64,000 nt of DNA, taken from Telluribacter humicola (GTDB taxonomy: Bacteria > Bacteroidota > Bacteroidia > Cytophagales > Spirosomataceae). Below the pieces are notes generated by a model. That model searched no databases. It worked only from the letters and a program-made list of their open reading frames with translations, and was not told the origin of the DNA. A program made the position numbers and the translations under genes. Below are positions 1 to 64,000 of the stretch, piece by piece. The stretch lies in NCBI RefSeq assembly GCF_017355935.1, contig NZ_JAFIQT010000005.1, forward strand, positions 1 to 64,000. The letters run 5' to 3'. Position 1 is the stretch's first letter. Each line of letters opens with the position of its first letter.

Positions 1-92
1 GGTCGATTTGGCCATAATTGGACATCTTGTAGATCTAAGTTAATGATTTTAAACTTTAAACTACTGTCCAGTTTTTGGGGAGCATTATAAAG

Positions 93-418
93 TATGATGA
101 CTACATCAGCACTGAAGGGGTAGCTTATAAGGGTACCTTAAAGCAGATCATGGAACAAAAATGGATAGCCAGCTGGACTGCCGCTACAGAAGCCTGGTTT
201 GATTTCAGAAGTACCGGGTTTCCGGCTTTGAAAGCTGGCCCCGCCGCAAAGCGCGGGCACTTCCACTCCGGTTCTATTACATGCAGGAAGAACTAAACAT
301 TAATAAGGCCAATGCTGATGCCGCGCTGAACGGACTGGAAGTAACAAGCTTTTCTCAGGCTGATAATAAAAACAGCGCCTGGTCTAAGCCGTGGATCATT
401 CAGGGAACCGGTAAACCA
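93..418 (+). pseudogene. 3' remnant of a SusD/RagB-family lipoprotein gene, frameshifted
   Basis: The translation matches the C-terminal end of the intact SusD-like protein at 5452-7149. It shares the stretch around EQKW-ASWTAATEAWFDFR and the end SKPWI-QGTGKP. The match starts abruptly near 93, so the 5' part of the gene (over 80 percent) is missing. A one-base loss near 242-251 moves the frame: the first part ends in KAGPA, and the match continues in another frame with LPLRFYY. The paralogue's final Trp and stop codon are also lost. No start codon or upstream signal belongs to it. It is a relic of a second, diverged SusC/SusD locus, or of a duplication of the neighbouring one. Confidence 0.85.
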
Positions 419-476
419 TTGATTTTTATCCTGAATAACTGCATATTTAGTATCAACTTTCAGTAAATAGTTAGCT

Positions 477-1826
477 ATGAACAGCCCTAGATTTAGACAA
501 CTACTCCTGCTAGCGATCTGCGTAGTACATACTACATGGATTGCGGCCCAGACCAAAGTCACTCCACAGACTGCCCTAAAAAGCTACCTGAACAATGGGG
601 ACAAGACCTTTACCTGGGAATTGAAAGATACATTTACACTAAACGATGTAACGGGATACAACCTGCTTCTTTCCTCTCAGAAGTGGCGGGGGCATACATG
701 GAGGCATCAGTTAACACTACTTGTACCAAAGGACATGAACCAGGACGGCGCACTACTTTTTATCAGTGGTGGATCCAACAAAAATGAACAGCCCAACTGG
801 AGCAGCAATGATAAGCTTTGGCCGGCACTGAGCAAAGTAGCTTCTGAAAACAAAGCCATAGTAGCACTCCTGAAGCAAACTCCGAACCAGCCACTCTACG
901 GAGATTTGACCGAAGATGCGCTCATCTCCTACACGTTGCACCAATTCAAAAAGGACGGCGATTGTACCTGGCCGTTACTCTTCCCGATGGTCAAGAGTGC
1001 AGTCAGGGCGATGGACGCTGTTCAGCAGTTTGCCAGGCAGAAACTACAGCATCAGGTAGATCGATTTGTCATTTCTGGTGCCTCTAAACGTGGCTGGACC
1101 ACCTGGCTCACGGGAGCCAGTGAAGACAAACGGGTTGCCGCCATTGCCCCCATGGTCATTGATGTACTCAACATGCCGGCCAACCTTGAATACCAGTTAG
1201 AAACTTATGGTGCCTACAGTGAACAAATCAATGATTACGTAAAGCTTGGTATCCCGCAGGGTGCCAAGACCGAGCAGGGCCAGGCCATCAATACCATGAT
1301 TGACCCCTACTCTTACCGAACTAAGCTTACAATGCCCAAAATGATATTTATAGGGACCAATGATGAATACTGGACCATTGATGCCATTAAGCATTACTAC
1401 TCTGACATTCCGGGAAAGAACATGATACACTATGTACCCAATGCCGGACATGATCTGGGGGGAGGTAAGCAAGCATTTGAAGCCCTAAGCGCCTTTCTGG
1501 GTACCACTTTACAGAACAAAGCCTATCCCACTCCTACCTGGAATATCGTAAGTGGCCAGCAGGAAGCGGTACTCACCACTCAAGCCCAGGCGCAAGATCT
1601 GATTGATATGGTCATTTGGTCTGCTACCTCAACTGACCGTGACTTTCGGGATGAAAAATGGACTAGCCAACGGGTTGAAAAGAATACCAGTGGAGGTATA
1701 CCGGTAGTGTATCCGGATAATGGCTATAAAGCCTTTTATGTAGACTTCAGGTATAAAGCCCCTGGTGGTGGAGATTACACGGTCAGTACCCGGGCTTTCG
1801 TCCTGGATCCTCTTAAAGTACTATGA
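477..1826 (+). CDS. PhoPQ-activated pathogenicity-related (PqaA-type) secreted hydrolase
   Basis: 449 residues. Residues 1-25 form a Sec signal peptide (hydrophobic LLLLAICVV, then AAQ). The body matches the PqaA family of alpha/beta-hydrolase-fold proteins. The segment FVISGASKRGWTTW carries a nucleophile-elbow-like Gly-Ala-Ser-Lys-Arg-Gly, with a candidate Ser nucleophile. Later segments IGTNDEYW and NAGHDLGGG could supply the acid and the His. The family's substrate is not settled; the name comes from a Salmonella PhoPQ-regulated gene. It begins about 60 nt after the SusD remnant and ends at a strong terminator, so it may once have belonged to that older locus. Family call firm, function uncertain. 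Confidence 0.85.
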   Translation: MNSPRFRQLLLLAICVVHTTWIAAQTKVTPQTALKSYLNNGDKTFTWELKDTFTLNDVTGYNLLLSSQKWRGHTWRHQLTLLVPKDMNQDGALLFISGGSNKNEQPNWSSNDKLWPALSKVASENKAIVALLKQTPNQPLYGDLTEDALISYTLHQFKKDGDCTWPLLFPMVKSAVRAMDAVQQFARQKLQHQVDRFVISGASKRGWTTWLTGASEDKRVAAIAPMVIDVLNMPANLEYQLETYGAYSEQINDYVKLGIPQGAKTEQGQAINTMIDPYSYRTKLTMPKMIFIGTNDEYWTIDAIKHYYSDIPGKNMIHYVPNAGHDLGGGKQAFEALSAFLGTTLQNKAYPTPTWNIVSGQQEAVLTTQAQAQDLIDMVIWSATSTDRDFRDEKWTSQRVEKNTSGGIPVVYPDNGYKAFYVDFRYKAPGGGDYTVSTRAFVLDPLKVL

Positions 1827-1849
1827 CCTGATGTCAGCCCCGATGAAGC

Positions 1850-1883
1850 AGAAGCGGCCTTTTCTTGAGAAAAGGCCGCTTCT
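1850..1883 (+). terminator. Intrinsic terminator after the PqaA-type gene
   Basis: A perfect 15-bp inverted repeat, AGAAGCGGCCTTTTC with its complement, has a loop of about 4-5 nt. It lies 24 nt after the PqaA-type stop codon. The T residues are within the stem, and the tail is only weakly T-rich, as is common in this phylum. Confidence 0.75.
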
Positions 1884-2118
1884 GTATTAAGTAGTTATAA
1901 ACTGTATTACCAGAATATTAAATCATGAAATACCTTTATACCTCAATAGTCTTTTTTGAGTACTTATCAGTATCATAGGTAACATACAAAACGATAAGTC
2001 ATATAGATAATAGCTACTACATCAAAGGATTTACACTACCTCAATAAACAGAACCACTCAGCTACCGTCCCAATTACAGAATCTTTATTAAATAGGCATA
2101 CAACTTAACTATTAACCT

Positions 2119-5100
2119 ATGAAACAACACTCTATTATCCCACTAACGCTGCGACGAGTGCTCTCCATTCTGATCATGATTGGAATGTGTCTCCCGGCAT
2201 TCGCCAACCAGCCACTCCGTACTATCACCGGTAGGGTTACCTCACAGGCCGACGGCACCCCCATGCCGGGTGTAAGCGTACTGGTAAAAGGAACCCAGAC
2301 CGGAACCACCACCAGCGCCTCGGGTACGTATTCGGTTGATGTTCCTAACGACAACGCCACCCTGGTATTCTCCTACATCGGGTATAAGTTGGTAGAAGTA
2401 CCTGTCGGCGGAAGAAGTACGGTGGACGTTACGATGGAAGAAAGCTCTGAAAACCTCCAGGAGGTGGTAGTTACGGCCTTGGGTATTCAGAGAGAGAAGC
2501 GGTCACTAGGCTACTCGGTTGGTGAAGTAGAAGGAGCCGCCATCAACCAGGTAGCTCAGGAAAACGTACTCAACGCCCTCTCCGGAAGGGTACCGGGTGT
2601 ACAGATCAACCAGACCAGTGGCTTGGGCTCATCGGTAAGTGTGATCATCCGGGGAGCTACCTCGCTCAGTACGGATAACCAGCCCCTGTTTGTGATCGAT
2701 GGAGTACCCGTAGCCAACTCACTGAATAACGTACGCCAGATGGGTGACCGTAACCAGGTCGATTACGGAAATGCCATTTCAGACATCAATCCCGAAGATA
2801 TCGAAAGCATATCGGTACTGAAAGGCCCCAGTGCGGCGGCCCTTTATGGTTCTCGCGCCGGTAACGGGGTAATCCTGATCACTACCAAATCCGGCAAGCG
2901 AGGCCGGGGACTTGGCGTAGCCTTCTCTACCAGTAATGTATTTGAGAAACCCTATCGCTACCTCGACTTCCACTACCGCTACGGATCGGGTGACCGCAAC
3001 GCCCAGCTCAACGAAAGCTCGGCTTACTGGGGCGGCCCCGAACTGGATGCTGGAAATACCGCCGTGCAGTGGACCAGCCCCGTGGGCGCTGATGGTAAGA
3101 AAATTCCAACCGAGCTGAAGTCTTACCCGGACAATATGAAGAACTTCCTGGAAACCGGTATCACCACTACCAATAACCTAGCTATCTCCGGCTCCACTGA
3201 CAAGACCGTATACCGTATTTCGTATAACAATATGTCCAGCAAGGGCATGATCCCTAACTCGGACCTTTTCAGAAACTCACTGGCGGCCTCGGGTACCTTT
3301 GATATTCATCCAAAGGTAAAGCTGAACACTAACCTTAATTTTGTTCGCTCTAAGTCCAATGACCGCCCTGCTACGGGTAACCGGGGTGCCAATGCCCTCC
3401 AGGCGGTATACCAGTGGCCGCACATCGATATCCGCGACCTGAAAGACTACTGGATACCCGGTGGTGAGCAGATCCAGCAGCGGTCCCCAACAACCGGTGA
3501 TGATAACCCCTACTTCATTGCCTACGGTATCACCAATGGCTTCACCCGTGACCGAGCTTATGGTAACCTGAAGCTGGACTGGCAGATCACGCCTGAGCTT
3601 TCTGCCTTTGCCCGGGCCTCGCACGATGTATTCTTTGAAAACCGCGAAACTAAAATACCCTGGAGCTACACCCGCGAACGTAAAGGAGCCTATCACCTGC
3701 AGGACCTCTCTCGTCAGGAAACTAATACTGACTTCCTGCTCACTTACCGCAAAAAAGTAAGCGACTTTGACTTGAGTGTATCCGGAGGTGGTAACTACAT
3801 GATCCAGTCATACCGGGACTCCTACATCGGTAGCGCCGGGGGGGCCGGTTTGGTAGTACCGGGTCTTTATAACGTAGCCAATATCAACCGGGGTACGGGG
3901 GGAAGCGGTCTGCTGGTTAATAACTACCGCTACCAGAAGGCCATCTACAGCCTGTACGGTATGGCCTCAATTGGATTCAAGGATCAGCTTTACCTGGACC
4001 TAACCGCCCGCAACGACTGGTCAAGTACACTACCGGCCGAAAACCGTTCGTACTTTTACCCATCAGCATCACTGAGCTGGCTGGCTAATTATACATTTAA
4101 CCTACCCCAGTCGGTATCGCTGCTGAAGTTTCGTGCCGGTTGGGCACAGGTGGGTACCGATACGGACCCATACCGCCTGGAACCTACCCTTATTACCCAG
4201 ACCTACGGAAGCCTGATTACCCTTGGTGTACCGGGTACTCTGCTTAACTCCCAGCTCAAGCCTGAGATTGCAACCTCAACCGAAGTAGGTATAGACATCG
4301 GACTTTTTGAAAACCGTCTGCGTTTTGAAGGTACCTACTACTACGTCGAAAACAGCAATCAGATCCTGAGCATCACGTCTCCTTCATCTTCCGGCTATAC
4401 CAGTAAGTTGATCAATGCCGGTCTGCTGGCCAGCCGGGGTATCGAACTGAGCCTGGGAGGCAGCCCGATCAGGGACAAGAACGGCTGGAACTGGGATGTA
4501 AACCTGAACCTTACCCGCAACCGTACCACCGTAAAGGAACTGGCACCGGGCGTAGATTACATTCAATTGTGGGATGACAACGGAGGAGGCGCCTTTACCA
4601 AAGTGGGCGAAGAGATTGGTAATATTTACAGCCGCGGCTACGCCTATGTCGATGATCCTAACTCTCCCTACTACCGCTGGCCTATCCTCAATCGTAATGG
4701 GGAGTGGATAGCTGTCAACACGCGCGAAGCCCGCGAAAAGGTAGGTAACTTCAACCCGAAATTTATCATGGGTATGCAGACTACGCTGTCGTACAAGCGG
4801 TTTACACTGGCAGCCAGCCTGGACTGGCGGATGGGTGGTAACTTCCAGAGCTATACCTACCGCTACGGCGAATCGGACTGGCGTTCACAACGTCAGATCG
4901 ACAACCTGATCCAGGGAGGTCTCTATTCGGAGGATGAGCTGGCTGCACTGCTCAAGTCTGATCCAGAGAAATACATCATTCCTCAAAACGGTAACTTCCC
5001 CCGCGTGGGTGGCTATACCGCCGCAACGGGTGGTATGGGACCTGATGGCGATGGCGCCTTCGTACCTGGTGTAATACAGAATGCCGATGGTACCTTCACC

Positions 5101-5427
5101 GAACATTTGGGTGGCCCCGGGACAAACATTTACCCCATCACAGATACCTATCCGTGGAGCTTTAACAAGCAGATTACTTTTGATGCTTCTTTCGTTAAGC
5201 TTCGTGAGGTTTCTTTTGGCTATAACCTGCCTACAATTGCCGGTATCCGTAATGCCAATATTTCCGTATTTAGCCGGAATATCCTGCTTTGGACTGCCGC
5301 CAAAATCGGAATCGATCCGGAGCGAGCTTTCCAGAACGACGGAGCCCGATTCAGACAAGGTATTGAGTTGCAGAACGTGACCCCATGGACTATTCCATTT
5401 GGTTTCAAACTGAGCTTTAACCTGTAG
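2119..5427 (+). CDS. SusC/RagA-family TonB-linked outer-membrane receptor
   Basis: 1102 residues, usual for SusC. Signal peptide at 1-30, then a carboxypeptidase-regulatory-like beta-sandwich (about 35-108, GRVTSQADGTPMPGVSVLVKG). A TonB-box-like LQEVVVTALG follows at 113-122, a plug domain with LSGRVPGVQI and GAAALYGSRAGNGVILITTK-type motifs, and a 22-strand barrel to the C-terminus, which ends in aromatic and hydrophobic residues. It imports oligosaccharides or similar ligands, driven by TonB-ExbBD. The SusD partner starts 24 nt downstream. The ligand is not evident from sequence; the GH2 gene about 6 kb downstream hints at an amino-sugar glycan. Confidence 0.95.
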   Translation: MKQHSIIPLTLRRVLSILIMIGMCLPAFANQPLRTITGRVTSQADGTPMPGVSVLVKGTQTGTTTSASGTYSVDVPNDNATLVFSYIGYKLVEVPVGGRSTVDVTMEESSENLQEVVVTALGIQREKRSLGYSVGEVEGAAINQVAQENVLNALSGRVPGVQINQTSGLGSSVSVIIRGATSLSTDNQPLFVIDGVPVANSLNNVRQMGDRNQVDYGNAISDINPEDIESISVLKGPSAAALYGSRAGNGVILITTKSGKRGRGLGVAFSTSNVFEKPYRYLDFHYRYGSGDRNAQLNESSAYWGGPELDAGNTAVQWTSPVGADGKKIPTELKSYPDNMKNFLETGITTTNNLAISGSTDKTVYRISYNNMSSKGMIPNSDLFRNSLAASGTFDIHPKVKLNTNLNFVRSKSNDRPATGNRGANALQAVYQWPHIDIRDLKDYWIPGGEQIQQRSPTTGDDNPYFIAYGITNGFTRDRAYGNLKLDWQITPELSAFARASHDVFFENRETKIPWSYTRERKGAYHLQDLSRQETNTDFLLTYRKKVSDFDLSVSGGGNYMIQSYRDSYIGSAGGAGLVVPGLYNVANINRGTGGSGLLVNNYRYQKAIYSLYGMASIGFKDQLYLDLTARNDWSSTLPAENRSYFYPSASLSWLANYTFNLPQSVSLLKFRAGWAQVGTDTDPYRLEPTLITQTYGSLITLGVPGTLLNSQLKPEIATSTEVGIDIGLFENRLRFEGTYYYVENSNQILSITSPSSSGYTSKLINAGLLASRGIELSLGGSPIRDKNGWNWDVNLNLTRNRTTVKELAPGVDYIQLWDDNGGGAFTKVGEEIGNIYSRGYAYVDDPNSPYYRWPILNRNGEWIAVNTREAREKVGNFNPKFIMGMQTTLSYKRFTLAASLDWRMGGNFQSYTYRYGESDWRSQRQIDNLIQGGLYSEDELAALLKSDPEKYIIPQNGNFPRVGGYTAATGGMGPDGDGAFVPGVIQNADGTFTEHLGGPGTNIYPITDTYPWSFNKQITFDASFVKLREVSFGYNLPTIAGIRNANISVFSRNILLWTAAKIGIDPERAFQNDGARFRQGIELQNVTPWTIPFGFKLSFNL

Positions 5428-5451
5428 TGACCAACATCTAAATCAATAGCG

Positions 5452-7149
5452 ATGAATATGTTAAAAATATTGACCAAAACTGCCTTCATTCTGTCCATCG
5501 TGGTCTTCACTTCTTGTGAGGAGCACCTGACACAGCTTAATGAAAACCCCAACGGGGTAGACCCCGCCTCGGCAAACCCGAATATGATCATGCCTACGGT
5601 CATGTCAAATGCAGCCTTCAGTTACCTCAATCTTGGCTATGGCGATATAGCCGGGGTAGTACAGCATACGCAGCACGATGGCTGGTTTGATGGATACAAC
5701 CACTACAACTGGGGACCACAGGACTGGAATGGCTGGTATGATATGCTCCGCAACAACGACTTAATGTACAAGCGGGCAGTCGAACTGGACTACAAGTTCC
5801 ACCAGGGGGTAGCCCTTACCATGCGGTCTTTTATCTTTGGAAATATTACGGACCTGTGGGGTGATGCTCCCTATACCAACGCCGTAAAAGGGAATGAGTC
5901 CAATGACCTTCTTACTCCGGCCTTTGACAGCCAGGAAGTAATTTATACGGGCATCATCGAAGACCTCAAGAAGGCTTCGGAATTGTTCGCTTCTGGCGAT
6001 AAAACCGGAGTACTTAATGAATATGACATCTACTACAGTGGAAATGCGGCAAACTGGCAAAAGTTTGTCAACACGTTACTGCTGCGGTACTACATGCGTG
6101 TTTCAGAAAAAATGCCGGCAGTTGCCAAAGCAGGAATTGAGAGCATCCATAACTCCGGTATTTATATTAAAGAGCCGGCCAATGATGCCACCACCAGCTT
6201 TATCGGTGCTACCGCGGGTAATTCATGGCCTACTGCCGTGGCGTTTGACTCTGATCAGGGCTCTAACTTCCGCAGAAAGAAACCAGCGCAGACCCTGATC
6301 GACAAGCTACAGCAGCTCAAAGATCCCCGCTTACAGGTGTGGGTAGCTCCGGTACACGTACAGTGGGTGGCTGATCCGACCCTTACTACCGCGGTGGATG
6401 AATTTATCCGGAAAGATGGTGTGATTCAGCAGGGCGTACGGGCACTTACTGATGTACAGTACCAGGAAGAGAAGAAGAAGGGGCACACGTTTACCCGTCG
6501 TTACAACCCTACCCTGTACACTGGTACCCTCAATACGGATGCTTACGTAGGAGTACCGGCCGGCTTACGTCAGCCCGACTACCACAACAACAACCCAACA
6601 CCGGGCCAGACCGTACAGAACCAGCACGTATCTCAACTGGCAGACATCTACCGTCAGAACAGCGGCAACCTGCTGAAAGCCCGTTTGGCATCGGCCGCTG
6701 AGTCCCACTTTATCCTTGCCGAAGCAGCGCTCAAAGGCTGGTCGGTGGGAAGTGCCGAAATGCACTACAACAATGGGGTTAAAGCGTCGCTGGAAACCTG
6801 GGGAGTGGGCAACCAGTACGACACGTACATTCAGCAGGCAGGGGTGAAGTTTAATAATACCCTGGCTCAGATCATTGAGCAGAAATGGCTCGCCAGCTGG
6901 ACCGCCGCCACCGAAGCCTGGTTTGATTTCAGAAGAACCGGCTTCCCGGCTCTGAAAGCCGGCCCGGCCTCCGCCGAACCCGTACTGCCCTTACGTTTTA
7001 ACTACGGCGACAACGAAACCAACTACAATGCATCCAACGCCGACCAGGCTATCAACCGTCTTGAAGTAACACCTCACTCCGGCCTGAGAGGAAAGAATAG
7101 CCAGTGGTCCAAACCCTGGATCGTCCAGGGAACCGGAAAGCCCTGGTAA
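5452..7149 (+). CDS. SusD/RagB-family nutrient-binding lipoprotein (SusD-like_2 type)
   Basis: 565 residues. An N-terminal signal ends in a lipobox, VVFTSC, so the mature protein starts at the Cys and is lipid-anchored, facing outward on the outer membrane. The start NENPNGVDPASANPNMIMP and the pattern FGNITDLWGDAPYTNA are typical of the SusD-like_2 subgroup, a TPR-based fold that lids the SusC barrel. It is co-transcribed with the SusC gene upstream and followed by a strong terminator. Its C-terminal 100 residues are closely matched by the broken remnant at the left window edge. Ligand unknown. Confidence 0.95.
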   Translation: MNMLKILTKTAFILSIVVFTSCEEHLTQLNENPNGVDPASANPNMIMPTVMSNAAFSYLNLGYGDIAGVVQHTQHDGWFDGYNHYNWGPQDWNGWYDMLRNNDLMYKRAVELDYKFHQGVALTMRSFIFGNITDLWGDAPYTNAVKGNESNDLLTPAFDSQEVIYTGIIEDLKKASELFASGDKTGVLNEYDIYYSGNAANWQKFVNTLLLRYYMRVSEKMPAVAKAGIESIHNSGIYIKEPANDATTSFIGATAGNSWPTAVAFDSDQGSNFRRKKPAQTLIDKLQQLKDPRLQVWVAPVHVQWVADPTLTTAVDEFIRKDGVIQQGVRALTDVQYQEEKKKGHTFTRRYNPTLYTGTLNTDAYVGVPAGLRQPDYHNNNPTPGQTVQNQHVSQLADIYRQNSGNLLKARLASAAESHFILAEAALKGWSVGSAEMHYNNGVKASLETWGVGNQYDTYIQQAGVKFNNTLAQIIEQKWLASWTAATEAWFDFRRTGFPALKAGPASAEPVLPLRFNYGDNETNYNASNADQAINRLEVTPHSGLRGKNSQWSKPWIVQGTGKPW

Positions 7150-7180
7150 GCGTGTATAATTGAGTTATTTTAATACTTCC

Positions 7181-7211
7181 AGAGGCGGAATAGTGGATTC
7201 CGCCTCTTTTT
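7181..7211 (+). terminator. Intrinsic terminator after the first SusC/SusD operon
   Basis: An 11-bp perfect stem AGAGGCGGAAT / ATTCCGCCTCT (7181-7191 and 7197-7207) with a 5-nt loop is followed by TTTT. It lies 31 nt after the SusD stop codon. Confidence 0.85.
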
Positions 7212-7236
7212 GTTACAACTTTACCCTTTTCACTTC

Positions 7237-8592
7237 ATGCGTATCTGTTCTACAACTAGTATTTCAATTTTTGTTCTGGCACTTAGTATCTGTTCCGGTA
7301 CCTCATGGGCCCAGACAGCCGCCACTCCCCGGGATCTGACCAGGGCGGCGGAGATGAATCTAGATGTCAAACTGATGTTCCCCTCCCCTGTTCCCGATCG
7401 CATTATCCTCAATCTGACCGCTGAACCCGAAACGTCGGTGGCGGTAAACTGGCGGACGGATACGACCGTACAGCAGGGAGTAATAGAAGTAGCTCGATCA
7501 ACCGACGGAACGCAATTCACCAAACAACTCCGTCAGATCAACGCTACTACTCAATACCTGCGGACCAGGCACGAGCAGGAGCCTGCCGTAAGCGCCAACT
7601 ACCATTCAGCCGTGATCAACGGCCTCACACCGGGTAGCGTTTATGTGTATCGGGTAGGGTTTGGGAAGGGATGGAGCGAGTGGTTTCAGTTCAAAATGCC
7701 GGAGAGTACCAAAGGCCGGGCCCTATCGTTCCTGTACTTTGGCGACGCCCAGAATGATGTCAAATCGCACTGGTCGAGAGTGATCCGGGAGGCCTACAAG
7801 AAAATGCCCGAGGTGAGCTTTATGCTGCACGCCGGTGACCTCATCAACCGTCACGATCATGACATTGAGTGGGGGGAGTGGTTTCAAGCCGGTTCATTCA
7901 TTCACGCCTCCGTTCCCAGCGTCATGACGCCCGGCAATCATGAGTACCGGAACGTAAAGCTTTCGCCGCACTGGCGCCCCCAGTACAACTTACCACAGAA
8001 TGGTCCAAAAGGATTGGAAGAAACCTGCTACCAGGTCAACTACCATGATCTGAAAGTCATATCCCTGGATGCCGAGCAGATTGATGAGTCACCCTACTAC
8101 GCCCAAAAGCAGGCACAATGGCTGGATTCCATTCTAACCAACGATCCTCGCCGCTGGACGGTCCTGACCATCCACTACCCCTTCTACTCCACCAAGCCCA
8201 ATCGGGAAAATGTGGAACTCCGCAACCGATTCAAACCTATCCTGGACAAACATAAAGTAGATATAGTACTGCAGGGCCATGACCATGCGTACGGGCGGGG
8301 CATGGTGAGTAACACCCCCAGCGGGCAAAACCGCCGGGCCCAGCTATCGGGTACTATGTACGTAGTATCGGTAGCGGGACCCAAGATGTACGATCTTTCG
8401 GATGATCCCTGGATGTTCAGAAAGGCTGGCAACAGCCAGATGTTCCAGATCATAACCATTCAGGACAACCAGCTCCTTTATAATGCCTATACGGCTACCG
8501 GGGAACTGTATGATTCGTTCATACTGGAAAAGAAGCAGGGGAAAGCCAATACCCTGGTTGATAAAACACCTAATACGCCCGAAAAGCGGTAA
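7237..8592 (+). CDS. Secreted metallophosphoesterase with N-terminal fibronectin-III-like domain (purple acid phosphatase-like)
   Basis: 451 residues from the ATG at 7237. The frame is open from a TTG at 7210, but that codon lies on the terminator's T-tract, and the ATG gives a clean signal peptide (MRICSTTSISIFVLALS... ending AQ). Residues about 45-155 resemble the FN3-like domain of purple acid phosphatases. The catalytic Metallophos domain follows, with YFGDAQND, HAGDLIN, TPGNHEY, IHYPFYS and QGHDHAYGR as the metal-binding series. It likely hydrolyses phosphomonoesters or diesters in the periplasm or outside. Its position after a SusC/SusD pair suggests release of phosphate from an imported substrate. 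It is convergent with the membrane-protein gene, 12 nt away. Confidence 0.85.
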   Translation: MRICSTTSISIFVLALSICSGTSWAQTAATPRDLTRAAEMNLDVKLMFPSPVPDRIILNLTAEPETSVAVNWRTDTTVQQGVIEVARSTDGTQFTKQLRQINATTQYLRTRHEQEPAVSANYHSAVINGLTPGSVYVYRVGFGKGWSEWFQFKMPESTKGRALSFLYFGDAQNDVKSHWSRVIREAYKKMPEVSFMLHAGDLINRHDHDIEWGEWFQAGSFIHASVPSVMTPGNHEYRNVKLSPHWRPQYNLPQNGPKGLEETCYQVNYHDLKVISLDAEQIDESPYYAQKQAQWLDSILTNDPRRWTVLTIHYPFYSTKPNRENVELRNRFKPILDKHKVDIVLQGHDHAYGRGMVSNTPSGQNRRAQLSGTMYVVSVAGPKMYDLSDDPWMFRKAGNSQMFQIITIQDNQLLYNAYTATGELYDSFILEKKQGKANTLVDKTPNTPEKR

Positions 8593-8604
8593 TTCAATAC
8601 TTCT

Positions 8605-9900
8605 CTATTTCCGGGCCTGCAATTGATTAAATCGCTTCTGGGCGTGGGGCAACTCGTCGTGGGTACTGATAGCAATGAACGATAGCAGGGCTATCAGTAC
8701 TACTACTCCCACCAGTCCGGCACTCCACTCTCTGACGGCTACTCCCCTTTCGGTGAATCCAGATTTGACTTTTCCAATCAGAAGCGCTATCACTAGTAAA
8801 TTGACAAGGTACAGGTACTGCTCGATACGGTAGGTACTGAGGAAAGCTCCGGTGATCAGCAGGCTGTACACGATGTACAAGGCGAAGTGACCAAGGAAAA
8901 AAGTCAGAATGTCGGTATAGGTGTAGGTAGCCGATGTACCCTTCTGGGAGTAGTACCTGTATACCCACACCCCCGTCAGTACCAGAACTAACAGAAGCGC
9001 TACCCACTGTACTTCCTTCACCATACCTGGTTCAGCTCCAATGCTATCAAAGGTTTTAGAAAGTCCTTCCGTCTCAAAAGACTGATCCCACACGATATAA
9101 GGAATCAGCAGAACCAGGAACAGCAACGGGAACAAGGTACTGTTTCTGCTCTGTTTTTCTTTCACCTCTCCCCACCGGGAAGTAAAGGTACCGTAGGCCA
9201 TACCGGCCCCACCAAAAAAGCCCAGGGAGTACTCCATCACATTCCAGAAGTTGAATGAGACTCCCGACACGTGGCCCAGTACCTGCAGGAAATTACCCAA
9301 CGCAAATCCAAAGCCTCCTCCCAGTCCTGCGAAAACCGCAACCCGTAAGGGAGCGTAGTACCCACTTCGAACCAGGTACCAGGTCAGAGCCGAGGCCATA
9401 CCGAGAGAGGCTGCCCAAAGCTCCGACCGGGGAGGCGTCATCAGCCACCCAAACTGCTCAATCAAGAAGAAGTAGAAAAGGATAGCACCTACCGTCATTT
9501 CAACAATGAGTTGGGGCCAGTTTACCTTCTCTCCCTGTGTACCATCTGCTAAGGCCAGCCCAAACAAACCTCCACCCATAAAGCCGTACAACCCACCAAT
9601 GACAAAGAGCATGAATAATCCGTAATATACATTGACGAACTCCACATCCCGCCCATAACCGACCACAGCCCCATAGCTCATGATCCCTCCTATCCCCCAC
9701 CCAAGTGCCCCGGCCAGTGTTGCCTTAAATGCCCGGTTGTACCAGTCACCGCGCTTAGCAATCAGGAGGATACTCAATGAACCAATAGCTCCAGCCCAGG
9801 CAGCGCCCTGCTCATGACCAAACTGCCCACGTATAGCCCAGGCCGTGCCTAATGAGATACCGACTACAACCAAACCGGCTATGAGTGCATTGCTTTTCAT
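8605..9900 (-). CDS. Polytopic membrane protein of unknown function
   Basis: 431 residues with about eleven hydrophobic segments over the whole length. The family was not recognised. Visible features are a first helix followed by AWAIRGQFGHEQGAAWAGA, a Gly-rich pair of segments (GWGIGGIMSYGAVVGYGRD and GGLYGFMGGGLFGLALADG), and NFWNVMEYSLGFFGGAGMAYGTFTSRWGEVKEK. The soluble tail ends HDELPHAQKRFNQLQARK. The conserved-looking Arg/Gly/His/Glu set beside the first helix could be functional. It sits between a SusC/SusD-phosphoesterase group and an aminotransferase-GH2 group, so a transport or membrane-enzyme role in glycan use is possible but unproven. Confidence 0.75.
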   Translation of the reverse strand: MKSNALIAGLVVVGISLGTAWAIRGQFGHEQGAAWAGAIGSLSILLIAKRGDWYNRAFKATLAGALGWGIGGIMSYGAVVGYGRDVEFVNVYYGLFMLFVIGGLYGFMGGGLFGLALADGTQGEKVNWPQLIVEMTVGAILFYFFLIEQFGWLMTPPRSELWAASLGMASALTWYLVRSGYYAPLRVAVFAGLGGGFGFALGNFLQVLGHVSGVSFNFWNVMEYSLGFFGGAGMAYGTFTSRWGEVKEKQSRNSTLFPLLFLVLLIPYIVWDQSFETEGLSKTFDSIGAEPGMVKEVQWVALLLVLVLTGVWVYRYYSQKGTSATYTYTDILTFFLGHFALYIVYSLLITGAFLSTYRIEQYLYLVNLLVIALLIGKVKSGFTERGVAVREWSAGLVGVVVLIALLSFIAISTHDELPHAQKRFNQLQARK

Positions 9901-10061
9901 ACAGAAAGCCTAGTTGATGTGAATAGAAAAGGGTAAAAAAAAATCTGAGGTAGCTTTAGCTATACTACTGAAACTCTATAATTTAGGGCTATTAAGTCCG
10001 AAATATTATTGGTATCAGGTAGTCTAAAATGTATACGGACAAGTACTAAATAAAGGAGTAG

Positions 10062-10069
10062 TACCTTTG
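10062..10069 (+). promoter_or_regulatory. Bacteroidota -7 promoter element TACCTTTG
   Basis: TACCTTTG fits the Bacteroidota consensus TAnnTTTG exactly and lies 38 nt before the aminotransferase ATG. No clear TTTG -33 element is seen at the usual 19-21 nt distance, so the promoter is partial by sequence. Confidence 0.5.
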
Positions 10070-10107
10070 TTCTGCTCAGTACTCAGGATGATCTATCTTA
10101 AAGATAT

Positions 10108-11352
10108 ATGAACCAGCATACAGACCTGGCTATCCATGGAGGGGCCAAAACCGTCACCCGTACTTTTCCCTGGCCTATCTTTGACGAGTCAGAGGTACAG
10201 GCGGTCATGCAAATCGTTCAAAGCGGCGCCTGGGGCAATCCTGACTGCAAGGGGGAGGTAGAGGCCTTCGAGAAGGAGTTTGCGGCGTACTGCGGCACCC
10301 GATACGCCGTGAGCTGTGTCAATGGATCGGTATCCCTCCGGCTGGCGCTGATTGCCTGTGGCGTCAAGCCCGGTGATGAAGTCATAGTACCACCCTATAC
10401 GTTTATAGCCACGGCCTCCACGGTGATCGAGGCCAACTGTGTACCTGTATTTGTAGATATTGATCCTGACACCTATAACATCAGCCCCGAAGCCATCAAA
10501 GCGGCCATCACGGAACGTACACGGGTCATTATACCCGTACACTTTGGGGGACAGGCTTGTGACATGGACCGGATCATGGACATAGCCCGTCGCCACAGTC
10601 TGCGTGTCATTGAAGATGCGGCCCATGCCCACGGGGCTGAGTACAAAGGCAGAAAGTTGGGCTCTATTGGAGATATAGGTAGTTTTAGCTTCCAGTCTTC
10701 CAAAAACCTCACCAGTGGGGAAGGCGGTATAGTAGTCACCAACGATGAGCAGCTCTACCAGATGATGGCCTCACTTCGCAATGTCGGTCGTATGGAAGGC
10801 GGCCAGTGGTACGACCACTACAATCCGGGCTGCAACTACCGGATCACGCCGATCCAGGCGGTGCTGCTATCCCACCAGCTCAAGCGCCTGGAAGAGCAGA
10901 CCCGCACCCGGAATAGCAACGGACTCTATCTCAACAAATTGCTGAGTACCATCGACGGCGTTACACCTTTGCCAAGAGGATTTGGAGATTCTCTTCACTC
11001 CTACCACCTCTATATATTCAAGTACGATAAGACCCAATTCGGTGGAGTACCCAAAGATGAGTTTGTAGCGATGCTGGCGGCAGAGGGAGTACCCTGTTTC
11101 AAGGGGTACCCGCATCCCCTCTACAGGCAACCGCTTTTCCAGCAAAAAAACTTCATGTGTTATGCCATCCCTGATGAAGTTGACTACTCGAGTGTATTTT
11201 GTCCCGTAGCGGAGCAGGCCTGTAGTGAGGAAGCCGTATGGATACTCCAGCACGCCATGCTGGGTACCCGCGAGGATATGGAAAGTTTTGCACGCGCCAT
11301 CTTCAAAATCCAAGAGGCTGTTCGTCGGGTACCTACTCCGGCAGCTCTTTAA
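10108..11352 (+). CDS. DegT/DnrJ/EryC1/StrS-family PLP-dependent aminotransferase
   Basis: 414 residues, fold type I. Motifs seen: GDEVIVPPYTFIATA (substrate and PLP pocket), VIEDAAHAHGAEYKGRKLG (the Asp that pairs with the PLP pyridine nitrogen) and SFSFQSSKNLTSGEGG with the PLP Lys at 199. The usual His-Pro-Thr-Lys context is replaced by Gln-Ser-Ser-Lys. Members aminate keto-sugars or act on scyllo-inosose-type substrates. It starts 38 nt after a TAnnTTTG element and is followed 28 nt later by the GH2 lipoprotein gene, so the two probably form an operon. A role in catabolising or remodelling an amino sugar freed by the GH2 enzyme is inference. Confidence 0.9.
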   Translation: MNQHTDLAIHGGAKTVTRTFPWPIFDESEVQAVMQIVQSGAWGNPDCKGEVEAFEKEFAAYCGTRYAVSCVNGSVSLRLALIACGVKPGDEVIVPPYTFIATASTVIEANCVPVFVDIDPDTYNISPEAIKAAITERTRVIIPVHFGGQACDMDRIMDIARRHSLRVIEDAAHAHGAEYKGRKLGSIGDIGSFSFQSSKNLTSGEGGIVVTNDEQLYQMMASLRNVGRMEGGQWYDHYNPGCNYRITPIQAVLLSHQLKRLEEQTRTRNSNGLYLNKLLSTIDGVTPLPRGFGDSLHSYHLYIFKYDKTQFGGVPKDEFVAMLAAEGVPCFKGYPHPLYRQPLFQQKNFMCYAIPDEVDYSSVFCPVAEQACSEEAVWILQHAMLGTREDMESFARAIFKIQEAVRRVPTPAAL

Positions 11353-11380
11353 CCTAGACCCTAGCCCTTTCAAGATCCCA

Positions 11381-14062
11381 ATGCGATTTACCACTAGTAC
11401 CCATTCCTTACCTCTGGTTATATTATTACTCAGTCTATTTATTTCCGGATGCAGTACAGGTGTACACGTAGAAGAACAGAACCTCACCGACAACTGGACA
11501 ATCATTTCATCAAGAGAGGTACCGGCTGATGTACAGACCTTATCATCAGAATCCTACCCAACCGACAACTGGATAAAGGCTTCCGTGCCTACCACCGTGC
11601 TGGGTGCCCTAGTCGATGCCGGAGTATATAAAGATCCGTTCTTTGGCAAAAACCTGGAAACGATATCTCGCAAACCCTTCGAAGATCCCTGGTGGTTCCG
11701 GACCCGCTTTGAGGTAGCTGACTTTGAGGCGGAAAAAGAGCAGCTCCGCCTGTTGGTAGACGGCATCAACTATCGGGCTGACTTCTGGCTCAATGGGAAG
11801 CAAATTGCCGCGCAGGATACCCTATTTGGCGCTTTCCGCCAGTTCGAGCTGGATATCACCGAAGCGGCCAGGGCCGGTACCAATGTACTCATGGTCAAGG
11901 TACACCCGCCCAAGGTGCGCGACTTCTACATGGGGTTTGTCGATTGGGCACCTACCCCACCCGATCACTACATGGGTATCTACCGCGAGATCCGTCTGAA
12001 ACGCACCGGTAAAGTGTCTATAGACGCGCCCTTTGTACATCCCGATCTGGACCCAAAGAACCTCGCGGAGGCAACGCTGAAAGTAAGTACTGAACTCACC
12101 AACCACAGCAGTTCCCCTCGGACAGTAGTAGTAACCGGTACCATCGAGGATATAAAGCTGGAAAAAGAGGTAAGCCTGGCTCCTCATCAGAAGCAAATAG
12201 TCACTTTTACACCGGAAGAATTTGATCAGCTCCGCATCCGGAATCCACGCCTGTGGTGGCCCAATGGCTTAGGTAGTCCTGAGCTGTACACCCTGCAACT
12301 GGAACTGAAAGAAGAGGGTACATTATTCGACCAGCAGCAGGTCCGGTTTGGTATCCGAAAGGTCGAGACCTATCTCAACGACAAGGGCGTACGGGGCTAT
12401 AAGGTCAACGGCCGGGAGATACTAATCAAGAGTGGGGGCTGGGTGGATGACCTGTTCCTGCGCTATATGCCAGAGAAGGACGCGGCTCAGATTCGCTACG
12501 TCAAAGAAATGAATCTCAACTCCCTTCGTTTTGAAGGCTTCTGGGGCAATAACCACCACATCTACGACCTCTGCGACGAAAACGGGATCCTGCTCATGGT
12601 GGGCTGGAGCTGTCAGTGGGAATGGCCGGACTACCTGGGTCTGGAACTGAACATGAAAGCCGGGGACGAAAACCTGCCTATCAACGAAGGCGTAGACCGG
12701 TATGCCGTTAAGCTCACACCGGACGAAGAGGTCTTACTCTCTGACTATTTTCGGGATCAGGTCAAGTGGCTACGCAACCATCCAAGCATATTTACCTGGG
12801 CCGGTGGCAGTGACGCCATGCCCAAAACCGGACTCGAAAAAAGGTACCTGCAAACGCTGGCCCAGTACGACCCTACCCGCCCCTTCCTGCTATCAGCGGG
12901 AGCTTTTGAAAGTGAACTGACCGGCTCTTCGGGAATGAAGATGAACGGTCCCTACGAATACGTCCCACCAGTGTACTGGTACGAAGACAAAAAGCTGGGC
13001 GGTGCCTTTGGCTTCAATTCCGAAACAGGTCCCGGACCGCAGGTACCACCGGCAGCGAGTATCCGTCGGATGATCCCCGACGCTGATCTGTGGCCAGCAG
13101 ATAATCCTATGTGGAATTTTCACTCGGGCCGCAAAGACTTCAACACCCTGGGCGTGTACCTGACTGCACTTAACAACAAGTATGGCAAGCCCAAAGACCT
13201 GGAAGAACTTGCCCTGAAAGCACAGGTGATGAACTACGAAGCCATTTGCCCCATGTTCGAAGCCTTTGTTATCAATCGTCCTACGGCTACCGGTGTCGTA
13301 CAATGGATGCTCAATTCGCCCTGGCCAGAGTTTTACTGGCAGCTCTACGACTACTACCTCATGCCTACCGGGGCCTACTACGGCACTAAGAAGGCAGGAC
13401 AGCCCCTGAACCTCATCTACGATTACCATCAACATACCGTACACCTGAGCAACGATACACGCCAACCTATCAAAGACTATAGAGCGGAGTTACAACTACT
13501 GGATCAGCTGTCGAAGGTCGTATATAGCAAAGATACCCTGATAAGTGTAGCCGAGAATAAGGTCATAAATCTGGCTAAGCTTATACCTCTAAAAGGAGAT
13601 GGACAGGTATACTTCCTGGACCTGAAGCTTAAAGACGCATCCAACAAAGTAGTAGCCGATAACTTCTACTGGCTGGCCTCCCGCCCCGACCAACTGGACT
13701 GGACTAAATACTTCTGGTACTATACGCCTCAGAAACAATACGCCGACTTCACGGCACTAGATAAGCTACCACGAGTACCTGTGCAAGCATCTAAAAAAGT
13801 GACCAAAGGGGATGATGAATGGGAAGTAACAGTTACTCTTAAAAACCCAACGGATAAAGTAGCCTTCTTCCTGGAACTGGAACTGGCTCAGGGTGTTGAT
13901 GGCCCGGCGGTACTACCTGTATACTGGTCGGATAATTACGTGTCATTGCTACCCGGTGAAAGCAAAGCCCTGACTGTACGGTGTAGCGGTAAGAATATAG
14001 GACAAAATGACCCTTATGTACGTGTGAAGGGATATAACCTTCAAAAGCCGATTACACTCTAA
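11381..14062 (+). CDS. Glycoside hydrolase family 2 lipoprotein, exo-beta-D-glucosaminidase/mannosidase-like
   Basis: 893 residues from ATG 11381, which gives a lipoprotein signal ending LFISGC; the frame stays open further upstream inside the aminotransferase gene. Domains run sugar-binding jelly roll (about 40-210), immunoglobulin-like (220-340), TIM barrel (350-650) and C-terminal beta domains. SCQWEWPDYLG and FTWAGGSDAMP resemble the exo-beta-D-glucosaminidase (CsxA-type) lineage, in which a Gly-Ser-Asp acid/base replaces the usual Asn-Glu; here Asp478. The nucleophile is likely Glu548 in FNSETGPG. Both positions sit close to those known for CsxA. It would trim terminal beta-linked glucosamine or a related residue at the cell surface or periplasm. 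Confidence 0.88.
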   Translation: MRFTTSTHSLPLVILLLSLFISGCSTGVHVEEQNLTDNWTIISSREVPADVQTLSSESYPTDNWIKASVPTTVLGALVDAGVYKDPFFGKNLETISRKPFEDPWWFRTRFEVADFEAEKEQLRLLVDGINYRADFWLNGKQIAAQDTLFGAFRQFELDITEAARAGTNVLMVKVHPPKVRDFYMGFVDWAPTPPDHYMGIYREIRLKRTGKVSIDAPFVHPDLDPKNLAEATLKVSTELTNHSSSPRTVVVTGTIEDIKLEKEVSLAPHQKQIVTFTPEEFDQLRIRNPRLWWPNGLGSPELYTLQLELKEEGTLFDQQQVRFGIRKVETYLNDKGVRGYKVNGREILIKSGGWVDDLFLRYMPEKDAAQIRYVKEMNLNSLRFEGFWGNNHHIYDLCDENGILLMVGWSCQWEWPDYLGLELNMKAGDENLPINEGVDRYAVKLTPDEEVLLSDYFRDQVKWLRNHPSIFTWAGGSDAMPKTGLEKRYLQTLAQYDPTRPFLLSAGAFESELTGSSGMKMNGPYEYVPPVYWYEDKKLGGAFGFNSETGPGPQVPPAASIRRMIPDADLWPADNPMWNFHSGRKDFNTLGVYLTALNNKYGKPKDLEELALKAQVMNYEAICPMFEAFVINRPTATGVVQWMLNSPWPEFYWQLYDYYLMPTGAYYGTKKAGQPLNLIYDYHQHTVHLSNDTRQPIKDYRAELQLLDQLSKVVYSKDTLISVAENKVINLAKLIPLKGDGQVYFLDLKLKDASNKVVADNFYWLASRPDQLDWTKYFWYYTPQKQYADFTALDKLPRVPVQASKKVTKGDDEWEVTVTLKNPTDKVAFFLELELAQGVDGPAVLPVYWSDNYVSLLPGESKALTVRCSGKNIGQNDPYVRVKGYNLQKPITL

Positions 14063-14373
14063 GGATGAGCTGGTACCAAGAACAGCTTTTACCCGTAAAG
14101 TAGGCAGTGTAGAGTATGTCTACTAAACAGATCAAATTTTTCAGATCATGTCGTATATACTCAGACGACATCCAGGCTATTCAAAAACATTTAAACTTTT
14201 TACTTTATTCTTAAACAAACGATCATAGACGTAGTTTCGACTAGTGATGTAGTATAACCCTTAGTATATACGTTATCTCTTTCCGGAGCATTAGTAGTAC
14301 CATCGGTTACATATTTTCACTTTTTTCCATAATTTTGACTACCAGTTATAACTTAGAGTTAGTCACCTAATAC
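14063..14373. other. Non-coding stretch upstream of the PAS kinase
   Basis: 311 nt, AT-rich, with no convincing reading frame. It holds a small dyad ATGTCGT / ACGACAT (14148-14154 and 14165-14171, 10-nt spacer) that could be an operator or weak hairpin. No canonical promoter element was identified. Confidence 0.4.
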
Positions 14374-16284
14374 ATGCAACCCAATTGCCATCTCCTGCTT
14401 CAGAATATCAAGGAAGCGATTATAATGCTGGATAAAGATGGATACATTCAGTATTCCAATCCAGCAACCACTACCATTACGGGCTATACGGCCAATGAGT
14501 TACTCAATAATCATCTTAGCCTGATATACAGCAACAAGGAAGATAGCCTTAGAGCTGATTATGAGCTTCGTCAGGCTTTTAAAAATGGAAAATTTCTGGT
14601 AGAGGGTTGGAAGCTCAGTAAAAACGGCGACAAATTCTGGTGTGAAATATCCCTGACTCCCCTCTATAACGAACAGGAGGAGCATGTAGGATACTCCTGC
14701 ATCCTGCACGATACCAACGACCGTAAAAAGCATGAAATAGAGCTACGCCAGTCAGAAGAACGCTACCGCCTGATGGTAGAAGGAGTACGTGACTACGCTA
14801 TCTTTATGCTGAACCCCACCGGACATATCATTACCTGGAACGAAGGTGCCCGGCGTACCAAGGGGTACAGCTCCTATGAGATCATTGGCAAACACTTCTC
14901 TACATTCTATACCGCGGAGGATCTGGAAGATGGAAAGCCAGAACGCGAACTTAAAATAGCCATTGCGACCGGTAAGTACGAAGAAGAAGGCTGGCGGGTC
15001 AAGAAGAATGGCTCTGTATTCTGGGCCAATGTCGTGATTACATCCCTATTTAACGAACAGAACCAACTGATTGGCTTCTCGAAGGTAACACGTGATCTGA
15101 CCGACCGAAAAGAAAACGAAGAATCATTACGCCAGTCAGAGGAGCGGTATCGTTCGCTGGTTGAACAGGTAACCGACTACGGGATATTTATGCTGGATGA
15201 AAAGGGCCGGATCATTAGCTGGAATGAAGGCGCCCGGAGAATGAAAGGGTATAACCCCGACGAAATCCTCGGCAAATACTTCTCCATCTTCTATCCGGAA
15301 GAAGATATCATGAATGGAAAACCATCGCACGAGCTAAGAGTAGCCCGGGAGGTAGGTAAATACGAAGAAGAAGGCTGGCGTCTGCGGAAAGACGGTACTA
15401 TGTTCTGGGCCAGTGTAGTCATAACGGCCGTATACAATCATACCAACACCCTCATTGGCTACTCTAAGGTTACCCGCGACCTGACGGAGCGTAAGGCCTC
15501 CGAACGAGCCCTTCGCGATAGCTATGAGCGCTATCGCCAGCTAAGTGAAGAACTTAAGGCCACCAACGACGAGCTAATGCTTGCCAATCAGGAGATGGAA
15601 CAGTTTACCTCCATCGTATCCCATGACCTGCAGGAACCCGTAAGAACAATCAAAAGCTTTCTGCAGTTGATAGACATGAAGCTGAACCAGGGGCAGTACG
15701 AAGACTTGAAAACCTATATCAGCAAATCGATCAACGCTTCTAACCGGATGAAAGAGCTGATCCAGAATCTGCTGAGTTACACCCAGGTAAGCAAGAAAGA
15801 GATTGCTGAGGACGAAATAAGAGTGGAAGAGCTTTTCAATATAGCCTTGCAGAATGTAAAAACTACGGTCGAAACTACTAACGCTGAGATTATCATCGAA
15901 AGTGACGTGGATACCATACACGGAGATAGCATACAACTGGTGCAACTGATCCAAAACCTGCTGAGCAATGCGCTGAAATTTACCGATGTTGATAGTCCCC
16001 GGATCATGATCAAGTGTAATAAGGAAGACGGACAGGTAAAATTTGCCATCACTGATAACGGTATAGGTATTGCAGAGGAGGATCTCGGTAAAATATTTGA
16101 GATATTCAGAAGGTTAAATACGAAGAAAGAGTATCCTGGTACAGGAATAGGGCTGGCTATCTGTAAAAAAATAGTAGATCGCCACCGGGGAAGAATCTGG
16201 CCGGTATCCGAAAAGGGTAAAGGCACTACCTTCTATTTTACGATCAATGAAGAAAAGGTAGAGAAACTACCATTGCTACAATAG
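14374..16284 (+). CDS. Triple-PAS sensor histidine kinase
   Basis: 636 residues with no signal peptide or membrane helix, so probably cytoplasmic. Three PAS/PAC units lie at about 5-120, 125-250 and 251-375. Units 2 and 3 look like an internal duplication, sharing DY-IFML, ITWNEGARR/ISWNEGARR, GKYEEEGWR and SKVTRDLT-RK. A coiled coil, ATNDELMLANQEMEQ, leads into the HisKA domain with phosphoacceptor His417 in SHDLQEP, then an HATPase domain (NLLSNALKF, DNGIGI, GTGIGLAICKKIV). The signal is unknown. The response regulator starts 2 nt after the stop codon, so the pair is translationally linked. Confidence 0.95.
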   Translation: MQPNCHLLLQNIKEAIIMLDKDGYIQYSNPATTTITGYTANELLNNHLSLIYSNKEDSLRADYELRQAFKNGKFLVEGWKLSKNGDKFWCEISLTPLYNEQEEHVGYSCILHDTNDRKKHEIELRQSEERYRLMVEGVRDYAIFMLNPTGHIITWNEGARRTKGYSSYEIIGKHFSTFYTAEDLEDGKPERELKIAIATGKYEEEGWRVKKNGSVFWANVVITSLFNEQNQLIGFSKVTRDLTDRKENEESLRQSEERYRSLVEQVTDYGIFMLDEKGRIISWNEGARRMKGYNPDEILGKYFSIFYPEEDIMNGKPSHELRVAREVGKYEEEGWRLRKDGTMFWASVVITAVYNHTNTLIGYSKVTRDLTERKASERALRDSYERYRQLSEELKATNDELMLANQEMEQFTSIVSHDLQEPVRTIKSFLQLIDMKLNQGQYEDLKTYISKSINASNRMKELIQNLLSYTQVSKKEIAEDEIRVEELFNIALQNVKTTVETTNAEIIIESDVDTIHGDSIQLVQLIQNLLSNALKFTDVDSPRIMIKCNKEDGQVKFAITDNGIGIAEEDLGKIFEIFRRLNTKKEYPGTGIGLAICKKIVDRHRGRIWPVSEKGKGTTFYFTINEEKVEKLPLLQ

Positions 16285-16285
16285 A

Positions 16286-16717
16286 ATGAGAAAGTTTAAA
16301 ATCATAGTAGTGGAGAATGATGAGGATGAGCAGTTCTTTATGAAACAGGGCTTTGATTCATCAGGCTTATTCGAAATCATAACCATGGTTCGTAACGGGG
16401 ATGTGTTGCTTGAGTGGTTAACAGATAACACAGCTACGCTACCGGACATAATTCTATCAGATCTGAATATGCCGGGTAAAAATGGCTATGATATTATTTT
16501 GGGTATCAAAGGCAATCCTACCTATAACCATATACCTGTAATTATTACCTCTACCTCCTCTACCAAGACAATCGTGGACAAATGTCTGAACATGGGTGCT
16601 GCCGACTACGTGGTAAAGCCCGAGACGTTTATCGAGTACGTTCCGTACGTAGAGAATCTACACCGGCTGATCGAGGATAAGCAACTGGTCAGGAATGCTG
16701 GAGGCCTGCCTTCCTAA
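16286..16717 (+). CDS. Single-domain response regulator
   Basis: 143 residues comprising only a receiver domain of the Rcp1-like type. VVENDEDE is the acidic pocket, Asp59 in LSDLNMPG the phosphoacceptor, and TSTSS plus VVKPETF the conserved Thr/Ser and Lys. There is no output domain, so it probably acts by protein contact or in a phosphorelay. It begins 2 nt after the kinase stop codon and is followed by a strong bidirectional terminator. Confidence 0.93.
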   Translation: MRKFKIIVVENDEDEQFFMKQGFDSSGLFEIITMVRNGDVLLEWLTDNTATLPDIILSDLNMPGKNGYDIILGIKGNPTYNHIPVIITSTSSTKTIVDKCLNMGAADYVVKPETFIEYVPYVENLHRLIEDKQLVRNAGGLPS

Positions 16718-16736
16718 GGCGGAAGCTATATAGTGA

Positions 16737-16780
16737 GCATCAAAAAAGAGCCTTTACAAGTAAAGGCTCTTTTTTGATGC
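16737..16780. terminator. Bidirectional intrinsic terminator between convergent genes
   Basis: A perfect 20-bp inverted repeat (16737-16756 and 16761-16780) has a CAAG loop. It contains AAAGAGCC-type core pairs and T-runs on both strands. It lies between the response regulator (plus) and the DUF1080 gene (minus), so it can end transcription from either side. Confidence 0.9.
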
Positions 16781-16789
16781 GGCTGTACT

Positions 16790-17488
16790 TTATAACTCCC
16801 TGATCCGGATGTTTCTAAATGAGGCTTCATCGCCATGGTCCTGAAGCAGAATATGCCCCTCCCCCATTCCGTAGCCTTCTATATCTTTAAACTTACTGGC
16901 AGCCTTAGCATCCAGGAATGCTCTACTGCCTCGTTCGTACTCAACTACTCTGGTCCCATTGAGCCAGTGCTCCACATGATTGCCCTTCACTACGATACGA
17001 CCGGTATTCCACTGCCCGATAGGCTTCAGCTTACGAGCCGAAGGCGCCATCAGCTCGTATAAGCTGGCGGTTCGGCGCTTATCATCCTTATCTTTGGCAA
17101 TATCTTTATTTCCGGTATCATCGATCAACTGATACTCGGGCCCCAGCCACGATCCATCCGGGTACTTTCTGACCGCGTACTTCAGGCCAGTATTAGCTCC
17201 CGGAGCCAGCTTGAATTCAAACTGTAAGTCAAAGCTATCGTATGTCTTTCGGGTAATAATATCTCCAGCCTTATGGGTCTTATCTCCTCCCTTATTCACG
17301 GTCAGTGATTTATATGCTACGAGCCATCCTCGCTCCGGAAACTGGTCCGACTTGCTACTGGTCCACTGGCTGGTAGTAGTACCATTAAAAAGCCATGTCC
17401 AATCAGACTGTGGTACGTAGGCTGGTGGAAGATCCGGAGAAAAAAGGGCTGTACCCAGTAGTAAAAGAGAGGTGATCTGGAATATCAT
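16790..17488 (-). CDS. DUF1080 (3-keto-disaccharide hydrolase / GH16-like lectin fold) secreted protein
   Basis: 232 residues with a signal peptide (MIFQITSLLLLGTALF). The core DWTWLFNGTTTSQWTS, then FDLQFEFKLAPGANTGLKYAV, GPEYQLIDD, NTGRIVVKGNHVEHWLNG and GHILLQDHG...FRNIRIREL are the regular signposts of DUF1080, a concanavalin-like jelly roll. Some members bind or cleave 3-keto-glycosides. It is the last gene of a minus-strand run after the XylR/AraC regulator (40-nt gap), so it is probably part of the sugar locus. Confidence 0.9.
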   Translation of the reverse strand: MIFQITSLLLLGTALFSPDLPPAYVPQSDWTWLFNGTTTSQWTSSKSDQFPERGWLVAYKSLTVNKGGDKTHKAGDIITRKTYDSFDLQFEFKLAPGANTGLKYAVRKYPDGSWLGPEYQLIDDTGNKDIAKDKDDKRRTASLYELMAPSARKLKPIGQWNTGRIVVKGNHVEHWLNGTRVVEYERGSRAFLDAKAASKFKDIEGYGMGEGHILLQDHGDEASFRNIRIREL

Positions 17489-17528
17489 CGGGTTTTAGAT
17501 TATGTAGTTACTTAATCAATTATGCATA

Positions 17529-18695
17529 TTACGAACGTCCTGCCAGGTAGCGGTTGCGGTACTCGATGGGGTTACATCCCTTCACCTGCCTGAACTGCCG
17601 GGCTATGTTTTTGCTGTCATTTAGCCCCATGTCCAGGGCTATCTCAAATACGGTCATATCGGTTTCCAGCAGCTTCTGCGTAAACTTTTCTATCCTGAGG
17701 TTATAGATGTACTTATAAATCGGGTACCCCGTAATATCCTGAAAACGCTTTTCCAGCGATCGCCGTGATAAAGGTACCTGCTTTACTACATCTTCCACAC
17801 TTAGGTTTCGCTCAATATTCTGGTGGATGTACTTGAGCGAAGAGGCAATGTGATGATCATGGGTCGCATAGATATCCGTAGACTGCCGGGTTATGATCTG
17901 CGTGGGCTTCACTATTATATCCTGATACTCGGATAAGCCGTTACGGATCATGTAGTCGAGCAGTCTGGCGGCATCGTAGCCCCCCTTTTCGGCATCCAGT
18001 GCTATACTCGACAGCGGCGGGTCAGACAGTTCGCACAACATGACGTCATTGTCTACCCCCAGTACGGCTACCTCTTCGGGTATACGTATGCCCGAGAGCC
18101 GGCAGGCTTCGGTAATATGCTGCCCCTGGTTGTCGTCACAGGCCCACAGAGCTATGGGCTTGGGCAGCGATTTGAGCCACTGACTGAGCGAACTGGGCTT
18201 ATAGTACCATAGCTCACCAGAGCTGTCCATGGTATTCTCAAAAGAATGTACTCTATAGCCGGCGCGTTTTATTCGTGTCTCATAGCCTTCGGCGCGTTCC
18301 CTGGACCATACAATATCTCCAAATCCATAAAAGGCAAAATGGGTAAAGCCTTTCTTTAGGAAGTACTCTGCGGCCATTACACCGGTTTCGTGGTAGGCAC
18401 CCGTTATATTTGGTATCTCAGAAAAACGCTCCTTGAAGTCCTGCGCGATCACGGGTATACCCGCCTGTACGATCTTCTGAATATCCTTATCATTATAGAG
18501 CTGACCGATTATACCATCTGCTTCCCACTCGAGCGCCCACTGGAGTATGCCCTCCAGTCCGATGGTCTCGCGGTGAAAAAGCGGCATCCGGCAGAATATC
18601 CAGGGTCCATACTCACTGGAGTACTTGCTGATCCCTTTGAGCAGGTCCTTGCTATACTCCTCCGCAAAATCAATAAGCAGTATAATCTTATACAT
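17529..18695 (-). CDS. XylR-like AraC-family transcriptional regulator with sugar-binding domain
   Basis: 388 residues. Residues about 1-275 form a LacI/periplasmic-binding-protein-like ligand domain (GILQWALEWEADGIIGQ, GIPVIAQDF, GFTHFAFYGFGD, VAVLGVDNDVMLCELSDPPLSSIALD). Residues about 285-385 form two AraC helix-turn-helix units (NLSVEDVVKQVPLSRRSLEKRFQDITG and MTVFEIALDMGLNDSKNIARQFRQVKGCNPIEYR). This is the architecture of XylR of E. coli, a sugar-responsive activator. It lies directly after the MFS transporter gene (47-nt gap) and most likely controls the flanking amino-sugar genes. Confidence 0.93.
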   Translation of the reverse strand: MYKIILLIDFAEEYSKDLLKGISKYSSEYGPWIFCRMPLFHRETIGLEGILQWALEWEADGIIGQLYNDKDIQKIVQAGIPVIAQDFKERFSEIPNITGAYHETGVMAAEYFLKKGFTHFAFYGFGDIVWSRERAEGYETRIKRAGYRVHSFENTMDSSGELWYYKPSSLSQWLKSLPKPIALWACDDNQGQHITEACRLSGIRIPEEVAVLGVDNDVMLCELSDPPLSSIALDAEKGGYDAARLLDYMIRNGLSEYQDIIVKPTQIITRQSTDIYATHDHHIASSLKYIHQNIERNLSVEDVVKQVPLSRRSLEKRFQDITGYPIYKYIYNLRIEKFTQKLLETDMTVFEIALDMGLNDSKNIARQFRQVKGCNPIEYRNRYLAGRS

Positions 18696-18742
18696 GTAGT
18701 ACTACGTATCAGCTGTACTATAAGCCCTACAAACAGGTTTTT

Positions 18743-19993
18743 CTACTTGAACAAATCCTTAAAGCTTCTCACGGTAGCGTTGTTGATCAAAGGCTTAGCC
18801 CAGAATCCAATACTAAGTATATACCCAAGGGTGAAGAGGTTAAAGAGCATAGCCATCCGGAGTCCGACAACTTCTCCCAGTCCCCCGATAATTAGCGGGA
18901 CTACTGCCCCTCCGGCTATACCACTGCAGAGTATACCTGAAAACGTACCGTGGTGATTGGGTACCGAATTGAGCGCCAGCGAAACTATAATGGACCACAT
19001 CACCGAAGCAAAGAATCCCGTGATCGGAAAAGCAAAAATGGCGGTCTCCCTTGATCCGAACAGCGCCACCAGTAACGCCACGACCGCTCCCACCGTAAAT
19101 GCCATAAGTACCCGACGGCTGTCAAAAAATTTGAGCAGTACCAGCCCCAGTACACAACCAATCGTCAGCAGGCCCCAGAAGTAGGACATCACACTGGCTC
19201 CCGTAGTAGCCGGATCCACCTCGTGGTAGGTTTGCAAAAACTTGGAGGCCCAGTTGGCAATACCCTGCTCCGTACCCACGTATGAAAAGATCCCCAGGAA
19301 AAAAAGTAGTACCATCCGGTTAGACAGCAACTCCCGGAAGGTTTCACCCGTACCCATACGTTCATCATCACGCAGCTCAACGGCCGGAAATCGTACCACA
19401 GCAATGACCAGTACCATCAGTAAAGCAATCAGAGCAAACACCCAGTAGAGCGATACCCACTTCATTTCGGCCGGCACCACACTATTGAACAGACTCATAA
19501 TCGGAGAGCTTTCGCCTGAATGTACATTACGTACCAGGTAGCTGTACAGCAGGGGGCTCAGGAAGGAGGCTCCTCCAAAGAAAAGCTGCGCCAGTACGGA
19601 GTTAAAAGCAAAGTTTTCCTCTCCCCCCGCTACCCGTAGCAGAGGATTAATAACCACCTGCAGCATGGCCATACCTATACCAATCAGAAACAGGGATGTC
19701 AGGGCGATAGGGAAGCTGGGTACCAGGGCAAAGAGTAAGGCACCGGCAAAGGCAATCACAAAAGCCCAGAATAAGACTTTTTTCTCCCGGTACTTCTCGG
19801 TCATAATACCCGATGGAATGGACATGACCCCATAAGAAACAAAAAAGGCAAAGGGTAAAAAACCGGCGAGACCAATACTGAGGTCAAAGCTATCAACTAT
19901 GTCAGGGATAATGGGGCCGAGGATGTTGCTCAGGAAGGAGATGACAAAGAATATGATAAAGATTAAGAATACCAGCAGGGAATTTCTTTTCAT
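18743..19993 (-). CDS. MFS sugar transporter (FucP/NagP-like)
   Basis: 416 residues with twelve hydrophobic segments. The N-terminus FVISFLSNILGPIIPDIVDSFDLSIGLAGFLPFAFFVSYGVMSIPSGIMTEKYREKK and the segment GIGMAMLQVVINPLLRVAGG match the sugar:proton symporter branch that includes fucose permease and the N-acetylglucosamine transporter NagP. It sits between a ROK kinase and a XylR-type regulator, with a GH20 gene upstream, so a hexosamine or related monosaccharide is the likely cargo. Confidence 0.9.
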   Translation of the reverse strand: MKRNSLLVFLIFIIFFVISFLSNILGPIIPDIVDSFDLSIGLAGFLPFAFFVSYGVMSIPSGIMTEKYREKKVLFWAFVIAFAGALLFALVPSFPIALTSLFLIGIGMAMLQVVINPLLRVAGGEENFAFNSVLAQLFFGGASFLSPLLYSYLVRNVHSGESSPIMSLFNSVVPAEMKWVSLYWVFALIALLMVLVIAVVRFPAVELRDDERMGTGETFRELLSNRMVLLFFLGIFSYVGTEQGIANWASKFLQTYHEVDPATTGASVMSYFWGLLTIGCVLGLVLLKFFDSRRVLMAFTVGAVVALLVALFGSRETAIFAFPITGFFASVMWSIIVSLALNSVPNHHGTFSGILCSGIAGGAVVPLIIGGLGEVVGLRMAMLFNLFTLGYILSIGFWAKPLINNATVRSFKDLFK

Positions 19994-20108
19994 ACAATTG
20001 GTAAATAACTTTTAGCAGGGTTAGGATGATAAGTTATAGCAGTACCCAAGTAAAGTACTCTCTGAAATATACGAGAAAAAGCAAAAGGCTAAACGGAACA
20101 GGCTCCTT

Positions 20109-20972
20109 TTATACGTGATTAGCCGTATGAGTTTGATTCAGCGCCTGGTGTACCAGCGCTGCTGCCCCGAGTAGGGCGATACAATCATCCTGGGAGCGCA
20201 GAATCTTCAATCGCTTTACGGACTGAGGAAATGCAAAGTCGTCGAGACTATGATGCATCGCCTCCTTAAAGTAGTCGTAGCCTTTAGCGATAGAACCACC
20301 CAGTATGACTACCTCCGGATCATACGCATAGATGACGGCTTTGATGGCGAAACCCAGATGTACCCCAAACTCCTCCCAGATCTTCAGGGCTCGGGTACTT
20401 CCCTTACGGGCGGCCTTATGCGTTTCGTAGGCAGTCAGGCCGTGCTTCTTTTCAAAAAAGTTGCTGCATACGTAGTACTCCAGGTTCTGATCCAGGTAAG
20501 GCAGCATACCTATCTCCCCTGCCCCACAGTTGTGCCCCATATATAGGCGGTTGTTGGTGATGAGTCCTGATCCCAACCCCGTACCTATGGTTATTCCGAC
20601 TACGGAGCTGTACTCCTTAGCCAGTCCGAACCGATGTTCGCCCAGGGTAAAGCAGTTAACGTCGTTGTTAATGAACACGGGTAGTCCAAACTCTTCTTCC
20701 AGTATTTTTCTAAGCTCTACCCGCTCCCAGGAAGGTATATTGACAACATTATAGACGATTCCGTTTTTGATATCAACTACGGAAGGTACCCCTATCCCAA
20801 TTCCCTTGACCGGCAGTTTGGTATACGGCCTGATCAGATCCAGGAGTTGAGAAACAGTAGCCTGCTCCGAATCCTTGTTCTGCAGGGATACAATGGATAG
20901 CTGAGTTATAGCGCCGTCCTTCTCAATGCCAGCCCGGATGGTACTCCCTCCTAAATCTACACCAATAGTCAT
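20109..20972 (-). CDS. ROK-family sugar kinase (hexosamine/glucose kinase-like)
   Basis: 287 residues. TIGVDLGGSTIRAGI is the phosphate-1 loop, INNDVNCFTLGEHRFG carries the catalytic Asp region, and VGITIGTGLGSGLI is the phosphate-2/ROK signature region, followed by GHNCGAGEIGMLPY. The adenosine-binding segment is VVILGGSIAKGYDYF. The CxCGxxGC zinc motif typical of many ROK proteins is absent; only scattered Cys occur. This is seen in some N-acetylglucosamine, N-acetylmannosamine and glucose kinases. The neighbouring NagX-like, GH20 and MFS genes favour a hexosamine as substrate. Confidence 0.9.
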   Translation of the reverse strand: MTIGVDLGGSTIRAGIEKDGAITQLSIVSLQNKDSEQATVSQLLDLIRPYTKLPVKGIGIGVPSVVDIKNGIVYNVVNIPSWERVELRKILEEEFGLPVFINNDVNCFTLGEHRFGLAKEYSSVVGITIGTGLGSGLITNNRLYMGHNCGAGEIGMLPYLDQNLEYYVCSNFFEKKHGLTAYETHKAARKGSTRALKIWEEFGVHLGFAIKAVIYAYDPEVVILGGSIAKGYDYFKEAMHHSLDDFAFPQSVKRLKILRSQDDCIALLGAAALVHQALNQTHTANHV

Positions 20973-21455
20973 TGTGGATGTATGGTATTATGGCGCCCGA
21001 TGCTGACTTTATAACACTTAGCCAAACGAGCCATTTGTACAAATACAATAATTAAACAGTCGATACCATTACACTTTCACTCCCTAAATCACAGAAATTC
21101 AATGCGTTTTCTAAATGAACAGGCAACTGTAAGTCAATCATGAAAATTACATTTTCCATATAGGACATTTTGGCCCTTATGCCTGATGTACGTATTTCTT
21201 TCAGGATTGTAATCTAGGATGCCCATGATGAATCGGCTAAGAGGTATACCTCAAAGCGCAGGATAAGTACTATTGACCAGTTAGAATTAATTCAGTACAG
21301 GCTGAATGAAGCATCAAATAAATAAGGTTCAACTAGCAGACCAGTAGCCACTGCTAGTAATGAAATGGCTGAAAAGTAAGTAAAAGATTCACAAGTAGTA
21401 GCACAAAGAGCTTTGTAGCCAGATGCGCAAGTCATGAACGTATAAGATTACACCA
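20973..21455. other. 483-nt intergenic stretch between GH20 and ROK genes
   Basis: There is no plausible coding frame. It contains a 26-bp site at 21157-21182 that recurs downstream of the parB-like gene (see separate entry), and a weak dyad CTAGCAG / CTGCTAG near 21331-21357 that could be a 3' hairpin of the GH20 transcript. Otherwise featureless. Confidence 0.5.
21157..21182. repeat. Dispersed 26-bp dyad site, copy 1 (candidate partition site)
   Basis: Twenty-five of 26 bases match 37810-37835, with one G/T difference. The core read on the minus strand is GGGCCAAAATGTCC. It lies in non-coding DNA, unlike the two copies inside the parB-like gene. Function is inferred only from its association with that gene. 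Confidence 0.6.
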
Positions 21456-24074
21456 TTACCTCCTGGTCAGTACTTCCCGGGGCTTTACAAGCGTGGTACG
21501 GCTGGATCTGCCGGAGGCGTCGAAACTTTTGAGCTTTACGGTACCTGATACACGTACCGGCTTAGAGTATAGGGTAGATTCCAGATTGGGTTCGGAGCCA
21601 TCGGTGGTGTACCGTATAGCCAGTCCAGGTAAGGCTACGTTGGCGCTTAGAGTACCTTCTTCAATGACAGCCCCTGGGAGTGGCAAACGGTAGTTGTACC
21701 CGCCGTTTAGTATAGCTAGCCGCGGCAGCTCTTTTTGTGCCAGTGTATTGGCAAATCTATTCCATCCTGTCTGTATTTCCTCTTCACGTTTTTTGGGGTC
21801 GTTGTTGCTCTCCCATTCTCTTTCCGGTGACCAGGCGCTTTCGGCAAACCCCAGGAGTTTGGGCAGCAGGTAGTACTCCATCATGTCACGCCCTTTGATG
21901 GTTTCGCCCCAAAGTTGTGCTTCAAGTCCCAGTATGTTTTTGCGTGCTTCGGGTTTGAGAACCTCCCAACCCGCAGGTACCTTGCCCGTATCCAGAGTTT
22001 TACCCATAGAGGTAGTATAGGTAGTTTTGTACATCTCGTAGGGGGCAAAGGTCCAGGCTTTACGCGTATCAACAAATCCGGCCCAATACAACCCCGGCTC
22101 CTTAGGATCATTGGAATACGCCAGATCGAAGTAGAAGTTGGATACGTTACATAGTACTACAGGATAACCCGCATTGGCCAGCCGGTACCCCAGGTCCGGG
22201 TAGTCGAACATGTTGTTCCAGATGTAGGGTACTACCTTTCGCCCCACAAACTCCGGATTAGGTGCCATTTTGCCGGTAGCGGTTTTGATCAGTACTGTCT
22301 CTTCCCAGGCATGTACGGTCAGGTTTCGCTTTTCGAGGCGCTTGAGTAGTTCTCTGAAAAAGTAGGTCTGCAGGTTCCTGGGATCTTTGATATCAGGCAG
22401 AGTTTCCAGCAACCGGCTGGCCATGGGTGAACGGGTCCAGGCACCTTCGGGTACCTCATCTCCCCCGGCATGGATCACATCCATCTTCAGACCCGCCTCC
22501 TGGTACATCTTCGCCATTTCATCCACTACTTTCTCATAAAAACGAAAAGTCGATTCCCGCGCCACACTCACTACGTTATCTTTATACCCCTGTGCCGACA
22601 GGTACACCGATTTATCATCCGGATCAATAAGACGGTACTCTTCGGCTTCCTTTTCTTTTCCTGCCTTCATCAGCCGCTGGTACCGGGCCTCCATGGCCTT
22701 GATAGCAGCCCGGGCGTGTCCCGGGAGGTTCAGCTCTGGTATAACCTTGATATGCCTTTCGTTGGCATATTTAAGAATTTCGATAAAATCTTTCCGGGTA
22801 TAGTACCCACTTCCGTGCTTTCCGGTTTGGTATGCCACCGGTCCCGAACCGTAGGCGGGGTGCATGACCGAATCATCCATAGAGGCAGTATGCATACGCT
22901 GCGCACCTACCTCCGTCAGCTCGGGCAAGCCATCAATCTCCAGGCGCCAGCCTTCATCTTCGGTCGTGTATAACAGGAAATGGTTGATCTTGTAAAATGC
23001 CAGCAGATCCAGGATACGAAAAATGGATTCTTTAGTCTGGAAGTTGCGACTCACGTCCAGGTGCAGACTGCGAAAATCAAAACGGGGGGCATCCTCCACC
23101 AGACTAAAAGGGAGCTGAATAGATCTGGAATAAGCAAGGTAGTGCTCAGCCGGGATCATAGCCAGCAGGCTCTGTACCCCATAAAAAGCCCCCGCCGGAT
23201 CACCGGCGGTGATGGCTATACCACTTTCACCAATCTGTAGACGGTAAGCCTCCTTCTCTTTGTTGTTAACACTCACATTCCCCGTTCTCAGATAAATACC
23301 CATGGGTGCCACCTGTGGAGTACTACTAGCCCGAAAACTGCGGCCGGTAAGGGCTTCCAGTTTTGTTTTCAGAAACAGAGCCTCGTTTTCAAATCTTTTC
23401 TCATAATGTATAGTCAGGCGGCCATCGAGGGGAAAAGTACGGGTCCCGGTCACGACGCGTACCGGGGTAGGTATAATCTTAAGAATGGCTTCACTATCTA
23501 ATTCATTCAGCCCCAGGTTCTCCTGATAGGTCTGTTCGGGAGTAGGCAAGGGTTCCAGATCATCCCGGCTTCTACGGATCTGCTCGTCCCTGACAAATGG
23601 CTTGATCTTGTAATCATCTACCTGTACGATCTGTTGTTTTTTGCCATAATATACAAAGTACAAACCTACCGGCGCGTCCGTTTCCTTAATCACCCCTTCG
23701 GTACCCTTGTACCTGATTTCGATCGTAGCACCGGGCTCCAGTTTGAATCCCCGCTCAGGTACTAGTTTGTAGTAGTCTCCGTTGATATGCTGGATGGAAG
23801 CAGGCTGCGGATTGGAATGGGCCACAATAGGCCGGGGAGCCATGTTGAAGAAAAGCGCCCAGTTCTCATCGCCTAGTGTCAGTTTGCTGTTGTTGGTCAT
23901 GACGAACATAGCCTCAAACTCATCATTCTTCTGCGTCAGATTGCTTACTAGTTCCCAAGTCACCGACACATGAGGTTCGGTTTCGGAAGCCGTTTTCCCA
24001 GACGACAAGCACCCTACCAAACCCACTATACTGAGCAGGAATAAGGCTATATATATGTTTTTTATCATCTTCAA
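21456..24074 (-). CDS. Glycoside hydrolase family 20 beta-N-acetylhexosaminidase lipoprotein
   Basis: 872 residues with a lipoprotein signal ending LVGC. The N-terminal part (about 35-165) is a chitobiase-type carbohydrate-binding domain (VTWELVSNLTQKNDEFEAMFVMTNNS). The GH20b domain follows (about 205-330, IIPTPVRVVTG), then the TIM barrel from FDFRSLHLDVSRNF. The catalytic Asp539-Glu540 pair lies in HAGGDEVPEGAW, and the substrate-assisted mechanism needs a 2-acetamido group. A chitobiase-type C-terminal domain ends the protein (IRYTTDGSEPNLESTLY). It removes terminal GlcNAc or GalNAc from chitin or N-glycan fragments. It is divergent from the NagX-like gene 73 bp away. Confidence 0.95.
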   Translation of the reverse strand: MKMIKNIYIALFLLSIVGLVGCLSSGKTASETEPHVSVTWELVSNLTQKNDEFEAMFVMTNNSKLTLGDENWALFFNMAPRPIVAHSNPQPASIQHINGDYYKLVPERGFKLEPGATIEIRYKGTEGVIKETDAPVGLYFVYYGKKQQIVQVDDYKIKPFVRDEQIRRSRDDLEPLPTPEQTYQENLGLNELDSEAILKIIPTPVRVVTGTRTFPLDGRLTIHYEKRFENEALFLKTKLEALTGRSFRASSTPQVAPMGIYLRTGNVSVNNKEKEAYRLQIGESGIAITAGDPAGAFYGVQSLLAMIPAEHYLAYSRSIQLPFSLVEDAPRFDFRSLHLDVSRNFQTKESIFRILDLLAFYKINHFLLYTTEDEGWRLEIDGLPELTEVGAQRMHTASMDDSVMHPAYGSGPVAYQTGKHGSGYYTRKDFIEILKYANERHIKVIPELNLPGHARAAIKAMEARYQRLMKAGKEKEAEEYRLIDPDDKSVYLSAQGYKDNVVSVARESTFRFYEKVVDEMAKMYQEAGLKMDVIHAGGDEVPEGAWTRSPMASRLLETLPDIKDPRNLQTYFFRELLKRLEKRNLTVHAWEETVLIKTATGKMAPNPEFVGRKVVPYIWNNMFDYPDLGYRLANAGYPVVLCNVSNFYFDLAYSNDPKEPGLYWAGFVDTRKAWTFAPYEMYKTTYTTSMGKTLDTGKVPAGWEVLKPEARKNILGLEAQLWGETIKGRDMMEYYLLPKLLGFAESAWSPEREWESNNDPKKREEEIQTGWNRFANTLAQKELPRLAILNGGYNYRLPLPGAVIEEGTLSANVALPGLAIRYTTDGSEPNLESTLYSKPVRVSGTVKLKSFDASGRSSRTTLVKPREVLTRR

Positions 24075-24147
24075 GGGCGGTTAAGTAGCCTGTATAGTAC
24101 TGAAAGCAGTAATCAAATTACTACTAATCAACAAAATTTCTAAAACT

Positions 24148-25251
24148 TTGATAATGGAGCGCCCCCGAAACCGTCTGATTTCGCTCGACGCCATGCGTGG
24201 CTTTACCATTGCAGCCATGATACTGGTAAATTTTCCAGGGGATGGCGACCAGGTATACCCTACGCTGAAGCACTCGGTCTGGAACGGATTAACCTTTACG
24301 GATCTGATCGCTCCCTTTTTTCTATTCATCGTGGGCGTCTCCATCGCCCTGGCATATGGCAGAAAGCAAGATGAAGGAAAACTCGGCTCGGGGGTATACC
24401 GGAAAATTAGTATTCGCTCGCTGAAGATCTTTGCCGTAGGAATGTTCCTGAACCTCCTGCCCAACTTTGAGTTTGCCGAACTACGCTGGACGGGTACTCT
24501 CCACCGGATAGCCATTGTGTTTCTGGTATGTGCCCTGCTGTTCTTACGTACCACCTGGCGGGCACAAGCCTTTATTGGAGCTCTGATCCTCATAGGCTAC
24601 TGGCTGGCTATGACCCTGATTCCAACACCCGGTACGGGGCGGGTCATGCTGGAGCCGGGGGTAAACCTGGCCGCATGGGTTGACTCTCAGTACCTGCCGG
24701 GCCGGATGTGGCAGGGAACCTGGGACCCGGAGGGGATCCTGAGTACCTTTCCCGCCATCGCAACGGGTATCACGGGTATGCTGGCCGGAAGGCTCTTGTT
24801 TAGTAGTAATGACCAGGGCCGCAAGGTAAACTACCTGATGACGTCCGGACTCTTCACCGCTGCACTGGGATACTTCTGGGGGCTCCTTTTCCCGGTGAAT
24901 GAAAATCTATGGACCAGTTCCTTTGTATTGGTCACATCAGGTATGGCCTCCCTCCTACTGGGCGCAATGATCTTCCTGGTTGATATGCTGGATCGAAAAG
25001 GCGGTATGGCACCGGGTATTATATTCGGGGCTAATGCCATCACGGTGTACGTTCTGGCCGATATTCTTTCCATCCCCTTTTACCAGATTCCCTTCGGAGG
25101 CTCCCCCCTGAATGATCATGTTGTGGCTGGACTTACCACGGCAGGAGTAGCTCCAAAGCTTGCTAGTATGACGTGTGCCCTCATCTTTGTGGGCATCAAC
25201 TTTATCCCGGCCTACCTGCTTTACCGTAAAAAAGTCTTTATTAAACTATGA
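24148..25251 (+). CDS. NagX-like membrane protein (DUF5009/HGSNAT-type acyltransferase family)
   Basis: 367 residues with about ten membrane segments. RLISLDAMRGFTIAAMILVN followed by FTDLIAPFFLFIVGVSIALA, and a conserved His in TLHRIAIVFL, mark the family that includes lysosomal heparan-alpha-glucosaminide N-acetyltransferase and bacterial NagX. NagX occurs regularly in N-acetylglucosamine utilisation clusters, and acetylation of glucosamine across the inner membrane has been proposed. Together with the GH2 glucosaminidase-like enzyme (free glucosamine) and GH20 (GlcNAc), such a role would be coherent here, but it is inferred. Confidence 0.9.
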   Translation: MIMERPRNRLISLDAMRGFTIAAMILVNFPGDGDQVYPTLKHSVWNGLTFTDLIAPFFLFIVGVSIALAYGRKQDEGKLGSGVYRKISIRSLKIFAVGMFLNLLPNFEFAELRWTGTLHRIAIVFLVCALLFLRTTWRAQAFIGALILIGYWLAMTLIPTPGTGRVMLEPGVNLAAWVDSQYLPGRMWQGTWDPEGILSTFPAIATGITGMLAGRLLFSSNDQGRKVNYLMTSGLFTAALGYFWGLLFPVNENLWTSSFVLVTSGMASLLLGAMIFLVDMLDRKGGMAPGIIFGANAITVYVLADILSIPFYQIPFGGSPLNDHVVAGLTTAGVAPKLASMTCALIFVGINFIPAYLLYRKKVFIKL

Positions 25252-25442
25252 TTCATTGCCTTAGCAGGAGTCACAAGTTATCAGAAGTAATATTCTGCTC
25301 TAAGAAACTACGAAATCAAATGCTGCAAATAGCCTGAATCATAATTAAGAAGGTACTACTGATTAGAGACTCCGGGTAGAAGCCTTTAGTTTTTATATAT
25401 AATCCTAATCAGGAGCCTTTACTTTAACCTTGTTCAGCTATT

Positions 25443-26420
25443 ATGTTACAATTGATGAAATTGCCTGAGGGGCTGTGGCCCGTAATGCTTACCCCTTTCA
25501 CTAAATCAAATGAGGTAGATCTGGACGGGCTGGAAAGGCTAACGGAATTCTATATTGATGCCGGTTCCAATGGGTTATTCGCCAATTGCCTTTCGAGTGA
25601 GATGTACCAGATGACTGAAGAAGAGCGTCTGTTGGTAACGTCACAGGTAGTGAAGCATAGCAATGAGCGGGTGCCGGTGGTAGCCACGGGTACATTCAGC
25701 CGGTCAGTAACTGAGAATGTCGAATTTATCAGGAAGATCCATGATACCGGTGTACAGGCTGTGATACTGATCACCAGTATGCTGGTCGAGCCGGATGAAG
25801 GAGAAGACGTACTTCGCCAGAGACTGGAACAAATCCTGGAACAGACCGGGCAGGTACCCTTAGGAGTATATGAATGTCCGGTACCCTATAAGCGTTTGCT
25901 GAGCCCGGGCCTGATGCAGTGGATGGCGCAGACGGGCCGCTTCCTGTACCACAAAGACACCAGTTGCCACTCAGGAGCCATTGAGCATAAAGCGCAGGCC
26001 ATTAAAGACTCCGATTTTAACCTATACAATGCCGATACCACCACCGCCCTTGATTCGCTGGATGCGGGAGCCAGTGGTATTTCCCCTATATCCGCCAACT
26101 ACTATCCCGAGCCTTACCGCTACCTGCTGGATCAGTACAGGAAGTATGGAAGAAATGAGGAAGTAACCCGGCTGCACGCCCACCTGACCATGATGGACCG
26201 GGTCACGCACAGCTTCTATCCCTATGCGGCCAAGCTGTTCCTACAGCAACGTGGGCTGAAGATCGAAACTACCACTCGCGTGCCTTGTGAAACGATGCCA
26301 CAGGTGGATCGCCTCCGCTTCCAGGCGCTTATGGATTCTTTCCAGTCTCTGGCCAGTCAGCACGGTTTCCCGCTGGTGTTACAACCTGCTCAGTACTCGG
26401 ACATAACTACCTCCCTCTGA
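25443..26420 (+). CDS. Dihydrodipicolinate synthase/N-acetylneuraminate lyase-family aldolase
   Basis: 325 residues, a TIM-barrel class I aldolase. Lys171 in FLYHKDTSC is the likely Schiff-base residue and Tyr in GVYECPVPYKR the proton relay. The usual GTTGE substrate loop is replaced by NCLSSEMY, which argues against a housekeeping DapA and for a sugar-acid substrate. The gene is followed after a single base by a sodium:solute symporter, so they form a translationally coupled pair. A sialate or another 2-keto-3-deoxy acid is a reasonable guess. Confidence 0.88.
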   Translation: MLQLMKLPEGLWPVMLTPFTKSNEVDLDGLERLTEFYIDAGSNGLFANCLSSEMYQMTEEERLLVTSQVVKHSNERVPVVATGTFSRSVTENVEFIRKIHDTGVQAVILITSMLVEPDEGEDVLRQRLEQILEQTGQVPLGVYECPVPYKRLLSPGLMQWMAQTGRFLYHKDTSCHSGAIEHKAQAIKDSDFNLYNADTTTALDSLDAGASGISPISANYYPEPYRYLLDQYRKYGRNEEVTRLHAHLTMMDRVTHSFYPYAAKLFLQQRGLKIETTTRVPCETMPQVDRLRFQALMDSFQSLASQHGFPLVLQPAQYSDITTSL

Positions 26421-26421
26421 T

Positions 26422-27939
26422 ATGAATCTGCAACTCACGGATCTGCTGGTATTTGTGCTTTATATGGGTGGTATCACCCTTTTTGGAAGCTCTTTTTACT
26501 CCAAAAGCAACTCGTCATCCGCCTTTACGCTTGGTAACAGCAACTTCCCCGCCTGGGTAGTGACCATGTCCATCTTCGCGACCTTTGTGAGTAGTATTAG
26601 TTTTCTGGCCCTGCCGGGTACAGCTTACCTATCCAACTGGAACGCCTTTGTATTCAGTCTGTCCTTGCCGATTTCGTCCATGATGGCGGTAAAGTTTTTT
26701 GTACCGCTCTATCGTAAGATCAACAGCCCATCCGCTTACGCCTATATGGAGATGCGTTTTGGGCTCTGGGCCCGGATTTACGTGTCGGCCTGCTACCTGC
26801 TTACCCAAATTATGCGGATCGGTACTATCCTATATCTGTTGGCGCTGCCGGTCACGACCCTGCTGGGCTGGGACATCCAGACTATTATCATTGTGACAGG
26901 CCTTACAGTCATGGTTTATTCGCTGCTGGGGGGGATCAATGCGGTTATGTGGACAGATGCCATACAGGGGATCATTCTGATATGCGGGGCATTGCTATGT
27001 CTTTTTTACATCTGGTACCTGATGCCCGGTGGCGTCGAACAGGTTTTTACCATTGCCAGTCAGGATGATAAATTCAGTTTGGGTAGCTTTGGGTCAAGCC
27101 TCACTGAGTCTACTTTCTGGGTAGTACTAATCTACGGTATATTTATCAACCTCCAGAATTACGGCATTGACCAGAATTACGTACAACGGTATATGGCTTC
27201 GCGTTCGGACCGCGAAGCCAAACGTTCCGCTTTTTTTGGCGGGTTATTGTACCTGCCGGTCTCGTTCCTGTTCTTTCTGATTGGTACTTCCCTGTATTCC
27301 TACTACACAGCCGTCCCGGCTGATCTTCCGGTAGTACTCCGTGATGCAGCTATGAGCGACCGGGTTTTCCCCTACTTTATAGTCAATAAACTACCTCCGG
27401 GTCTCACGGGCTTACTGATTGCCTCCATATTCGCGGCAGGTATGAGTACCGTATCGACGAGTATCAATAGCTCGGCTACCGTTTTCCTGACCGACTACTT
27501 CAAGCGCTTCAGCCGCACAGAAGTCACGGATCAGACCTCTATGCGGGTTTTGTATGGTACTTCGCTGGGTATAAGTATACTGGGTATACTCATAGCCATT
27601 GCCATGATCAATGTCAAAAGTGCACTGGACGCCTGGTGGAAAATGGCCTCTGTATTTAGCGGGGGCATGCTGGGCTTGTTTCTGCTGGGAGCATTCGTAG
27701 ATAAGATCAACCGAAAAGGAGCCATCGCAGGCGTGATTCTGGGGCTGATCGTGATCCTCTGGATGAGCCTCTCCCCTATCCTGTTTACGGACAGTACATC
27801 CAAACAATTCGTCAGTCCCTTCCATGGCTATCTGACCATTGTTTTTGGTACTACGACCCTGTTCCTGACCGGTTTTCTCTCTTCATTCTTGATCAAAAAC
27901 AAAAATAAAGAAACCGCTCCCGTATACGAGCCGGAATAA
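26422..27939 (+). CDS. Sodium:solute symporter (SSS family)
   Basis: 505 residues with about thirteen membrane helices. Family markers are FVSSISFLALPGTAYLSNW, YLLTQIMRIGTILYLLALP, VYSLLGGINAVMWTDAIQGIIL, NYGIDQNYVQRYMAS and LLIASIFAAGMSTVSTSINSSATVF, covering sodium and substrate sites. It begins one base after the lyase stop codon, so it probably imports that enzyme's substrate. Sialic-acid symporters of this family (SiaT/NanT-like) are the closest functional idea, but the substrate cannot be read from sequence. A terminator follows. Confidence 0.93.
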   Translation: MNLQLTDLLVFVLYMGGITLFGSSFYSKSNSSSAFTLGNSNFPAWVVTMSIFATFVSSISFLALPGTAYLSNWNAFVFSLSLPISSMMAVKFFVPLYRKINSPSAYAYMEMRFGLWARIYVSACYLLTQIMRIGTILYLLALPVTTLLGWDIQTIIIVTGLTVMVYSLLGGINAVMWTDAIQGIILICGALLCLFYIWYLMPGGVEQVFTIASQDDKFSLGSFGSSLTESTFWVVLIYGIFINLQNYGIDQNYVQRYMASRSDREAKRSAFFGGLLYLPVSFLFFLIGTSLYSYYTAVPADLPVVLRDAAMSDRVFPYFIVNKLPPGLTGLLIASIFAAGMSTVSTSINSSATVFLTDYFKRFSRTEVTDQTSMRVLYGTSLGISILGILIAIAMINVKSALDAWWKMASVFSGGMLGLFLLGAFVDKINRKGAIAGVILGLIVILWMSLSPILFTDSTSKQFVSPFHGYLTIVFGTTTLFLTGFLSSFLIKNKNKETAPVYEPE

Positions 27940-27957
27940 AGCACTACATTAGTAGAG

Positions 27958-28001
27958 AGCGGACGGTTGTGGGCATTGCGCTGACAGCCGCCCGCTTTTT
28001 T
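27958..28001 (+). terminator. Intrinsic terminator after lyase-symporter operon
   Basis: The stem AGCGG-A-CGGTTGT pairs with ACAGCCG-C-CCGCT (one mismatch, one G:U) and is followed by six T. It lies about 20 nt after the symporter stop codon. Confidence 0.75.
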
Positions 28002-28135
28002 GTTGGTGAACTTATTTGATTCTGTGAGTTTACTAATTGAGAATCTACCGTAAATTGTCTGTTGGCACCATCTACTCTCAGGTTGTAAATTACATTCAAT
28101 TGGCAAATCAGTGCCTCAAATCAGTAAATTGATTT

Positions 28136-28143
28136 TACTTTTG
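28136..28143 (+). promoter_or_regulatory. -7 promoter element TACTTTTG for the malic enzyme gene
   Basis: TACTTTTG matches TAnnTTTG and lies 63 nt before the maeB ATG. The -33 TTTG is not evident. Confidence 0.4.
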
Positions 28144-28206
28144 ATCCGAAAAAGCACCTAGAGCAAAACTATCTCTGCTATTGAGACACTTCATTCAACA
28201 AGTACC

Positions 28207-30477
28207 ATGATAAAAATTAACAAACAGGACGCCCTTAACTATCACCAACTGGATCAACCCGGAAAGATAGAGGTAGTCCCTACCAAAATGCTCAGTACCC
28301 AGCTTGACCTGGCCCTGGCTTACTCACCGGGAGTAGCCGAACCCTGTAAGGAAATAGCTAAGAACAAGGAAGATGTTTATAAATATACGTCAAAGGGGAA
28401 TCTGGTAGGTGTTATCTCCAACGGTACGGCCGTATTGGGACTTGGTAACATTGGTCCTGATGCCTCCAAGCCCGTTATGGAAGGGAAAGGCGTACTATTT
28501 AAGAAATTTGCCGGTATAGACGTGTTTGATATCGAGATCGACTGTACCGATCCAGACGAGTTTATCCGCATTGTGCGGTCACTGGAGCCTACCTTCGGGG
28601 GCATCAACCTTGAAGACATCAAAGCGCCGGAGTGTTTTCAGATCGAGACAGCCCTGCGTGAGCAAATGAATATCCCGCTCATGCACGATGACCAGCACGG
28701 TACCGCTATCATATCCAGCGCCGCCCTGCTCAACGCCCTCGAACTGGTCAACAAAGACATCAGTACCATCAAACTGGTCATGAATGGTGCCGGCGCGGCA
28801 GCTATATCCTGCCTGAAACTGTACCTGTCGCTGGGGCTAAACGTAGAAAACGTAGTCGTTTTTGACAAGGATGGTATTATCAATGCCGATCGTCAGGACC
28901 TGGATGAATACCGTACCCAGTTCATCACCAATAGAAACATCACCACACTCGAAGAAGCCATGGTCGGTGCGGATGTATTCATTGGATTGTCAGCGGGGAA
29001 TGTACTGCCGCCAGAATACGTGAAACTCATGGCCAAAGATCCCATCATATTTGCCCTGGCCAATCCTGACCCTGAGATTTCCTATGATCTGGCTATGTCC
29101 ATCCGGGAGGACCTGATCATGGCTACCGGACGTTCTGACCATCCTAATCAGGTTAATAACGTACTTGGATTCCCGTATATATTCCGTGGAGCGCTGGACG
29201 TACGGGCCACGGAGATCAACGAGGCGATGAAGCTGGCTGCCGTGAAGGCACTGGCCGAATTAGCCAAAGAGCCTGTACCTGAACTGGTTAACAAAGCATA
29301 CGAAGATAATACAATCACCTTCGGCAAGGAATACCTGATTCCTAAGCCCCTGGATACCCGACTGATTACGCACGTAAGTCCGGCCGTGGCCCGGGCCGCC
29401 ATGGAGTCCGGGGTAGCGCGTCGCTCTATTGAGAACTGGGAACAGTATGAGCAGGAACTCCTGGAAAGAATCGGTATTGATCAGAAGCTGATGAACCGGA
29501 TTGTATCCAGAGCCAAAAAAAGTCCAAAGCGAATTGTATTTGCCGAGGCGGACCATATCAAGATCCTGAAAGCTGCCCAGCAAGTACTCGAACAGAAAAT
29601 AGCCAACCCTATCCTGCTCGGTAATGAGGAAAAAATTAATGCTATCATAGAAGAACACGGCCTGGATCTTTCAGAGGCAACGATTGTCGATCCTATCAAA
29701 GAAGAAGCTTTGCGCGAAGAGTTTGCTCAACTCCTGTACCAGAAGCGCAACCGGAAAGGTATGACCCTGCTGGATGCCCGCCAAGCGGTGCTGTCGCGCA
29801 ACTACTTCGGTAGCCTCATGGTCGAAACCAACCAGGCCGATGCCCTTATTTCGGGTCTTACGCGTGATTATTCCAAGACTATCATTCCTGCCCTGCAGGT
29901 AATTGGCGTTGAAGACGGTGTCAACCGCGTAGCTGGTATGTACATTGTACAGGCCCGTAAGGAGCCCTACTTCCTGGCTGATACGACGGTAAATGTAGAT
30001 CCTACGGCCGAAGAACTCTGTGATATTATCGGATTATCGGCAAAGGCAGTGCGGTTCTTTGATACTGAACCTCGTATGGCGGTACTCTCCTACTCCAACT
30101 TTGGATCTAGCCGGGGGCCTATCCCCTCCAAGGCAGCCGAAGCCGTCAGACAAGCCAAAAAGAAATATCCGGATCTGATCATTGATGGCGAAATCCAGGC
30201 CAATACAGCCGTTAACAAGGGGCTGATTCAGGAGCATTACCCATTCAGCCAATTAGCGGAAAAAGGAGCCAATACGCTGATATTCCCTGATCTGAATTCA
30301 GGCAATATAGCCTACAAGCTCCTACAGGAAATAGGCGGAGCCGAAACCATTGGACCTATCCTGATGGGTACGCGCAAGCCGGTTCATATTCTGCAGCTGG
30401 GTTCATCTACCCGGGATATTGTGAATATGGTAGCCATTGCGGTCGTAGATGCTCAGGTCTACAACAAGGAGATCTAA
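28207..30477 (+). CDS. maeB: NADP-dependent malic enzyme with phosphotransacetylase-like C-terminal domain
   Basis: 756 residues, the usual size of MaeB. Residues about 1-420 are the malic enzyme: [61 protein letters not shown] and an NAD(P)-binding NGAGAAAIS. Residues about 430-756 are a phosphate acetyltransferase-like domain ([32 protein letters not shown]), known to bind acetyl-CoA for regulation rather than catalysis. It decarboxylates malate to pyruvate with NADPH. It is monocistronic, with its own promoter-like element and terminator. Unusual as plasmid cargo. Confidence 0.96.
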
Positions 30478-30490
30478 AGCCCTTTGTTAT

Positions 30491-30542
30491 AAATAAATGA
30501 GGTTCAGGACTTTACTTTACTAGTCCTGAACCTCATTTATTT
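30491..30542. terminator. Bidirectional terminator after maeB
   Basis: A perfect 21-bp inverted repeat (30491-30511 and 30522-30542, core ATGAGGTTCAGGACT) has a 10-nt loop and A/T ends on both strands. It lies between maeB (plus) and the response regulator (minus). Confidence 0.88.
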
Positions 30543-30550
30543 ACAAGTAA

Positions 30551-30994
30551 TCAGAAACTCTGACCGGGCAAGGTGACTGTATCCCACCAGTACTGTCGCA
30601 ACGTTTCAAAGTACTTCAGCCAGCCGCTATAGTCCGTCGGCTTCACCAGGTAAGCAGTAGCTCCGTAATTATACATTTTCGATATATCATTTGTATCCTT
30701 AGAGAAGCTAAGGATTACAACAGGTATCTGTACAAAGGCTGATCCCTCCTTTTTCAATTCTTTTAATAGTTGCCAGCCATTCTCCGGCTTTGGCAGGTAT
30801 AAGTCCAACAATATGATCTTGGGCATATTACCCTTGCTATCCAGACACGTATGCAGGTGGGACATAGCTTCCCCCTCATTGGTTGCCAGCACAGCTTCTA
30901 CTCCGGGAAGTTTATCCCTGATCGCAGACTCTATAATGACCCACTGATCCGGATTGTCCTCTATTATTAATATATGTGAACTATTATAATTCAT
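30551..30994 (-). CDS. Single-domain response regulator
   Basis: 147 residues, receiver only. IIEDNPDQ holds the acidic pair, Asp64 in ILLDLYLPKP the phosphoacceptor, ILSFSKD the conserved Ser, and YLVKPTDY the Lys. Long family-typical C-terminal residues WLKYFETLRQYWWDTVTLP follow. It is divergent from the histidine kinase at 31229 (234 bp between starts), suggesting a two-component pair, though they are not co-transcribed. Confidence 0.92.
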   Translation of the reverse strand: MNYNSSHILIIEDNPDQWVIIESAIRDKLPGVEAVLATNEGEAMSHLHTCLDSKGNMPKIILLDLYLPKPENGWQLLKELKKEGSAFVQIPVVILSFSKDTNDISKMYNYGATAYLVKPTDYSGWLKYFETLRQYWWDTVTLPGQSF

Positions 30995-31228
30995 TTATAA
31001 CAAGGGGGGTTAATAGCGGTTGTATCTATATGGGGCTCCACTACCCTTGTCTGGTGGCGACTCCCCATCAACAACCCTGACAAGGTAAGGGTTATATTTT
31101 ACTGTTTACCCCTAAGTACTTGTAAACTTCTATTTCAGACTTCATACAATAGCTGTTTACAGTCCATACAATCGCTTCTAAATAATCATATAAGTTACCT
31201 AACCTGTTGGTTAAAATTCATAACGAGC

Positions 31229-32527
31229 ATGTCAACAGCAACTAATGAAAACAATGAACAGTCAATTCATCTAGCTACGTACTTATTCAGTCGGCGGGAA
31301 GCTATCCTGAACAATTGGCGCAGAACCTGCGAAGAGGATATTGATATGCCATCGCTGAAGACAATGTCACGTGAGGAATTCAACAATCTCGTGCCAGTAC
31401 TCCTGAATATCTTCGACGCCCGATTACAATCTGTCAAAAGTGATGACGATCCTGTAATCATTAGTAGCCATCATGGCCTTCATCGCTGGCACAATGGGTT
31501 TTCATTGAGATCTCTTCTCACCGAAATAAAATATCTGTACCAGTGCCTCACCAACGAGCTGGAACTCTACTGGCGGTTGTATCCACAGACTCAGCCCGCT
31601 GTGATCCAACAAGCCTATCATTCGCTTATAGCGATTATGGGTGACAATATTGATGGCAGTGCCAGTCGATTTTCAGAATTACAGCATCTGGAAGCAGCCA
31701 GCCGTGCGGCCAATCTGGAAAAGGCCATGGAACGACTTAATGAGCTTTCCAGGGAAAGAGATAATATATTACGTACCTCCTCCCATGACTTGCGTGGTAG
31801 TATGAGTGTGATACAAAGTACAGCTTTTATGCTGGATATTGAGGGAAAAACTGAACAGGAAAAAAAGCAGCTGGTAGAAATGCTGAACCGGAACCTTAAC
31901 AATGTCCAGAACATGCTACAGCAGCTCATGAGCCTGGCTCGCCTTGAAGCCGGACAGGAAAAGCTCGAAATCACCACTTTTGATGCGTCCATAATGCTTC
32001 ATGAATTAGTCGAGAGTGCCACGCCTATGGCCGAAGAACGCGGCCTGAAGCTACTGGTTGATGGACCTAAGCAGCTACAGGTAACTTTGGACGAACTCAA
32101 GATTCAAAGAATAGTACAGAACCTGCTGCTGAATGCGCTCCACTATACAGCTACGGGCGTAGTATCTGTTACCTGGGCTTCTGAGAAAGAATCGCGCTGG
32201 ACCATCACTGTTCAGGACTCCGGACCCGGACTCCCGGAAGGCTTGGTAATCCTGCTTGCCAACCACCTGAAGCCGCCCCTCGAAAACACCGCCATCTACG
32301 ATAAGGAAGCGTTGAAAAACAACGACAATAAGCAATCAGTCGCCTTCAACGAATCTATATTGAAGAATGAGACTAATTTTAGCTCTACCGGAGCTGGTGG
32401 CGAAGGTATTGGTTTGTACGTAGTAAAGCGCCTCTGCGAAATGCTCAATGCTTCTATGGACATTGAATCCTTTCCGGGTAAAGGTACTTTGTTCCGAATA
32501 CGTTTTCCTTTATCTATGAAATACTAA
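31229..32527 (+). CDS. Sensor histidine kinase with RsbRD-like N-terminal domain
   Basis: 432 residues, soluble. The N-terminal 150 residues (LATYLFSRREAILNNWRRTCEED...) resemble the RsbRD/RsbU-type four-helix sensory domain. HisKA contains His186 in RTSSHDLRGSMSVIQS. The HATPase has NLLLNALHYTATG, DSGPGLPEG and GEGIGLYVVKRLCEML. Between the G1 and G2 boxes there is an extended, low-conservation insert of about 45 residues (near LENTAIYDKEALKNNDNK), longer than usual for an ATP lid. The input signal is unknown; the likely partner is the divergent receiver at 30551-30994. Confidence 0.9.
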   Translation: MSTATNENNEQSIHLATYLFSRREAILNNWRRTCEEDIDMPSLKTMSREEFNNLVPVLLNIFDARLQSVKSDDDPVIISSHHGLHRWHNGFSLRSLLTEIKYLYQCLTNELELYWRLYPQTQPAVIQQAYHSLIAIMGDNIDGSASRFSELQHLEAASRAANLEKAMERLNELSRERDNILRTSSHDLRGSMSVIQSTAFMLDIEGKTEQEKKQLVEMLNRNLNNVQNMLQQLMSLARLEAGQEKLEITTFDASIMLHELVESATPMAEERGLKLLVDGPKQLQVTLDELKIQRIVQNLLLNALHYTATGVVSVTWASEKESRWTITVQDSGPGLPEGLVILLANHLKPPLENTAIYDKEALKNNDNKQSVAFNESILKNETNFSSTGAGGEGIGLYVVKRLCEMLNASMDIESFPGKGTLFRIRFPLSMKY

Positions 32528-32779
32528 GTTCGGTATAGCAACCGTGGTCAATTCGTATAGATGCATATACCTAAACCTTATAAAGTCGCTGTTCATTAAT
32601 AAATATGTAGTTAAGGATTGGCAACTGCACCGGACGGGCTGAATACTGAGGATTTTATGCAGCAGTGAATGAGGGATACGTGAGGCAGGAGGTAAGCATT
32701 ACCCTTCCCGGACGTGGCATAATTTTTTGCCCTCAATACAGATTAACCTATTCATACTCACTTCTCATTCCAATTGACT

Positions 32780-34126
32780 ATGCTCGAAATAGACAAGCTT
32801 TCACTCAATATACCCGACACTACCAAACCACGAGTAGTGATCATAGGGGGAGGTTTTGGTGGTATCAATCTCACAAAAAAACTGGCAGGTAAAGACTTCC
32901 AAGTCGTCATGTTCGACGTACAGAACTACCACGGATTCTGGCCGCTGCTGTACCAGGTGGCTACCGCCGGACTGGAACCAGATTCCATTGCCGAGCCACT
33001 CCGCAAAATGTTTGGTAGTGACGACTACGAAGACTTTCATTTCAGACTGGTACGTGTTACGTCCGTAGATCCGGTCGCCAAAACTGTACAAACCGTCATT
33101 GGTGATCTTACATACGATCATCTGGTTATAGCCACTGGTACCAAGTCCAACTATTTCGGGAATGATCAGATCAAGAAGTACTCCTTCCCACTTAAGAAAA
33201 TACCCGATGCCCTTAACCTCCGGAGTCAGCTTCTGCAGTGTTTTGAGCAGGCCAGTATGATCAAAGATCCCGAAGTACAGCAAAGTCTACTCAATTTTGT
33301 GATCGTAGGAGGAGGGCCAACGGGGGTAGAGCTGGCAGGAGCCTTGGCCGAGATGCGCAGCCACATTCTCCCAACTGACTACCCGGGGCTGGATTTTACA
33401 AAAATGAATATATACCTGATCGAAGGTTTGGATAGGGTACTTCCCCCCATGGCACCCGAGAGTAGCGAAAAGACCAGAAAGTACCTCGAGAAGCTGGGAA
33501 TTATCATTCATCTTAATACCCTCGTAGAATCCTACGATGGAAACACGGTTACCTTCAAAGGTGGTGAACAGATACGGGCACATACGCTGATCTGGGCTGC
33601 CGGTGTAACGGGAGCAGTCATCGAGGGGTTACCACCACAGTCGGTCGAACGGGGCAAAATACTTGTCGACCGCTATAATCAGGTACTAGGCTGCGAAGGC
33701 ATCTATGCAATAGGGGATGTTGCTTTGATGAGAACAGATAAATATCCCAAAGGTCACCCGGGAGTAGCTCAGCCGGCTATACAGCAGGGGAAGCTACTTG
33801 CCAAAAACCTGAAACGTAAGATCAGGAATGAAACCATGGTGGAGTTTGAATACTTTGATAAGGGCTCGCTGGCCATTATAGGCCGTAATCGCGCTGTGGC
33901 TGACCTGCCGGGTAATATTCATCTGGGAGGATTTTTTGCCTGGGTTACCTGGTTGTTTGTACACATTATGTACCTGATCGGCTTCCGTACCAAGCTGGTT
34001 GTACTCAGCAACTGGCTGTATAAGTTCTTTACTTATGAGAATGGTACCCGTCTCATTATCAGGCCATTTGTCCGGAAAGGGGATAAGGCTACCCAGGATT
34101 TTGTAGATAAGTACCGGATGGAGTAA
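32780..34126 (+). CDS. ndh: Type II NADH dehydrogenase (NDH-2), membrane-associated
   Basis: 448 residues from ATG 32780; a TTG six bases upstream is in frame but less likely. A first dinucleotide fold VVIIGGGFGGINLTKKL binds FAD, and a second FVIVGGGPTGVELAGALAEM binds NADH. IYAIGDVALM is the C-terminal FAD motif. The end VHIMYLIGFRTKLVVLSNWLYKFFTYENGTRLI is the amphipathic membrane anchor typical of NDH-2. It moves electrons from NADH to quinone without proton pumping. YceI, a polyisoprenoid-binding fold, follows 45 nt downstream, so a quinone-related link is possible. Confidence 0.93.
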   Translation: MLEIDKLSLNIPDTTKPRVVIIGGGFGGINLTKKLAGKDFQVVMFDVQNYHGFWPLLYQVATAGLEPDSIAEPLRKMFGSDDYEDFHFRLVRVTSVDPVAKTVQTVIGDLTYDHLVIATGTKSNYFGNDQIKKYSFPLKKIPDALNLRSQLLQCFEQASMIKDPEVQQSLLNFVIVGGGPTGVELAGALAEMRSHILPTDYPGLDFTKMNIYLIEGLDRVLPPMAPESSEKTRKYLEKLGIIIHLNTLVESYDGNTVTFKGGEQIRAHTLIWAAGVTGAVIEGLPPQSVERGKILVDRYNQVLGCEGIYAIGDVALMRTDKYPKGHPGVAQPAIQQGKLLAKNLKRKIRNETMVEFEYFDKGSLAIIGRNRAVADLPGNIHLGGFFAWVTWLFVHIMYLIGFRTKLVVLSNWLYKFFTYENGTRLIIRPFVRKGDKATQDFVDKYRME

Positions 34127-34171
34127 AGCAGAGTTGTCATTAATATATGTTCCACAAATAAATTAGAAAGT

Positions 34172-34699
34172 ATGGCTACATGGACATTGGATCCTGCGCA
34201 CAGCGAAGTGCAATTTAAGGTAAAGCACCTGATGATCACGACGGTTACGGGGTACTTCCGCACCTTTGATGTGACAGCCCAAACCGAAGGAGACGATTTT
34301 AGTAATGTCACAGATCTTGTTTTTACAGCGGATGTAGATTCGATCAATACCAATAATGACCAGCGTGATACACACCTCAAATCACCTGATTTTTTTGATG
34401 CAGCGAATCACTCCCAACTCAGATTCGTAGGCAAGTCCTACGAACAGCCCGGTGACGATACAGCTGAGTTGCAGGGTGAACTTACCATACGAGGAATTAC
34501 CAAGCCAGTAACCGTACATGTCGAACATGGTGGGATTGTCGTTGATCCTTACGGACAGACAAAAGCCGGCTTTACCGTAAATGGTAAAATAAGCCGAAAA
34601 GAATTTGGACTTAACTGGAATGCCGTAACCGAAGCCGGTAGTGTAGTGGTAAGTGATGAAATACGGCTTAATGCTGATATCCAGCTGGTAAAGCAGTAA
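34172..34699 (+). CDS. YceI-family polyisoprenoid-binding-like protein
   Basis: 175 residues. WTLDPAHSEVQFKVKHLMITTVTGYFRTFD, DVDSINTNNDQRDTHLKSPDFFDAANH, LTIRGITKPVTVHVEHGG and GKISRKEFGLNWNAV are the regular YceI lipocalin-like signatures. No signal peptide is present, so this copy is cytoplasmic, unlike periplasmic E. coli YceI. It may share a transcript with NDH-2 and is followed by a strong terminator. Confidence 0.93.
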   Translation: MATWTLDPAHSEVQFKVKHLMITTVTGYFRTFDVTAQTEGDDFSNVTDLVFTADVDSINTNNDQRDTHLKSPDFFDAANHSQLRFVGKSYEQPGDDTAELQGELTIRGITKPVTVHVEHGGIVVDPYGQTKAGFTVNGKISRKEFGLNWNAVTEAGSVVVSDEIRLNADIQLVKQ

Positions 34700-34718
34700 T
34701 AGTACTTACAATTTTATA

Positions 34719-34764
34719 TATAAAGAAAAGGCCCTGCTATCAGTAGCAGGGCCTTTTCTTTATA
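34719..34764. terminator. Bidirectional terminator after YceI gene
   Basis: A perfect 21-bp inverted repeat (34719-34739 and 34744-34764, core AAAAGGCCCTGCTA) has a TCAG loop and T-rich flank. The right arm overlaps the end of the minus-strand NrtR-like gene by five bases. Confidence 0.9.
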
Positions 34765-35521
34765 GGAACATCAGACTTCCCTCTTCGAGGGCCGCCTCAT
34801 ACCGCTCTTTATTAAAACTGTACAGGTACGGGGAACGATGTGCTCCTCCTTTGCGCCGTTCTTTCAGCCGATCCAGAATCTGAAGGCCCAGGATCTTCTT
34901 CTGGAAGTTGCGTGGGTCCAGTGACCGCCCCAGTATTGTTTCGTAAAGGCGTTGCAGCTCGGGCATGGTGAATTTCTCCGGCAGAAGGTTATAGCCAACG
35001 GGCTGCCAGTTGAGCTGTATCCGCAGGGTCTTCAGGGCTGATTCTATAATGGCGTTATGGTCAAAGAGCAACGGTGGTATACGGTCTACATCCCACCACT
35101 GACATACCTCAGTCAGAAAATCGGGCTGGGGGACTACCTTCGAAAAATCAACCAGCGCGTAGTAGCCAATGGATATGGTCCGATTGGTCCATCTGAACTG
35201 CACCATGGGCAGATTTAACCGTTTCCAGGTATCCTCCGTATCATATCGCTCAGCTGAACCAAAGGTCTGGAACTGCCTGAGGAAAATATCTCTAAGCCCG
35301 GTGCGCTCCTCAAGTACCCGCTTAGCCGAGTCATCCACCGACTCCGTCCTATGTATAAATCCACCGGGCAAACTCCATTCATCGGTATTCTTCCATCGGA
35401 CCAGCAGTACCTTCAGTTGATTTTCATGAAAGCCAAAAATGATGCAGTCAACCGATAGGTAAGGTATTGCTTCTGTGTCAATCCTATTGTAGTACGATTC
35501 AATTTGTTTAATGTATTCCAT
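34760..35521 (-). CDS. NrtR-type Nudix-domain transcriptional regulator
   Basis: 253 residues. Residues about 20-150 form a Nudix fold (SVDCIIFGFHENQLKVLLVRW, SLPGGFIHRTES). The Nudix box is degenerate: in RVLEERTGL two of the REUXEE acidic positions are Val and Arg, so catalysis is probably lost. Residues about 160-253 form a winged helix (EKFTMPELQRLYETILGRSLDPRNFQKKIL, RRKGGAHRSPYLYSFN). This is the plan of NrtR and of Bacteroides sugar regulators of the same family. The effector is unknown (ADP-ribose-type or a sugar). It is divergent from parA, with 277 bp between. Confidence 0.88.
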   Translation of the reverse strand: MEYIKQIESYYNRIDTEAIPYLSVDCIIFGFHENQLKVLLVRWKNTDEWSLPGGFIHRTESVDDSAKRVLEERTGLRDIFLRQFQTFGSAERYDTEDTWKRLNLPMVQFRWTNRTISIGYYALVDFSKVVPQPDFLTEVCQWWDVDRIPPLLFDHNAIIESALKTLRIQLNWQPVGYNLLPEKFTMPELQRLYETILGRSLDPRNFQKKILGLQILDRLKERRKGGAHRSPYLYSFNKERYEAALEEGSLMFL

Positions 35522-35732
35522 AGAAGAAGGACCTGAGGTCGTCCATAGCTAAATGAAGAACTGAGTGTAAAACTAAATAAGAATAGTACATTTTCCACCT
35601 ACTTTTTCCACCATTTTCATTTGTTTGTCAGTGTAGAAGATGCTTTTGTCTTCATAAAGAAAGGCAGCATCATAAAAAACAACTACTATATGATAAATAA
35701 TAGGTCTGAAACTGAAAAAAGTGTCCATAAAC

Positions 35733-35764
35733 TTTGACATTCCTTTTACAAAAACCTTTATTTG
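35733..35764 (+). promoter_or_regulatory. parA promoter: TTTG, 20-nt spacer, TTTATTTG
   Basis: TTTG at 35733-35736 and TTTATTTG at 35757-35764 fit the Bacteroidota TTTG-N19-21-TAnnTTTG pattern with one mismatch in the -7 box. The parA ATG is 34 nt further on. This argues for the start at 35799 and not the in-frame ATG at 35721, which lies upstream of the promoter. Confidence 0.6.
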
Positions 35765-35798
35765 TCTAAATAACACGCCTAACCCTAAAAGTCTTTGT

Positions 35799-36755
35799 AT
35801 GCTTACTCACGAAAAAGCAGTAGAGTTTTTTCAAAAAAATCCAGCTTTATCGCTGTCAGTTATAGAAAAGGAAGCGGGACTTCCATCCAGTACCTTATCC
35901 AAAGCAGTAGCCGGCAAACGCAACCTGAATGATAAACACCTTCAGGCTCTGCAACCGGTTGTTACGAAGTACGGATTCAAAGATCAGCAACATGCCAAAG
36001 CCAAGGTCATCTCTATCATCAATCACAAAGGAGGAGTAGGTAAAACGACCACTACCATTAACTTGGGAAGGGCACTTTCTATCCTGGGCAACCGGATACT
36101 GCTGATAGATATGGATTCACAGGGTAATCTGACCCAGGCACTTGGGATAGATGAACTGGACCGTCAGGTGGTCAATGCACTACTGCAGAGCGAACCACTA
36201 CCGCTCTATTCCATTGCGGAGCGTTATGATCTGGCTCCAAGTGATCTGGAACTGGCCTATGCTGATCTGGAACTTGTACAGGCAGTAGGAGGGGTCAATC
36301 AGCTACGCAATGCTCTGGCACCACTTCGTCCCCAGTACGACTACATCCTGATCGATTGTCCGCCCGCTCTCAATATCTTCACCAACTCTTCCCTGGTAGC
36401 ATCCAATTCGTGTCTTATAACCTTACAGCCCGAAGCCTCCGCCATGAAAGGGGTAAGTAATCTGTTTGATCGTATATTCCAGGTACGTGACCGTATCAAC
36501 TATGAGTTAAAAGTAGAGGGTATTGTACTTACTATGGTGGATAAGCGACTTAAGGTACATCGTGACATGATTGAATACGTGTATAAGTCTCTGGGCGACT
36601 TTCCAATTTTTAAGACCGAAATCCGGAATAATGTAACGATCAAGGAATCCCAGATAGCGCAACAGGATATATTCAGCTACTCCGAAAACTCCAATGGAGC
36701 TGAGGACTACATGAACCTGGCCAAAGAGCTAATATCCGGAAGCTATCGGAAATGA
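35799..36755 (+). CDS. parA: ParA-type partition ATPase with N-terminal HTH
   Basis: 318 residues from ATG 35799, placed after the promoter-like elements. Residues 1-60 form a helix-turn-helix (SLSVIEKEAGLPSSTLSKAVAGKRNLND), as in plasmid type Ia ParA proteins that repress their own operon. The deviant Walker A is NHKGGVGKTTTTIN, Walker A' is LLIDMDSQGNLTQALG, and Walker B is YILIDCPPALNIFTNSSL. It drives segregation by forming a gradient on the nucleoid, stimulated by ParB bound at the centromere. The parB-like gene follows 64 nt later. Confidence 0.95.
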   Translation: MLTHEKAVEFFQKNPALSLSVIEKEAGLPSSTLSKAVAGKRNLNDKHLQALQPVVTKYGFKDQQHAKAKVISIINHKGGVGKTTTTINLGRALSILGNRILLIDMDSQGNLTQALGIDELDRQVVNALLQSEPLPLYSIAERYDLAPSDLELAYADLELVQAVGGVNQLRNALAPLRPQYDYILIDCPPALNIFTNSSLVASNSCLITLQPEASAMKGVSNLFDRIFQVRDRINYELKVEGIVLTMVDKRLKVHRDMIEYVYKSLGDFPIFKTEIRNNVTIKESQIAQQDIFSYSENSNGAEDYMNLAKELISGSYRK

Positions 36756-36819
36756 TTACTCAAATTAATAAAACAATAGTAGGAGAGGGGCTGCTGCCCG
36801 CATTTAACTTATTGTACAA

Positions 36820-37782
36820 ATGAAGAAATACCAGAGCTTCTTAGGGGAGAAAAAGATGATAAAAGATCAGGGTCTTCTCCGACACGAGGAAATCCGTAGG
36901 CAGATCAAAGTACTACCAGAACTGGAAGAGTTGATTCCGCCCCTGCAGGAGGATGAATTCAGACAACTGGAAGAAAATATAATCAAGGAGGGATGCCGCG
37001 AAGCTCTACTGATATGGGAAACCACTGAAGATAAGATCAGCAACACTGGTGATAATAACTCCCATACGTTTGTACTCATTGATGGGCATAACCGCTACCG
37101 GATATGTCAGAAAAATGGGCTTGACTTCAAGATTCACCTGGTATCATTTCCCTCGCTTACTGAAGTACGTGAATACATGATTGACAACCAACTGGGTAGA
37201 AGAAACCTGTCGCCGGAGCAAATATCCTACCTGCGTGGTAAAAAATACAATGCTCAGAAGAGTAGTAGAGGCAAATATGATCGATCGGCGCAAAAGGGTC
37301 AAAATGTCCCATTTGATGAAGAGGATGCTAAAGATCATAAGGGACAAAATGACCCTTTTGGTAGCGACACCCAGGGATCTACCTCCCAGCGCTTAGCTAA
37401 GCAGTTTAATGTCAGCGAGAAAACGATCAAACGTGACGCCGAATTTGCGGAAGGATTGGATAAGTTATCTCCCTCATTGCGTAAAGATATCCTGAGTGGT
37501 AAGGCCAGCGTAAAGAAATCCGATATCCAGCAACTAGCCAAAGCCTTTTTAACAACGGGTGAGACGATAGATGATCTGAGCCAGTTTGTACAGATATCAG
37601 AAGGAGGTAAGTCAGAGGAAAAAGCTCAATACCCGGCAATATATGCTGACAGGAAATTGGAATTGAAGAAAAAGCTATCAGATCTGCTCTACAAACTCGA
37701 TAAAGGAGCTACCCAGATAGGCAAGATATGTGATGAAATCATTGCCTGCGCTTCTGACCTTAAAGAACTCTCAAAGAAGTAG
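36820..37782 (+). CDS. ParB-like partition protein
   Basis: 320 residues. The N-terminal ParB/sulfiredoxin-like domain covers about 25-135 (ELIPPLQEDEFRQLEENIIKEGCREALLIWE, VLIDGHNRYRICQ, YMIDNQLGRRNLSPEQISYLRGKKY). The canonical GERRxR box is replaced by DGHNRYR. A charged linker carries two peptide repeats, KGQNVPF and KGQNDPF. An HTH follows (SQRLAKQFNVSEKTIKRDAEFA), and the C-terminus is helical and charged. The DNA encoding the two peptide repeats contains the dyad motif that also recurs in non-coding DNA at 37810 and 21157. It is the second gene of the par operon and ends at a hairpin. Confidence 0.9.
   Translation: MKKYQSFLGEKKMIKDQGLLRHEEIRRQIKVLPELEELIPPLQEDEFRQLEENIIKEGCREALLIWETTEDKISNTGDNNSHTFVLIDGHNRYRICQKNGLDFKIHLVSFPSLTEVREYMIDNQLGRRNLSPEQISYLRGKKYNAQKSSRGKYDRSAQKGQNVPFDEEDAKDHKGQNDPFGSDTQGSTSQRLAKQFNVSEKTIKRDAEFAEGLDKLSPSLRKDILSGKASVKKSDIQQLAKAFLTTGETIDDLSQFVQISEGGKSEEKAQYPAIYADRKLELKKKLSDLLYKLDKGATQIGKICDEIIACASDLKELSKK
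37292..37314. repeat. Dyad motif copy inside the parB-like gene (a)
   Basis: The core GGGTCAAAATGTCCC at 37296-37310 is a near-palindrome. It encodes part of KGQNVPF and matches the 37810 site core except for the changed base in GGG(T/A)C. Confidence 0.55.
37336..37359. repeat. Dyad motif copy inside the parB-like gene (b)
   Basis: The core GGGACAAAATGACCC at 37341-37355, preceded by CATAA as in the 37810 copy (reverse strand), encodes KGQNDPF. It lies 45 nt from copy (a). Confidence 0.55.
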
Positions 37783-37803
37783 TAGTAAGCTTAGTAACTG
37801 TTG

Positions 37804-37840
37804 CGGGAGCATATAGGACATTTTGTCCCTTATGCTCCCG
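37804..37840 (+). terminator. Hairpin after the par operon, built around the dyad motif
   Basis: The outer stem CGGGAGCATA / TATGCTCCCG (37804-37813 and 37831-37840) is perfect. An inner stem GGACA / TGTCC (37816-37820 and 37824-37828) closes a TTT loop, and two mismatched pairs separate the stems. A short T-run follows. It can act as the par terminator, and 37810-37835 is also the second copy of the 26-bp site. Confidence 0.65.
37810..37835. repeat. Dispersed 26-bp dyad site, copy 2 (candidate partition site)
   Basis: It matches 21157-21182 at 25 of 26 positions. It lies 27 nt after the parB-like stop codon, where plasmid centromeres are often found. Confidence 0.6.
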
Positions 37841-37886
37841 TTTCATATGTAAGTGGTTGATGTAAAATGGGTTTATATGATTTATT

Positions 37887-38759
37887 ACGACAAAATCCTC
37901 GTGAAACGGACTCTTATTTAAGCCATGCAGGTAGGAGTAGCTAGACCAGTAGAGGCTCAATTGCGACAAAATCCTAGTGAATGTAAGGAGCAGATTAAAT
38001 AATGGTCCCTTAATTACGACGAAATCCTCGTGTATTTTATGGTCTGCATCCATCGGATTGTGTGGATGCATGTCCATTTTTTCGTCAACTTAAGAAGTAC
38101 TAACTGCGACAAAAACCTCGTAGAAAAGACAAAGCTGGCAGGGGCTGGCAGAAATATATTGCGACAAAATCCTAGTGAGGATATACATTAATGTACGAAG
38201 ATCTTCAGGTTTTACTAGTAGTATCAGTTGAGCAACTACGACAAAATCCTCGTGATTATTCTTGTTTGTTTTACTTGTGATACGGAATGGGAAATAGTGA
38301 GACTTGTCATCAGGAGAAGTAGTGTAAACTACGACAAAATCCTAGTAGAAGCGGAGCATCATCACTTAAGGTTTAATTCGGAATTACGACAAAAACCTAG
38401 TGAAAGAGTATCTAAAACGCAAGGTAGTGTATAGGCTCAATTACGACAGAATCCTCGTGATAGTCCACCATTGATTTCAAAAAAAAATGCTACTACGACA
38501 AAATCCTCGTGAAAATAGTAGCGTTCAGGTATGGGTTTAACAGTTTGTTAGACTTTTCGAAGTTGGTGTGGGATGAAAGAAATAAGATCACTTATAGAGT
38601 GGGGGAGGAGCTCTATTTTGGTTATTCTCAGTACGGGTAGAAGGTGGAGTCACCAACAACTATTTATGTAAGAACCGGATACTAAACCTGGTAAATCCAG
38701 GATAGTGATAACTCCTTATATATCAGAACTATTTCGCTAACTACGACAAAATCCTCGTG
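37887..38759 (+). repeat. Eleven dispersed iterons, 17-bp core ACGACAAAATCCTCGTG
   Basis: Direct copies, all in one orientation, start at 37887, 37963, 38016, 38106, 38161, 38238, 38331, 38386, 38443, 38495 and 38743. Variants change the first base (A/G), CTC to CTA, and AATCC to AACCC-type positions. Each core has short inverted ends ACGA-N8-TCGT. Spacing clusters near 53-57, 76-77 and 90-93 bp, then a 248-bp gap. Sequences between copies are unrelated to each other. They are likely binding sites for the Rep protein, in a copy-control role. Confidence 0.88.
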
Positions 38760-38961
38760 CCGGGCCTACTTAATTCAATAGGTTATTGATTCTTGTTTTT
38801 CTTTGTTTTTTCTAGTTTTCTCCTCTATTTCTAGAGTTATCCACACTATAAAGCCCCCTAATAGTCTACAGCAATCTATTGTGTATTTATTTATGATTTT
38901 AATACTTGTTATTTGAGGGTGTTATAATAGATTGTAATACAACTAGTTATGAGGTGGTGCT
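38760..38961 (+). other. AT-rich origin segment (candidate DNA-unwinding element)
   Basis: About 200 bp between the two iteron groups. It contains a T-rich pyrimidine tract on the plus strand (about 38790-38832), a DnaA box, and strongly AT-rich DNA up to the tandem iterons. This arrangement is usual at iteron origins, where Rep and DnaA open the duplex. Confidence 0.6.
38837..38845 (+). promoter_or_regulatory. DnaA box TTATCCACA
   Basis: An exact match to the DnaA consensus, placed between the pyrimidine tract and the tandem iterons of the origin. Confidence 0.7.
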
Positions 38962-39106
38962 ACGACATAATCCTCGTTTGGTACGTCATATTCCTCGTTA
39001 CATACGACACTTTCCTCGTTGATCTGCGTCTTAATCCTCGTTTGATGCGACAGAATCCTCGGAGACCTGCGACAAAATCCTCGTCAATTGCGACAAAACT
39101 TATCCA
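38962..39106 (+). repeat. Seven tandem iterons at 21-22 bp period, core ending in CTCGTT
   Basis: Copies start at 38962, 38983, 39004, 39026, 39047, 39069 and 39090, so they lie two helical turns apart on one DNA face. The consensus is RCGACAnAATCCTCGTT, more degenerate in the first half (CGTC variants) than in the dispersed set. The last copy keeps only the first half, GCGACAAAA, then becomes TTATCCACT. This is the likely replication origin proper, directly before the rep gene. Confidence 0.9.
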
Positions 39107-39126
39107 CTGTCGCAGTAGTATACTTG
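39090..39126 (+). promoter_or_regulatory. Rep promoter with inverted iteron halves (candidate autorepression operator)
   Basis: GCGACA (39090-39095) and TGTCGC (39108-39113) form a dyad. Inside it lies a DnaA-like TTATCCACT (39100-39108), and a -7-like TATACTTG (39119-39126) follows at once. The rep ATG is at 39165. In iteron plasmids, Rep dimers bind inverted half-iterons to repress rep; this layout fits that scheme. Confidence 0.55.
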
Positions 39127-39164
39127 TTTTTCTTATATTGCATTAGATTATCTCCTAAACACCA

Positions 39165-40091
39165 ATGAAAGCTAAGGAAAAAAACGCTACCCAGGAAGTC
39201 GCCCATAAACTTATTACGCAGGATAATGCGATTACCAGTGCCCGGTATGAGATGTCCGCTCTGGAAAAGAATATTGTGTACCTGCTGATGGGGCAACTTA
39301 AGCAAACCGACCAATCCGATACACTGTATTACATTTCCGTCAGGGAGTTGATGGACCTAACCCATACCAAGAACTCCTACGAAGACCTCAAACGAGCCAC
39401 AGAGAGCCTCGTAGGGCGCGTGCTGAGCATACCCAGGCCCAATGGTAACCTCCTGCAGGCTTCGCTGATCTCATCAGCCGAATATATCTACGGGCAGGGC
39501 ATCATTGAAATCAGCCTTGATCCTAAGATACGCCCCTACTTTTTTGACCTGAAAAAGAACTTCACCACCTTTCAGCTGCACATGGCGCTAAGCCTGAACA
39601 GCAAGTACGCCAAGCGGATCTATGAAATGCTGTCGCAGTACAAGGACCTGGGGCACCTGAAACTAAACCTGCTGGAAATAAAAAAGAGGCTGCACCTCTA
39701 CGATGAAAAGAAAGGGGAAGAGCAGTACCAGAATTGGAATGATTTTGTACGCAGGATTTTGAATGTGGCTAAAAAGGAGATCAACGAAAAGACGGACCTG
39801 AAAGTAGACTACAAGGGCATCAAGAAGGGACGAAAATATGTAGAGGTGGAATTTTCGATCAAGTTAAAGGACGGCAAGCAGATACCCCTGACGATTGATG
39901 ATACTAACACATTGCTATTTAGCCGCCTGGTGAATGATTTCCGTCTTCGTCGTGACCAGGCTGCCCTGATCGTAGAAAAGTTTTCTACGCCGGAAATAAA
40001 CAAGAGCCTGTACGACATCAGTCTTAAAATAGCCGATGGCAGTGTTGGGAATATTGGCGCCTATACCGCCAAGGTATTTGGCGTAAGTTAG
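39165..40091 (+). CDS. Rep_3 (RepB/RepE-type) plasmid replication initiator
   Basis: 308 residues. Two winged-helix domains are recognisable. The first covers about 15-145: ITSARYEMSALEKNIVYLLMGQL, ISVRELMDLTHTKNSYEDLKRATESLVGRVLSI, ISSAEYIYGQGIIEISLDPKIRPYFFDLKKNFTTF. The second begins SLNSKYAKRIYEMLSQYKDLGHLKLNLLEIKKRL. The C-terminal tail of about 60 residues is extra. It would bind the iterons directly upstream and recruit DnaA and helicase. Directly after the tandem iterons, on the same strand. Confidence 0.95.
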   Translation: MKAKEKNATQEVAHKLITQDNAITSARYEMSALEKNIVYLLMGQLKQTDQSDTLYYISVRELMDLTHTKNSYEDLKRATESLVGRVLSIPRPNGNLLQASLISSAEYIYGQGIIEISLDPKIRPYFFDLKKNFTTFQLHMALSLNSKYAKRIYEMLSQYKDLGHLKLNLLEIKKRLHLYDEKKGEEQYQNWNDFVRRILNVAKKEINEKTDLKVDYKGIKKGRKYVEVEFSIKLKDGKQIPLTIDDTNTLLFSRLVNDFRLRRDQAALIVEKFSTPEINKSLYDISLKIADGSVGNIGAYTAKVFGVS

Positions 40092-40139
40092 GGTAGGAGA
40101 GGGTGCCTTAAAGTAAAGGGAGAGGTGGATAGTAATTCT

Positions 40140-40283
40140 CTACTCTTTGGTGCGCTTGGAAGCTATGTTCCTCATCTGCTGAAGGGCTTCCTGACGGGAC
40201 ATCCGGTTTTTGTTATTCTTCACGTCATTGATAGCTTCTTTGGTAACCCGACCTTTAAAGAAATTTAATAATGCCAGTAACAT
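40140..40283 (-). CDS. Small hypothetical protein, 47 residues
   Basis: ATG at 40283 reading leftwards to TAG at 40140. It encodes MLLALLNFFKGRVTKEAIND, then a charged helical stretch with RMSRQEALQQMRNIASKRTKE. Composition is protein-like (amphipathic, Lys/Arg/Gln-rich) and the frame is clean. It was not recognised. It is convergent with rep, 48 nt away, and upstream of the second SusC/SusD terminator. It could be a plasmid accessory or a chance frame. Confidence 0.45.
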   Translation of the reverse strand: MLLALLNFFKGRVTKEAINDVKNNKNRMSRQEALQQMRNIASKRTKE

Positions 40284-40464
40284 ATGCTTTAAATTTTACT
40301 TGTATGAATTAATACTTAATACTGCCTACATAAGTAGATACCAGGGCTAATATACTACATTACCTTCAATAGGTAGTGATCAAATAGAAGTAAAGTCGCA
40401 GCTGCCCAGCAAAGACCATATATGAAATACTAATAAAAGAAGCGTTCGTTTCCTGGATTTAAAC

Positions 40465-40504
40465 AAAACAGCCGCCTTTGCATAGTGCAAGGGCGGCTGT
40501 TTTT
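40465..40504. terminator. Terminator of the second SusC/SusD operon
   Basis: An 18-bp stem AAAACAGCCGCC... (40465-40482) with 40487-40504 as partner (one G:U), a 3-4-nt loop, and A/T runs at both ends. It lies 15 nt past the end of the SusD gene on the minus strand. Confidence 0.88.
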
Positions 40505-40518
40505 TCAATGTAAGATTA

Positions 40519-41955
40519 TTAATATCCAGGGTTCTGCTGGATCTTGGTTTTATTAATATCGATCTGGCTTTGTGGTATCGGCCATATCAGATTATCCTGG
40601 TCTATGTCTGTCTTAATTCCGATTGCCGCTGCCTTGGCCTTTAATACAGGCAGCGCACGTCCCGTACGGACCAGATCAAACCAGCGGTGACCTTCGAAAG
40701 CCAGCTCAACCCGGCGCTCCTCTTCAATGGCCAGACGCATCTCCTGCTGGCCGGTTATAGAGACTGCACTTAGCCCTGCGCGGGTACGAACTTGATTCAG
40801 GTAGGGGAGAGCCTCGGCGGTTCTTCCCAGTTCGTTCAAAGCCTCAGCATACATCAATAGCACATCGGCGTAGCGTAGTACTGGCCAGTTGTCGTCAGAG
40901 TCACCGGATACAACGGGAGTATCAAGGTACTTCTTAACGAAGTAGTAGTCGACACGGTTGCCCGCTGCATTGACGTAATTAGTGGCCATCGAAACATTCT
41001 TACGTACGTCACCAGCTTCGTAAGCCTGTTCCATGTCGGGCGTAGGACGGTTGTTACCACCACCACCAAACAATACGACAGCGTTACCGGAGTTTTCGGG
41101 AGCGAAAGCGTTGGCAAATCCACTACCCTCACGCGGTACCAGTCCCTTCTTGTACTGTACGTCAAAGATGGACTCCCGGTGGTTTTTATTAGCAGCATTG
41201 AATACGTTAGCATAGTTGGGAAGTAATGCGTACTGACCGCTATCAATTACCTCTTTGAGCTTGGCAGCGGCTTCGGCGTACTGCTTGTTGGTCAGGTATA
41301 CCTTTCCCAATAGTGCTTTGGCGGCACCACTGGTTGCTCTGCCTATATCAGCGCCGGTATAGCTGGCAGGAAGTGCTTTTTCTGCATCACTTAGGTCCTT
41401 TACAATCTGAGCATATACTTCTGTAACGGGCGCACGGCCGTACTCATACCCTTCGGCCGGATCAGAAATCTCCTTCAGTACCAGGGGGACATCTCCAAAT
41501 ACCCGCACCAGGTTGAAGTACATCAGGGCACGCAGAAACTTAGCTTCTCCGGTTATCCGGATCTTAAGTTCTTCATTCATGTTCACTGAACCGATGCGAT
41601 CAAGGATCGTGTTGGTACGGTAGATACCCTTATAGCCGTCATTCCAACGCTCAAGCAGCACCGGATTCGTAGTACGGATATAGAACTTATCAAACTCATC
41701 CTGATCCGTTACTGATCCAGATAGTACAGGCGTCGTATTGTCCGAAGGAATCTCTGCTACAATGTAGTAGTTGCCGTACTGACCGGGGGCCTGTAGTATG
41801 GCATAGGCAGCATTGATGGCGGTAACCATGTCAGCCTGCGTCTTAAAGAAGTTATTGGTACTGGTGGTCGAAACCGGAGTCAGGTCCAGGAACTCTTCCC
41901 GGCATGCAGTCAGGCTAAGCGTTGCCAGGAATGCTACTATTATTTTCTTTTTCAT
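40519..41955 (-). CDS. SusD/RagB-family nutrient-binding lipoprotein
   Basis: 478 residues. Lipobox LSLTAC, then REEFLDLTPVSTTSTNNFFKTQADMVTAINAAYAIL, the classical SusD start. TPR-like helices cover KFLRALMYFNLVRVFGDVPLVLKE and SGAAKALLGKVYLTNKQYAEAAAKLKEVI. The C-terminal part NWPVLRYADVLLMYAEALNELGRTAEALPYLNQVRTRAGL and RRVELAFEGHRWFDLVRTG is canonical RagB/SusD. It is only distantly like the first SusD in this window. It lies 45 nt after its SusC partner. Confidence 0.96.
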   Translation of the reverse strand: MKKKIIVAFLATLSLTACREEFLDLTPVSTTSTNNFFKTQADMVTAINAAYAILQAPGQYGNYYIVAEIPSDNTTPVLSGSVTDQDEFDKFYIRTTNPVLLERWNDGYKGIYRTNTILDRIGSVNMNEELKIRITGEAKFLRALMYFNLVRVFGDVPLVLKEISDPAEGYEYGRAPVTEVYAQIVKDLSDAEKALPASYTGADIGRATSGAAKALLGKVYLTNKQYAEAAAKLKEVIDSGQYALLPNYANVFNAANKNHRESIFDVQYKKGLVPREGSGFANAFAPENSGNAVVLFGGGGNNRPTPDMEQAYEAGDVRKNVSMATNYVNAAGNRVDYYFVKKYLDTPVVSGDSDDNWPVLRYADVLLMYAEALNELGRTAEALPYLNQVRTRAGLSAVSITGQQEMRLAIEEERRVELAFEGHRWFDLVRTGRALPVLKAKAAAIGIKTDIDQDNLIWPIPQSQIDINKTKIQQNPGY

Positions 41956-42000
41956 GTTGTTTCTTATTTAGGGATTTTCCTGATCACAAACCTTCCTTGA

Positions 42001-45000
42001 CTAGAAAGAGAAGTTCACACCGATGGTATAGGTACGGGCTAGGGGATAAGAACCGTAATCAACTCCGCCGGTCAACGCACTTTCGTATCCACTTACTTCC
42101 GGGTTGTATCCCAGGTACTTTGAGAATGTGAAGGCATTTTGAACACCAGCATATACCCGGGCGTTCTGAACCTTTACACGCTCAGAGAGGGTACGGGGAA
42201 TGTTATAACCTAACGTAATATTCCGGATCCGGAAGTAGCTGGCATCTTCTACCCAGCGGCTGGAAATAGCATTGGTATTACCGGTGGTACGCATGTTAGC
42301 TCTGGGTACGGTGCCATTACCGGGCTGCTCAGGCGAACGCCAGCGATCCAGTACGGTTGTAAGCTGGTTCTGGTTTCCTTCCAGGTTTTCGATAAAGCGA
42401 CGGCTGAGATTCAGGATTTCGCCACCCTGCACACCTTGGGTTGAGATGCTAAGATCAAATCCACCGTACGTAAAAGTGTTGTTAAAGCCATACACAAAGT
42501 TAGGTTGGTTGTTCCCGATGATTGTACGATCATTGGCATCCACAATACCATCATTGTTAACGTCAGCAAATTTTACGTCGCCGGGACGGGCATCCGCAAA
42601 GTGAGGATAAGAGTCTAGATCGGTCTGATCACGGAATACACCCAGCTGCTGATAACCGAAGAAGTTACCAAGGGGCTGACCAATGACTGTGATATTGGTT
42701 TCGCCTACGCCCGATCCGCTACGAATAGCGTCACCGGTGGGCCCGAGAGCCAGTACCTTGTTACGGTTGAAGGAGAAGTTCAGATCCGTAGTCCAGGTGA
42801 ATTTACCCACGGCATTACGGGTCATCAGGCCTAATTCCATTCCCTTGTTCTCTACCTTACCGATGTTCTGGTTAGCAAATGTAAAGCCGGTTACCGATGG
42901 TACCTGTACCTGAAGAAGCAGATCTGAAGTAATACGGGAATAGTAGTCGGCGGTCAGGAAAATACGGTTTCTGAGCAAGCCCAATTCCATACCTATGTCC
43001 GTCTGGCGGCTCTTTTCCCAGGTCAGGTTCGGGTTACCGATCAGGTTGGTAGCCAATCCATTTCTGAGTCCACCTCCGAATACGTAGTTATCAATAGCCA
43101 GTGTACCTACTGAGCCATAATTAGCAAAAGCATTGTTACCGGACAGACCAAAGCTGGCTTTCAGTTTCAGCTCCGAGATTGCGGCTACATCTTTCAGGAA
43201 AGGCTCTTCGCTGACACGCCAGCCTACTGATGCCGAAGGGAATGTACCATAGCGTTTGTTGGCTCCGAAGCGTGAGGAGCCATCACGACGTACCGAGGCA
43301 TTGAATATATACTTGTCGCGCAGGGTATAACCTACTCTACCGAAGTAAGAGGCCATGGACCATTGTTCTTTAAGCGAAGTACCTCCCGATATTACTCCGG
43401 CATTGACTGTACGTACAATATCAGTTGGGAAGTTATTGGCTTCGATACGATTGAGCTCGAAGGTATTCTTCTGGGCTTCCACCCCCACCAACGCGCTGAA
43501 GCGGTGGTCGGTACCCATCTCAAAATTATAGTCAAGTACGTGGTTGGTTACCCAGCTGATGTTCTCGTTCGTGGCCGAGGAACCTGTACTTACGTTAGGG
43601 GGGAGTAGCTGGTTAAGAGGCATCGAAGAGGCGCGGAACTGGTTCTGCCGCAGGAAAGTAAGGTCACCACCTACACTACCCCGGTACTTCAGGTTATTCC
43701 AGATACCAATCTCCAGGTACGTATTACCTAACAGACGAAGTGTATTGACATGATTATCAGCTTCGGTAATGTTAGCTACAGGATTAGTTACACCTGGCCA
43801 GTCGTAGGGAGCAGCTACCGAAGCCTGCGAATTATAGGTTACACCATCTGCCTGAAATACAGGAATGACAGGTACCAGCGCCAGGGCCGAGTTAATAACT
43901 CCGTTGCTGGCCCAGTGACCATCTGAGTTCACCCGGCGATCCATGGTGTAGCTGGGGCTAAGGCTCATACCTACCTTTACCTTCGGGAGAAGCTGAGCAT
44001 CAATATTGGAACGAAATGTATAACGGTTTATACCCGATTCTCGGATGATACCATCCTGCTTTAGGTAGTTACCCGATACCATGTATTGTACCTTATCGGT
44101 ACCGCCGGAGGCGGATAGCTGGTAGTTGCTGATGGGAGCCTTCCGGAAAATCAGGCTTTGGTAGTCGTAAGACTGTAAGCTGGCCGGATCATCGAAATTC
44201 AGATTAGGAAATTCACCTCTGGGGTAACGGTAGCGCTGACCGGAGGGACGAGCACTATTAGGATCGTTAATAGAGGCTCCAGGCACGCGATCCAGATAGG
44301 CATTGTTCGAACCATCTTTATTAAAATCAGCAAACTGTTGAGCATTGAGCATATCCATGGTCTTGCTTACCTCCTGAATACCCGTATAGTAGTCAAAGCT
44401 AACGGTGCTCTTGCCTGCTTTACCCCGCTTAGTCGTGATCATCACCACCCCATTGGCTCCACGCGAACCAAATATGGCCGTGGCGGAGGCATCTTTCAAG
44501 ACATCTACAGATTCGATGTCATTGGGGTTGATGAGGTTAAGACCACTGCCGCTGATCAGGTTTCCAGTGATTGGATCACCAGGGTTCAACGGCTGACCAT
44601 CTACCACGATCAACGGGCCATTACCGGCGCTGATAGAACCCAAACCCCGGATCTTGATAGCAGGGCCACTTCCCGGTGAACCTGACGCCTGCTGTACCAG
44701 TACGCCAGGCATACGACCCGCCATGCCTTCACCTATATTGGTGATAGGCATATCTTTAACTACCTGGGTGTTGAGTGACGAAATAGAACCGGTTACATCT
44801 CTCTTGCTCTGGGTACCATACCCAACTACTACGACTTCACTCAGAGCTTTTACATTGGTGGCTAGCTGGATATTCAGATTGGTATTGTTACCAACTGGCG
44901 TCTCCATCGTTTCGTAACCGACAAAGCTAAATACCAGTACCGCGCTCTGATCGGGTACGGCTATGCTAAAGGTACCGTTTACATCCGTAGTAGTACCTCT

Positions 45001-45237
45001 GGAAGTGCCTTTTACAAGTATACTTACACCGGGCAGGGGTGCGCCTGTTTCATCGGTTACAGTACCTCTAACAGTCACGTCGGCTACGTTGATCTTTTGA
45101 CTTACAGTCCATAGAGATCTATCCCTTTCAGAGGGAGTAGCCATGGCTAAGCTCGATATACCAACGGCCAGGCTTATGTGCAGGAGTAGTCCTGGAAGCC
45201 GATGGTTAGGTTTGGAATTAGTCAAAGGTTTATTCAT
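42001..45237 (-). CDS. SusC/RagA-family TonB-linked outer-membrane receptor
   Basis: 1078 residues. An N-terminal signal sequence with hydrophobic stretch ends before about residue 34, and a short linker follows. The regulatory beta-sandwich is at about 54-128 (VRGTVTDETGAPLPGVSILVKG). TonB-box-like LSEVVVVGYGTQ is at 132-143, and the plug carries GRMPGVLVQQASGSPGSGPAIKIRG and DASATAIFGSRGANGVVMITTK. A long barrel ends in YTIGVNFSF, a proper terminal aromatic. First gene of the second Sus pair; no glycoside hydrolase is adjacent, so the ligand is open. Confidence 0.96.
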   Translation of the reverse strand: MNKPLTNSKPNHRLPGLLLHISLAVGISSLAMATPSERDRSLWTVSQKINVADVTVRGTVTDETGAPLPGVSILVKGTSRGTTTDVNGTFSIAVPDQSAVLVFSFVGYETMETPVGNNTNLNIQLATNVKALSEVVVVGYGTQSKRDVTGSISSLNTQVVKDMPITNIGEGMAGRMPGVLVQQASGSPGSGPAIKIRGLGSISAGNGPLIVVDGQPLNPGDPITGNLISGSGLNLINPNDIESVDVLKDASATAIFGSRGANGVVMITTKRGKAGKSTVSFDYYTGIQEVSKTMDMLNAQQFADFNKDGSNNAYLDRVPGASINDPNSARPSGQRYRYPRGEFPNLNFDDPASLQSYDYQSLIFRKAPISNYQLSASGGTDKVQYMVSGNYLKQDGIIRESGINRYTFRSNIDAQLLPKVKVGMSLSPSYTMDRRVNSDGHWASNGVINSALALVPVIPVFQADGVTYNSQASVAAPYDWPGVTNPVANITEADNHVNTLRLLGNTYLEIGIWNNLKYRGSVGGDLTFLRQNQFRASSMPLNQLLPPNVSTGSSATNENISWVTNHVLDYNFEMGTDHRFSALVGVEAQKNTFELNRIEANNFPTDIVRTVNAGVISGGTSLKEQWSMASYFGRVGYTLRDKYIFNASVRRDGSSRFGANKRYGTFPSASVGWRVSEEPFLKDVAAISELKLKASFGLSGNNAFANYGSVGTLAIDNYVFGGGLRNGLATNLIGNPNLTWEKSRQTDIGMELGLLRNRIFLTADYYSRITSDLLLQVQVPSVTGFTFANQNIGKVENKGMELGLMTRNAVGKFTWTTDLNFSFNRNKVLALGPTGDAIRSGSGVGETNITVIGQPLGNFFGYQQLGVFRDQTDLDSYPHFADARPGDVKFADVNNDGIVDANDRTIIGNNQPNFVYGFNNTFTYGGFDLSISTQGVQGGEILNLSRRFIENLEGNQNQLTTVLDRWRSPEQPGNGTVPRANMRTTGNTNAISSRWVEDASYFRIRNITLGYNIPRTLSERVKVQNARVYAGVQNAFTFSKYLGYNPEVSGYESALTGGVDYGSYPLARTYTIGVNFSF

Positions 45238-45967
45238 AAATAAATTGAGTTGTTAAGGATGCTAATATCAAAAAAGACATTGTATATGATTATTGATGGC
45301 ACCGTTACCGGTTGTGACAATAGGTTGTCCAGTACTGTCGTAGCGCAATCCAGTTTTAGGAATTTTGGAAGCATTTAGGGTTTAGGCATAGGCAAATAAT
45401 TTGTTTTTTTAAGTACATCAGGTGGATTTAGACTTATCTCTTTGTGCGAATAGTACCATTTTAAAGGTCATCTACTCGAATCATCAAAGTATCTACCACG
45501 TCAGGAGCGAGGGGAGGTTGAATAGTTTACTAATCTAAAATCATTTAAATATTTTGATCCTATTCATAAAAGAAAGAGTACAAGTATCCGGTATTATACT
45601 TAATAAATTATAGTTTAAGTTTAATCATGGACTACCTGGCGATTCTTTTACCCCTACGGGCTTTGTGTGAAAATAACACATATAAATTTATTGACATCTA
45701 TCTAGTCACTGTATTTGAATTGATTACGTGTCTACGTTTTCTTAGAAAAAGAACAAAAATTTTACTGGAAGCCTTACTACTTTCTTTGCAAAAGTTACTT
45801 TGCGTGTACGGTATAGTTTGCGAAGTGAGAATGGAGTAGTATAGCTGAATAGCTAAAAAGCCCGAAGGTCCAACGTAGTTAGTCTTTCGGGCTTTGGTTT
45901 AGTAGCGTAATGAGCTACTACTGTAAATTTAATTCACGCGAAGCTGGGTGCCTCTCCAGAATCACCA
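45238..45967. other. Intergenic stretch between the second SusC and the IS element
   Basis: About 730 nt, AT-rich. It should hold the SusC promoter on the minus strand, but no confident -7/-33 pair was found. A frame at 45627-45839 looks like chance. A terminator-like hairpin lies at 45857-45900. Confidence 0.4.
45857..45900. terminator. Hairpin with GCCCGAA stem left of the IS
   Basis: AAAGCCCGAA (45857-45866) pairs with TTCGGGCTTT (45886-45895). T-runs occur in both directions. It would stop transcription leaving the IS leftwards. Confidence 0.6.
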
Positions 45968-46573
45968 TAAGAACGTGTTTGGGAATTAAGCTTGGTTCCT
46001 TGGCTTGATTCGTTGCAGCATTATCTGAATATTTGCTAGAAGCAACCATGCAACCGAAGAAGATACTGTATACTCATAATCTTTAACTACTCGGCGGAAG
46101 AAATTCGTCCAGGCAATGCTTCGCTCAACGACCCATCGCTTGGCGACAGGTACAAAGCCTTGAGCCGATTCTGGGCGGGATGCTTTTTCAAAATCGATAT
46201 CCCATTTTGATAACTCCCTGGCAAAAACGCCTCCATAAGACTGGTCGCCAAAAACCTTTTCAACTCGTTCACCATGCCATAAAATATCACTTATCAAAGG
46301 TAAAAATGCCTTGCCATCAGCCTCATTTGCCGCATGCACGTCAGCAGCCCATAAACGCCCGCCCGTATCCACTAAGCGTTCTCTTTTTCGGCCGTTAATT
46401 TTCTTGTGCGGGTCAAGGCCTCGATGTTCACAGATCATCGGAGCTAATTTAACGCTCTGAGAGTCAATACAAAATACGGATGGATAGGCTTCGCGGTTTT
46501 CTTGTTTTCGATCTAACTGATTCAACTCCCGATTGATGCGCTCAAGAGTACCATCAGTTTTCCAGTGGCTAAA

Positions 46574-46589
46574 CCGGGTGGCCGGAGCC
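46574..46589. other. 16-nt GC-rich insert A in the transposase
   Basis: The plus strand reads CCGGGTGGCCGGAGCC. It splits the codons for VYYY and FSHW with no target duplication. CCGG-GTGG-CCGG forms a 4-bp hairpin with a tetraloop. Confidence 0.7.
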
Positions 46590-46751
46590 ATAGTAATATA
46601 CAGCTTGCCAAGGCGGGAAACTATCGGGCAGGTTTCGCCATTGACACCCTGTACGGAGTAACCATAAAATAGCATTCATAACTTCGTATAAATCAATTTT
46701 ACGCTTGCGATTAAGGTTGAGATAGGGCGATATTGCAGCCCACTGGGAGTC

Positions 46752-46767
46752 GCAGGGCGGCCTGTGC
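46752..46767. other. 16-nt GC-rich insert B in the transposase
   Basis: The plus strand reads GCAGGGCGGCCTGTGC. It splits the codons for KLT and DSQW. CAGG-GCGG-CCTG forms the same type of 4-bp hairpin with tetraloop. It shares the core GGGYGGCC with insert A. Confidence 0.7.
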
Positions 46768-46872
46768 CGTCAGTTTAGTAAACTGTTTGGTCATTGCTTT
46801 GTTGTTTGGCGACCACAAAGATGACACGGCTACCAGTTTCTCTCATATCCCAAACACATTCTAAGCTCTCTA

Positions 46873-47853
46873 TCAATGATTCGTCATTCTAGCCATTTCA
46901 GCATTGTAGCGGGGGCCAGTATTAGGGTACTTCTGGAGTAACTTCTCAATTGCGACTAAATCCTCGTTTGTCAGGGTTATGTCAACCACGGCAGCATTTT
47001 CTTCCAGGTACTTTCTTTTCTTGGTACCGGGTATTGGAATAATCGTCTCGCCCTGTGCAAGTACCCATGCCAGGGCAAGTTGAGCCGGTGTCGCATTTTT
47101 AGAGCTGGCTATTGCTGCGAATTCTTCCGCCAACCTCTGATTGTTTATGGCATATTCGTCCTGATAGCGGGGTAGCTTCCGCCGGAAATCGTTTTCACCT
47201 AGATTTGAAATATCAAGGGTATTCGTTACCAGACCCCGGGCCAGCGGACTGAATGGTACAAAGGCAATGCCTAGTTCGAGGGTCAGAGGGAGTATTTCAT
47301 CCTCTACCTCACGGGTCAGTACCGAGTACTCACTCTGCAGCGCAGCGATCGGGTGTACAGCATGGGCTTTCCGGATGGATGCGGTCGAAGCCTCTGATAG
47401 TCCCAGGTACCTAACCTTACCTTCTTTGACCAGTTCGGCCATAGCACCTACGGTTTCTTCAACGGGTACATTAGGATCTACGCGGTGGGCATAGTAAAGA
47501 TCAATGTAATCGGTACGTAACCGCCGGAGGCTCCTCTCCACGGCAATTTTTAGATAGGCAGGAGAGCCATCAAATACCTGCTTCCCGTCATCATCCAGCT
47601 TGAAACCAAATTTGGTAGCCAGGAATATTTTATCACGATTAGGTACCAGTACCTCCGACACTAATTTTTCATTCTCCCCATTGGCGTACATGTCTGCTGT
47701 ATCCCAGAAGGTAATGCCCAACTCAATGGCCCTTTGCAGGGTTGCAATAGATTCTTTATCATCGGGTTGGCCATAGGCGTGGTTCATCCCCATACAACCC
47801 AGTCCGATGGCAGACAATTCTACACCGGTATTTCCAAGTTTTCTGAATTTCAT
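46873..47853 (-). CDS. Aldo/keto reductase (YakC/IolS-like)
   Basis: 326 residues, TIM barrel. [44 protein letters not shown] (catalytic Asp, Tyr), FLATKFGFK (Lys), [13 protein letters not shown] (His) and the NADPH site [17 protein letters not shown] are present. It reduces carbonyls with NADPH; the physiological substrate is unknown. Near the 3' end, 46952-46968 matches the plasmid iteron core with one mismatch. Confidence 0.95.
46952..46968 (+). repeat. Iteron-like 17-mer inside the aldo/keto reductase gene
   Basis: GCGACTAAATCCTCGTT differs from the tandem-iteron consensus at one base (T for A) and has the same orientation as the array about 8 kb away. It also encodes the family-typical [10 protein letters not shown] on the minus strand, so coincidence is possible. 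Confidence 0.35.
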
Positions 47854-48051
47854 TGGCTAATTATTTATAGTGTGAAACAAGTATAAGCAGTTGGTGATAA
47901 GGCGAAAGCAAAATCAATTCTTAAAAGTATCAAAACTATGTTTAGCTTCAAGTAGGGGAGAGAGATTGCTGTGGTAGTAGTTTCAAAAACTACAGCCCAG
48001 ATTTGGTTGTTCGTAGTACTATACTGCATGATGTCAAACATAAGGGCTTCT

Positions 48052-48984
48052 ATGCTAAGCTATCATTCCAAGAAAACCAATGTTTTTGCAGCCGGTACCT
48101 TGCAGCGCGTATCTGAATCAAGGGTAGATGAGCAGTATATACAGTCAAAGCTACATGATCCGGCCACCCGCTTCATTCCGGTCTGGAAGAATAAGAACCT
48201 GGTAACGGCAGTCGATCCTATACAGTCGGTGTATCTTTCCTATGACCAAGCTACTCCTTTGCTTACAGATTCAGCACCGCTTATTTTTCTGGGTATTCTT
48301 GAAGGGGTTACCTACTTTGCCTTTGCCCTGCCCGATGACTCTCCCGTTGCCACTCTGTTCCCGGCTGAACAACACTTCAAAGACCTCAGGGACATAGGAG
48401 TGCTCCTAACGCAGGACGAAGGCAGCCTCTATGCCTACGCCAGAGCCCTGGTTCATTGGCATCGTACGCATCAGTACTGTGGCCGGTGTGGTAGTAAGAC
48501 CTTAAGTATAGAGGGCGGCCATGTACTGCAGTGTATAAATCCGAACTGTGTGCTTCGACATTTTCCCCGAACCGATGCTGCCATTATTTTGCTGATTACC
48601 TACCGTGAGCATTGCCTGCTCGTACGACAATCAATATGGCCGGAGGGTATGTATGCCACGGTAGCTGGTTTTCTGGAACCTGGGGAAAGTCTGGAAAATG
48701 CCGTGGCGCGTGAGGTAATGGAAGAGACAGGCCTGGTGCTGGAAAACATCCAGTATCACTCTTCCCAGCCGTGGCCGTTCCCGGCTTCTATTATGATTGG
48801 ATTTACGGCACAGTCCACTAGTATGGACTACAAACTTGACCAGGTGGAAATAGAGAAGGCCGTATGGGTGACGAGGGAAGAACTTGCAGAAAAGCTTCAA
48901 AATGGTACCATAAAACTACCTCCTCCACTATCTATTGCTTCCCGGTTGATTGATGAGTGGTACAAAGGAGGTGAAGTTTCTTAA
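48052..48984 (+). CDS. nudC: NAD+ diphosphatase / decapping-type Nudix hydrolase (NudC)
   Basis: 310 residues from ATG 48052. Frames open from GTG 47971 and ATG 48028 are possible, but their N-termini look non-coding; a purine-rich tract precedes 47971. LHDPATRFIPVWKN leads to a zinc ribbon (CGRCG...CINPNC), then the full Nudix box GFLEPGESLENAVAREVMEETGL and the NudC-specific SQPWPFPASIMIGF. It hydrolyses NADH or NAD-capped RNA. Alone on its strand. Confidence 0.93.
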   Translation: MLSYHSKKTNVFAAGTLQRVSESRVDEQYIQSKLHDPATRFIPVWKNKNLVTAVDPIQSVYLSYDQATPLLTDSAPLIFLGILEGVTYFAFALPDDSPVATLFPAEQHFKDLRDIGVLLTQDEGSLYAYARALVHWHRTHQYCGRCGSKTLSIEGGHVLQCINPNCVLRHFPRTDAAIILLITYREHCLLVRQSIWPEGMYATVAGFLEPGESLENAVAREVMEETGLVLENIQYHSSQPWPFPASIMIGFTAQSTSMDYKLDQVEIEKAVWVTREELAEKLQNGTIKLPPPLSIASRLIDEWYKGGEVS

Positions 48985-49075
48985 TAGCTATAACCGAAGG
49001 TGGCTCATCTGAAGGTACCAAGGTTAGTAGTTCTATATAGGTAGAGCTACATTCATTAATCAATGAATAATTAAT

Positions 49076-49109
49076 GTCCCGTCAGGCAATGCTTATTACC
49101 TGACAGGAC
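49076..49109. terminator. Hairpin between convergent nudC and phosphoesterase genes
   Basis: GTCCCGTCAGG pairs with CCTGACAGGAC with one mismatch (12-nt loop) in a 240-bp convergent gap. Confidence 0.6.
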
Positions 49110-49224
49110 TTATTACCAGATGACCCACACTAACTTATTCCACTACACTATCCTAACAATTATATAGTATATTATTTATTTCCTACAACTCATTCTGCAC
49201 CTTTAAAGTCATTAAGGTTGATCT

Positions 49225-50085
49225 TTAGGTATTGTACAGAAAGCTTGTAATCTCAGCCCTGGCCCCAAATCGGAAGGGGACAGTTGAGGTACCAAATCCT
49301 TTGGATAAATACAAGTAAGGGGGGGCCTGATTATACCAACCTTTAAGGTAGTTACCTGATTTGTCAGGTAAGTACGGAACAATCTGTCCCGCAAGAGTTA
49401 TCTGACCACCGTGGTTATGTCCGGCGAATAGGTACTGCACATTGATTCTATCTTCTGACCTGCGTGACCCATTTATATCCGCAAGAACTTCTTTCAGGCT
49501 TTCCTGATGTTGGGGGCTATGTATCAATACCAGGTGGTTTTTTTCGGCTTTTACTTCTTTAAAAGCTTTCTGAATATCATTTTCGCCGTTGAGTAAATCA
49601 TCCAAACCCGTAACCATAACTCTTTCCCCCCGGATCTGGTATGCTTTGGATTCATTAATGAGCAGGTTACAATTATATTGTTCATAAAGCTTCTTCAACT
49701 CTTTAATATCTATGTCAGCACTGTATTCATGGTTTCCAAGAATAGCAGCTTTTGGAGTATCCGTGTCCAGCAGATCAAGAAATGATTGTAATATGTCTAT
49801 GCTGCCATGTGTATCAATGGCATCGCCGGTAATCAGAATGAGGTCAGGTTGTAACCTTCTAACGGTTTTTGCTAAACGAATGTAGTTATAGGTAAGGTGG
49901 TCCTTGAGGTGTAGATCTGAAAGTTGTAGTAGTCGGATAGGGCGTCCGGAAGAGTTAATACGACCAATCCTGAATTTCTTAATCTCAAAAAAGTACTTTT
50001 CCAGAAAATAAGCATCAAGTAATATCAGGGCTGTGACAGTAAGTGCAGCAGGAATAACAAATTTTTTTAGTAAGGACTTATTCAT
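49225..50085 (-). CDS. Membrane-anchored metallophosphoesterase (YkuE/YaeI-like)
   Basis: 286 residues from ATG 50085; an ATG seven codons upstream is also in frame, but MNKSLLKKF gives the better membrane anchor. One N-terminal helix (VIPAALTVTALILLDAYFL) precedes a Metallophos domain: LQLSDLHLKD, LILITGDAID, ILGNHEY, VLIHSPQH and LFAGHNHGGQ. The family hydrolyses UDP-diacylglucosamine-like or other phosphoesters at the membrane. Monocistronic. Confidence 0.9.
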   Translation of the reverse strand: MNKSLLKKFVIPAALTVTALILLDAYFLEKYFFEIKKFRIGRINSSGRPIRLLQLSDLHLKDHLTYNYIRLAKTVRRLQPDLILITGDAIDTHGSIDILQSFLDLLDTDTPKAAILGNHEYSADIDIKELKKLYEQYNCNLLINESKAYQIRGERVMVTGLDDLLNGENDIQKAFKEVKAEKNHLVLIHSPQHQESLKEVLADINGSRRSEDRINVQYLFAGHNHGGQITLAGQIVPYLPDKSGNYLKGWYNQAPPYLYLSKGFGTSTVPFRFGARAEITSFLYNT

Positions 50086-50537
50086 AATAGGTATGGTATG
50101 CAGCAAGCCCTACATGGCTATGCATCTATGGATTTATAGAGTGAAGTCACTAGACTTTGCGCCAGTGAATAAATAAGGAGGAAGGATGAAAAATAGGATA
50201 CCAGATCAATATCCTGCCAGTTGGCTTACTATCTATAGTAGATACACCCCTACATCTCGTTTGTAGTTGTATAGGATACAAGAAATATCGAGGCTTTAGC
50301 CTTAAAAACAGCATGTACTCCTGATCTGTATTCACCAGAGTCGCTCCGGCTTATACGTATCTGGACGTGTAGCTTTTAAAATGGACACTACATGATAATT
50401 GGTCTAAGGCTGATGTCCATTCCCCATTACCTCTATATAGTGTATCCAGCCTGAATCAGTAGGTACTTACTACCATGTAGATAGTCCTCTTGGTGACTTC
50501 ATTATTTGATCTGGTATGTGTCAGAAGTCACACAAGC
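50086..50537. other. Intergenic stretch, nothing recognised
   Basis: About 450 nt upstream of the phosphoesterase. Short frames here have no protein-like composition. No promoter pair or hairpin stands out. Confidence 0.35.
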
Positions 50538-50855
50538 TCACATGGCAAAACCACCTGCAGGTTGAGCAGGCAAATCATCCCAATCCGCTTCGCTCTGGTG
50601 TTGCCGGTGAGCGAAAGCCGACATGATCGAGCTAAAGAAACTCGGCTGAGGTTGCACGTAGCAGAAGTGTCCCTCCGGCTTTGCTAACTCTTCGTAGTAA
50701 AAAGGTACTTTACAATATACATTTTCGCCAGAAGCAATCAGGCTATTAAGACCGGTTGCTACTACTTTCCAAAGCTTTATATCTTCGCCGATACTATTGC
50801 GGTAGTAAAAGCAATCGCCGGGTTGGAGTTGATGAGGTGATTTTATCCTGTTCAT
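50538..50855 (-). CDS. Small hypothetical protein, 105 residues
   Basis: Not recognised. MNRIKSPHQLQPGDCFYYRN, then IKLWKVVATGLNSLIASGENVYCKVPFYYEELAKPEG and a Pro/Gln-rich, low-complexity tail. Cys and aromatic residues spread in beta-like patterns in the first 70 residues suggest a small beta domain. Codon use resembles its neighbours, and the frame is clean from a sensible ATG preceded by an AT-rich region. Isolated in a gene-poor stretch. Confidence 0.5.
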   Translation of the reverse strand: MNRIKSPHQLQPGDCFYYRNSIGEDIKLWKVVATGLNSLIASGENVYCKVPFYYEELAKPEGHFCYVQPQPSFFSSIMSAFAHRQHQSEADWDDLPAQPAGGFAM

Positions 50856-51283
50856 AATTTTGAGTGGATATGTTCTAATTTTATTACAATTAAGATTAAC
50901 AAATCTATAAGTGTAACTTATACTGTTTAAATGGTGAATGACTTACCAGACATAAATCTGAAATGGTACATTCAGCATATAGTATAAATAATAAAATAGT
51001 GTACCAGACAGGTTATTAGTGAACAGATTTGGACTATACTAGTAAAAAATTTAAATATAAACGGGTGACATAAGCTCTTATTCCTGATTTGTAGGCTGAT
51101 ATTCAGTAGAAAGCGAAAGAAAGTGCTTAGTTGGGGTAAAAAAACGAATGTAAAGTGGAGTTATAACTATGAGTAGATGTTGAATGGGTATAAGAGTGGG
51201 CAAAGAGCTCCTCAGACTTCTGTCTATGAAGTTCAACACTTCTTCAATAATTGCTATTTTGCATCTACTGAAACAGCTACCTA
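50856..51283. other. Intergenic stretch, nothing recognised
   Basis: 428 nt, AT-rich, with no reading frame, repeat or clear hairpin. It presumably includes the promoter of the small protein gene on the minus strand. Confidence 0.35.
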
Positions 51284-52147
51284 CTATGTAAGATCAGGCA
51301 ACCAGTTCAATATAGCTGGTCCCCAATAGTGTATAGTAAAAAAGTATGTGCCCAATATTAGAAAAGAGGTTGCTAGTAGCAGGATGACAGAGGCTAGTAT
51401 TTTCAATGCAGTAGAGGCCCGGTAGTTGTTAGCCCGAATGAATGCTTCGGTAACCAGCAGATTGGGAAGGTAAAAGAAGAAGGCCATTACCTGATCAAAG
51501 GGACCAGAGAATGTATCGGTATGACCTATGCCTTTGGTAAAGAAAAACCAGAAGCCATAGTCCATACGGTACAGCCAGGAGCCAATCGCCAAAGCATATA
51601 ACCGGAGTGCCCACACCCGGTGCTGTTCCACACGACCCACTCTGATGTGGCGGTACGTTTGGATGGCTGCTATAAACATTAATATTCCGTAGAGTCCGAA
51701 TCCAATGTCCATAACAGGACCACCTATGGTACCTTTCAGAGCAATGAATGATAAGCCACCCACAGCTGCAAGTAGAGAGGCCAGAACGTACACGCGGCCT
51801 ATCCACCGGTGAGCGGCAGGGTATCGCTCCCTGACGCTGCTCATAAGCTGAATACTACCCAGGATCAGGATGATCCCGCCCGTAGCAAAGTGAAGCCCTA
51901 TACCCGAAGTAGTGGCCGCCGAGCCCCGATCATACAGGCCGGGTAGTACCTCATTCCAGCGTTCCATATCCCCCTGATACAAAGCAGCGGCGTAAAAAGC
52001 CAGTATATACAAGCCAAATAGACAGGCACTGGCCCAGACTGTAGCTACCAGTATGACCGAAGACCAATGTAAAAAAGTAGAACTTAATCGGGGCAGTCGC
52101 TGATAGTCCGTCGGGGTATTGAGCGTTTCGAGCTGAGCTTTTTCCAT
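51284..52147 (-). CDS. DUF2306 membrane protein
   Basis: 287 residues with seven or so membrane helices. The conserved pieces LHFATGGIILILGSIQLMSSVRERYPAAHRWIGRVYVLASL and RVEQHRVWALRLYALAIGSWLYRMDYG identify DUF2306. The paired His residues in HRW and HRVWALR may bind haem, as suggested by resemblance to cytochrome-like four-helix cores, but no role is proven. It is divergent from the serine hydrolase (275 bp apart). Confidence 0.9.
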   Translation of the reverse strand: MEKAQLETLNTPTDYQRLPRLSSTFLHWSSVILVATVWASACLFGLYILAFYAAALYQGDMERWNEVLPGLYDRGSAATTSGIGLHFATGGIILILGSIQLMSSVRERYPAAHRWIGRVYVLASLLAAVGGLSFIALKGTIGGPVMDIGFGLYGILMFIAAIQTYRHIRVGRVEQHRVWALRLYALAIGSWLYRMDYGFWFFFTKGIGHTDTFSGPFDQVMAFFFYLPNLLVTEAFIRANNYRASTALKILASVILLLATSFLILGTYFFTIHYWGPAILNWLPDLT

Positions 52148-52422
52148 GATAAGAGGTAGTTAGGAGGCATGTGTACAGGGAGAGCACCAACTAACTGTCC
52201 TAAGGCCATCTCCTGAATAGTGGCTACAATATCGCAAACTTCCCAATTCTGAGCAATACCAGCTACTGCCAGCAGTCGTCAATTTTACTGGCATACTGCT
52301 CTGATCAGTGATTCCGTCCCATATTTCGGGGCTTTCGTCACATCTGTTTTCAGTCGCCGCATTAGTTGCCTAACCTTGTTTGCCTACTAGCAGCGTCCAT
52401 CTGAGAACTAATTCCACGTATC

Positions 52423-53928
52423 ATGAAAACCTCATTTCTTACAAGACTATTTGTTACACAAATCTGCGTGAGCATCCTGTTTTTGGTTTTAAGGCTGATG
52501 AATACAGCTTCCGCTCAGCAGGTTGAAGCTAGTAAGTACCAAGCTTCAACTACAAAAAGCATTTCAGGTAGAGTACATCACCTTAACACAGTGGAAGCCA
52601 CCGCTGATTCGTTAGCCAAGGCCTATATCAAGGCCGGACACGCACCGGGATTGACCATAGCCATCGCTCATAAGGGTGAAACTGTGTTTGTCCGTGGGTA
52701 TGGTATCGCCGATGTAGAGATGGGAGTTGCCGCCGGCCCCGAAACGGTATATAAGATAGGCTCAATAACCAAGCAGTTTACGGCGGCCACCATCATGCGG
52801 CTCGTGGAAGCCGGGAAAATCTCGCTGCAAGATTCGATAACCCAATACCTGCCTGCGTATCCGGCACAGGGTCATCACATCACCATTCACCATCTGCTTA
52901 ATCATACATCGGGCATCAAGGGGTACCGTGCGCTCGCAGAAGAAAACCGGCAACGGTTTAGACAAGATCTAACCTATGATGAGATGGTTGAACTGTTTGG
53001 AAAGCAACCGCTTGATTTCAAGCCCGGAGAAAAATATGCCTATAACAATACCGCTTATTATCTACTGGCCGAAATCATAAGCCGGGTGACTGGTACTCCC
53101 TGGGCCGACTATGTAGAGCGGGAGCTGTTGCAGCCACTGGGACTTACTAAAACAGTTTACTGTAATGAGGCCAGAATTATTCCAAATCGGGCGGAAGGAT
53201 ACGAATTCGAAAAGAATAAACTACAAAATGCCCGCTATCTGAGTATGCAGATAGGCAGTGGGGCAGGGGCCCTGTGTGCTACGGCCGGTGAGCTGGTAAG
53301 GTGGTCGTATCTGCTTCACACCGGGAAAGTGGTTTCACCGAAGGCCCTGGCACAGATGACTACACCCACCGTACTTATGTCAGGCGATACAGTTGGCTAT
53401 GGGTACGGTTTGCAGCTGGACGAGCTCAATGGGCACTGGCAGGTTTTCCATGGGGGAGGAGCTAACGGCTTTGTTACCGCGCTGGCTCACTATCCTGACT
53501 CTGACCTTTCCGTTGCAGTACTGACCAACTCCGGAAAAGGAAATCCGGGGCAAATTGTTAAAGCGCTGGCCCGCGAAGCGCTGGGAGTACAGGTACATGA
53601 CCTTCCACTGACTCCTCAGGCAATAGCACGCTACGCAGGTACCTACACTTATCAGCTAAAACAGGGGACGCGTGAACTTCTCGTATTTGGTGAAAATGGC
53701 CAATTAAAGGCGCAGTTTGTGGGAGGACGACCTTTCCGGCTGCTCTACCAGGGCAATCATGCATTCATTCCTTCCATTGATGAAGATGAGCGACTGGTTT
53801 TCCGGACCAGGAATAATCTGGCCGAAAGCATAAAGCATCAGGAAGGCCGATGGGATGTAACGATAGCCTTACGCAAACCTGGCAATCCTGATCAAACTAC
53901 AAGCCAGGAAGTCAAAGCGACCAACTAG
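52423..53928 (+). CDS. Serine beta-lactamase-like hydrolase/esterase (PF00144), secreted
   Basis: 501 residues with a signal peptide of about 32 residues ending SAQQ. Catalytic Ser114-x-x-Lys117 lies in GSITKQF, Tyr207-x-Asn209 in YAYNNTAYYLL, and His343-Gly-Gly in VFHGGGANGF. These are the three class C/DD-peptidase motifs, with HGG replacing KTG as in esterases and D-aminopeptidase-like members. A C-terminal beta domain follows (IARYAGTYTYQ...). It may act on peptides or esters; true antibiotic hydrolysis is not implied. A TAACCTTG element upstream resembles the -7 box with one mismatch. The ABC exporter operon follows 44 nt downstream. Confidence 0.92.
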   Translation: MKTSFLTRLFVTQICVSILFLVLRLMNTASAQQVEASKYQASTTKSISGRVHHLNTVEATADSLAKAYIKAGHAPGLTIAIAHKGETVFVRGYGIADVEMGVAAGPETVYKIGSITKQFTAATIMRLVEAGKISLQDSITQYLPAYPAQGHHITIHHLLNHTSGIKGYRALAEENRQRFRQDLTYDEMVELFGKQPLDFKPGEKYAYNNTAYYLLAEIISRVTGTPWADYVERELLQPLGLTKTVYCNEARIIPNRAEGYEFEKNKLQNARYLSMQIGSGAGALCATAGELVRWSYLLHTGKVVSPKALAQMTTPTVLMSGDTVGYGYGLQLDELNGHWQVFHGGGANGFVTALAHYPDSDLSVAVLTNSGKGNPGQIVKALAREALGVQVHDLPLTPQAIARYAGTYTYQLKQGTRELLVFGENGQLKAQFVGGRPFRLLYQGNHAFIPSIDEDERLVFRTRNNLAESIKHQEGRWDVTIALRKPGNPDQTTSQEVKATN

Positions 53929-53972
53929 TACCTACTCATCAATTAGCCATTATACCATTCTTATTTGTAACC

Positions 53973-54905
53973 ATGAGAGACTCTTCCATCATCAAAACCA
54001 CCGCTCTGGAGTACAGCTACTCCAAAGAGTTCCAGGCACTGGCAGATATTAACCTGCATATTCAGCGGGGACAGATCTACGGCTTTCTGGGACCTAATGG
54101 CTCCGGTAAAACCACTACACTACGCCTGCTACTTGGCCTCCTGAAGGTACAGCAGGGTAATATAGAGATATTCGGGCAGGAGCTACACACCAATCGGAGT
54201 GACATCTTAAGAAAGGTAGGCTCTCTGATCGAGTCACCCTCGCTGTACGGACATTTATCAGCCCGCGAAAACCTGGAAGTATACCGGCCTATATATGGCG
54301 CCTCCATAGCCAGGATGGACCATGTGCTTCAGCTGGTAGGCTTGGGCCAGACAGGACGTAAAATGTTCAGGCAATTTTCGTTGGGCATGAAGCAACGCCT
54401 GGCCCTGGCCCTGGCCTTGTTACCTCAGCCGGAGCTGCTTATTCTGGACGAACCTACTAACGGACTGGACCCCAGCGGAATCATTGAACTTCGTGAACTG
54501 ATTAAAAAGCTTAACCGGGAGGAGGGGATGACTATACTGGTATCCAGCCATATCCTATCTGAAGTTGAAAAGATGGTCACCCACCTGGGTATTATTTTCA
54601 AGGGCAGTATGCAGTTTCAGGGCTCTATTCAGGAACTCTTCCGGCTGCAGGAATATAGTTCACGGCTGCTGGTGCACACCTCTGATAACGACGCTGCCAT
54701 CCGAGCCTTGTATCATTACCACCCCGAGCGAAGCGGAGAAACCCTTTCTATAACCATCAAGGATTTCAAACAGGCCGCTGAGATCAGCCGCACCCTATTT
54801 GAGCAGGACCTTGATATTTACCTGCTTCAGCCCAAAGTACACGACCTCGAGCAGCTTTTCATTGACTTAACCACTACCCCTACCTTAACCCCCAGCCACG
54901 AATGA
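53973..54905 (+). CDS. ABC exporter ATPase (BcrA/lantibiotic-export type)
   Basis: 310 residues. Walker A is GPNGSGKTTT, the signature is FSLGMKQRLALALALL and Walker B LLILDEPTNGLDPSG, with an H-loop in VSSHILSEVEK. The C-terminal 90 residues are of the type seen in bacitracin- and lantibiotic-export ATPases. It overlaps the permease start by four bases (ATGA), so the two are translationally coupled. Confidence 0.94.
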   Translation: MRDSSIIKTTALEYSYSKEFQALADINLHIQRGQIYGFLGPNGSGKTTTLRLLLGLLKVQQGNIEIFGQELHTNRSDILRKVGSLIESPSLYGHLSARENLEVYRPIYGASIARMDHVLQLVGLGQTGRKMFRQFSLGMKQRLALALALLPQPELLILDEPTNGLDPSGIIELRELIKKLNREEGMTILVSSHILSEVEKMVTHLGIIFKGSMQFQGSIQELFRLQEYSSRLLVHTSDNDAAIRALYHYHPERSGETLSITIKDFKQAAEISRTLFEQDLDIYLLQPKVHDLEQLFIDLTTTPTLTPSHE

Positions 54906-55666
54906 ACCTGCTGACCTCCTTCCGGACTGAGCTACTCAAGACTCGCCGAACCTCGCTTTGGTACCTGTGCTGTACCGCGGCCATCCTGGTGCCTTTCTTC
55001 ATGTTCTTTGACTATGAATCGGGTGAAGGCCTGAATGAACTGAAGACCGACCCGTGGAATATATACTTCAGGCAGGGCCAGCGGGCTATGAACATTATGT
55101 TTCTGCCCATGTACATTGTTCTCATTACTACACTACTACCTCAGATAGAGTACAAAAACAACACCTGGAAACAAGTACTCACTTCTCCTCAATCCACCAG
55201 TCATATTTTTTTCTCCAAACTACTGGTCATTCAGGTGCTGATCCTCCTGTTCATACTGCTCCATAACCTGTTCATGCTTGTCTCGCTTACAACCAAATCA
55301 GTACTATATCCTACCCTGGTTCTTTGGGAGCATACCATAAACTGGATGGAGTTCTTAAAAATGAATGCCATCAGCTACATGTCCATCCTGGCTACCCTCG
55401 GGCTCCAGTTCTGGCTGGGAATCCGCTCTAAAAGCTTCCTGCTGCCTATTGGAGTAGGCATTGGCTTATGGATTCTATCTGCCGTAATGGTTGCAGAACT
55501 CCACTGGCCCTATGCAAAGTACTTCCCCAATGTCATTCCTATGATGGTAGTATTTCCAAAGCTCGCTCCTGGTCTTTCAACTTTGACCTTGATATCAGTA
55601 GGGTACGCTGTCCTTTTTCTTGGGCTGGCGCTTCTGGAATTTAACACTAAAAAGGTAAAGGAGTAA
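54902..55666 (+). CDS. ABC-2-type exporter permease
   Basis: 254 residues with six hydrophobic segments. The N-terminus TSFRTELLKTRRTSLWYLCCTAAILVPFFMFF and the stretch QIEYKNNTWKQVLTSPQSTSHIFFSKLLVIQVL are typical of the LanE/BcrB-like permeases that work with BcrA-type ATPases. It partners the upstream ATPase, and the LytS-type kinase gene follows 42 nt on. The cargo is unknown; a peptide antibiotic or lipid is plausible. Confidence 0.9.
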   Translation: MNLLTSFRTELLKTRRTSLWYLCCTAAILVPFFMFFDYESGEGLNELKTDPWNIYFRQGQRAMNIMFLPMYIVLITTLLPQIEYKNNTWKQVLTSPQSTSHIFFSKLLVIQVLILLFILLHNLFMLVSLTTKSVLYPTLVLWEHTINWMEFLKMNAISYMSILATLGLQFWLGIRSKSFLLPIGVGIGLWILSAVMVAELHWPYAKYFPNVIPMMVVFPKLAPGLSTLTLISVGYAVLFLGLALLEFNTKKVKE

Positions 55667-55708
55667 GTAGATTATGCCTGCTTTGAGTACTAATATTATA
55701 ACTACATT

Positions 55709-57223
55709 ATGCTAGCTACCCTTAAAAAACCTGAAACCATCAGTAGAGTCGAACTTTGGCTTGCCACCTTTATTTATATATCCATTCTGGCTACACTGTT
55801 CTCCGCGGACAAGTTGCAGGATACTCCTCAGCATCTCTTCAAAAAAGCTGGTCTGCCCTTTGACTTCTACGAGAACTACTTAATTCCAAATAGTATTCGC
55901 TACACTGCCTTATATCTGGCCTTTCTCTTACTCAATTTCCGGATAGCGCCCCGGTTATTCCAGCGGGAAGAGGTACAAAACCAGTTGTACCTAGTTTTTT
56001 TAGTGTTTCTGATCACCGGTTTTACTTTGGGCGTAACCGAAACCTACTCGCGATACTACCTCTATGGTACCTATGCCTCCAATGAGGAAGTATATAGTAT
56101 AGTTTTCCGTAATGGTTACGGTGTCGCCTTACTCCTTGTCTTTCTGGTTAGTATTTACTCTTTAATCAAATACCTGGGGTTGTTACTGATCAATGATTCA
56201 GACGCTATTCCGCATAAGTATCGTACCGTCACCAAGGATAGTCTGGGAGCTATGGTGGTCTGGTTTATCAGTATTATTCTACTGCTTGTTGTGGAGGCTG
56301 ATTCATTTCTTATTCTGTCTTGGGGTTCGATGATTCCTGCCGGTATTCTTGTCTACTGTTTAGGTTTTTTCTGGTTCATTCCGGCAGCATCGGCCAAAAG
56401 GAAGCCCTTCCGATCGTACCTGCTTCGCATGGTACCGGCCCTGATCCTGTTGTTACCCGCGCTGTTTCTGATCCTGACTATCTTATCCGATGATCCGGAA
56501 ACTTCTATGGGAACTGCTTTTTTTAATGTAGTCTGCCAGCTCCTGATCACAGTGCCCCTGGCCTGGGTACTATTCAAGCGGTATACCAAAGGCAACGAAG
56601 CACTCTATGTACTCCAGAAGGAACTGGGACAAACCCACGCCAATTTTGACTTTCTACGGTCACAGATTAACCCACACTTTCTGTTCAATGCCCTGAATAC
56701 GATTTATGGGACAGCCATTCAGGAAAAAGCCGAGAGAACAAGTGAAGGCATCGAAAGACTGGGAGATATGATGCGATTTATGTTACAGGAAAATATGCAG
56801 GATAAAATACCACTAGCCCGGGAGGTTGAGTACATGAATAATTACATCAGCCTACAGAAATTACGTACCGACCCGAATCCGCAGATAACTGTACAGACCG
56901 AGATAGAAGAGCAGGTACAGCCCGTCCAGATAGCTCCCATGCTACTGATCCCTTTCGTCGAAAATGCCTTCAAACACGGCATTAGCCTGCGGGAGCCATC
57001 GCATATAGTAGTGACGCTAGAAGTAAAAGATAAAGTACTTTACTTTGATGTACATAACAGCAAGCACCCTAAACTGGCCAACGATCCGGAAAAAGATAAG
57101 AGTGGAATAGGACTGACCAACGTAAAGCAACGGTTGCAGCTGCTCTATCCGGGTCGACACGAGTTAATGATACGCGAAACCAGAAAAGAATTTTTTGTTC
57201 ACCTGACTCTGCGACTGGCATGA
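55709..57223 (+). CDS. LytS/YehU-type sensor histidine kinase
   Basis: 504 residues. Eight or so membrane segments at about 15-290 form the sensor. The His_kinase domain (PF06580) has His323 in LRSQINPHFLFNALNTIYG, followed by an HATPase-c with LLIPFVENAFKHGI and GIGLTNVKQRLQLLY. It would phosphorylate the LytTR regulator 26 nt downstream. Placement right after an ABC exporter suggests it senses that exporter's substrate or a cell-envelope stress. Confidence 0.93.
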   Translation: MLATLKKPETISRVELWLATFIYISILATLFSADKLQDTPQHLFKKAGLPFDFYENYLIPNSIRYTALYLAFLLLNFRIAPRLFQREEVQNQLYLVFLVFLITGFTLGVTETYSRYYLYGTYASNEEVYSIVFRNGYGVALLLVFLVSIYSLIKYLGLLLINDSDAIPHKYRTVTKDSLGAMVVWFISIILLLVVEADSFLILSWGSMIPAGILVYCLGFFWFIPAASAKRKPFRSYLLRMVPALILLLPALFLILTILSDDPETSMGTAFFNVVCQLLITVPLAWVLFKRYTKGNEALYVLQKELGQTHANFDFLRSQINPHFLFNALNTIYGTAIQEKAERTSEGIERLGDMMRFMLQENMQDKIPLAREVEYMNNYISLQKLRTDPNPQITVQTEIEEQVQPVQIAPMLLIPFVENAFKHGISLREPSHIVVTLEVKDKVLYFDVHNSKHPKLANDPEKDKSGIGLTNVKQRLQLLYPGRHELMIRETRKEFFVHLTLRLA

Positions 57224-57249
57224 TCGTGCCCCCTACTATATAAGTACCT

Positions 57250-57933
57250 ATGAAAGCCATTGCCGTTGATGATGAACCCATTGCTCTGGAGATCGTTAAG
57301 TCCCATGCTTCCAAAGTACCCTACCTTGAACTGGTTGCGGAGTTTACGGATGCCTTCAAGGCGCTGGAATTCTTACAAACTGAAAGTATAGATCTGATAT
57401 TTCTGGATATAAAAATGCCGGATATATCCGGCATCGATTTCTTTAATAGTCTGCCCCGCAAGCCCCTGCTGATCTTTACCACCGCCTATTCGGACCACGC
57501 CGTAACCGGCTATGAGATGGATGCGGTAGACTACCTGTTAAAGCCTTTTTCATTCACCCGGTTTATCAAGGGATGTAATAAGGCGCTGGAACTATACAAC
57601 AGTCGAAATGCGGTGGAGGCCCTGGATCATGTGTTTGTGAAGACAGGGTACGATCAGGTAAAGGTCTACTTTGACGACATCCTGTACCTGGAGGCGGACG
57701 GCAACTACGTGACATTTGCCCTGCGGGACAAGAAGGTACTCTCCCGTATTACCTTCAACGAAGCTACCAATATGCTACCCACCGAAAGGTTTGTCCGAGT
57801 ACACCGTAGCTTCTTGGTGGCTGTAGCCAGGATCGAAAAGGTGGAGCGACACCAGGTAACTATAGGTATTACCCACATCCCCGTCAGCGAAGCCTACCGG
57901 CAAAACTTACTGTACCTGATCAATAAAGGATAA
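57250..57933 (+). CDS. LytTR-family response regulator
   Basis: 227 residues. The receiver domain has AVDDEP, Asp53 in IFLDIKMPD and the Lys in DYLLKPFSF. The LytTR DNA-binding domain covers about 125-225 (VFVKTGYDQVKVYFDDILYLEADGNYVTFAL, PTERFVRVHRSFLVAVARI). It pairs with the LytS-type kinase upstream and probably controls the ABC exporter genes, though no repeat-type binding site was identified. Confidence 0.95.
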   Translation: MKAIAVDDEPIALEIVKSHASKVPYLELVAEFTDAFKALEFLQTESIDLIFLDIKMPDISGIDFFNSLPRKPLLIFTTAYSDHAVTGYEMDAVDYLLKPFSFTRFIKGCNKALELYNSRNAVEALDHVFVKTGYDQVKVYFDDILYLEADGNYVTFALRDKKVLSRITFNEATNMLPTERFVRVHRSFLVAVARIEKVERHQVTIGITHIPVSEAYRQNLLYLINKG

Positions 57934-58011
57934 TCATTTTCCATGCGGTATTTACTTACTTGCAGTAGACAAAGCCTTGCATAAGGTACCGTATTTTATC
58001 CTTTCCAGTAC

Positions 58012-58446
58012 ATGAAGCGTTCTTTTTCAACCTCGTATCCCTCTGATTATCTCCCTATTTTGTTGCTCATCGTCCGTGTAGGTGTAGCTGCCCTGATGCT
58101 TACCCATGGCTATCCAAAACTGATGAAACTCCTAGGAGGTGATTTTGCCTTTCGCGATCCCATCGTGTTGGGTAGTGGTACTTCCTTAGTATTGGCAGTA
58201 CTAGCTGAAGTAGTATGTTCGCTGCTGATACTAATCGGAGCCGGCACCCGATTAGCGACCATCCCCTTACTCTTTACCATGGTGGTAGCAGCCTTCATTG
58301 CCCACGGCAGCGACCCGTTCGGTAAGAAGGAACTTCCCCTGCTGTACATGCTCATGTACCTGGTACTCCTGGTGATGGGTAATGGAAAATACTCGGTTGA
58401 CCACATGGTTACTAAAAAAATCCTAGATCAGAAACAGGTACCATGA
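58012..58446 (+). CDS. DoxX-family membrane protein
   Basis: 144 residues with four membrane helices. LLIVRVGVAALMLTHGYPKLMKLLGG, then SLVLAVLAEVVCSLLILIGAGTRLATIPLLFTMVVAAFIAHGSDPFGKKELPLLYMLMYLVLLVMGNGKYSVDH is the standard DoxX pattern. Role unclear; family members are linked to redox and sulfur-stress proteins. The stop codon overlaps the terminator stem. Confidence 0.93.
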   Translation: MKRSFSTSYPSDYLPILLLIVRVGVAALMLTHGYPKLMKLLGGDFAFRDPIVLGSGTSLVLAVLAEVVCSLLILIGAGTRLATIPLLFTMVVAAFIAHGSDPFGKKELPLLYMLMYLVLLVMGNGKYSVDHMVTKKILDQKQVP

Positions 58447-58491
58447 GTACAGCCGAGGCTCTGCTGTATTAAGCAGAGCCTCGGCTGTACT
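58446..58491. terminator. Bidirectional terminator after the DoxX gene
   Basis: A perfect 20-bp inverted repeat (58446-58465 and 58472-58491, core CAGCCGAGGCTCTGCT) has a GTATTA loop. It lies between the DoxX gene and the convergent N-acetyltransferase gene. Confidence 0.88.
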
Positions 58492-58505
58492 ACTTTACAG
58501 AATCA

Positions 58506-59291
58506 TTAAATAATTACTGCTGCCTTTGTCTCCCAGGCAATACCAAACAGGTCTGAGAGCGTTTGCTGAAATTCGGTATCTGATGTGATAGGAATCTCCT
58601 GCTTTACCCCGTGTCTGGTTGTGGTCAGTGATTTGCTGGTGAGGGTAATACGACCATCAAGTGTAGGTCTGGAACAGAGAGGTTGCTTGTTGAACGGGGC
58701 CTGAGGCGAATGCTGGTGCATCTGACACAGCTGTTCAAACTCGGATAGTTCTCTGGCTTTGAGCGTAAACTTAAACAGCTTGCTGTAGCTATTACCATCC
58801 GAAGATTTTTCCTGTAGAACTTCCTCGTCTGGTAAGCGGGTGAGCCGGTAATAGCTGCCAAACTGGTTCTGATGAGTATCAAATTCCAGTTTAAGTGGTT
58901 CAATGAAAGCGTCACCAAATCCCACATCAACCAGATACAGTTTATCCTCCACCTCAGCGATGATCGCTAAATGACCAAAGTCCGGAGCAAAGCCACCGAT
59001 GCGGGGTGAATAGACATTGCAGGATATAAACCAAGAGCGAAATCCAATCTGGTCAAGTAACAGCTTAAATAGCCCGTTCAATTCATAGCAAAAGCCTCCC
59101 CGGTTGTGTCCTACGATCTTGTGGTAAAACTGCTGCTGGTCCAGTTGAATAGGTATTGCATTGATTATATCCAGATTTTCAAAGGGAACAGTTAGGGTGT
59201 GCGCCCGGTGGAGGGCTACGAGAGTTTCTACGGATATTGTAGGTGTAGCCGTGTAGTTGATTCGGTTGAGGTAAGCGGAAAGAGTTTTCAT
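58506..59291 (-). CDS. Arylamine N-acetyltransferase
   Basis: 261 residues. The catalytic triad is visible as Cys68 in RGGFCYELN, His107 in FAPDFGHLAII and Asp122 in YLVDVGFGD. The N-terminal VPFENLDI is also family-typical. It transfers acetyl from acetyl-CoA to arylamines or hydrazines. It is followed on the same strand by nothing else; the AraC regulator upstream (59407-60222) may share its transcript. Confidence 0.95.
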   Translation of the reverse strand: MKTLSAYLNRINYTATPTISVETLVALHRAHTLTVPFENLDIINAIPIQLDQQQFYHKIVGHNRGGFCYELNGLFKLLLDQIGFRSWFISCNVYSPRIGGFAPDFGHLAIIAEVEDKLYLVDVGFGDAFIEPLKLEFDTHQNQFGSYYRLTRLPDEEVLQEKSSDGNSYSKLFKFTLKARELSEFEQLCQMHQHSPQAPFNKQPLCSRPTLDGRITLTSKSLTTTRHGVKQEIPITSDTEFQQTLSDLFGIAWETKAAVII

Positions 59292-59406
59292 GGCTAATAG
59301 GTTTTCTATTTAATGGGTAACTTTGTTAAAGTTTGGGCAAAGTTGAGCCTGCCTGCTTAGTATGAGCAGGTTTGGGTACTTTAGTATAAGTAGTTTAGCT
59401 AAAGCG

Positions 59407-60222
59407 TCAAATGATCGGAATGTGCCAGGTTATGAGCTGGTTGTCCGGCTGCTGATAATCGGGCAGGCTATGAAACTTAAAATACGAAACTCCCTCCTTA
59501 TGTTGCCACTGTGTTTGCTCTAACAGGTGTTTGGTGATGACCATGGCTGTTTGCTGCAACTCTTCTACGGGGCAGCAGAAGTTGTAAGAGGCAAAGCGGC
59601 ATTCGGGTAAAGTGCTCTTAAAGAATTTATCAGCGGGCAGGTGAACACCCGGCTTAGGTACCAGAGCAGCATCGTAGCGATTGGGGCCGGTGGTGACGTT
59701 CTGGCAGCCGTGTAATACCGCGTAATAGTCAAAGTCCGCTTCATTAGCACCGGCTAATTGAATATACTCCTTAACATCCTTCCATACCTTATATATATCT
59801 TTTGAAAAGTAGTTACCCAGACTTGGAAACACGATGGCCGATTGAGCTGGAAAGTGGGTGGCACGGGCCGTCAGTGATACGTACCCTTCCTGCTTTTTGA
59901 GACCCTCTTTTAGTAGATTGTTGGAGCGAAAGTGGGTTGGCGAACACTTCATAATATCCTTAAACGCTCTGCTGAATGCGCTGTCATCGGCATAGCCTAC
60001 CATGTACTTGATCTGAGCAACCGGTAGTGGTGTAAGGGATAGCAGATATGCCGCCGTTTCCATGCGCTGACGCTTGATGAAGCTACCGATCGGCTCCTGC
60101 AACTCCTGTTTGAGCTGACGATGCAGATGGTAGGGAGAATAACCACAAAGCTGAGCCAGCTGGTCCAGAGAGATCTCTTCATCCAGATGCCGGGAGATAT
60201 GGGTAAGTACTTCTTTAATCAT
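59407..60222 (-). CDS. AraC-family regulator with GyrI-like effector domain
   Basis: 271 residues. Two HTH units cover about 1-100 (EISLDQLAQLCGYSPYHLHRQLKQELQEPIGSFIKRQRM and LPVAQIKYMVGYADDSAFSRAFKDIMKCSPTHFR). A GyrI/SOUL-like effector-binding domain covers about 115-271 (FDYYAVLHGCQNVTTGPNRYDAALVPKPGVHLPADKFFKSTLPECRFASYNFCC). Such proteins (Rob/MarA relatives) sense small hydrophobic compounds. It is flanked by an acetyltransferase and a methyltransferase, both small-molecule modifiers, so a shared xenobiotic response is plausible. Confidence 0.92.
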   Translation of the reverse strand: MIKEVLTHISRHLDEEISLDQLAQLCGYSPYHLHRQLKQELQEPIGSFIKRQRMETAAYLLSLTPLPVAQIKYMVGYADDSAFSRAFKDIMKCSPTHFRSNNLLKEGLKKQEGYVSLTARATHFPAQSAIVFPSLGNYFSKDIYKVWKDVKEYIQLAGANEADFDYYAVLHGCQNVTTGPNRYDAALVPKPGVHLPADKFFKSTLPECRFASYNFCCPVEELQQTAMVITKHLLEQTQWQHKEGVSYFKFHSLPDYQQPDNQLITWHIPII

Positions 60223-60263
60223 GGCTAAAAGATTCTTCTGCGGTCAACCGGTTTCTGGTCAAG

Positions 60264-61283
60264 TTAGCAAGATACTTCGATAATTTTAAGAGGCGACCTG
60301 GTAGCAATAATTTGGTCTATCTTTAAACCGGCTTTCTCTATCAATGTATAGAATTCGGCTTCGGTACGTTCGCGGCTGTTGAGTAGTACCTGCATGTGCA
60401 GGTCAAAAAATAGGCCGATGTGGTCTGACTCATCCGCAACCACCATATCGAGTATCAATAATTTAGTACCAGGAGTCATAACCTGCTTACAGGCAGCCAG
60501 TATCTGGAGGGATTTAGCGTCATCCCAGTCGTGCAGGACGCTTTTCATCATAAGCACATCAGCCGCCGGTACCTGCTTCAAAAAGTCACCCGAATGAATT
60601 TCTACCCGGCCAGACATTTCATCTAAAACATGAGTAGCAACCACACTTTCCTGATCGTAAAGGATACCATCGAGATGAGGATAAGCCGTCATGATTTCTT
60701 TCAGTAATACTCCCTGGCCACCACCTATATCACAAAGGGTATGATACAGTGAAAAGTCATAGGCTTCGGCAATAGCTCTGGCCGACATCAGCGTAGAGGA
60801 GGTCATCCAGTCGTTATAAGGACTATCATATTCAGGATGGTTATTCAGATAATCAAATAGGGGTGCCCCCATGGTCGAATCAAAGGACGGTTCGCCTGTG
60901 TTTAGGGAGTGCAACAGATTATTCCAGCTTCTTTGCCAGGGTTCGGTACCGATTAACAGGATTCCACCGTACATGCTCCCGGGTACACCCTTCAGGAGAA
61001 GCCTCCCCGTTTCGGTAAGCGAGTAAGAACCATCGGTACAGGTTACCAAACCTATGGCCGAGGAAAATCGCAGTACCCTGTATAGAACATCTTTATTGAA
61101 CGGACCGACTGATACCAGTTGCTCTAAAGATTTTTCTTCGTCGCGTAACTGTTCTATGATACCTGATTTAACCAGTGTGTAGGTTACCTGTGTGTTAGCG
61201 AAGCCTGTAGCAAACTGCCATACCTGTGCTTTGGGTGTACGTGTAAGTGTTTCCATTTGTTCAGAACTGTTAAAATTTTTCAT
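60264..61283 (-). CDS. SAM-dependent O-methyltransferase (family 2, PF00891)
   Basis: 339 residues. The N-terminal dimerisation winged helix is TYTLVKSGIIEQLRDEEKSLEQLV. The SAM fold has LCDIGGGQGVLLKEIMTAYP, then GVSC-type acidic loops, and the catalytic His in KSVLHDWDDAKSLQIL. These enzymes methylate hydroxyls of natural products and plant phenols. No biosynthetic partner gene is visible in the window apart from the acetyltransferase. Confidence 0.93.
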   Translation of the reverse strand: MKNFNSSEQMETLTRTPKAQVWQFATGFANTQVTYTLVKSGIIEQLRDEEKSLEQLVSVGPFNKDVLYRVLRFSSAIGLVTCTDGSYSLTETGRLLLKGVPGSMYGGILLIGTEPWQRSWNNLLHSLNTGEPSFDSTMGAPLFDYLNNHPEYDSPYNDWMTSSTLMSARAIAEAYDFSLYHTLCDIGGGQGVLLKEIMTAYPHLDGILYDQESVVATHVLDEMSGRVEIHSGDFLKQVPAADVLMMKSVLHDWDDAKSLQILAACKQVMTPGTKLLILDMVVADESDHIGLFFDLHMQVLLNSRERTEAEFYTLIEKAGLKIDQIIATRSPLKIIEVSC

Positions 61284-61450
61284 GGCTTACTACCCTTATT
61301 CGCCAGGGCATTTTCTTTTTCTGAAACAAATGTACTGTCTCCGTTTCTATAAGAGTGTGCAGATCTTGCTCTGCGAATAATCTTGTGCTGTAGTTGTCGA
61401 TTTTCTTTTGGTACTATATGGTTTGATAAAAGAGGGGAAATGCTCTAAAG

Positions 61451-61496
61451 CTATAAAGCCTTATCCCGGTACATATACAGGGATAAAGCTTTATAG
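61451..61496 (-). terminator. Terminator after the MacB/FtsX-like permease gene
   Basis: The stem CTATAAAGCCTTATCCC (61451-61467) pairs with 61480-61496 with one mismatch. It lies about 50 nt past the permease stop codon on the minus strand. Confidence 0.65.
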
Positions 61497-61543
61497 TTAT
61501 TCAATATAATTTTGCAGTACGAGCCAATATGGAATTTAATGAA

Positions 61544-63964
61544 CTACTCCGACCGGAGAGACTGGATTGGGTTCATAAGGGCGGCCTTGATACTCTGGAA
61601 GCTCACCGTGAGCAATGCTACCCCTACTACCAGCAGGCCCGCCAGGGCAAACATCCACCACTGTACATCGATACGGTACGAGAAGCTTTGCAGCCATTGG
61701 TTCATAAAGTACCAGGCCAGCGGTGAGGCGATGATTATACCGATCAGGATCAGCTTGAGGAAATCCTTGGAGAGTAGCAAAACAATACCGGGCACTGAGG
61801 CACCCATCACCTTGCGGATTCCAATCTCCTTGGTACGCTGCTGTGCCATAAAGGTAGCAAGACCTAACAGACCCAGACAGGCAATGAAAACGGACAAAGA
61901 CGTAAACAGCAGGAACAGCTTTTTGAATATCTGCTCGCTCTCGTAGAACTTCGCGAACTGCTGATCCAGGATCTCATATTCGAAAGGAAACTCCGGCGCC
62001 CGTGTTTCCCACTTTGTCTTCAGGAAGTCTAGTGCTGCGGACATTTTCTCGGGACGTACCCGCGCTACCATCGTATAGTTGGCCGGCTCATGAACGTGTA
62101 GTACCAGCGGCTCGATTTTCTGGTGCAGGGATTTGTAGTGAAAGTCTTTCACAACTCCGATCACCTTACCACGCTTGAGGGTATCAGCCGGATTGGAAGG
62201 TACCCACTTTGGCCACAGCATTTCTTTACCCAGTGCCTGCTCCGGACTACCCCAGCCCAGTGATTTTACGGCTGTCTCGTTCAGGATGAAGGCTTCCTCC
62301 GCATCAGTACCATACTGATCAGATAGGTTACGACCTGCCACCATTTCCATTCCGAGGGTAGGGATATAATCCGGATCAATCAGGAACATACTGATGCCTA
62401 CCTCCTTGTCCTGACCTGGCAGCCTCACCCCATCGCCGGCAAAAATTCCTCCTGGTAAGCCATAGCAAGCGGTGGCTGATTCAATATTAGGGTTCTGCAG
62501 GAGCTCCTGCTTGATGCTCTTGTAGTCGCGCTTCATTTCATCAGTTTGGAAGGGCATGATCACGAGCTGCTCTTTATTAAAGCCCAGATTCTTTTGCTGA
62601 ACGTAGTTGAGCTGATAGTACACGACACCCGCCCCGATGATCAGGGCCGTTGATACGGCAAACTGAACTACTACCAGGGTTTTACGGAGACCATAACCTC
62701 CCTGCGCCTTCGACTCAATGGTACCTTTAAGTACCTTGATGGGCTGGAAGGCCGAAAGGAAAAACGCTGGATAGACTCCCGCCAGCAGGCCTACCACCAG
62801 CATAGCACCCAGTATCTGCAACAGCAGCATAGGCGACAGAGCTTCTAACAGGGACAACTCCTTACCGGCCCAGTTATTAAGTACTGGCAGTACCGCCGCA
62901 GTCAGGCCAATGGCGAGTACCATAGCCAGTGCAGTCAGGACCATAGACTCACCCAGGAACTGTCCTACTAGCTGGCTTCGCTGCGCGCCGATAGACTTAC
63001 GCAAGCCTACTTCTTTGGCCCGCTGCATGGAGCGTGCGGTGGATAAGTTCATGAAGTTAAAGCAGGCGATCAGCAGGGTGAAAAGGGCCACGATCGCAAA
63101 GGCATACACATAGCGGATGTTACCTTTGCGGGCTATATCGTACTCCAGCTCCGCCGAATGCAGGTAGATGTCTTTTAGCGGTTGCAATGAAGTACGGTAG
63201 GCATCGTCCCTCTGATCGGGATTGGCATATCGTTTCACCATATCAGTGATCTTGTCAGTTACTTTGGCGGGGTCAGCACCCTGCGTCAGCAGTACATAGG
63301 TAAACATCTGTTGCCATCCCCAGTTTTCCAGGCGGGCGTGGTCGCTAATAATATCGCGTAGCGTACTGAACGAGCCAATGGCATTTAGTTCCAGGTGAGA
63401 GTGACGTGGCATATCCTTCATGACCCCGGTAATCCTCATTTTCAATCCACCGTCCACGGTCAGGATCTTATTTATAGGGTCTTCTTTTCCGAAGTACCGC
63501 TCCGCCATCGACTCACTAATGACCAGCGAACCTTGTCCTTTTAGCACCTCCTCCTTATTCCCCCGTACCAACGGCAAGGTAAGTATATCAAAGATGGTAG
63601 AATCAGCCAGAATAAATCCCGTCTGCTTAAACCGGTTGTTGTTGTATACAACCAGCGGATCGTTAAAGGAGAAAACGCGGAAGGTTTTCTCTACCTCCGG
63701 GATATGGGCATTCATGGCCGGACCGTAAGCTGGAGCTGACCTGGCCATGTGATTCACGCGGCCCTCGGATATCCTGTCATTTCGGAGGCGATAGGTTCGG
63801 TCGGCTTTTTCGTGGAAAGTATCATACCTGAGTTCATCTTTGATAAACAGGTAGATGGTCAGACAGCAGGCGAGGCCTACCGCCAGACCCAGTACGTTAA
63901 TGACAGCGTACAGCCGCTGCCGCTGCAGATTCCGGATGGCGATTTTGAGATAGTTTTTGATCAT
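61544..63964 (-). CDS. MacB/FtsX-type ABC transporter permease, large
   Basis: 806 residues, complete, starting 36 nt from the window edge. Layout: one helix (QRQRLYAVINVLGLAVGLACCLTIYLFIK), a periplasmic MacB_PCD-like domain (about 45-250), an FtsX block of three helices (about 285-405), a second helix-plus-periplasmic domain (about 430-650) and a second FtsX block (about 680-795, VFIACLGLLGLATFMAQQRTKEIGIRKVMGASVPGIVLLLSKDF). This double form is common in Bacteroidota and usually acts with a separate ATPase, possibly just beyond the edge. Substrate not evident. Confidence 0.93.
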   Translation of the reverse strand: MIKNYLKIAIRNLQRQRLYAVINVLGLAVGLACCLTIYLFIKDELRYDTFHEKADRTYRLRNDRISEGRVNHMARSAPAYGPAMNAHIPEVEKTFRVFSFNDPLVVYNNNRFKQTGFILADSTIFDILTLPLVRGNKEEVLKGQGSLVISESMAERYFGKEDPINKILTVDGGLKMRITGVMKDMPRHSHLELNAIGSFSTLRDIISDHARLENWGWQQMFTYVLLTQGADPAKVTDKITDMVKRYANPDQRDDAYRTSLQPLKDIYLHSAELEYDIARKGNIRYVYAFAIVALFTLLIACFNFMNLSTARSMQRAKEVGLRKSIGAQRSQLVGQFLGESMVLTALAMVLAIGLTAAVLPVLNNWAGKELSLLEALSPMLLLQILGAMLVVGLLAGVYPAFFLSAFQPIKVLKGTIESKAQGGYGLRKTLVVVQFAVSTALIIGAGVVYYQLNYVQQKNLGFNKEQLVIMPFQTDEMKRDYKSIKQELLQNPNIESATACYGLPGGIFAGDGVRLPGQDKEVGISMFLIDPDYIPTLGMEMVAGRNLSDQYGTDAEEAFILNETAVKSLGWGSPEQALGKEMLWPKWVPSNPADTLKRGKVIGVVKDFHYKSLHQKIEPLVLHVHEPANYTMVARVRPEKMSAALDFLKTKWETRAPEFPFEYEILDQQFAKFYESEQIFKKLFLLFTSLSVFIACLGLLGLATFMAQQRTKEIGIRKVMGASVPGIVLLLSKDFLKLILIGIIIASPLAWYFMNQWLQSFSYRIDVQWWMFALAGLLVVGVALLTVSFQSIKAALMNPIQSLRSE

Positions 63965-64000
63965 ATCATGGCTGAAGATAAAAGGTGAGGTTGTTTGGTT

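Follow-up and report, generated by a model that had tools for sequence, protein, structure and literature searches.

A two-tier iteron array with a conserved ladder of dispersed copies beside a Rep3-type origin in Telluribacter humicola

Why should a replicon keep, next to the tandem iterons of its origin, a second and more loosely spaced set of the same site? The question is raised by a window of 64,000 bases from Telluribacter humicola (bases 1-64000 of contig C20, which has 362,952 bp in a genome of 6.56 Mb), where 17 full copies of the 17-bp iteron TRCGACAAAATCCTMGT, every one on the + strand, are arranged as 11 dispersed and six tandem copies (Table 1). In line with the original prediction, we consider it probable that the dispersed set belongs to a negative control region of the incC or ori2-inc kind, acting by titration and handcuffing at the origin of a Rep3 megaplasmid. 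The original prediction had counted 18 copies in a single orientation, seven of them in tandem at 21-22 bp steps by rep and eleven dispersed over about 870 bp. Orientation and steps were borne out, but not the numbers: the "seventh tandem copy" at 39089/39090 matches only over TGCGACAAAA and then runs into TTATCCACTGTCGCA, at once a DnaA-like box and one arm, the second, of an inverted repeat, so that the eighteenth site is a half-site in that repeat and six full tandem copies are left (starts at 38961, 38982, 39003, 39025, 39046 and 39068; steps of 21, 21, 22, 21 and 22 bp). The eleven dispersed copies were correctly predicted and cover 873 bp (37886-38758), with starts at 37886, 37962, 38015, 38105, 38160, 38237, 38330, 38385, 38442, 38494 and 38742; their steps are of 76, 53, 90, 55, 77, 93, 55, 57, 52 and 248 bp, the last of which was missing from the predicted list. 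Relatives have their distal origin iteron(s) where the copy at 38742 stands, so that the additional dispersed copies are better put at 10.

Table 1. Positions of the features discussed (window coordinates unless a contig or locus is given)
Feature	Position	Strand	Basis or remark
parA-like partition ATPase gene	35721-36755	+	Pfam AAA_31, 8.4e-50
parB-like gene, 320 aa	36820-37782	+	named by place after parA and by reading
Candidate parS palindrome 1, GGGWCAWWWTGWCCC, within parB-like gene	37296-37310		exact match
Candidate parS palindrome 2, within parB-like gene	37341-37355		exact match
Candidate parS palindrome 3, hairpin directly 3' of parB-like gene	37815-37829		1 mismatch
Ladder of ten dispersed iterons (first ten starts)	37886-38510	+	pattern and matrix search, sister alignment
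Perfect iteron where relatives have distal origin iteron(s)	38742-38758	+	
DnaA box TTATCCACA	38837-38845	+	by reading; box within 1 mismatch at matching place in 7 of 9 other origins (not G158, G159)
AT-rich block, probable unwinding element	38863-38923		limits by eye; well conserved in sister species
Six tandem iterons, 21-22 bp steps	38961-39084	+	
Half-iteron and inverted repeat TGCGACA-N12-TGTCGCA holding TTATCCAC	39089-39114		by reading; conserved in sister species
rep, Rep3-type initiator, 308 aa	39165-40091	+	Pfam Rep3_N 2e-34, Rep3_C 5.4e-16
Lone iteron TGCGACTAAATCCTCGT, near-right	46951-46967	+	26.0 bits; 8 kb from origin; opposite-strand ORF 46873-47853
Lone iteron, far-right	C20:161696	-	22.0 bits; 123 kb from origin; inside ORF
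Lone iteron, far-left	C20:287182	-	22.0 bits; 115 kb from origin; intergenic
Lone iteron, mid-left	C20:349198	+	27.4 bits; 53 kb from origin; inside ORF
ORFs of relatives with embedded iterons, EDFV(V/A)V repeats	L108:13871-14758; L113:13083-13946; L118:7630-8520		

Such a density of sites is above chance: the 1.4-kb stretch has 17 iterons at up to four mismatches, whereas 200 Markov-1 simulations gave 0.06 on average and never more than 1. The two tiers, which according to the original prediction may bind Rep with different strength, differ in sequence: dispersed copies show a mean of 1.6 pairwise mismatches versus 3.5 among tandem ones, lie nearer to the consensus, and all 11 carry the outer WAY bases, which are found in none of the six tandem copies. 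The iteron matrix was built from all 17 window copies and therefore leans towards the dispersed ones. A GTG ending of the dispersed and a GTT ending of the tandem copies, as had been predicted, mostly holds in the window (9/11 and 4/6, respectively), but in a sister Telluribacter species only 2 of the 11 dispersed copies end in GTG, as read from the alignment, and the code as stated was rejected for its lack of conservation. Helical phasing of the dispersed iterons was also rejected, with an R of 0.20 at 10.5 bp and a best value of 0.60 between 10 and 11 bp, under the 95% null of 0.69. The same applies to an RNA element, since the window yields no Rfam match at gathering score and most spacers are without conservation.

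The neighbouring origin has the anatomy of a Rep3 replicon: a Rep3 gene by the array, tandem iterons spaced at near two helical turns, a DnaA box, an AT-rich region and an inverted repeat of iteron halves 5' of rep, for which a role as operator in Rep autoregulation is probable. By sequence, the best solved relative of Rep is the replication initiation protein of PDB 1rep (2.5e-20), which we take to be RepE of the F plasmid; the NCBIfam RepE model is matched at 2e-27, under the cut-off of that model, and the closest named relative found is a protein of Telluribacter sp. SYSU D00476 (94% identity). As predicted, the iterons adjoin both this gene and a parA/parB-like pair (35721-37782).

Contig C20 is most likely a complete circular replicon, a Rep3-type megaplasmid of about 363 kb, because it is collinear with contigs C12 and C11 of the sister species taken as a circle, and the outermost long matches of its two ends map no more than 1.8 kb apart on C12. 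The alignment covers 285,272 of the 362,952 bases at 79.9% identity, with unaligned stretches in between. A scan of C20 in 17 pieces found no tRNA gene, and a chromid with tRNA genes was rejected on that ground. After detrending, the GC skew is lowest at 33 kb and highest at 210 kb, which fits an origin near 39 kb; the minimum of the raw cumulative skew, at 362 kb and hence away from the origin, counts against our preferred reading.

The comparison with the sister replicon bears on whether the dispersed copies are under selection. Within the iteron cores, 258 of 289 positions (89%) are identical, against 566 of 1156 (49%) outside them, and all 11 dispersed iterons have counterparts at matching places. 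The intervals between them differ by 1, 1, 1, 1, 4, 16, 1, 0, 2 and 1 bp, so that eight of ten are within 2 bp of the sister length, versus one of 16 unaligned control gaps elsewhere on the replicon (median length difference 28), a comparison in which the controls, mostly longer than the ladder intervals and picked for not aligning, favour indels. The ungapped identity of the spacers stays within 2 s.d. of shuffled spacers in seven of ten intervals and exceeds this null by more than 2 s.d. in the other three (after 37962, 38237 and 38494), which indicates that not every spacer is saturated. Interval lengths are thus mostly kept and spacer sequences mostly not, and interval length appears to be under constraint. 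Selection on the dispersed copies is supported by the cores and most interval lengths kept in the sister; the ladder itself was found in these two genomes only. A decaying relic of a duplicated origin would account for the shared core and for steps unlike those of the tandem set, but would hardly leave copies nearer to the consensus than the tandem ones and all at matching places in another species, and we regard it as extremely improbable.

The position of the ladder next to a parB-like gene invites another reading, in which the dispersed iterons would be a par centromere or a platform shared by Rep and ParB, and the lone copies described below distal parS-like sites; scattered single sites are indeed typical of chromosomal parS. 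The partition genes themselves are only partly recognisable. ParA-type models are the NCBIfam matches listed for the parA-like protein, all under their cut-offs, whereas the parB-like protein has no Pfam family at 1e-3 and none in NCBIfam, with a weak helix-turn-helix match at 188-206 that is also under cut-off; in the sister species a protein 79% identical to it adjoins ParA. Sites bound by ParB near parAB are usually palindromic, which the iteron is not, and it recurs as the site of the tandem array by rep. A separate palindrome, GGGWCAWWWTGWCCC, occurs three times in or just after the parB-like gene and fits parS better, and the centromere was on this account rejected as the main reading. 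The third of these copies lies in a hairpin with inverted repeat arms at 37804-37820 and 37824-37840, and two scrambled controls of the palindrome gave zero matches on C20 at 0-1 mismatch. The sister species has weaker copies at the matching par places, with 1, 1 and 2 mismatches. Since the palindrome was not found beside the Runella par genes, it is only a candidate parS. A further copy with 1 mismatch is seen at window position 13999, 23 kb off, and another in the parB-like gene of one relative (G159, L112:399). With iteron clusters also found 5-31 kb from the origin in four relatives, in three of them in the mobilisation region, a centromeric role of the iterons seems to us very unlikely.

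Beyond the array, the matrix finds four further sites above 20 bits on C20, while the next best reaches 11.7 and the reversed matrix 15.4. One of them, at 46951, is in the window and had not been noted in the original prediction. All four lone iterons are identical at 17 of 17 positions in the sister replicon, compared with a background of 12,314 fully identical 17-mers among 284,360 aligned (4.3%). The same matrix, run on 392,275 sister bases (contig C11 being covered to base 219,000 of 220,636), detected the array and these four sites, with none else above 14 bits. If C12 and C11 are assumed to abut, the sister sites lie 7 (near-right), 50 (mid-left), 121 (far-left) and 112 kb (far-right) from the origin, which places the lone sites of the two species at about 4%, 26-29%, 57-68% and 61-63% of the arms. 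Kept in one sister species and distant from the origin of their own replicon, the four sites have the pattern of datA-like or distal RctB-type titration sites; an early-copied location fits the sites at 8 and 53 kb and not those at 115 and 123 kb (0.63 and 0.68 of the arm). Both far sites are the same variant, TACGACATTTTCCTCGT, in both species, at similar distances on the two arms.

Could these be chance matches, three of them kept only through the conservation of proteins? Three of the four do lie in ORFs, sharing one frame (E-[DEV]-[FLN]-V-[AV]), and the encoded proteins are 83-94% identical between the two species. Moreover, the matrix gives one match off the replicon, C1:108051, a score of 22.4 bits, no lower than the 22.0 bits of the two far sites, and on C20 the reversed matrix still comes to 15.4 bits. 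Yet fully identical six-codon windows are rare in the three genes (18/321, 13/439 and 9/492); in the second of them the first, partly covered codon differs, outside the 17-mer. The site at 46951, whose opposite-strand ORF presumably encodes an aldo/keto reductase, sits inside a 33-bp identical run. The fourth, at 287182, is intergenic, just 3' of a response regulator-like ORF, and stays whole in a stretch otherwise without alignment to the sister. As the match on C1 is the only one above 20 bits among the 40 listed outside C20, about 0.06 sites would be expected on C20 where four are seen (rough P 5e-7); together with their full identity in the sister, this makes chance an unlikely explanation. 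At up to three mismatches, these 40 matches stand against 49 for the reversed pattern genome-wide, and iterons on other contigs of the genome were rejected accordingly.

The original prediction had proposed a search for this core in other Cytophagales plasmids. Among 222 genomes of the family, 12 carry the exact core pattern, which is present in 5 of 36 genera; scans with exact patterns are blind to diverged copies. Ten of the 12 core-bearing genomes entered the origin comparison (G164 and G170, being contig fragments, were left out), and share one order: one or two distal iterons, a T-rich stretch, an AT-rich block, five or six tandem iterons at 21-22 bp steps, the half-iteron inverted repeat and rep. 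The inverted repeat was judged by eye and is partial in G158, and a DnaA box with at most 1 mismatch lies between distal and tandem iterons in eight of the ten origins, not in G158 or G159. Two Runella plasmids, scanned whole with the exact pattern, have origin iterons only, and the Rep family does not therefore need the extra ones. Three extra perfect iterons, two of them inverted, were observed on a Spirosoma oryzicola plasmid (L120; 8769, 8844 and 9075), 0.4-0.7 kb 5' of the origin pair in a stretch without annotated genes. Single exact matches to a degenerate pattern on contigs G159:C2 and G196:C1 were put down to chance, these being two in 11 genomes with two in the reversed control.

The conjugative relatives G115, G159 and G203 carry two further clusters in the mobilisation region, of three to five copies each at up to two mismatches. 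The first separates the 3' end of a relaxase gene from the start of a gene for a VirD4-type coupling protein (in G115, Pfam Relaxase on one side, T4SS-DNA_transf and NCBIfam Bacteroid_MobC on the other), overlapping the last bases of the relaxase gene in G115 and G203. The second is inside an ORF of the tra region, where the iteron is read as EDFVVV within an otherwise poorly aligned linker; the G115 protein has no Pfam or NCBIfam match. Over the three genes, eight copies are listed, seven with the codons GAG GAT TTT GTC GTA GTT and the eighth with GCA in place of GTA, to which a copy of the G159 gene, REDFVVV, has to be added because the motif search disallowed an R in front. In G158 the three corresponding iterons are 5' of a start codon, where stops interrupt the reading frame. 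As for the coding lone sites of C20 (46951, 349198 and 161696), all three are read in the frame E-x-x-V-(A/V), which is also that of the ORF in the conjugative relatives. An origin of the lone sites from a mobilisation region since lost was rejected, as six proteins of the G115 region gave no tblastn match at 1e-3 on C20 or the sister stretches covered.

The cluster between the relaxase and coupling-protein genes of these relatives would also suit a Rep that works at non-tandem sites mainly as a transcription regulator, in control of par or tra. On C20, nonetheless, the ladder is 3' of the parB-like gene and not 5' of par, and the lone sites are inside three ORFs or just 3' of a fourth, none of them at a promoter, and a mainly regulatory role seems quite unlikely.

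Two more contigs of the genome, C1 and C19, have Rep3 genes of their own, with different iterons of their own. On C1 there are six tandem and 12 dispersed iterons on both strands, plus a weak distant match at 51675 (18.2 bits); on C19, eight tandem and eight dispersed ones, the weaker of which are less sure because the reversed-matrix control reaches 18.9 bits. The two-tier plan of C19 recurs on contig C7 of the sister genome. Judging from sequence, a tandem-plus-dispersed plan is common to all three Rep3 replicons of the genome, among which lone sites at distances above 50 kb from the origin were seen on C20 only. The dispersed iterons of C1 (77742-78554, L145) include three inverted pairs 24-28 bp apart.

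Returning to the control region that we favour, ten extra copies of the same iteron are found outside the minimal origin, as in incC and incA loci. Replication would start when Rep monomers on the six phased tandem iterons, together with DnaA on its box, unwind the AT-rich block; bound to the inverted repeat of half-iterons, Rep would also repress rep. The ten extra near-consensus iterons would then take up Rep that otherwise loads the tandem set, and Rep bound to the ladder could bridge (handcuff) to that set, be it in cis or on another copy of the plasmid. That the intervals are conserved suggests a nucleoprotein structure of defined geometry more than simple absorption of Rep. For a plain sponge, fixed intervals would be superfluous, and we count this against the reading. 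The four lone iterons most likely belong to the same system, as extra sites where Rep may bind and which forks would duplicate in turn. A positional role for them is kept in mind because four sites, next to seventeen, add little to titration. In this regard, we hold it possible, although doubtful, that the lone sites let the plasmid initiator read the progress of replication or fold the circle, the passage of forks licensing or blocking the next round, and that replication state and transfer may be linked. Rep bound at origin and ladder would contact the lone sites, and a fork passing each site would change the pairing; in the conjugative relatives the same site code may operate in the mobilisation region, where it seems partly written into protein as the EDFVVV repeats.

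The interest of the locus lies in several points. A plasmid whose initiator is of the RepE family has kept four single initiator-type sites with their 17-mers unchanged, although aligned DNA of the replicon is about 80% identical between the two species; two of the four are over 100 kb away from the origin. The ladder separates titration, which depends on the number of sites only, from handcuffing or folding, which depend on geometry, two effects hard to tell apart in F or P1; with interval lengths mostly kept and most spacer sequences not, the alternative is directly testable. In the conjugative relatives, moreover, initiator-type sites lie within protein-coding sequence with nearly fixed codons. 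In the open-licence literature nothing was found on Spirosoma iterons nor, searching by title, on Telluribacter plasmid replication or Cytophagales origins.

Among known systems, the incA and incC loci of P1 hold extra iterons near rep that act in titration and handcuffing, and the extra iterons described here are likewise near rep. P1 incA is a short array near repA, and we know of no lone distal iteron copies in P1. The datA locus of E. coli is a distal initiator-binding site, where a cluster of sites binds DnaA, an initiator under nucleotide-state control; the lone iterons resemble it in being distal to the origin, and differ from that cluster in being single. Another comparison is offered by RctB, which to our knowledge is not a Rep3 protein. 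According to excerpts of two studies, extra RctB sites on chromosome II of V. cholerae titrate and inhibit (PMC6090056, PMC3937223), and one of these excerpts has iteron binding by RctB depend on Dam methylation (PMC6090056). RctB has two types of site, whereas a single type on a plasmid is seen here; compared with the distal RctB sites, two of the four lone iterons lie about 0.6-0.7 along each arm. The excerpt of PMC3937223, which also names datA, states that no active use of the elongation phase in regulation is known from plasmids. A close likeness is with oriS, repE and incC of F, which share the Rep3 initiator, tandem iterons, DnaA box, AT-rich region and inverted repeat 5' of rep. F has four plus five iterons, with incC 3' of repE, and deletion of incC raises copy number, as stated in the excerpt of PMC13028717. 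By analogy, the second iteron set would be expected to inhibit here as well; unlike in F, the ten extra copies are 5' of the origin at steps of 52-93 bp, with four single copies as far off as 123 kb. These precedents leave uncovered the conserved ladder of intervals, the four conserved single sites and, in relatives, the clusters of the mobilisation region.
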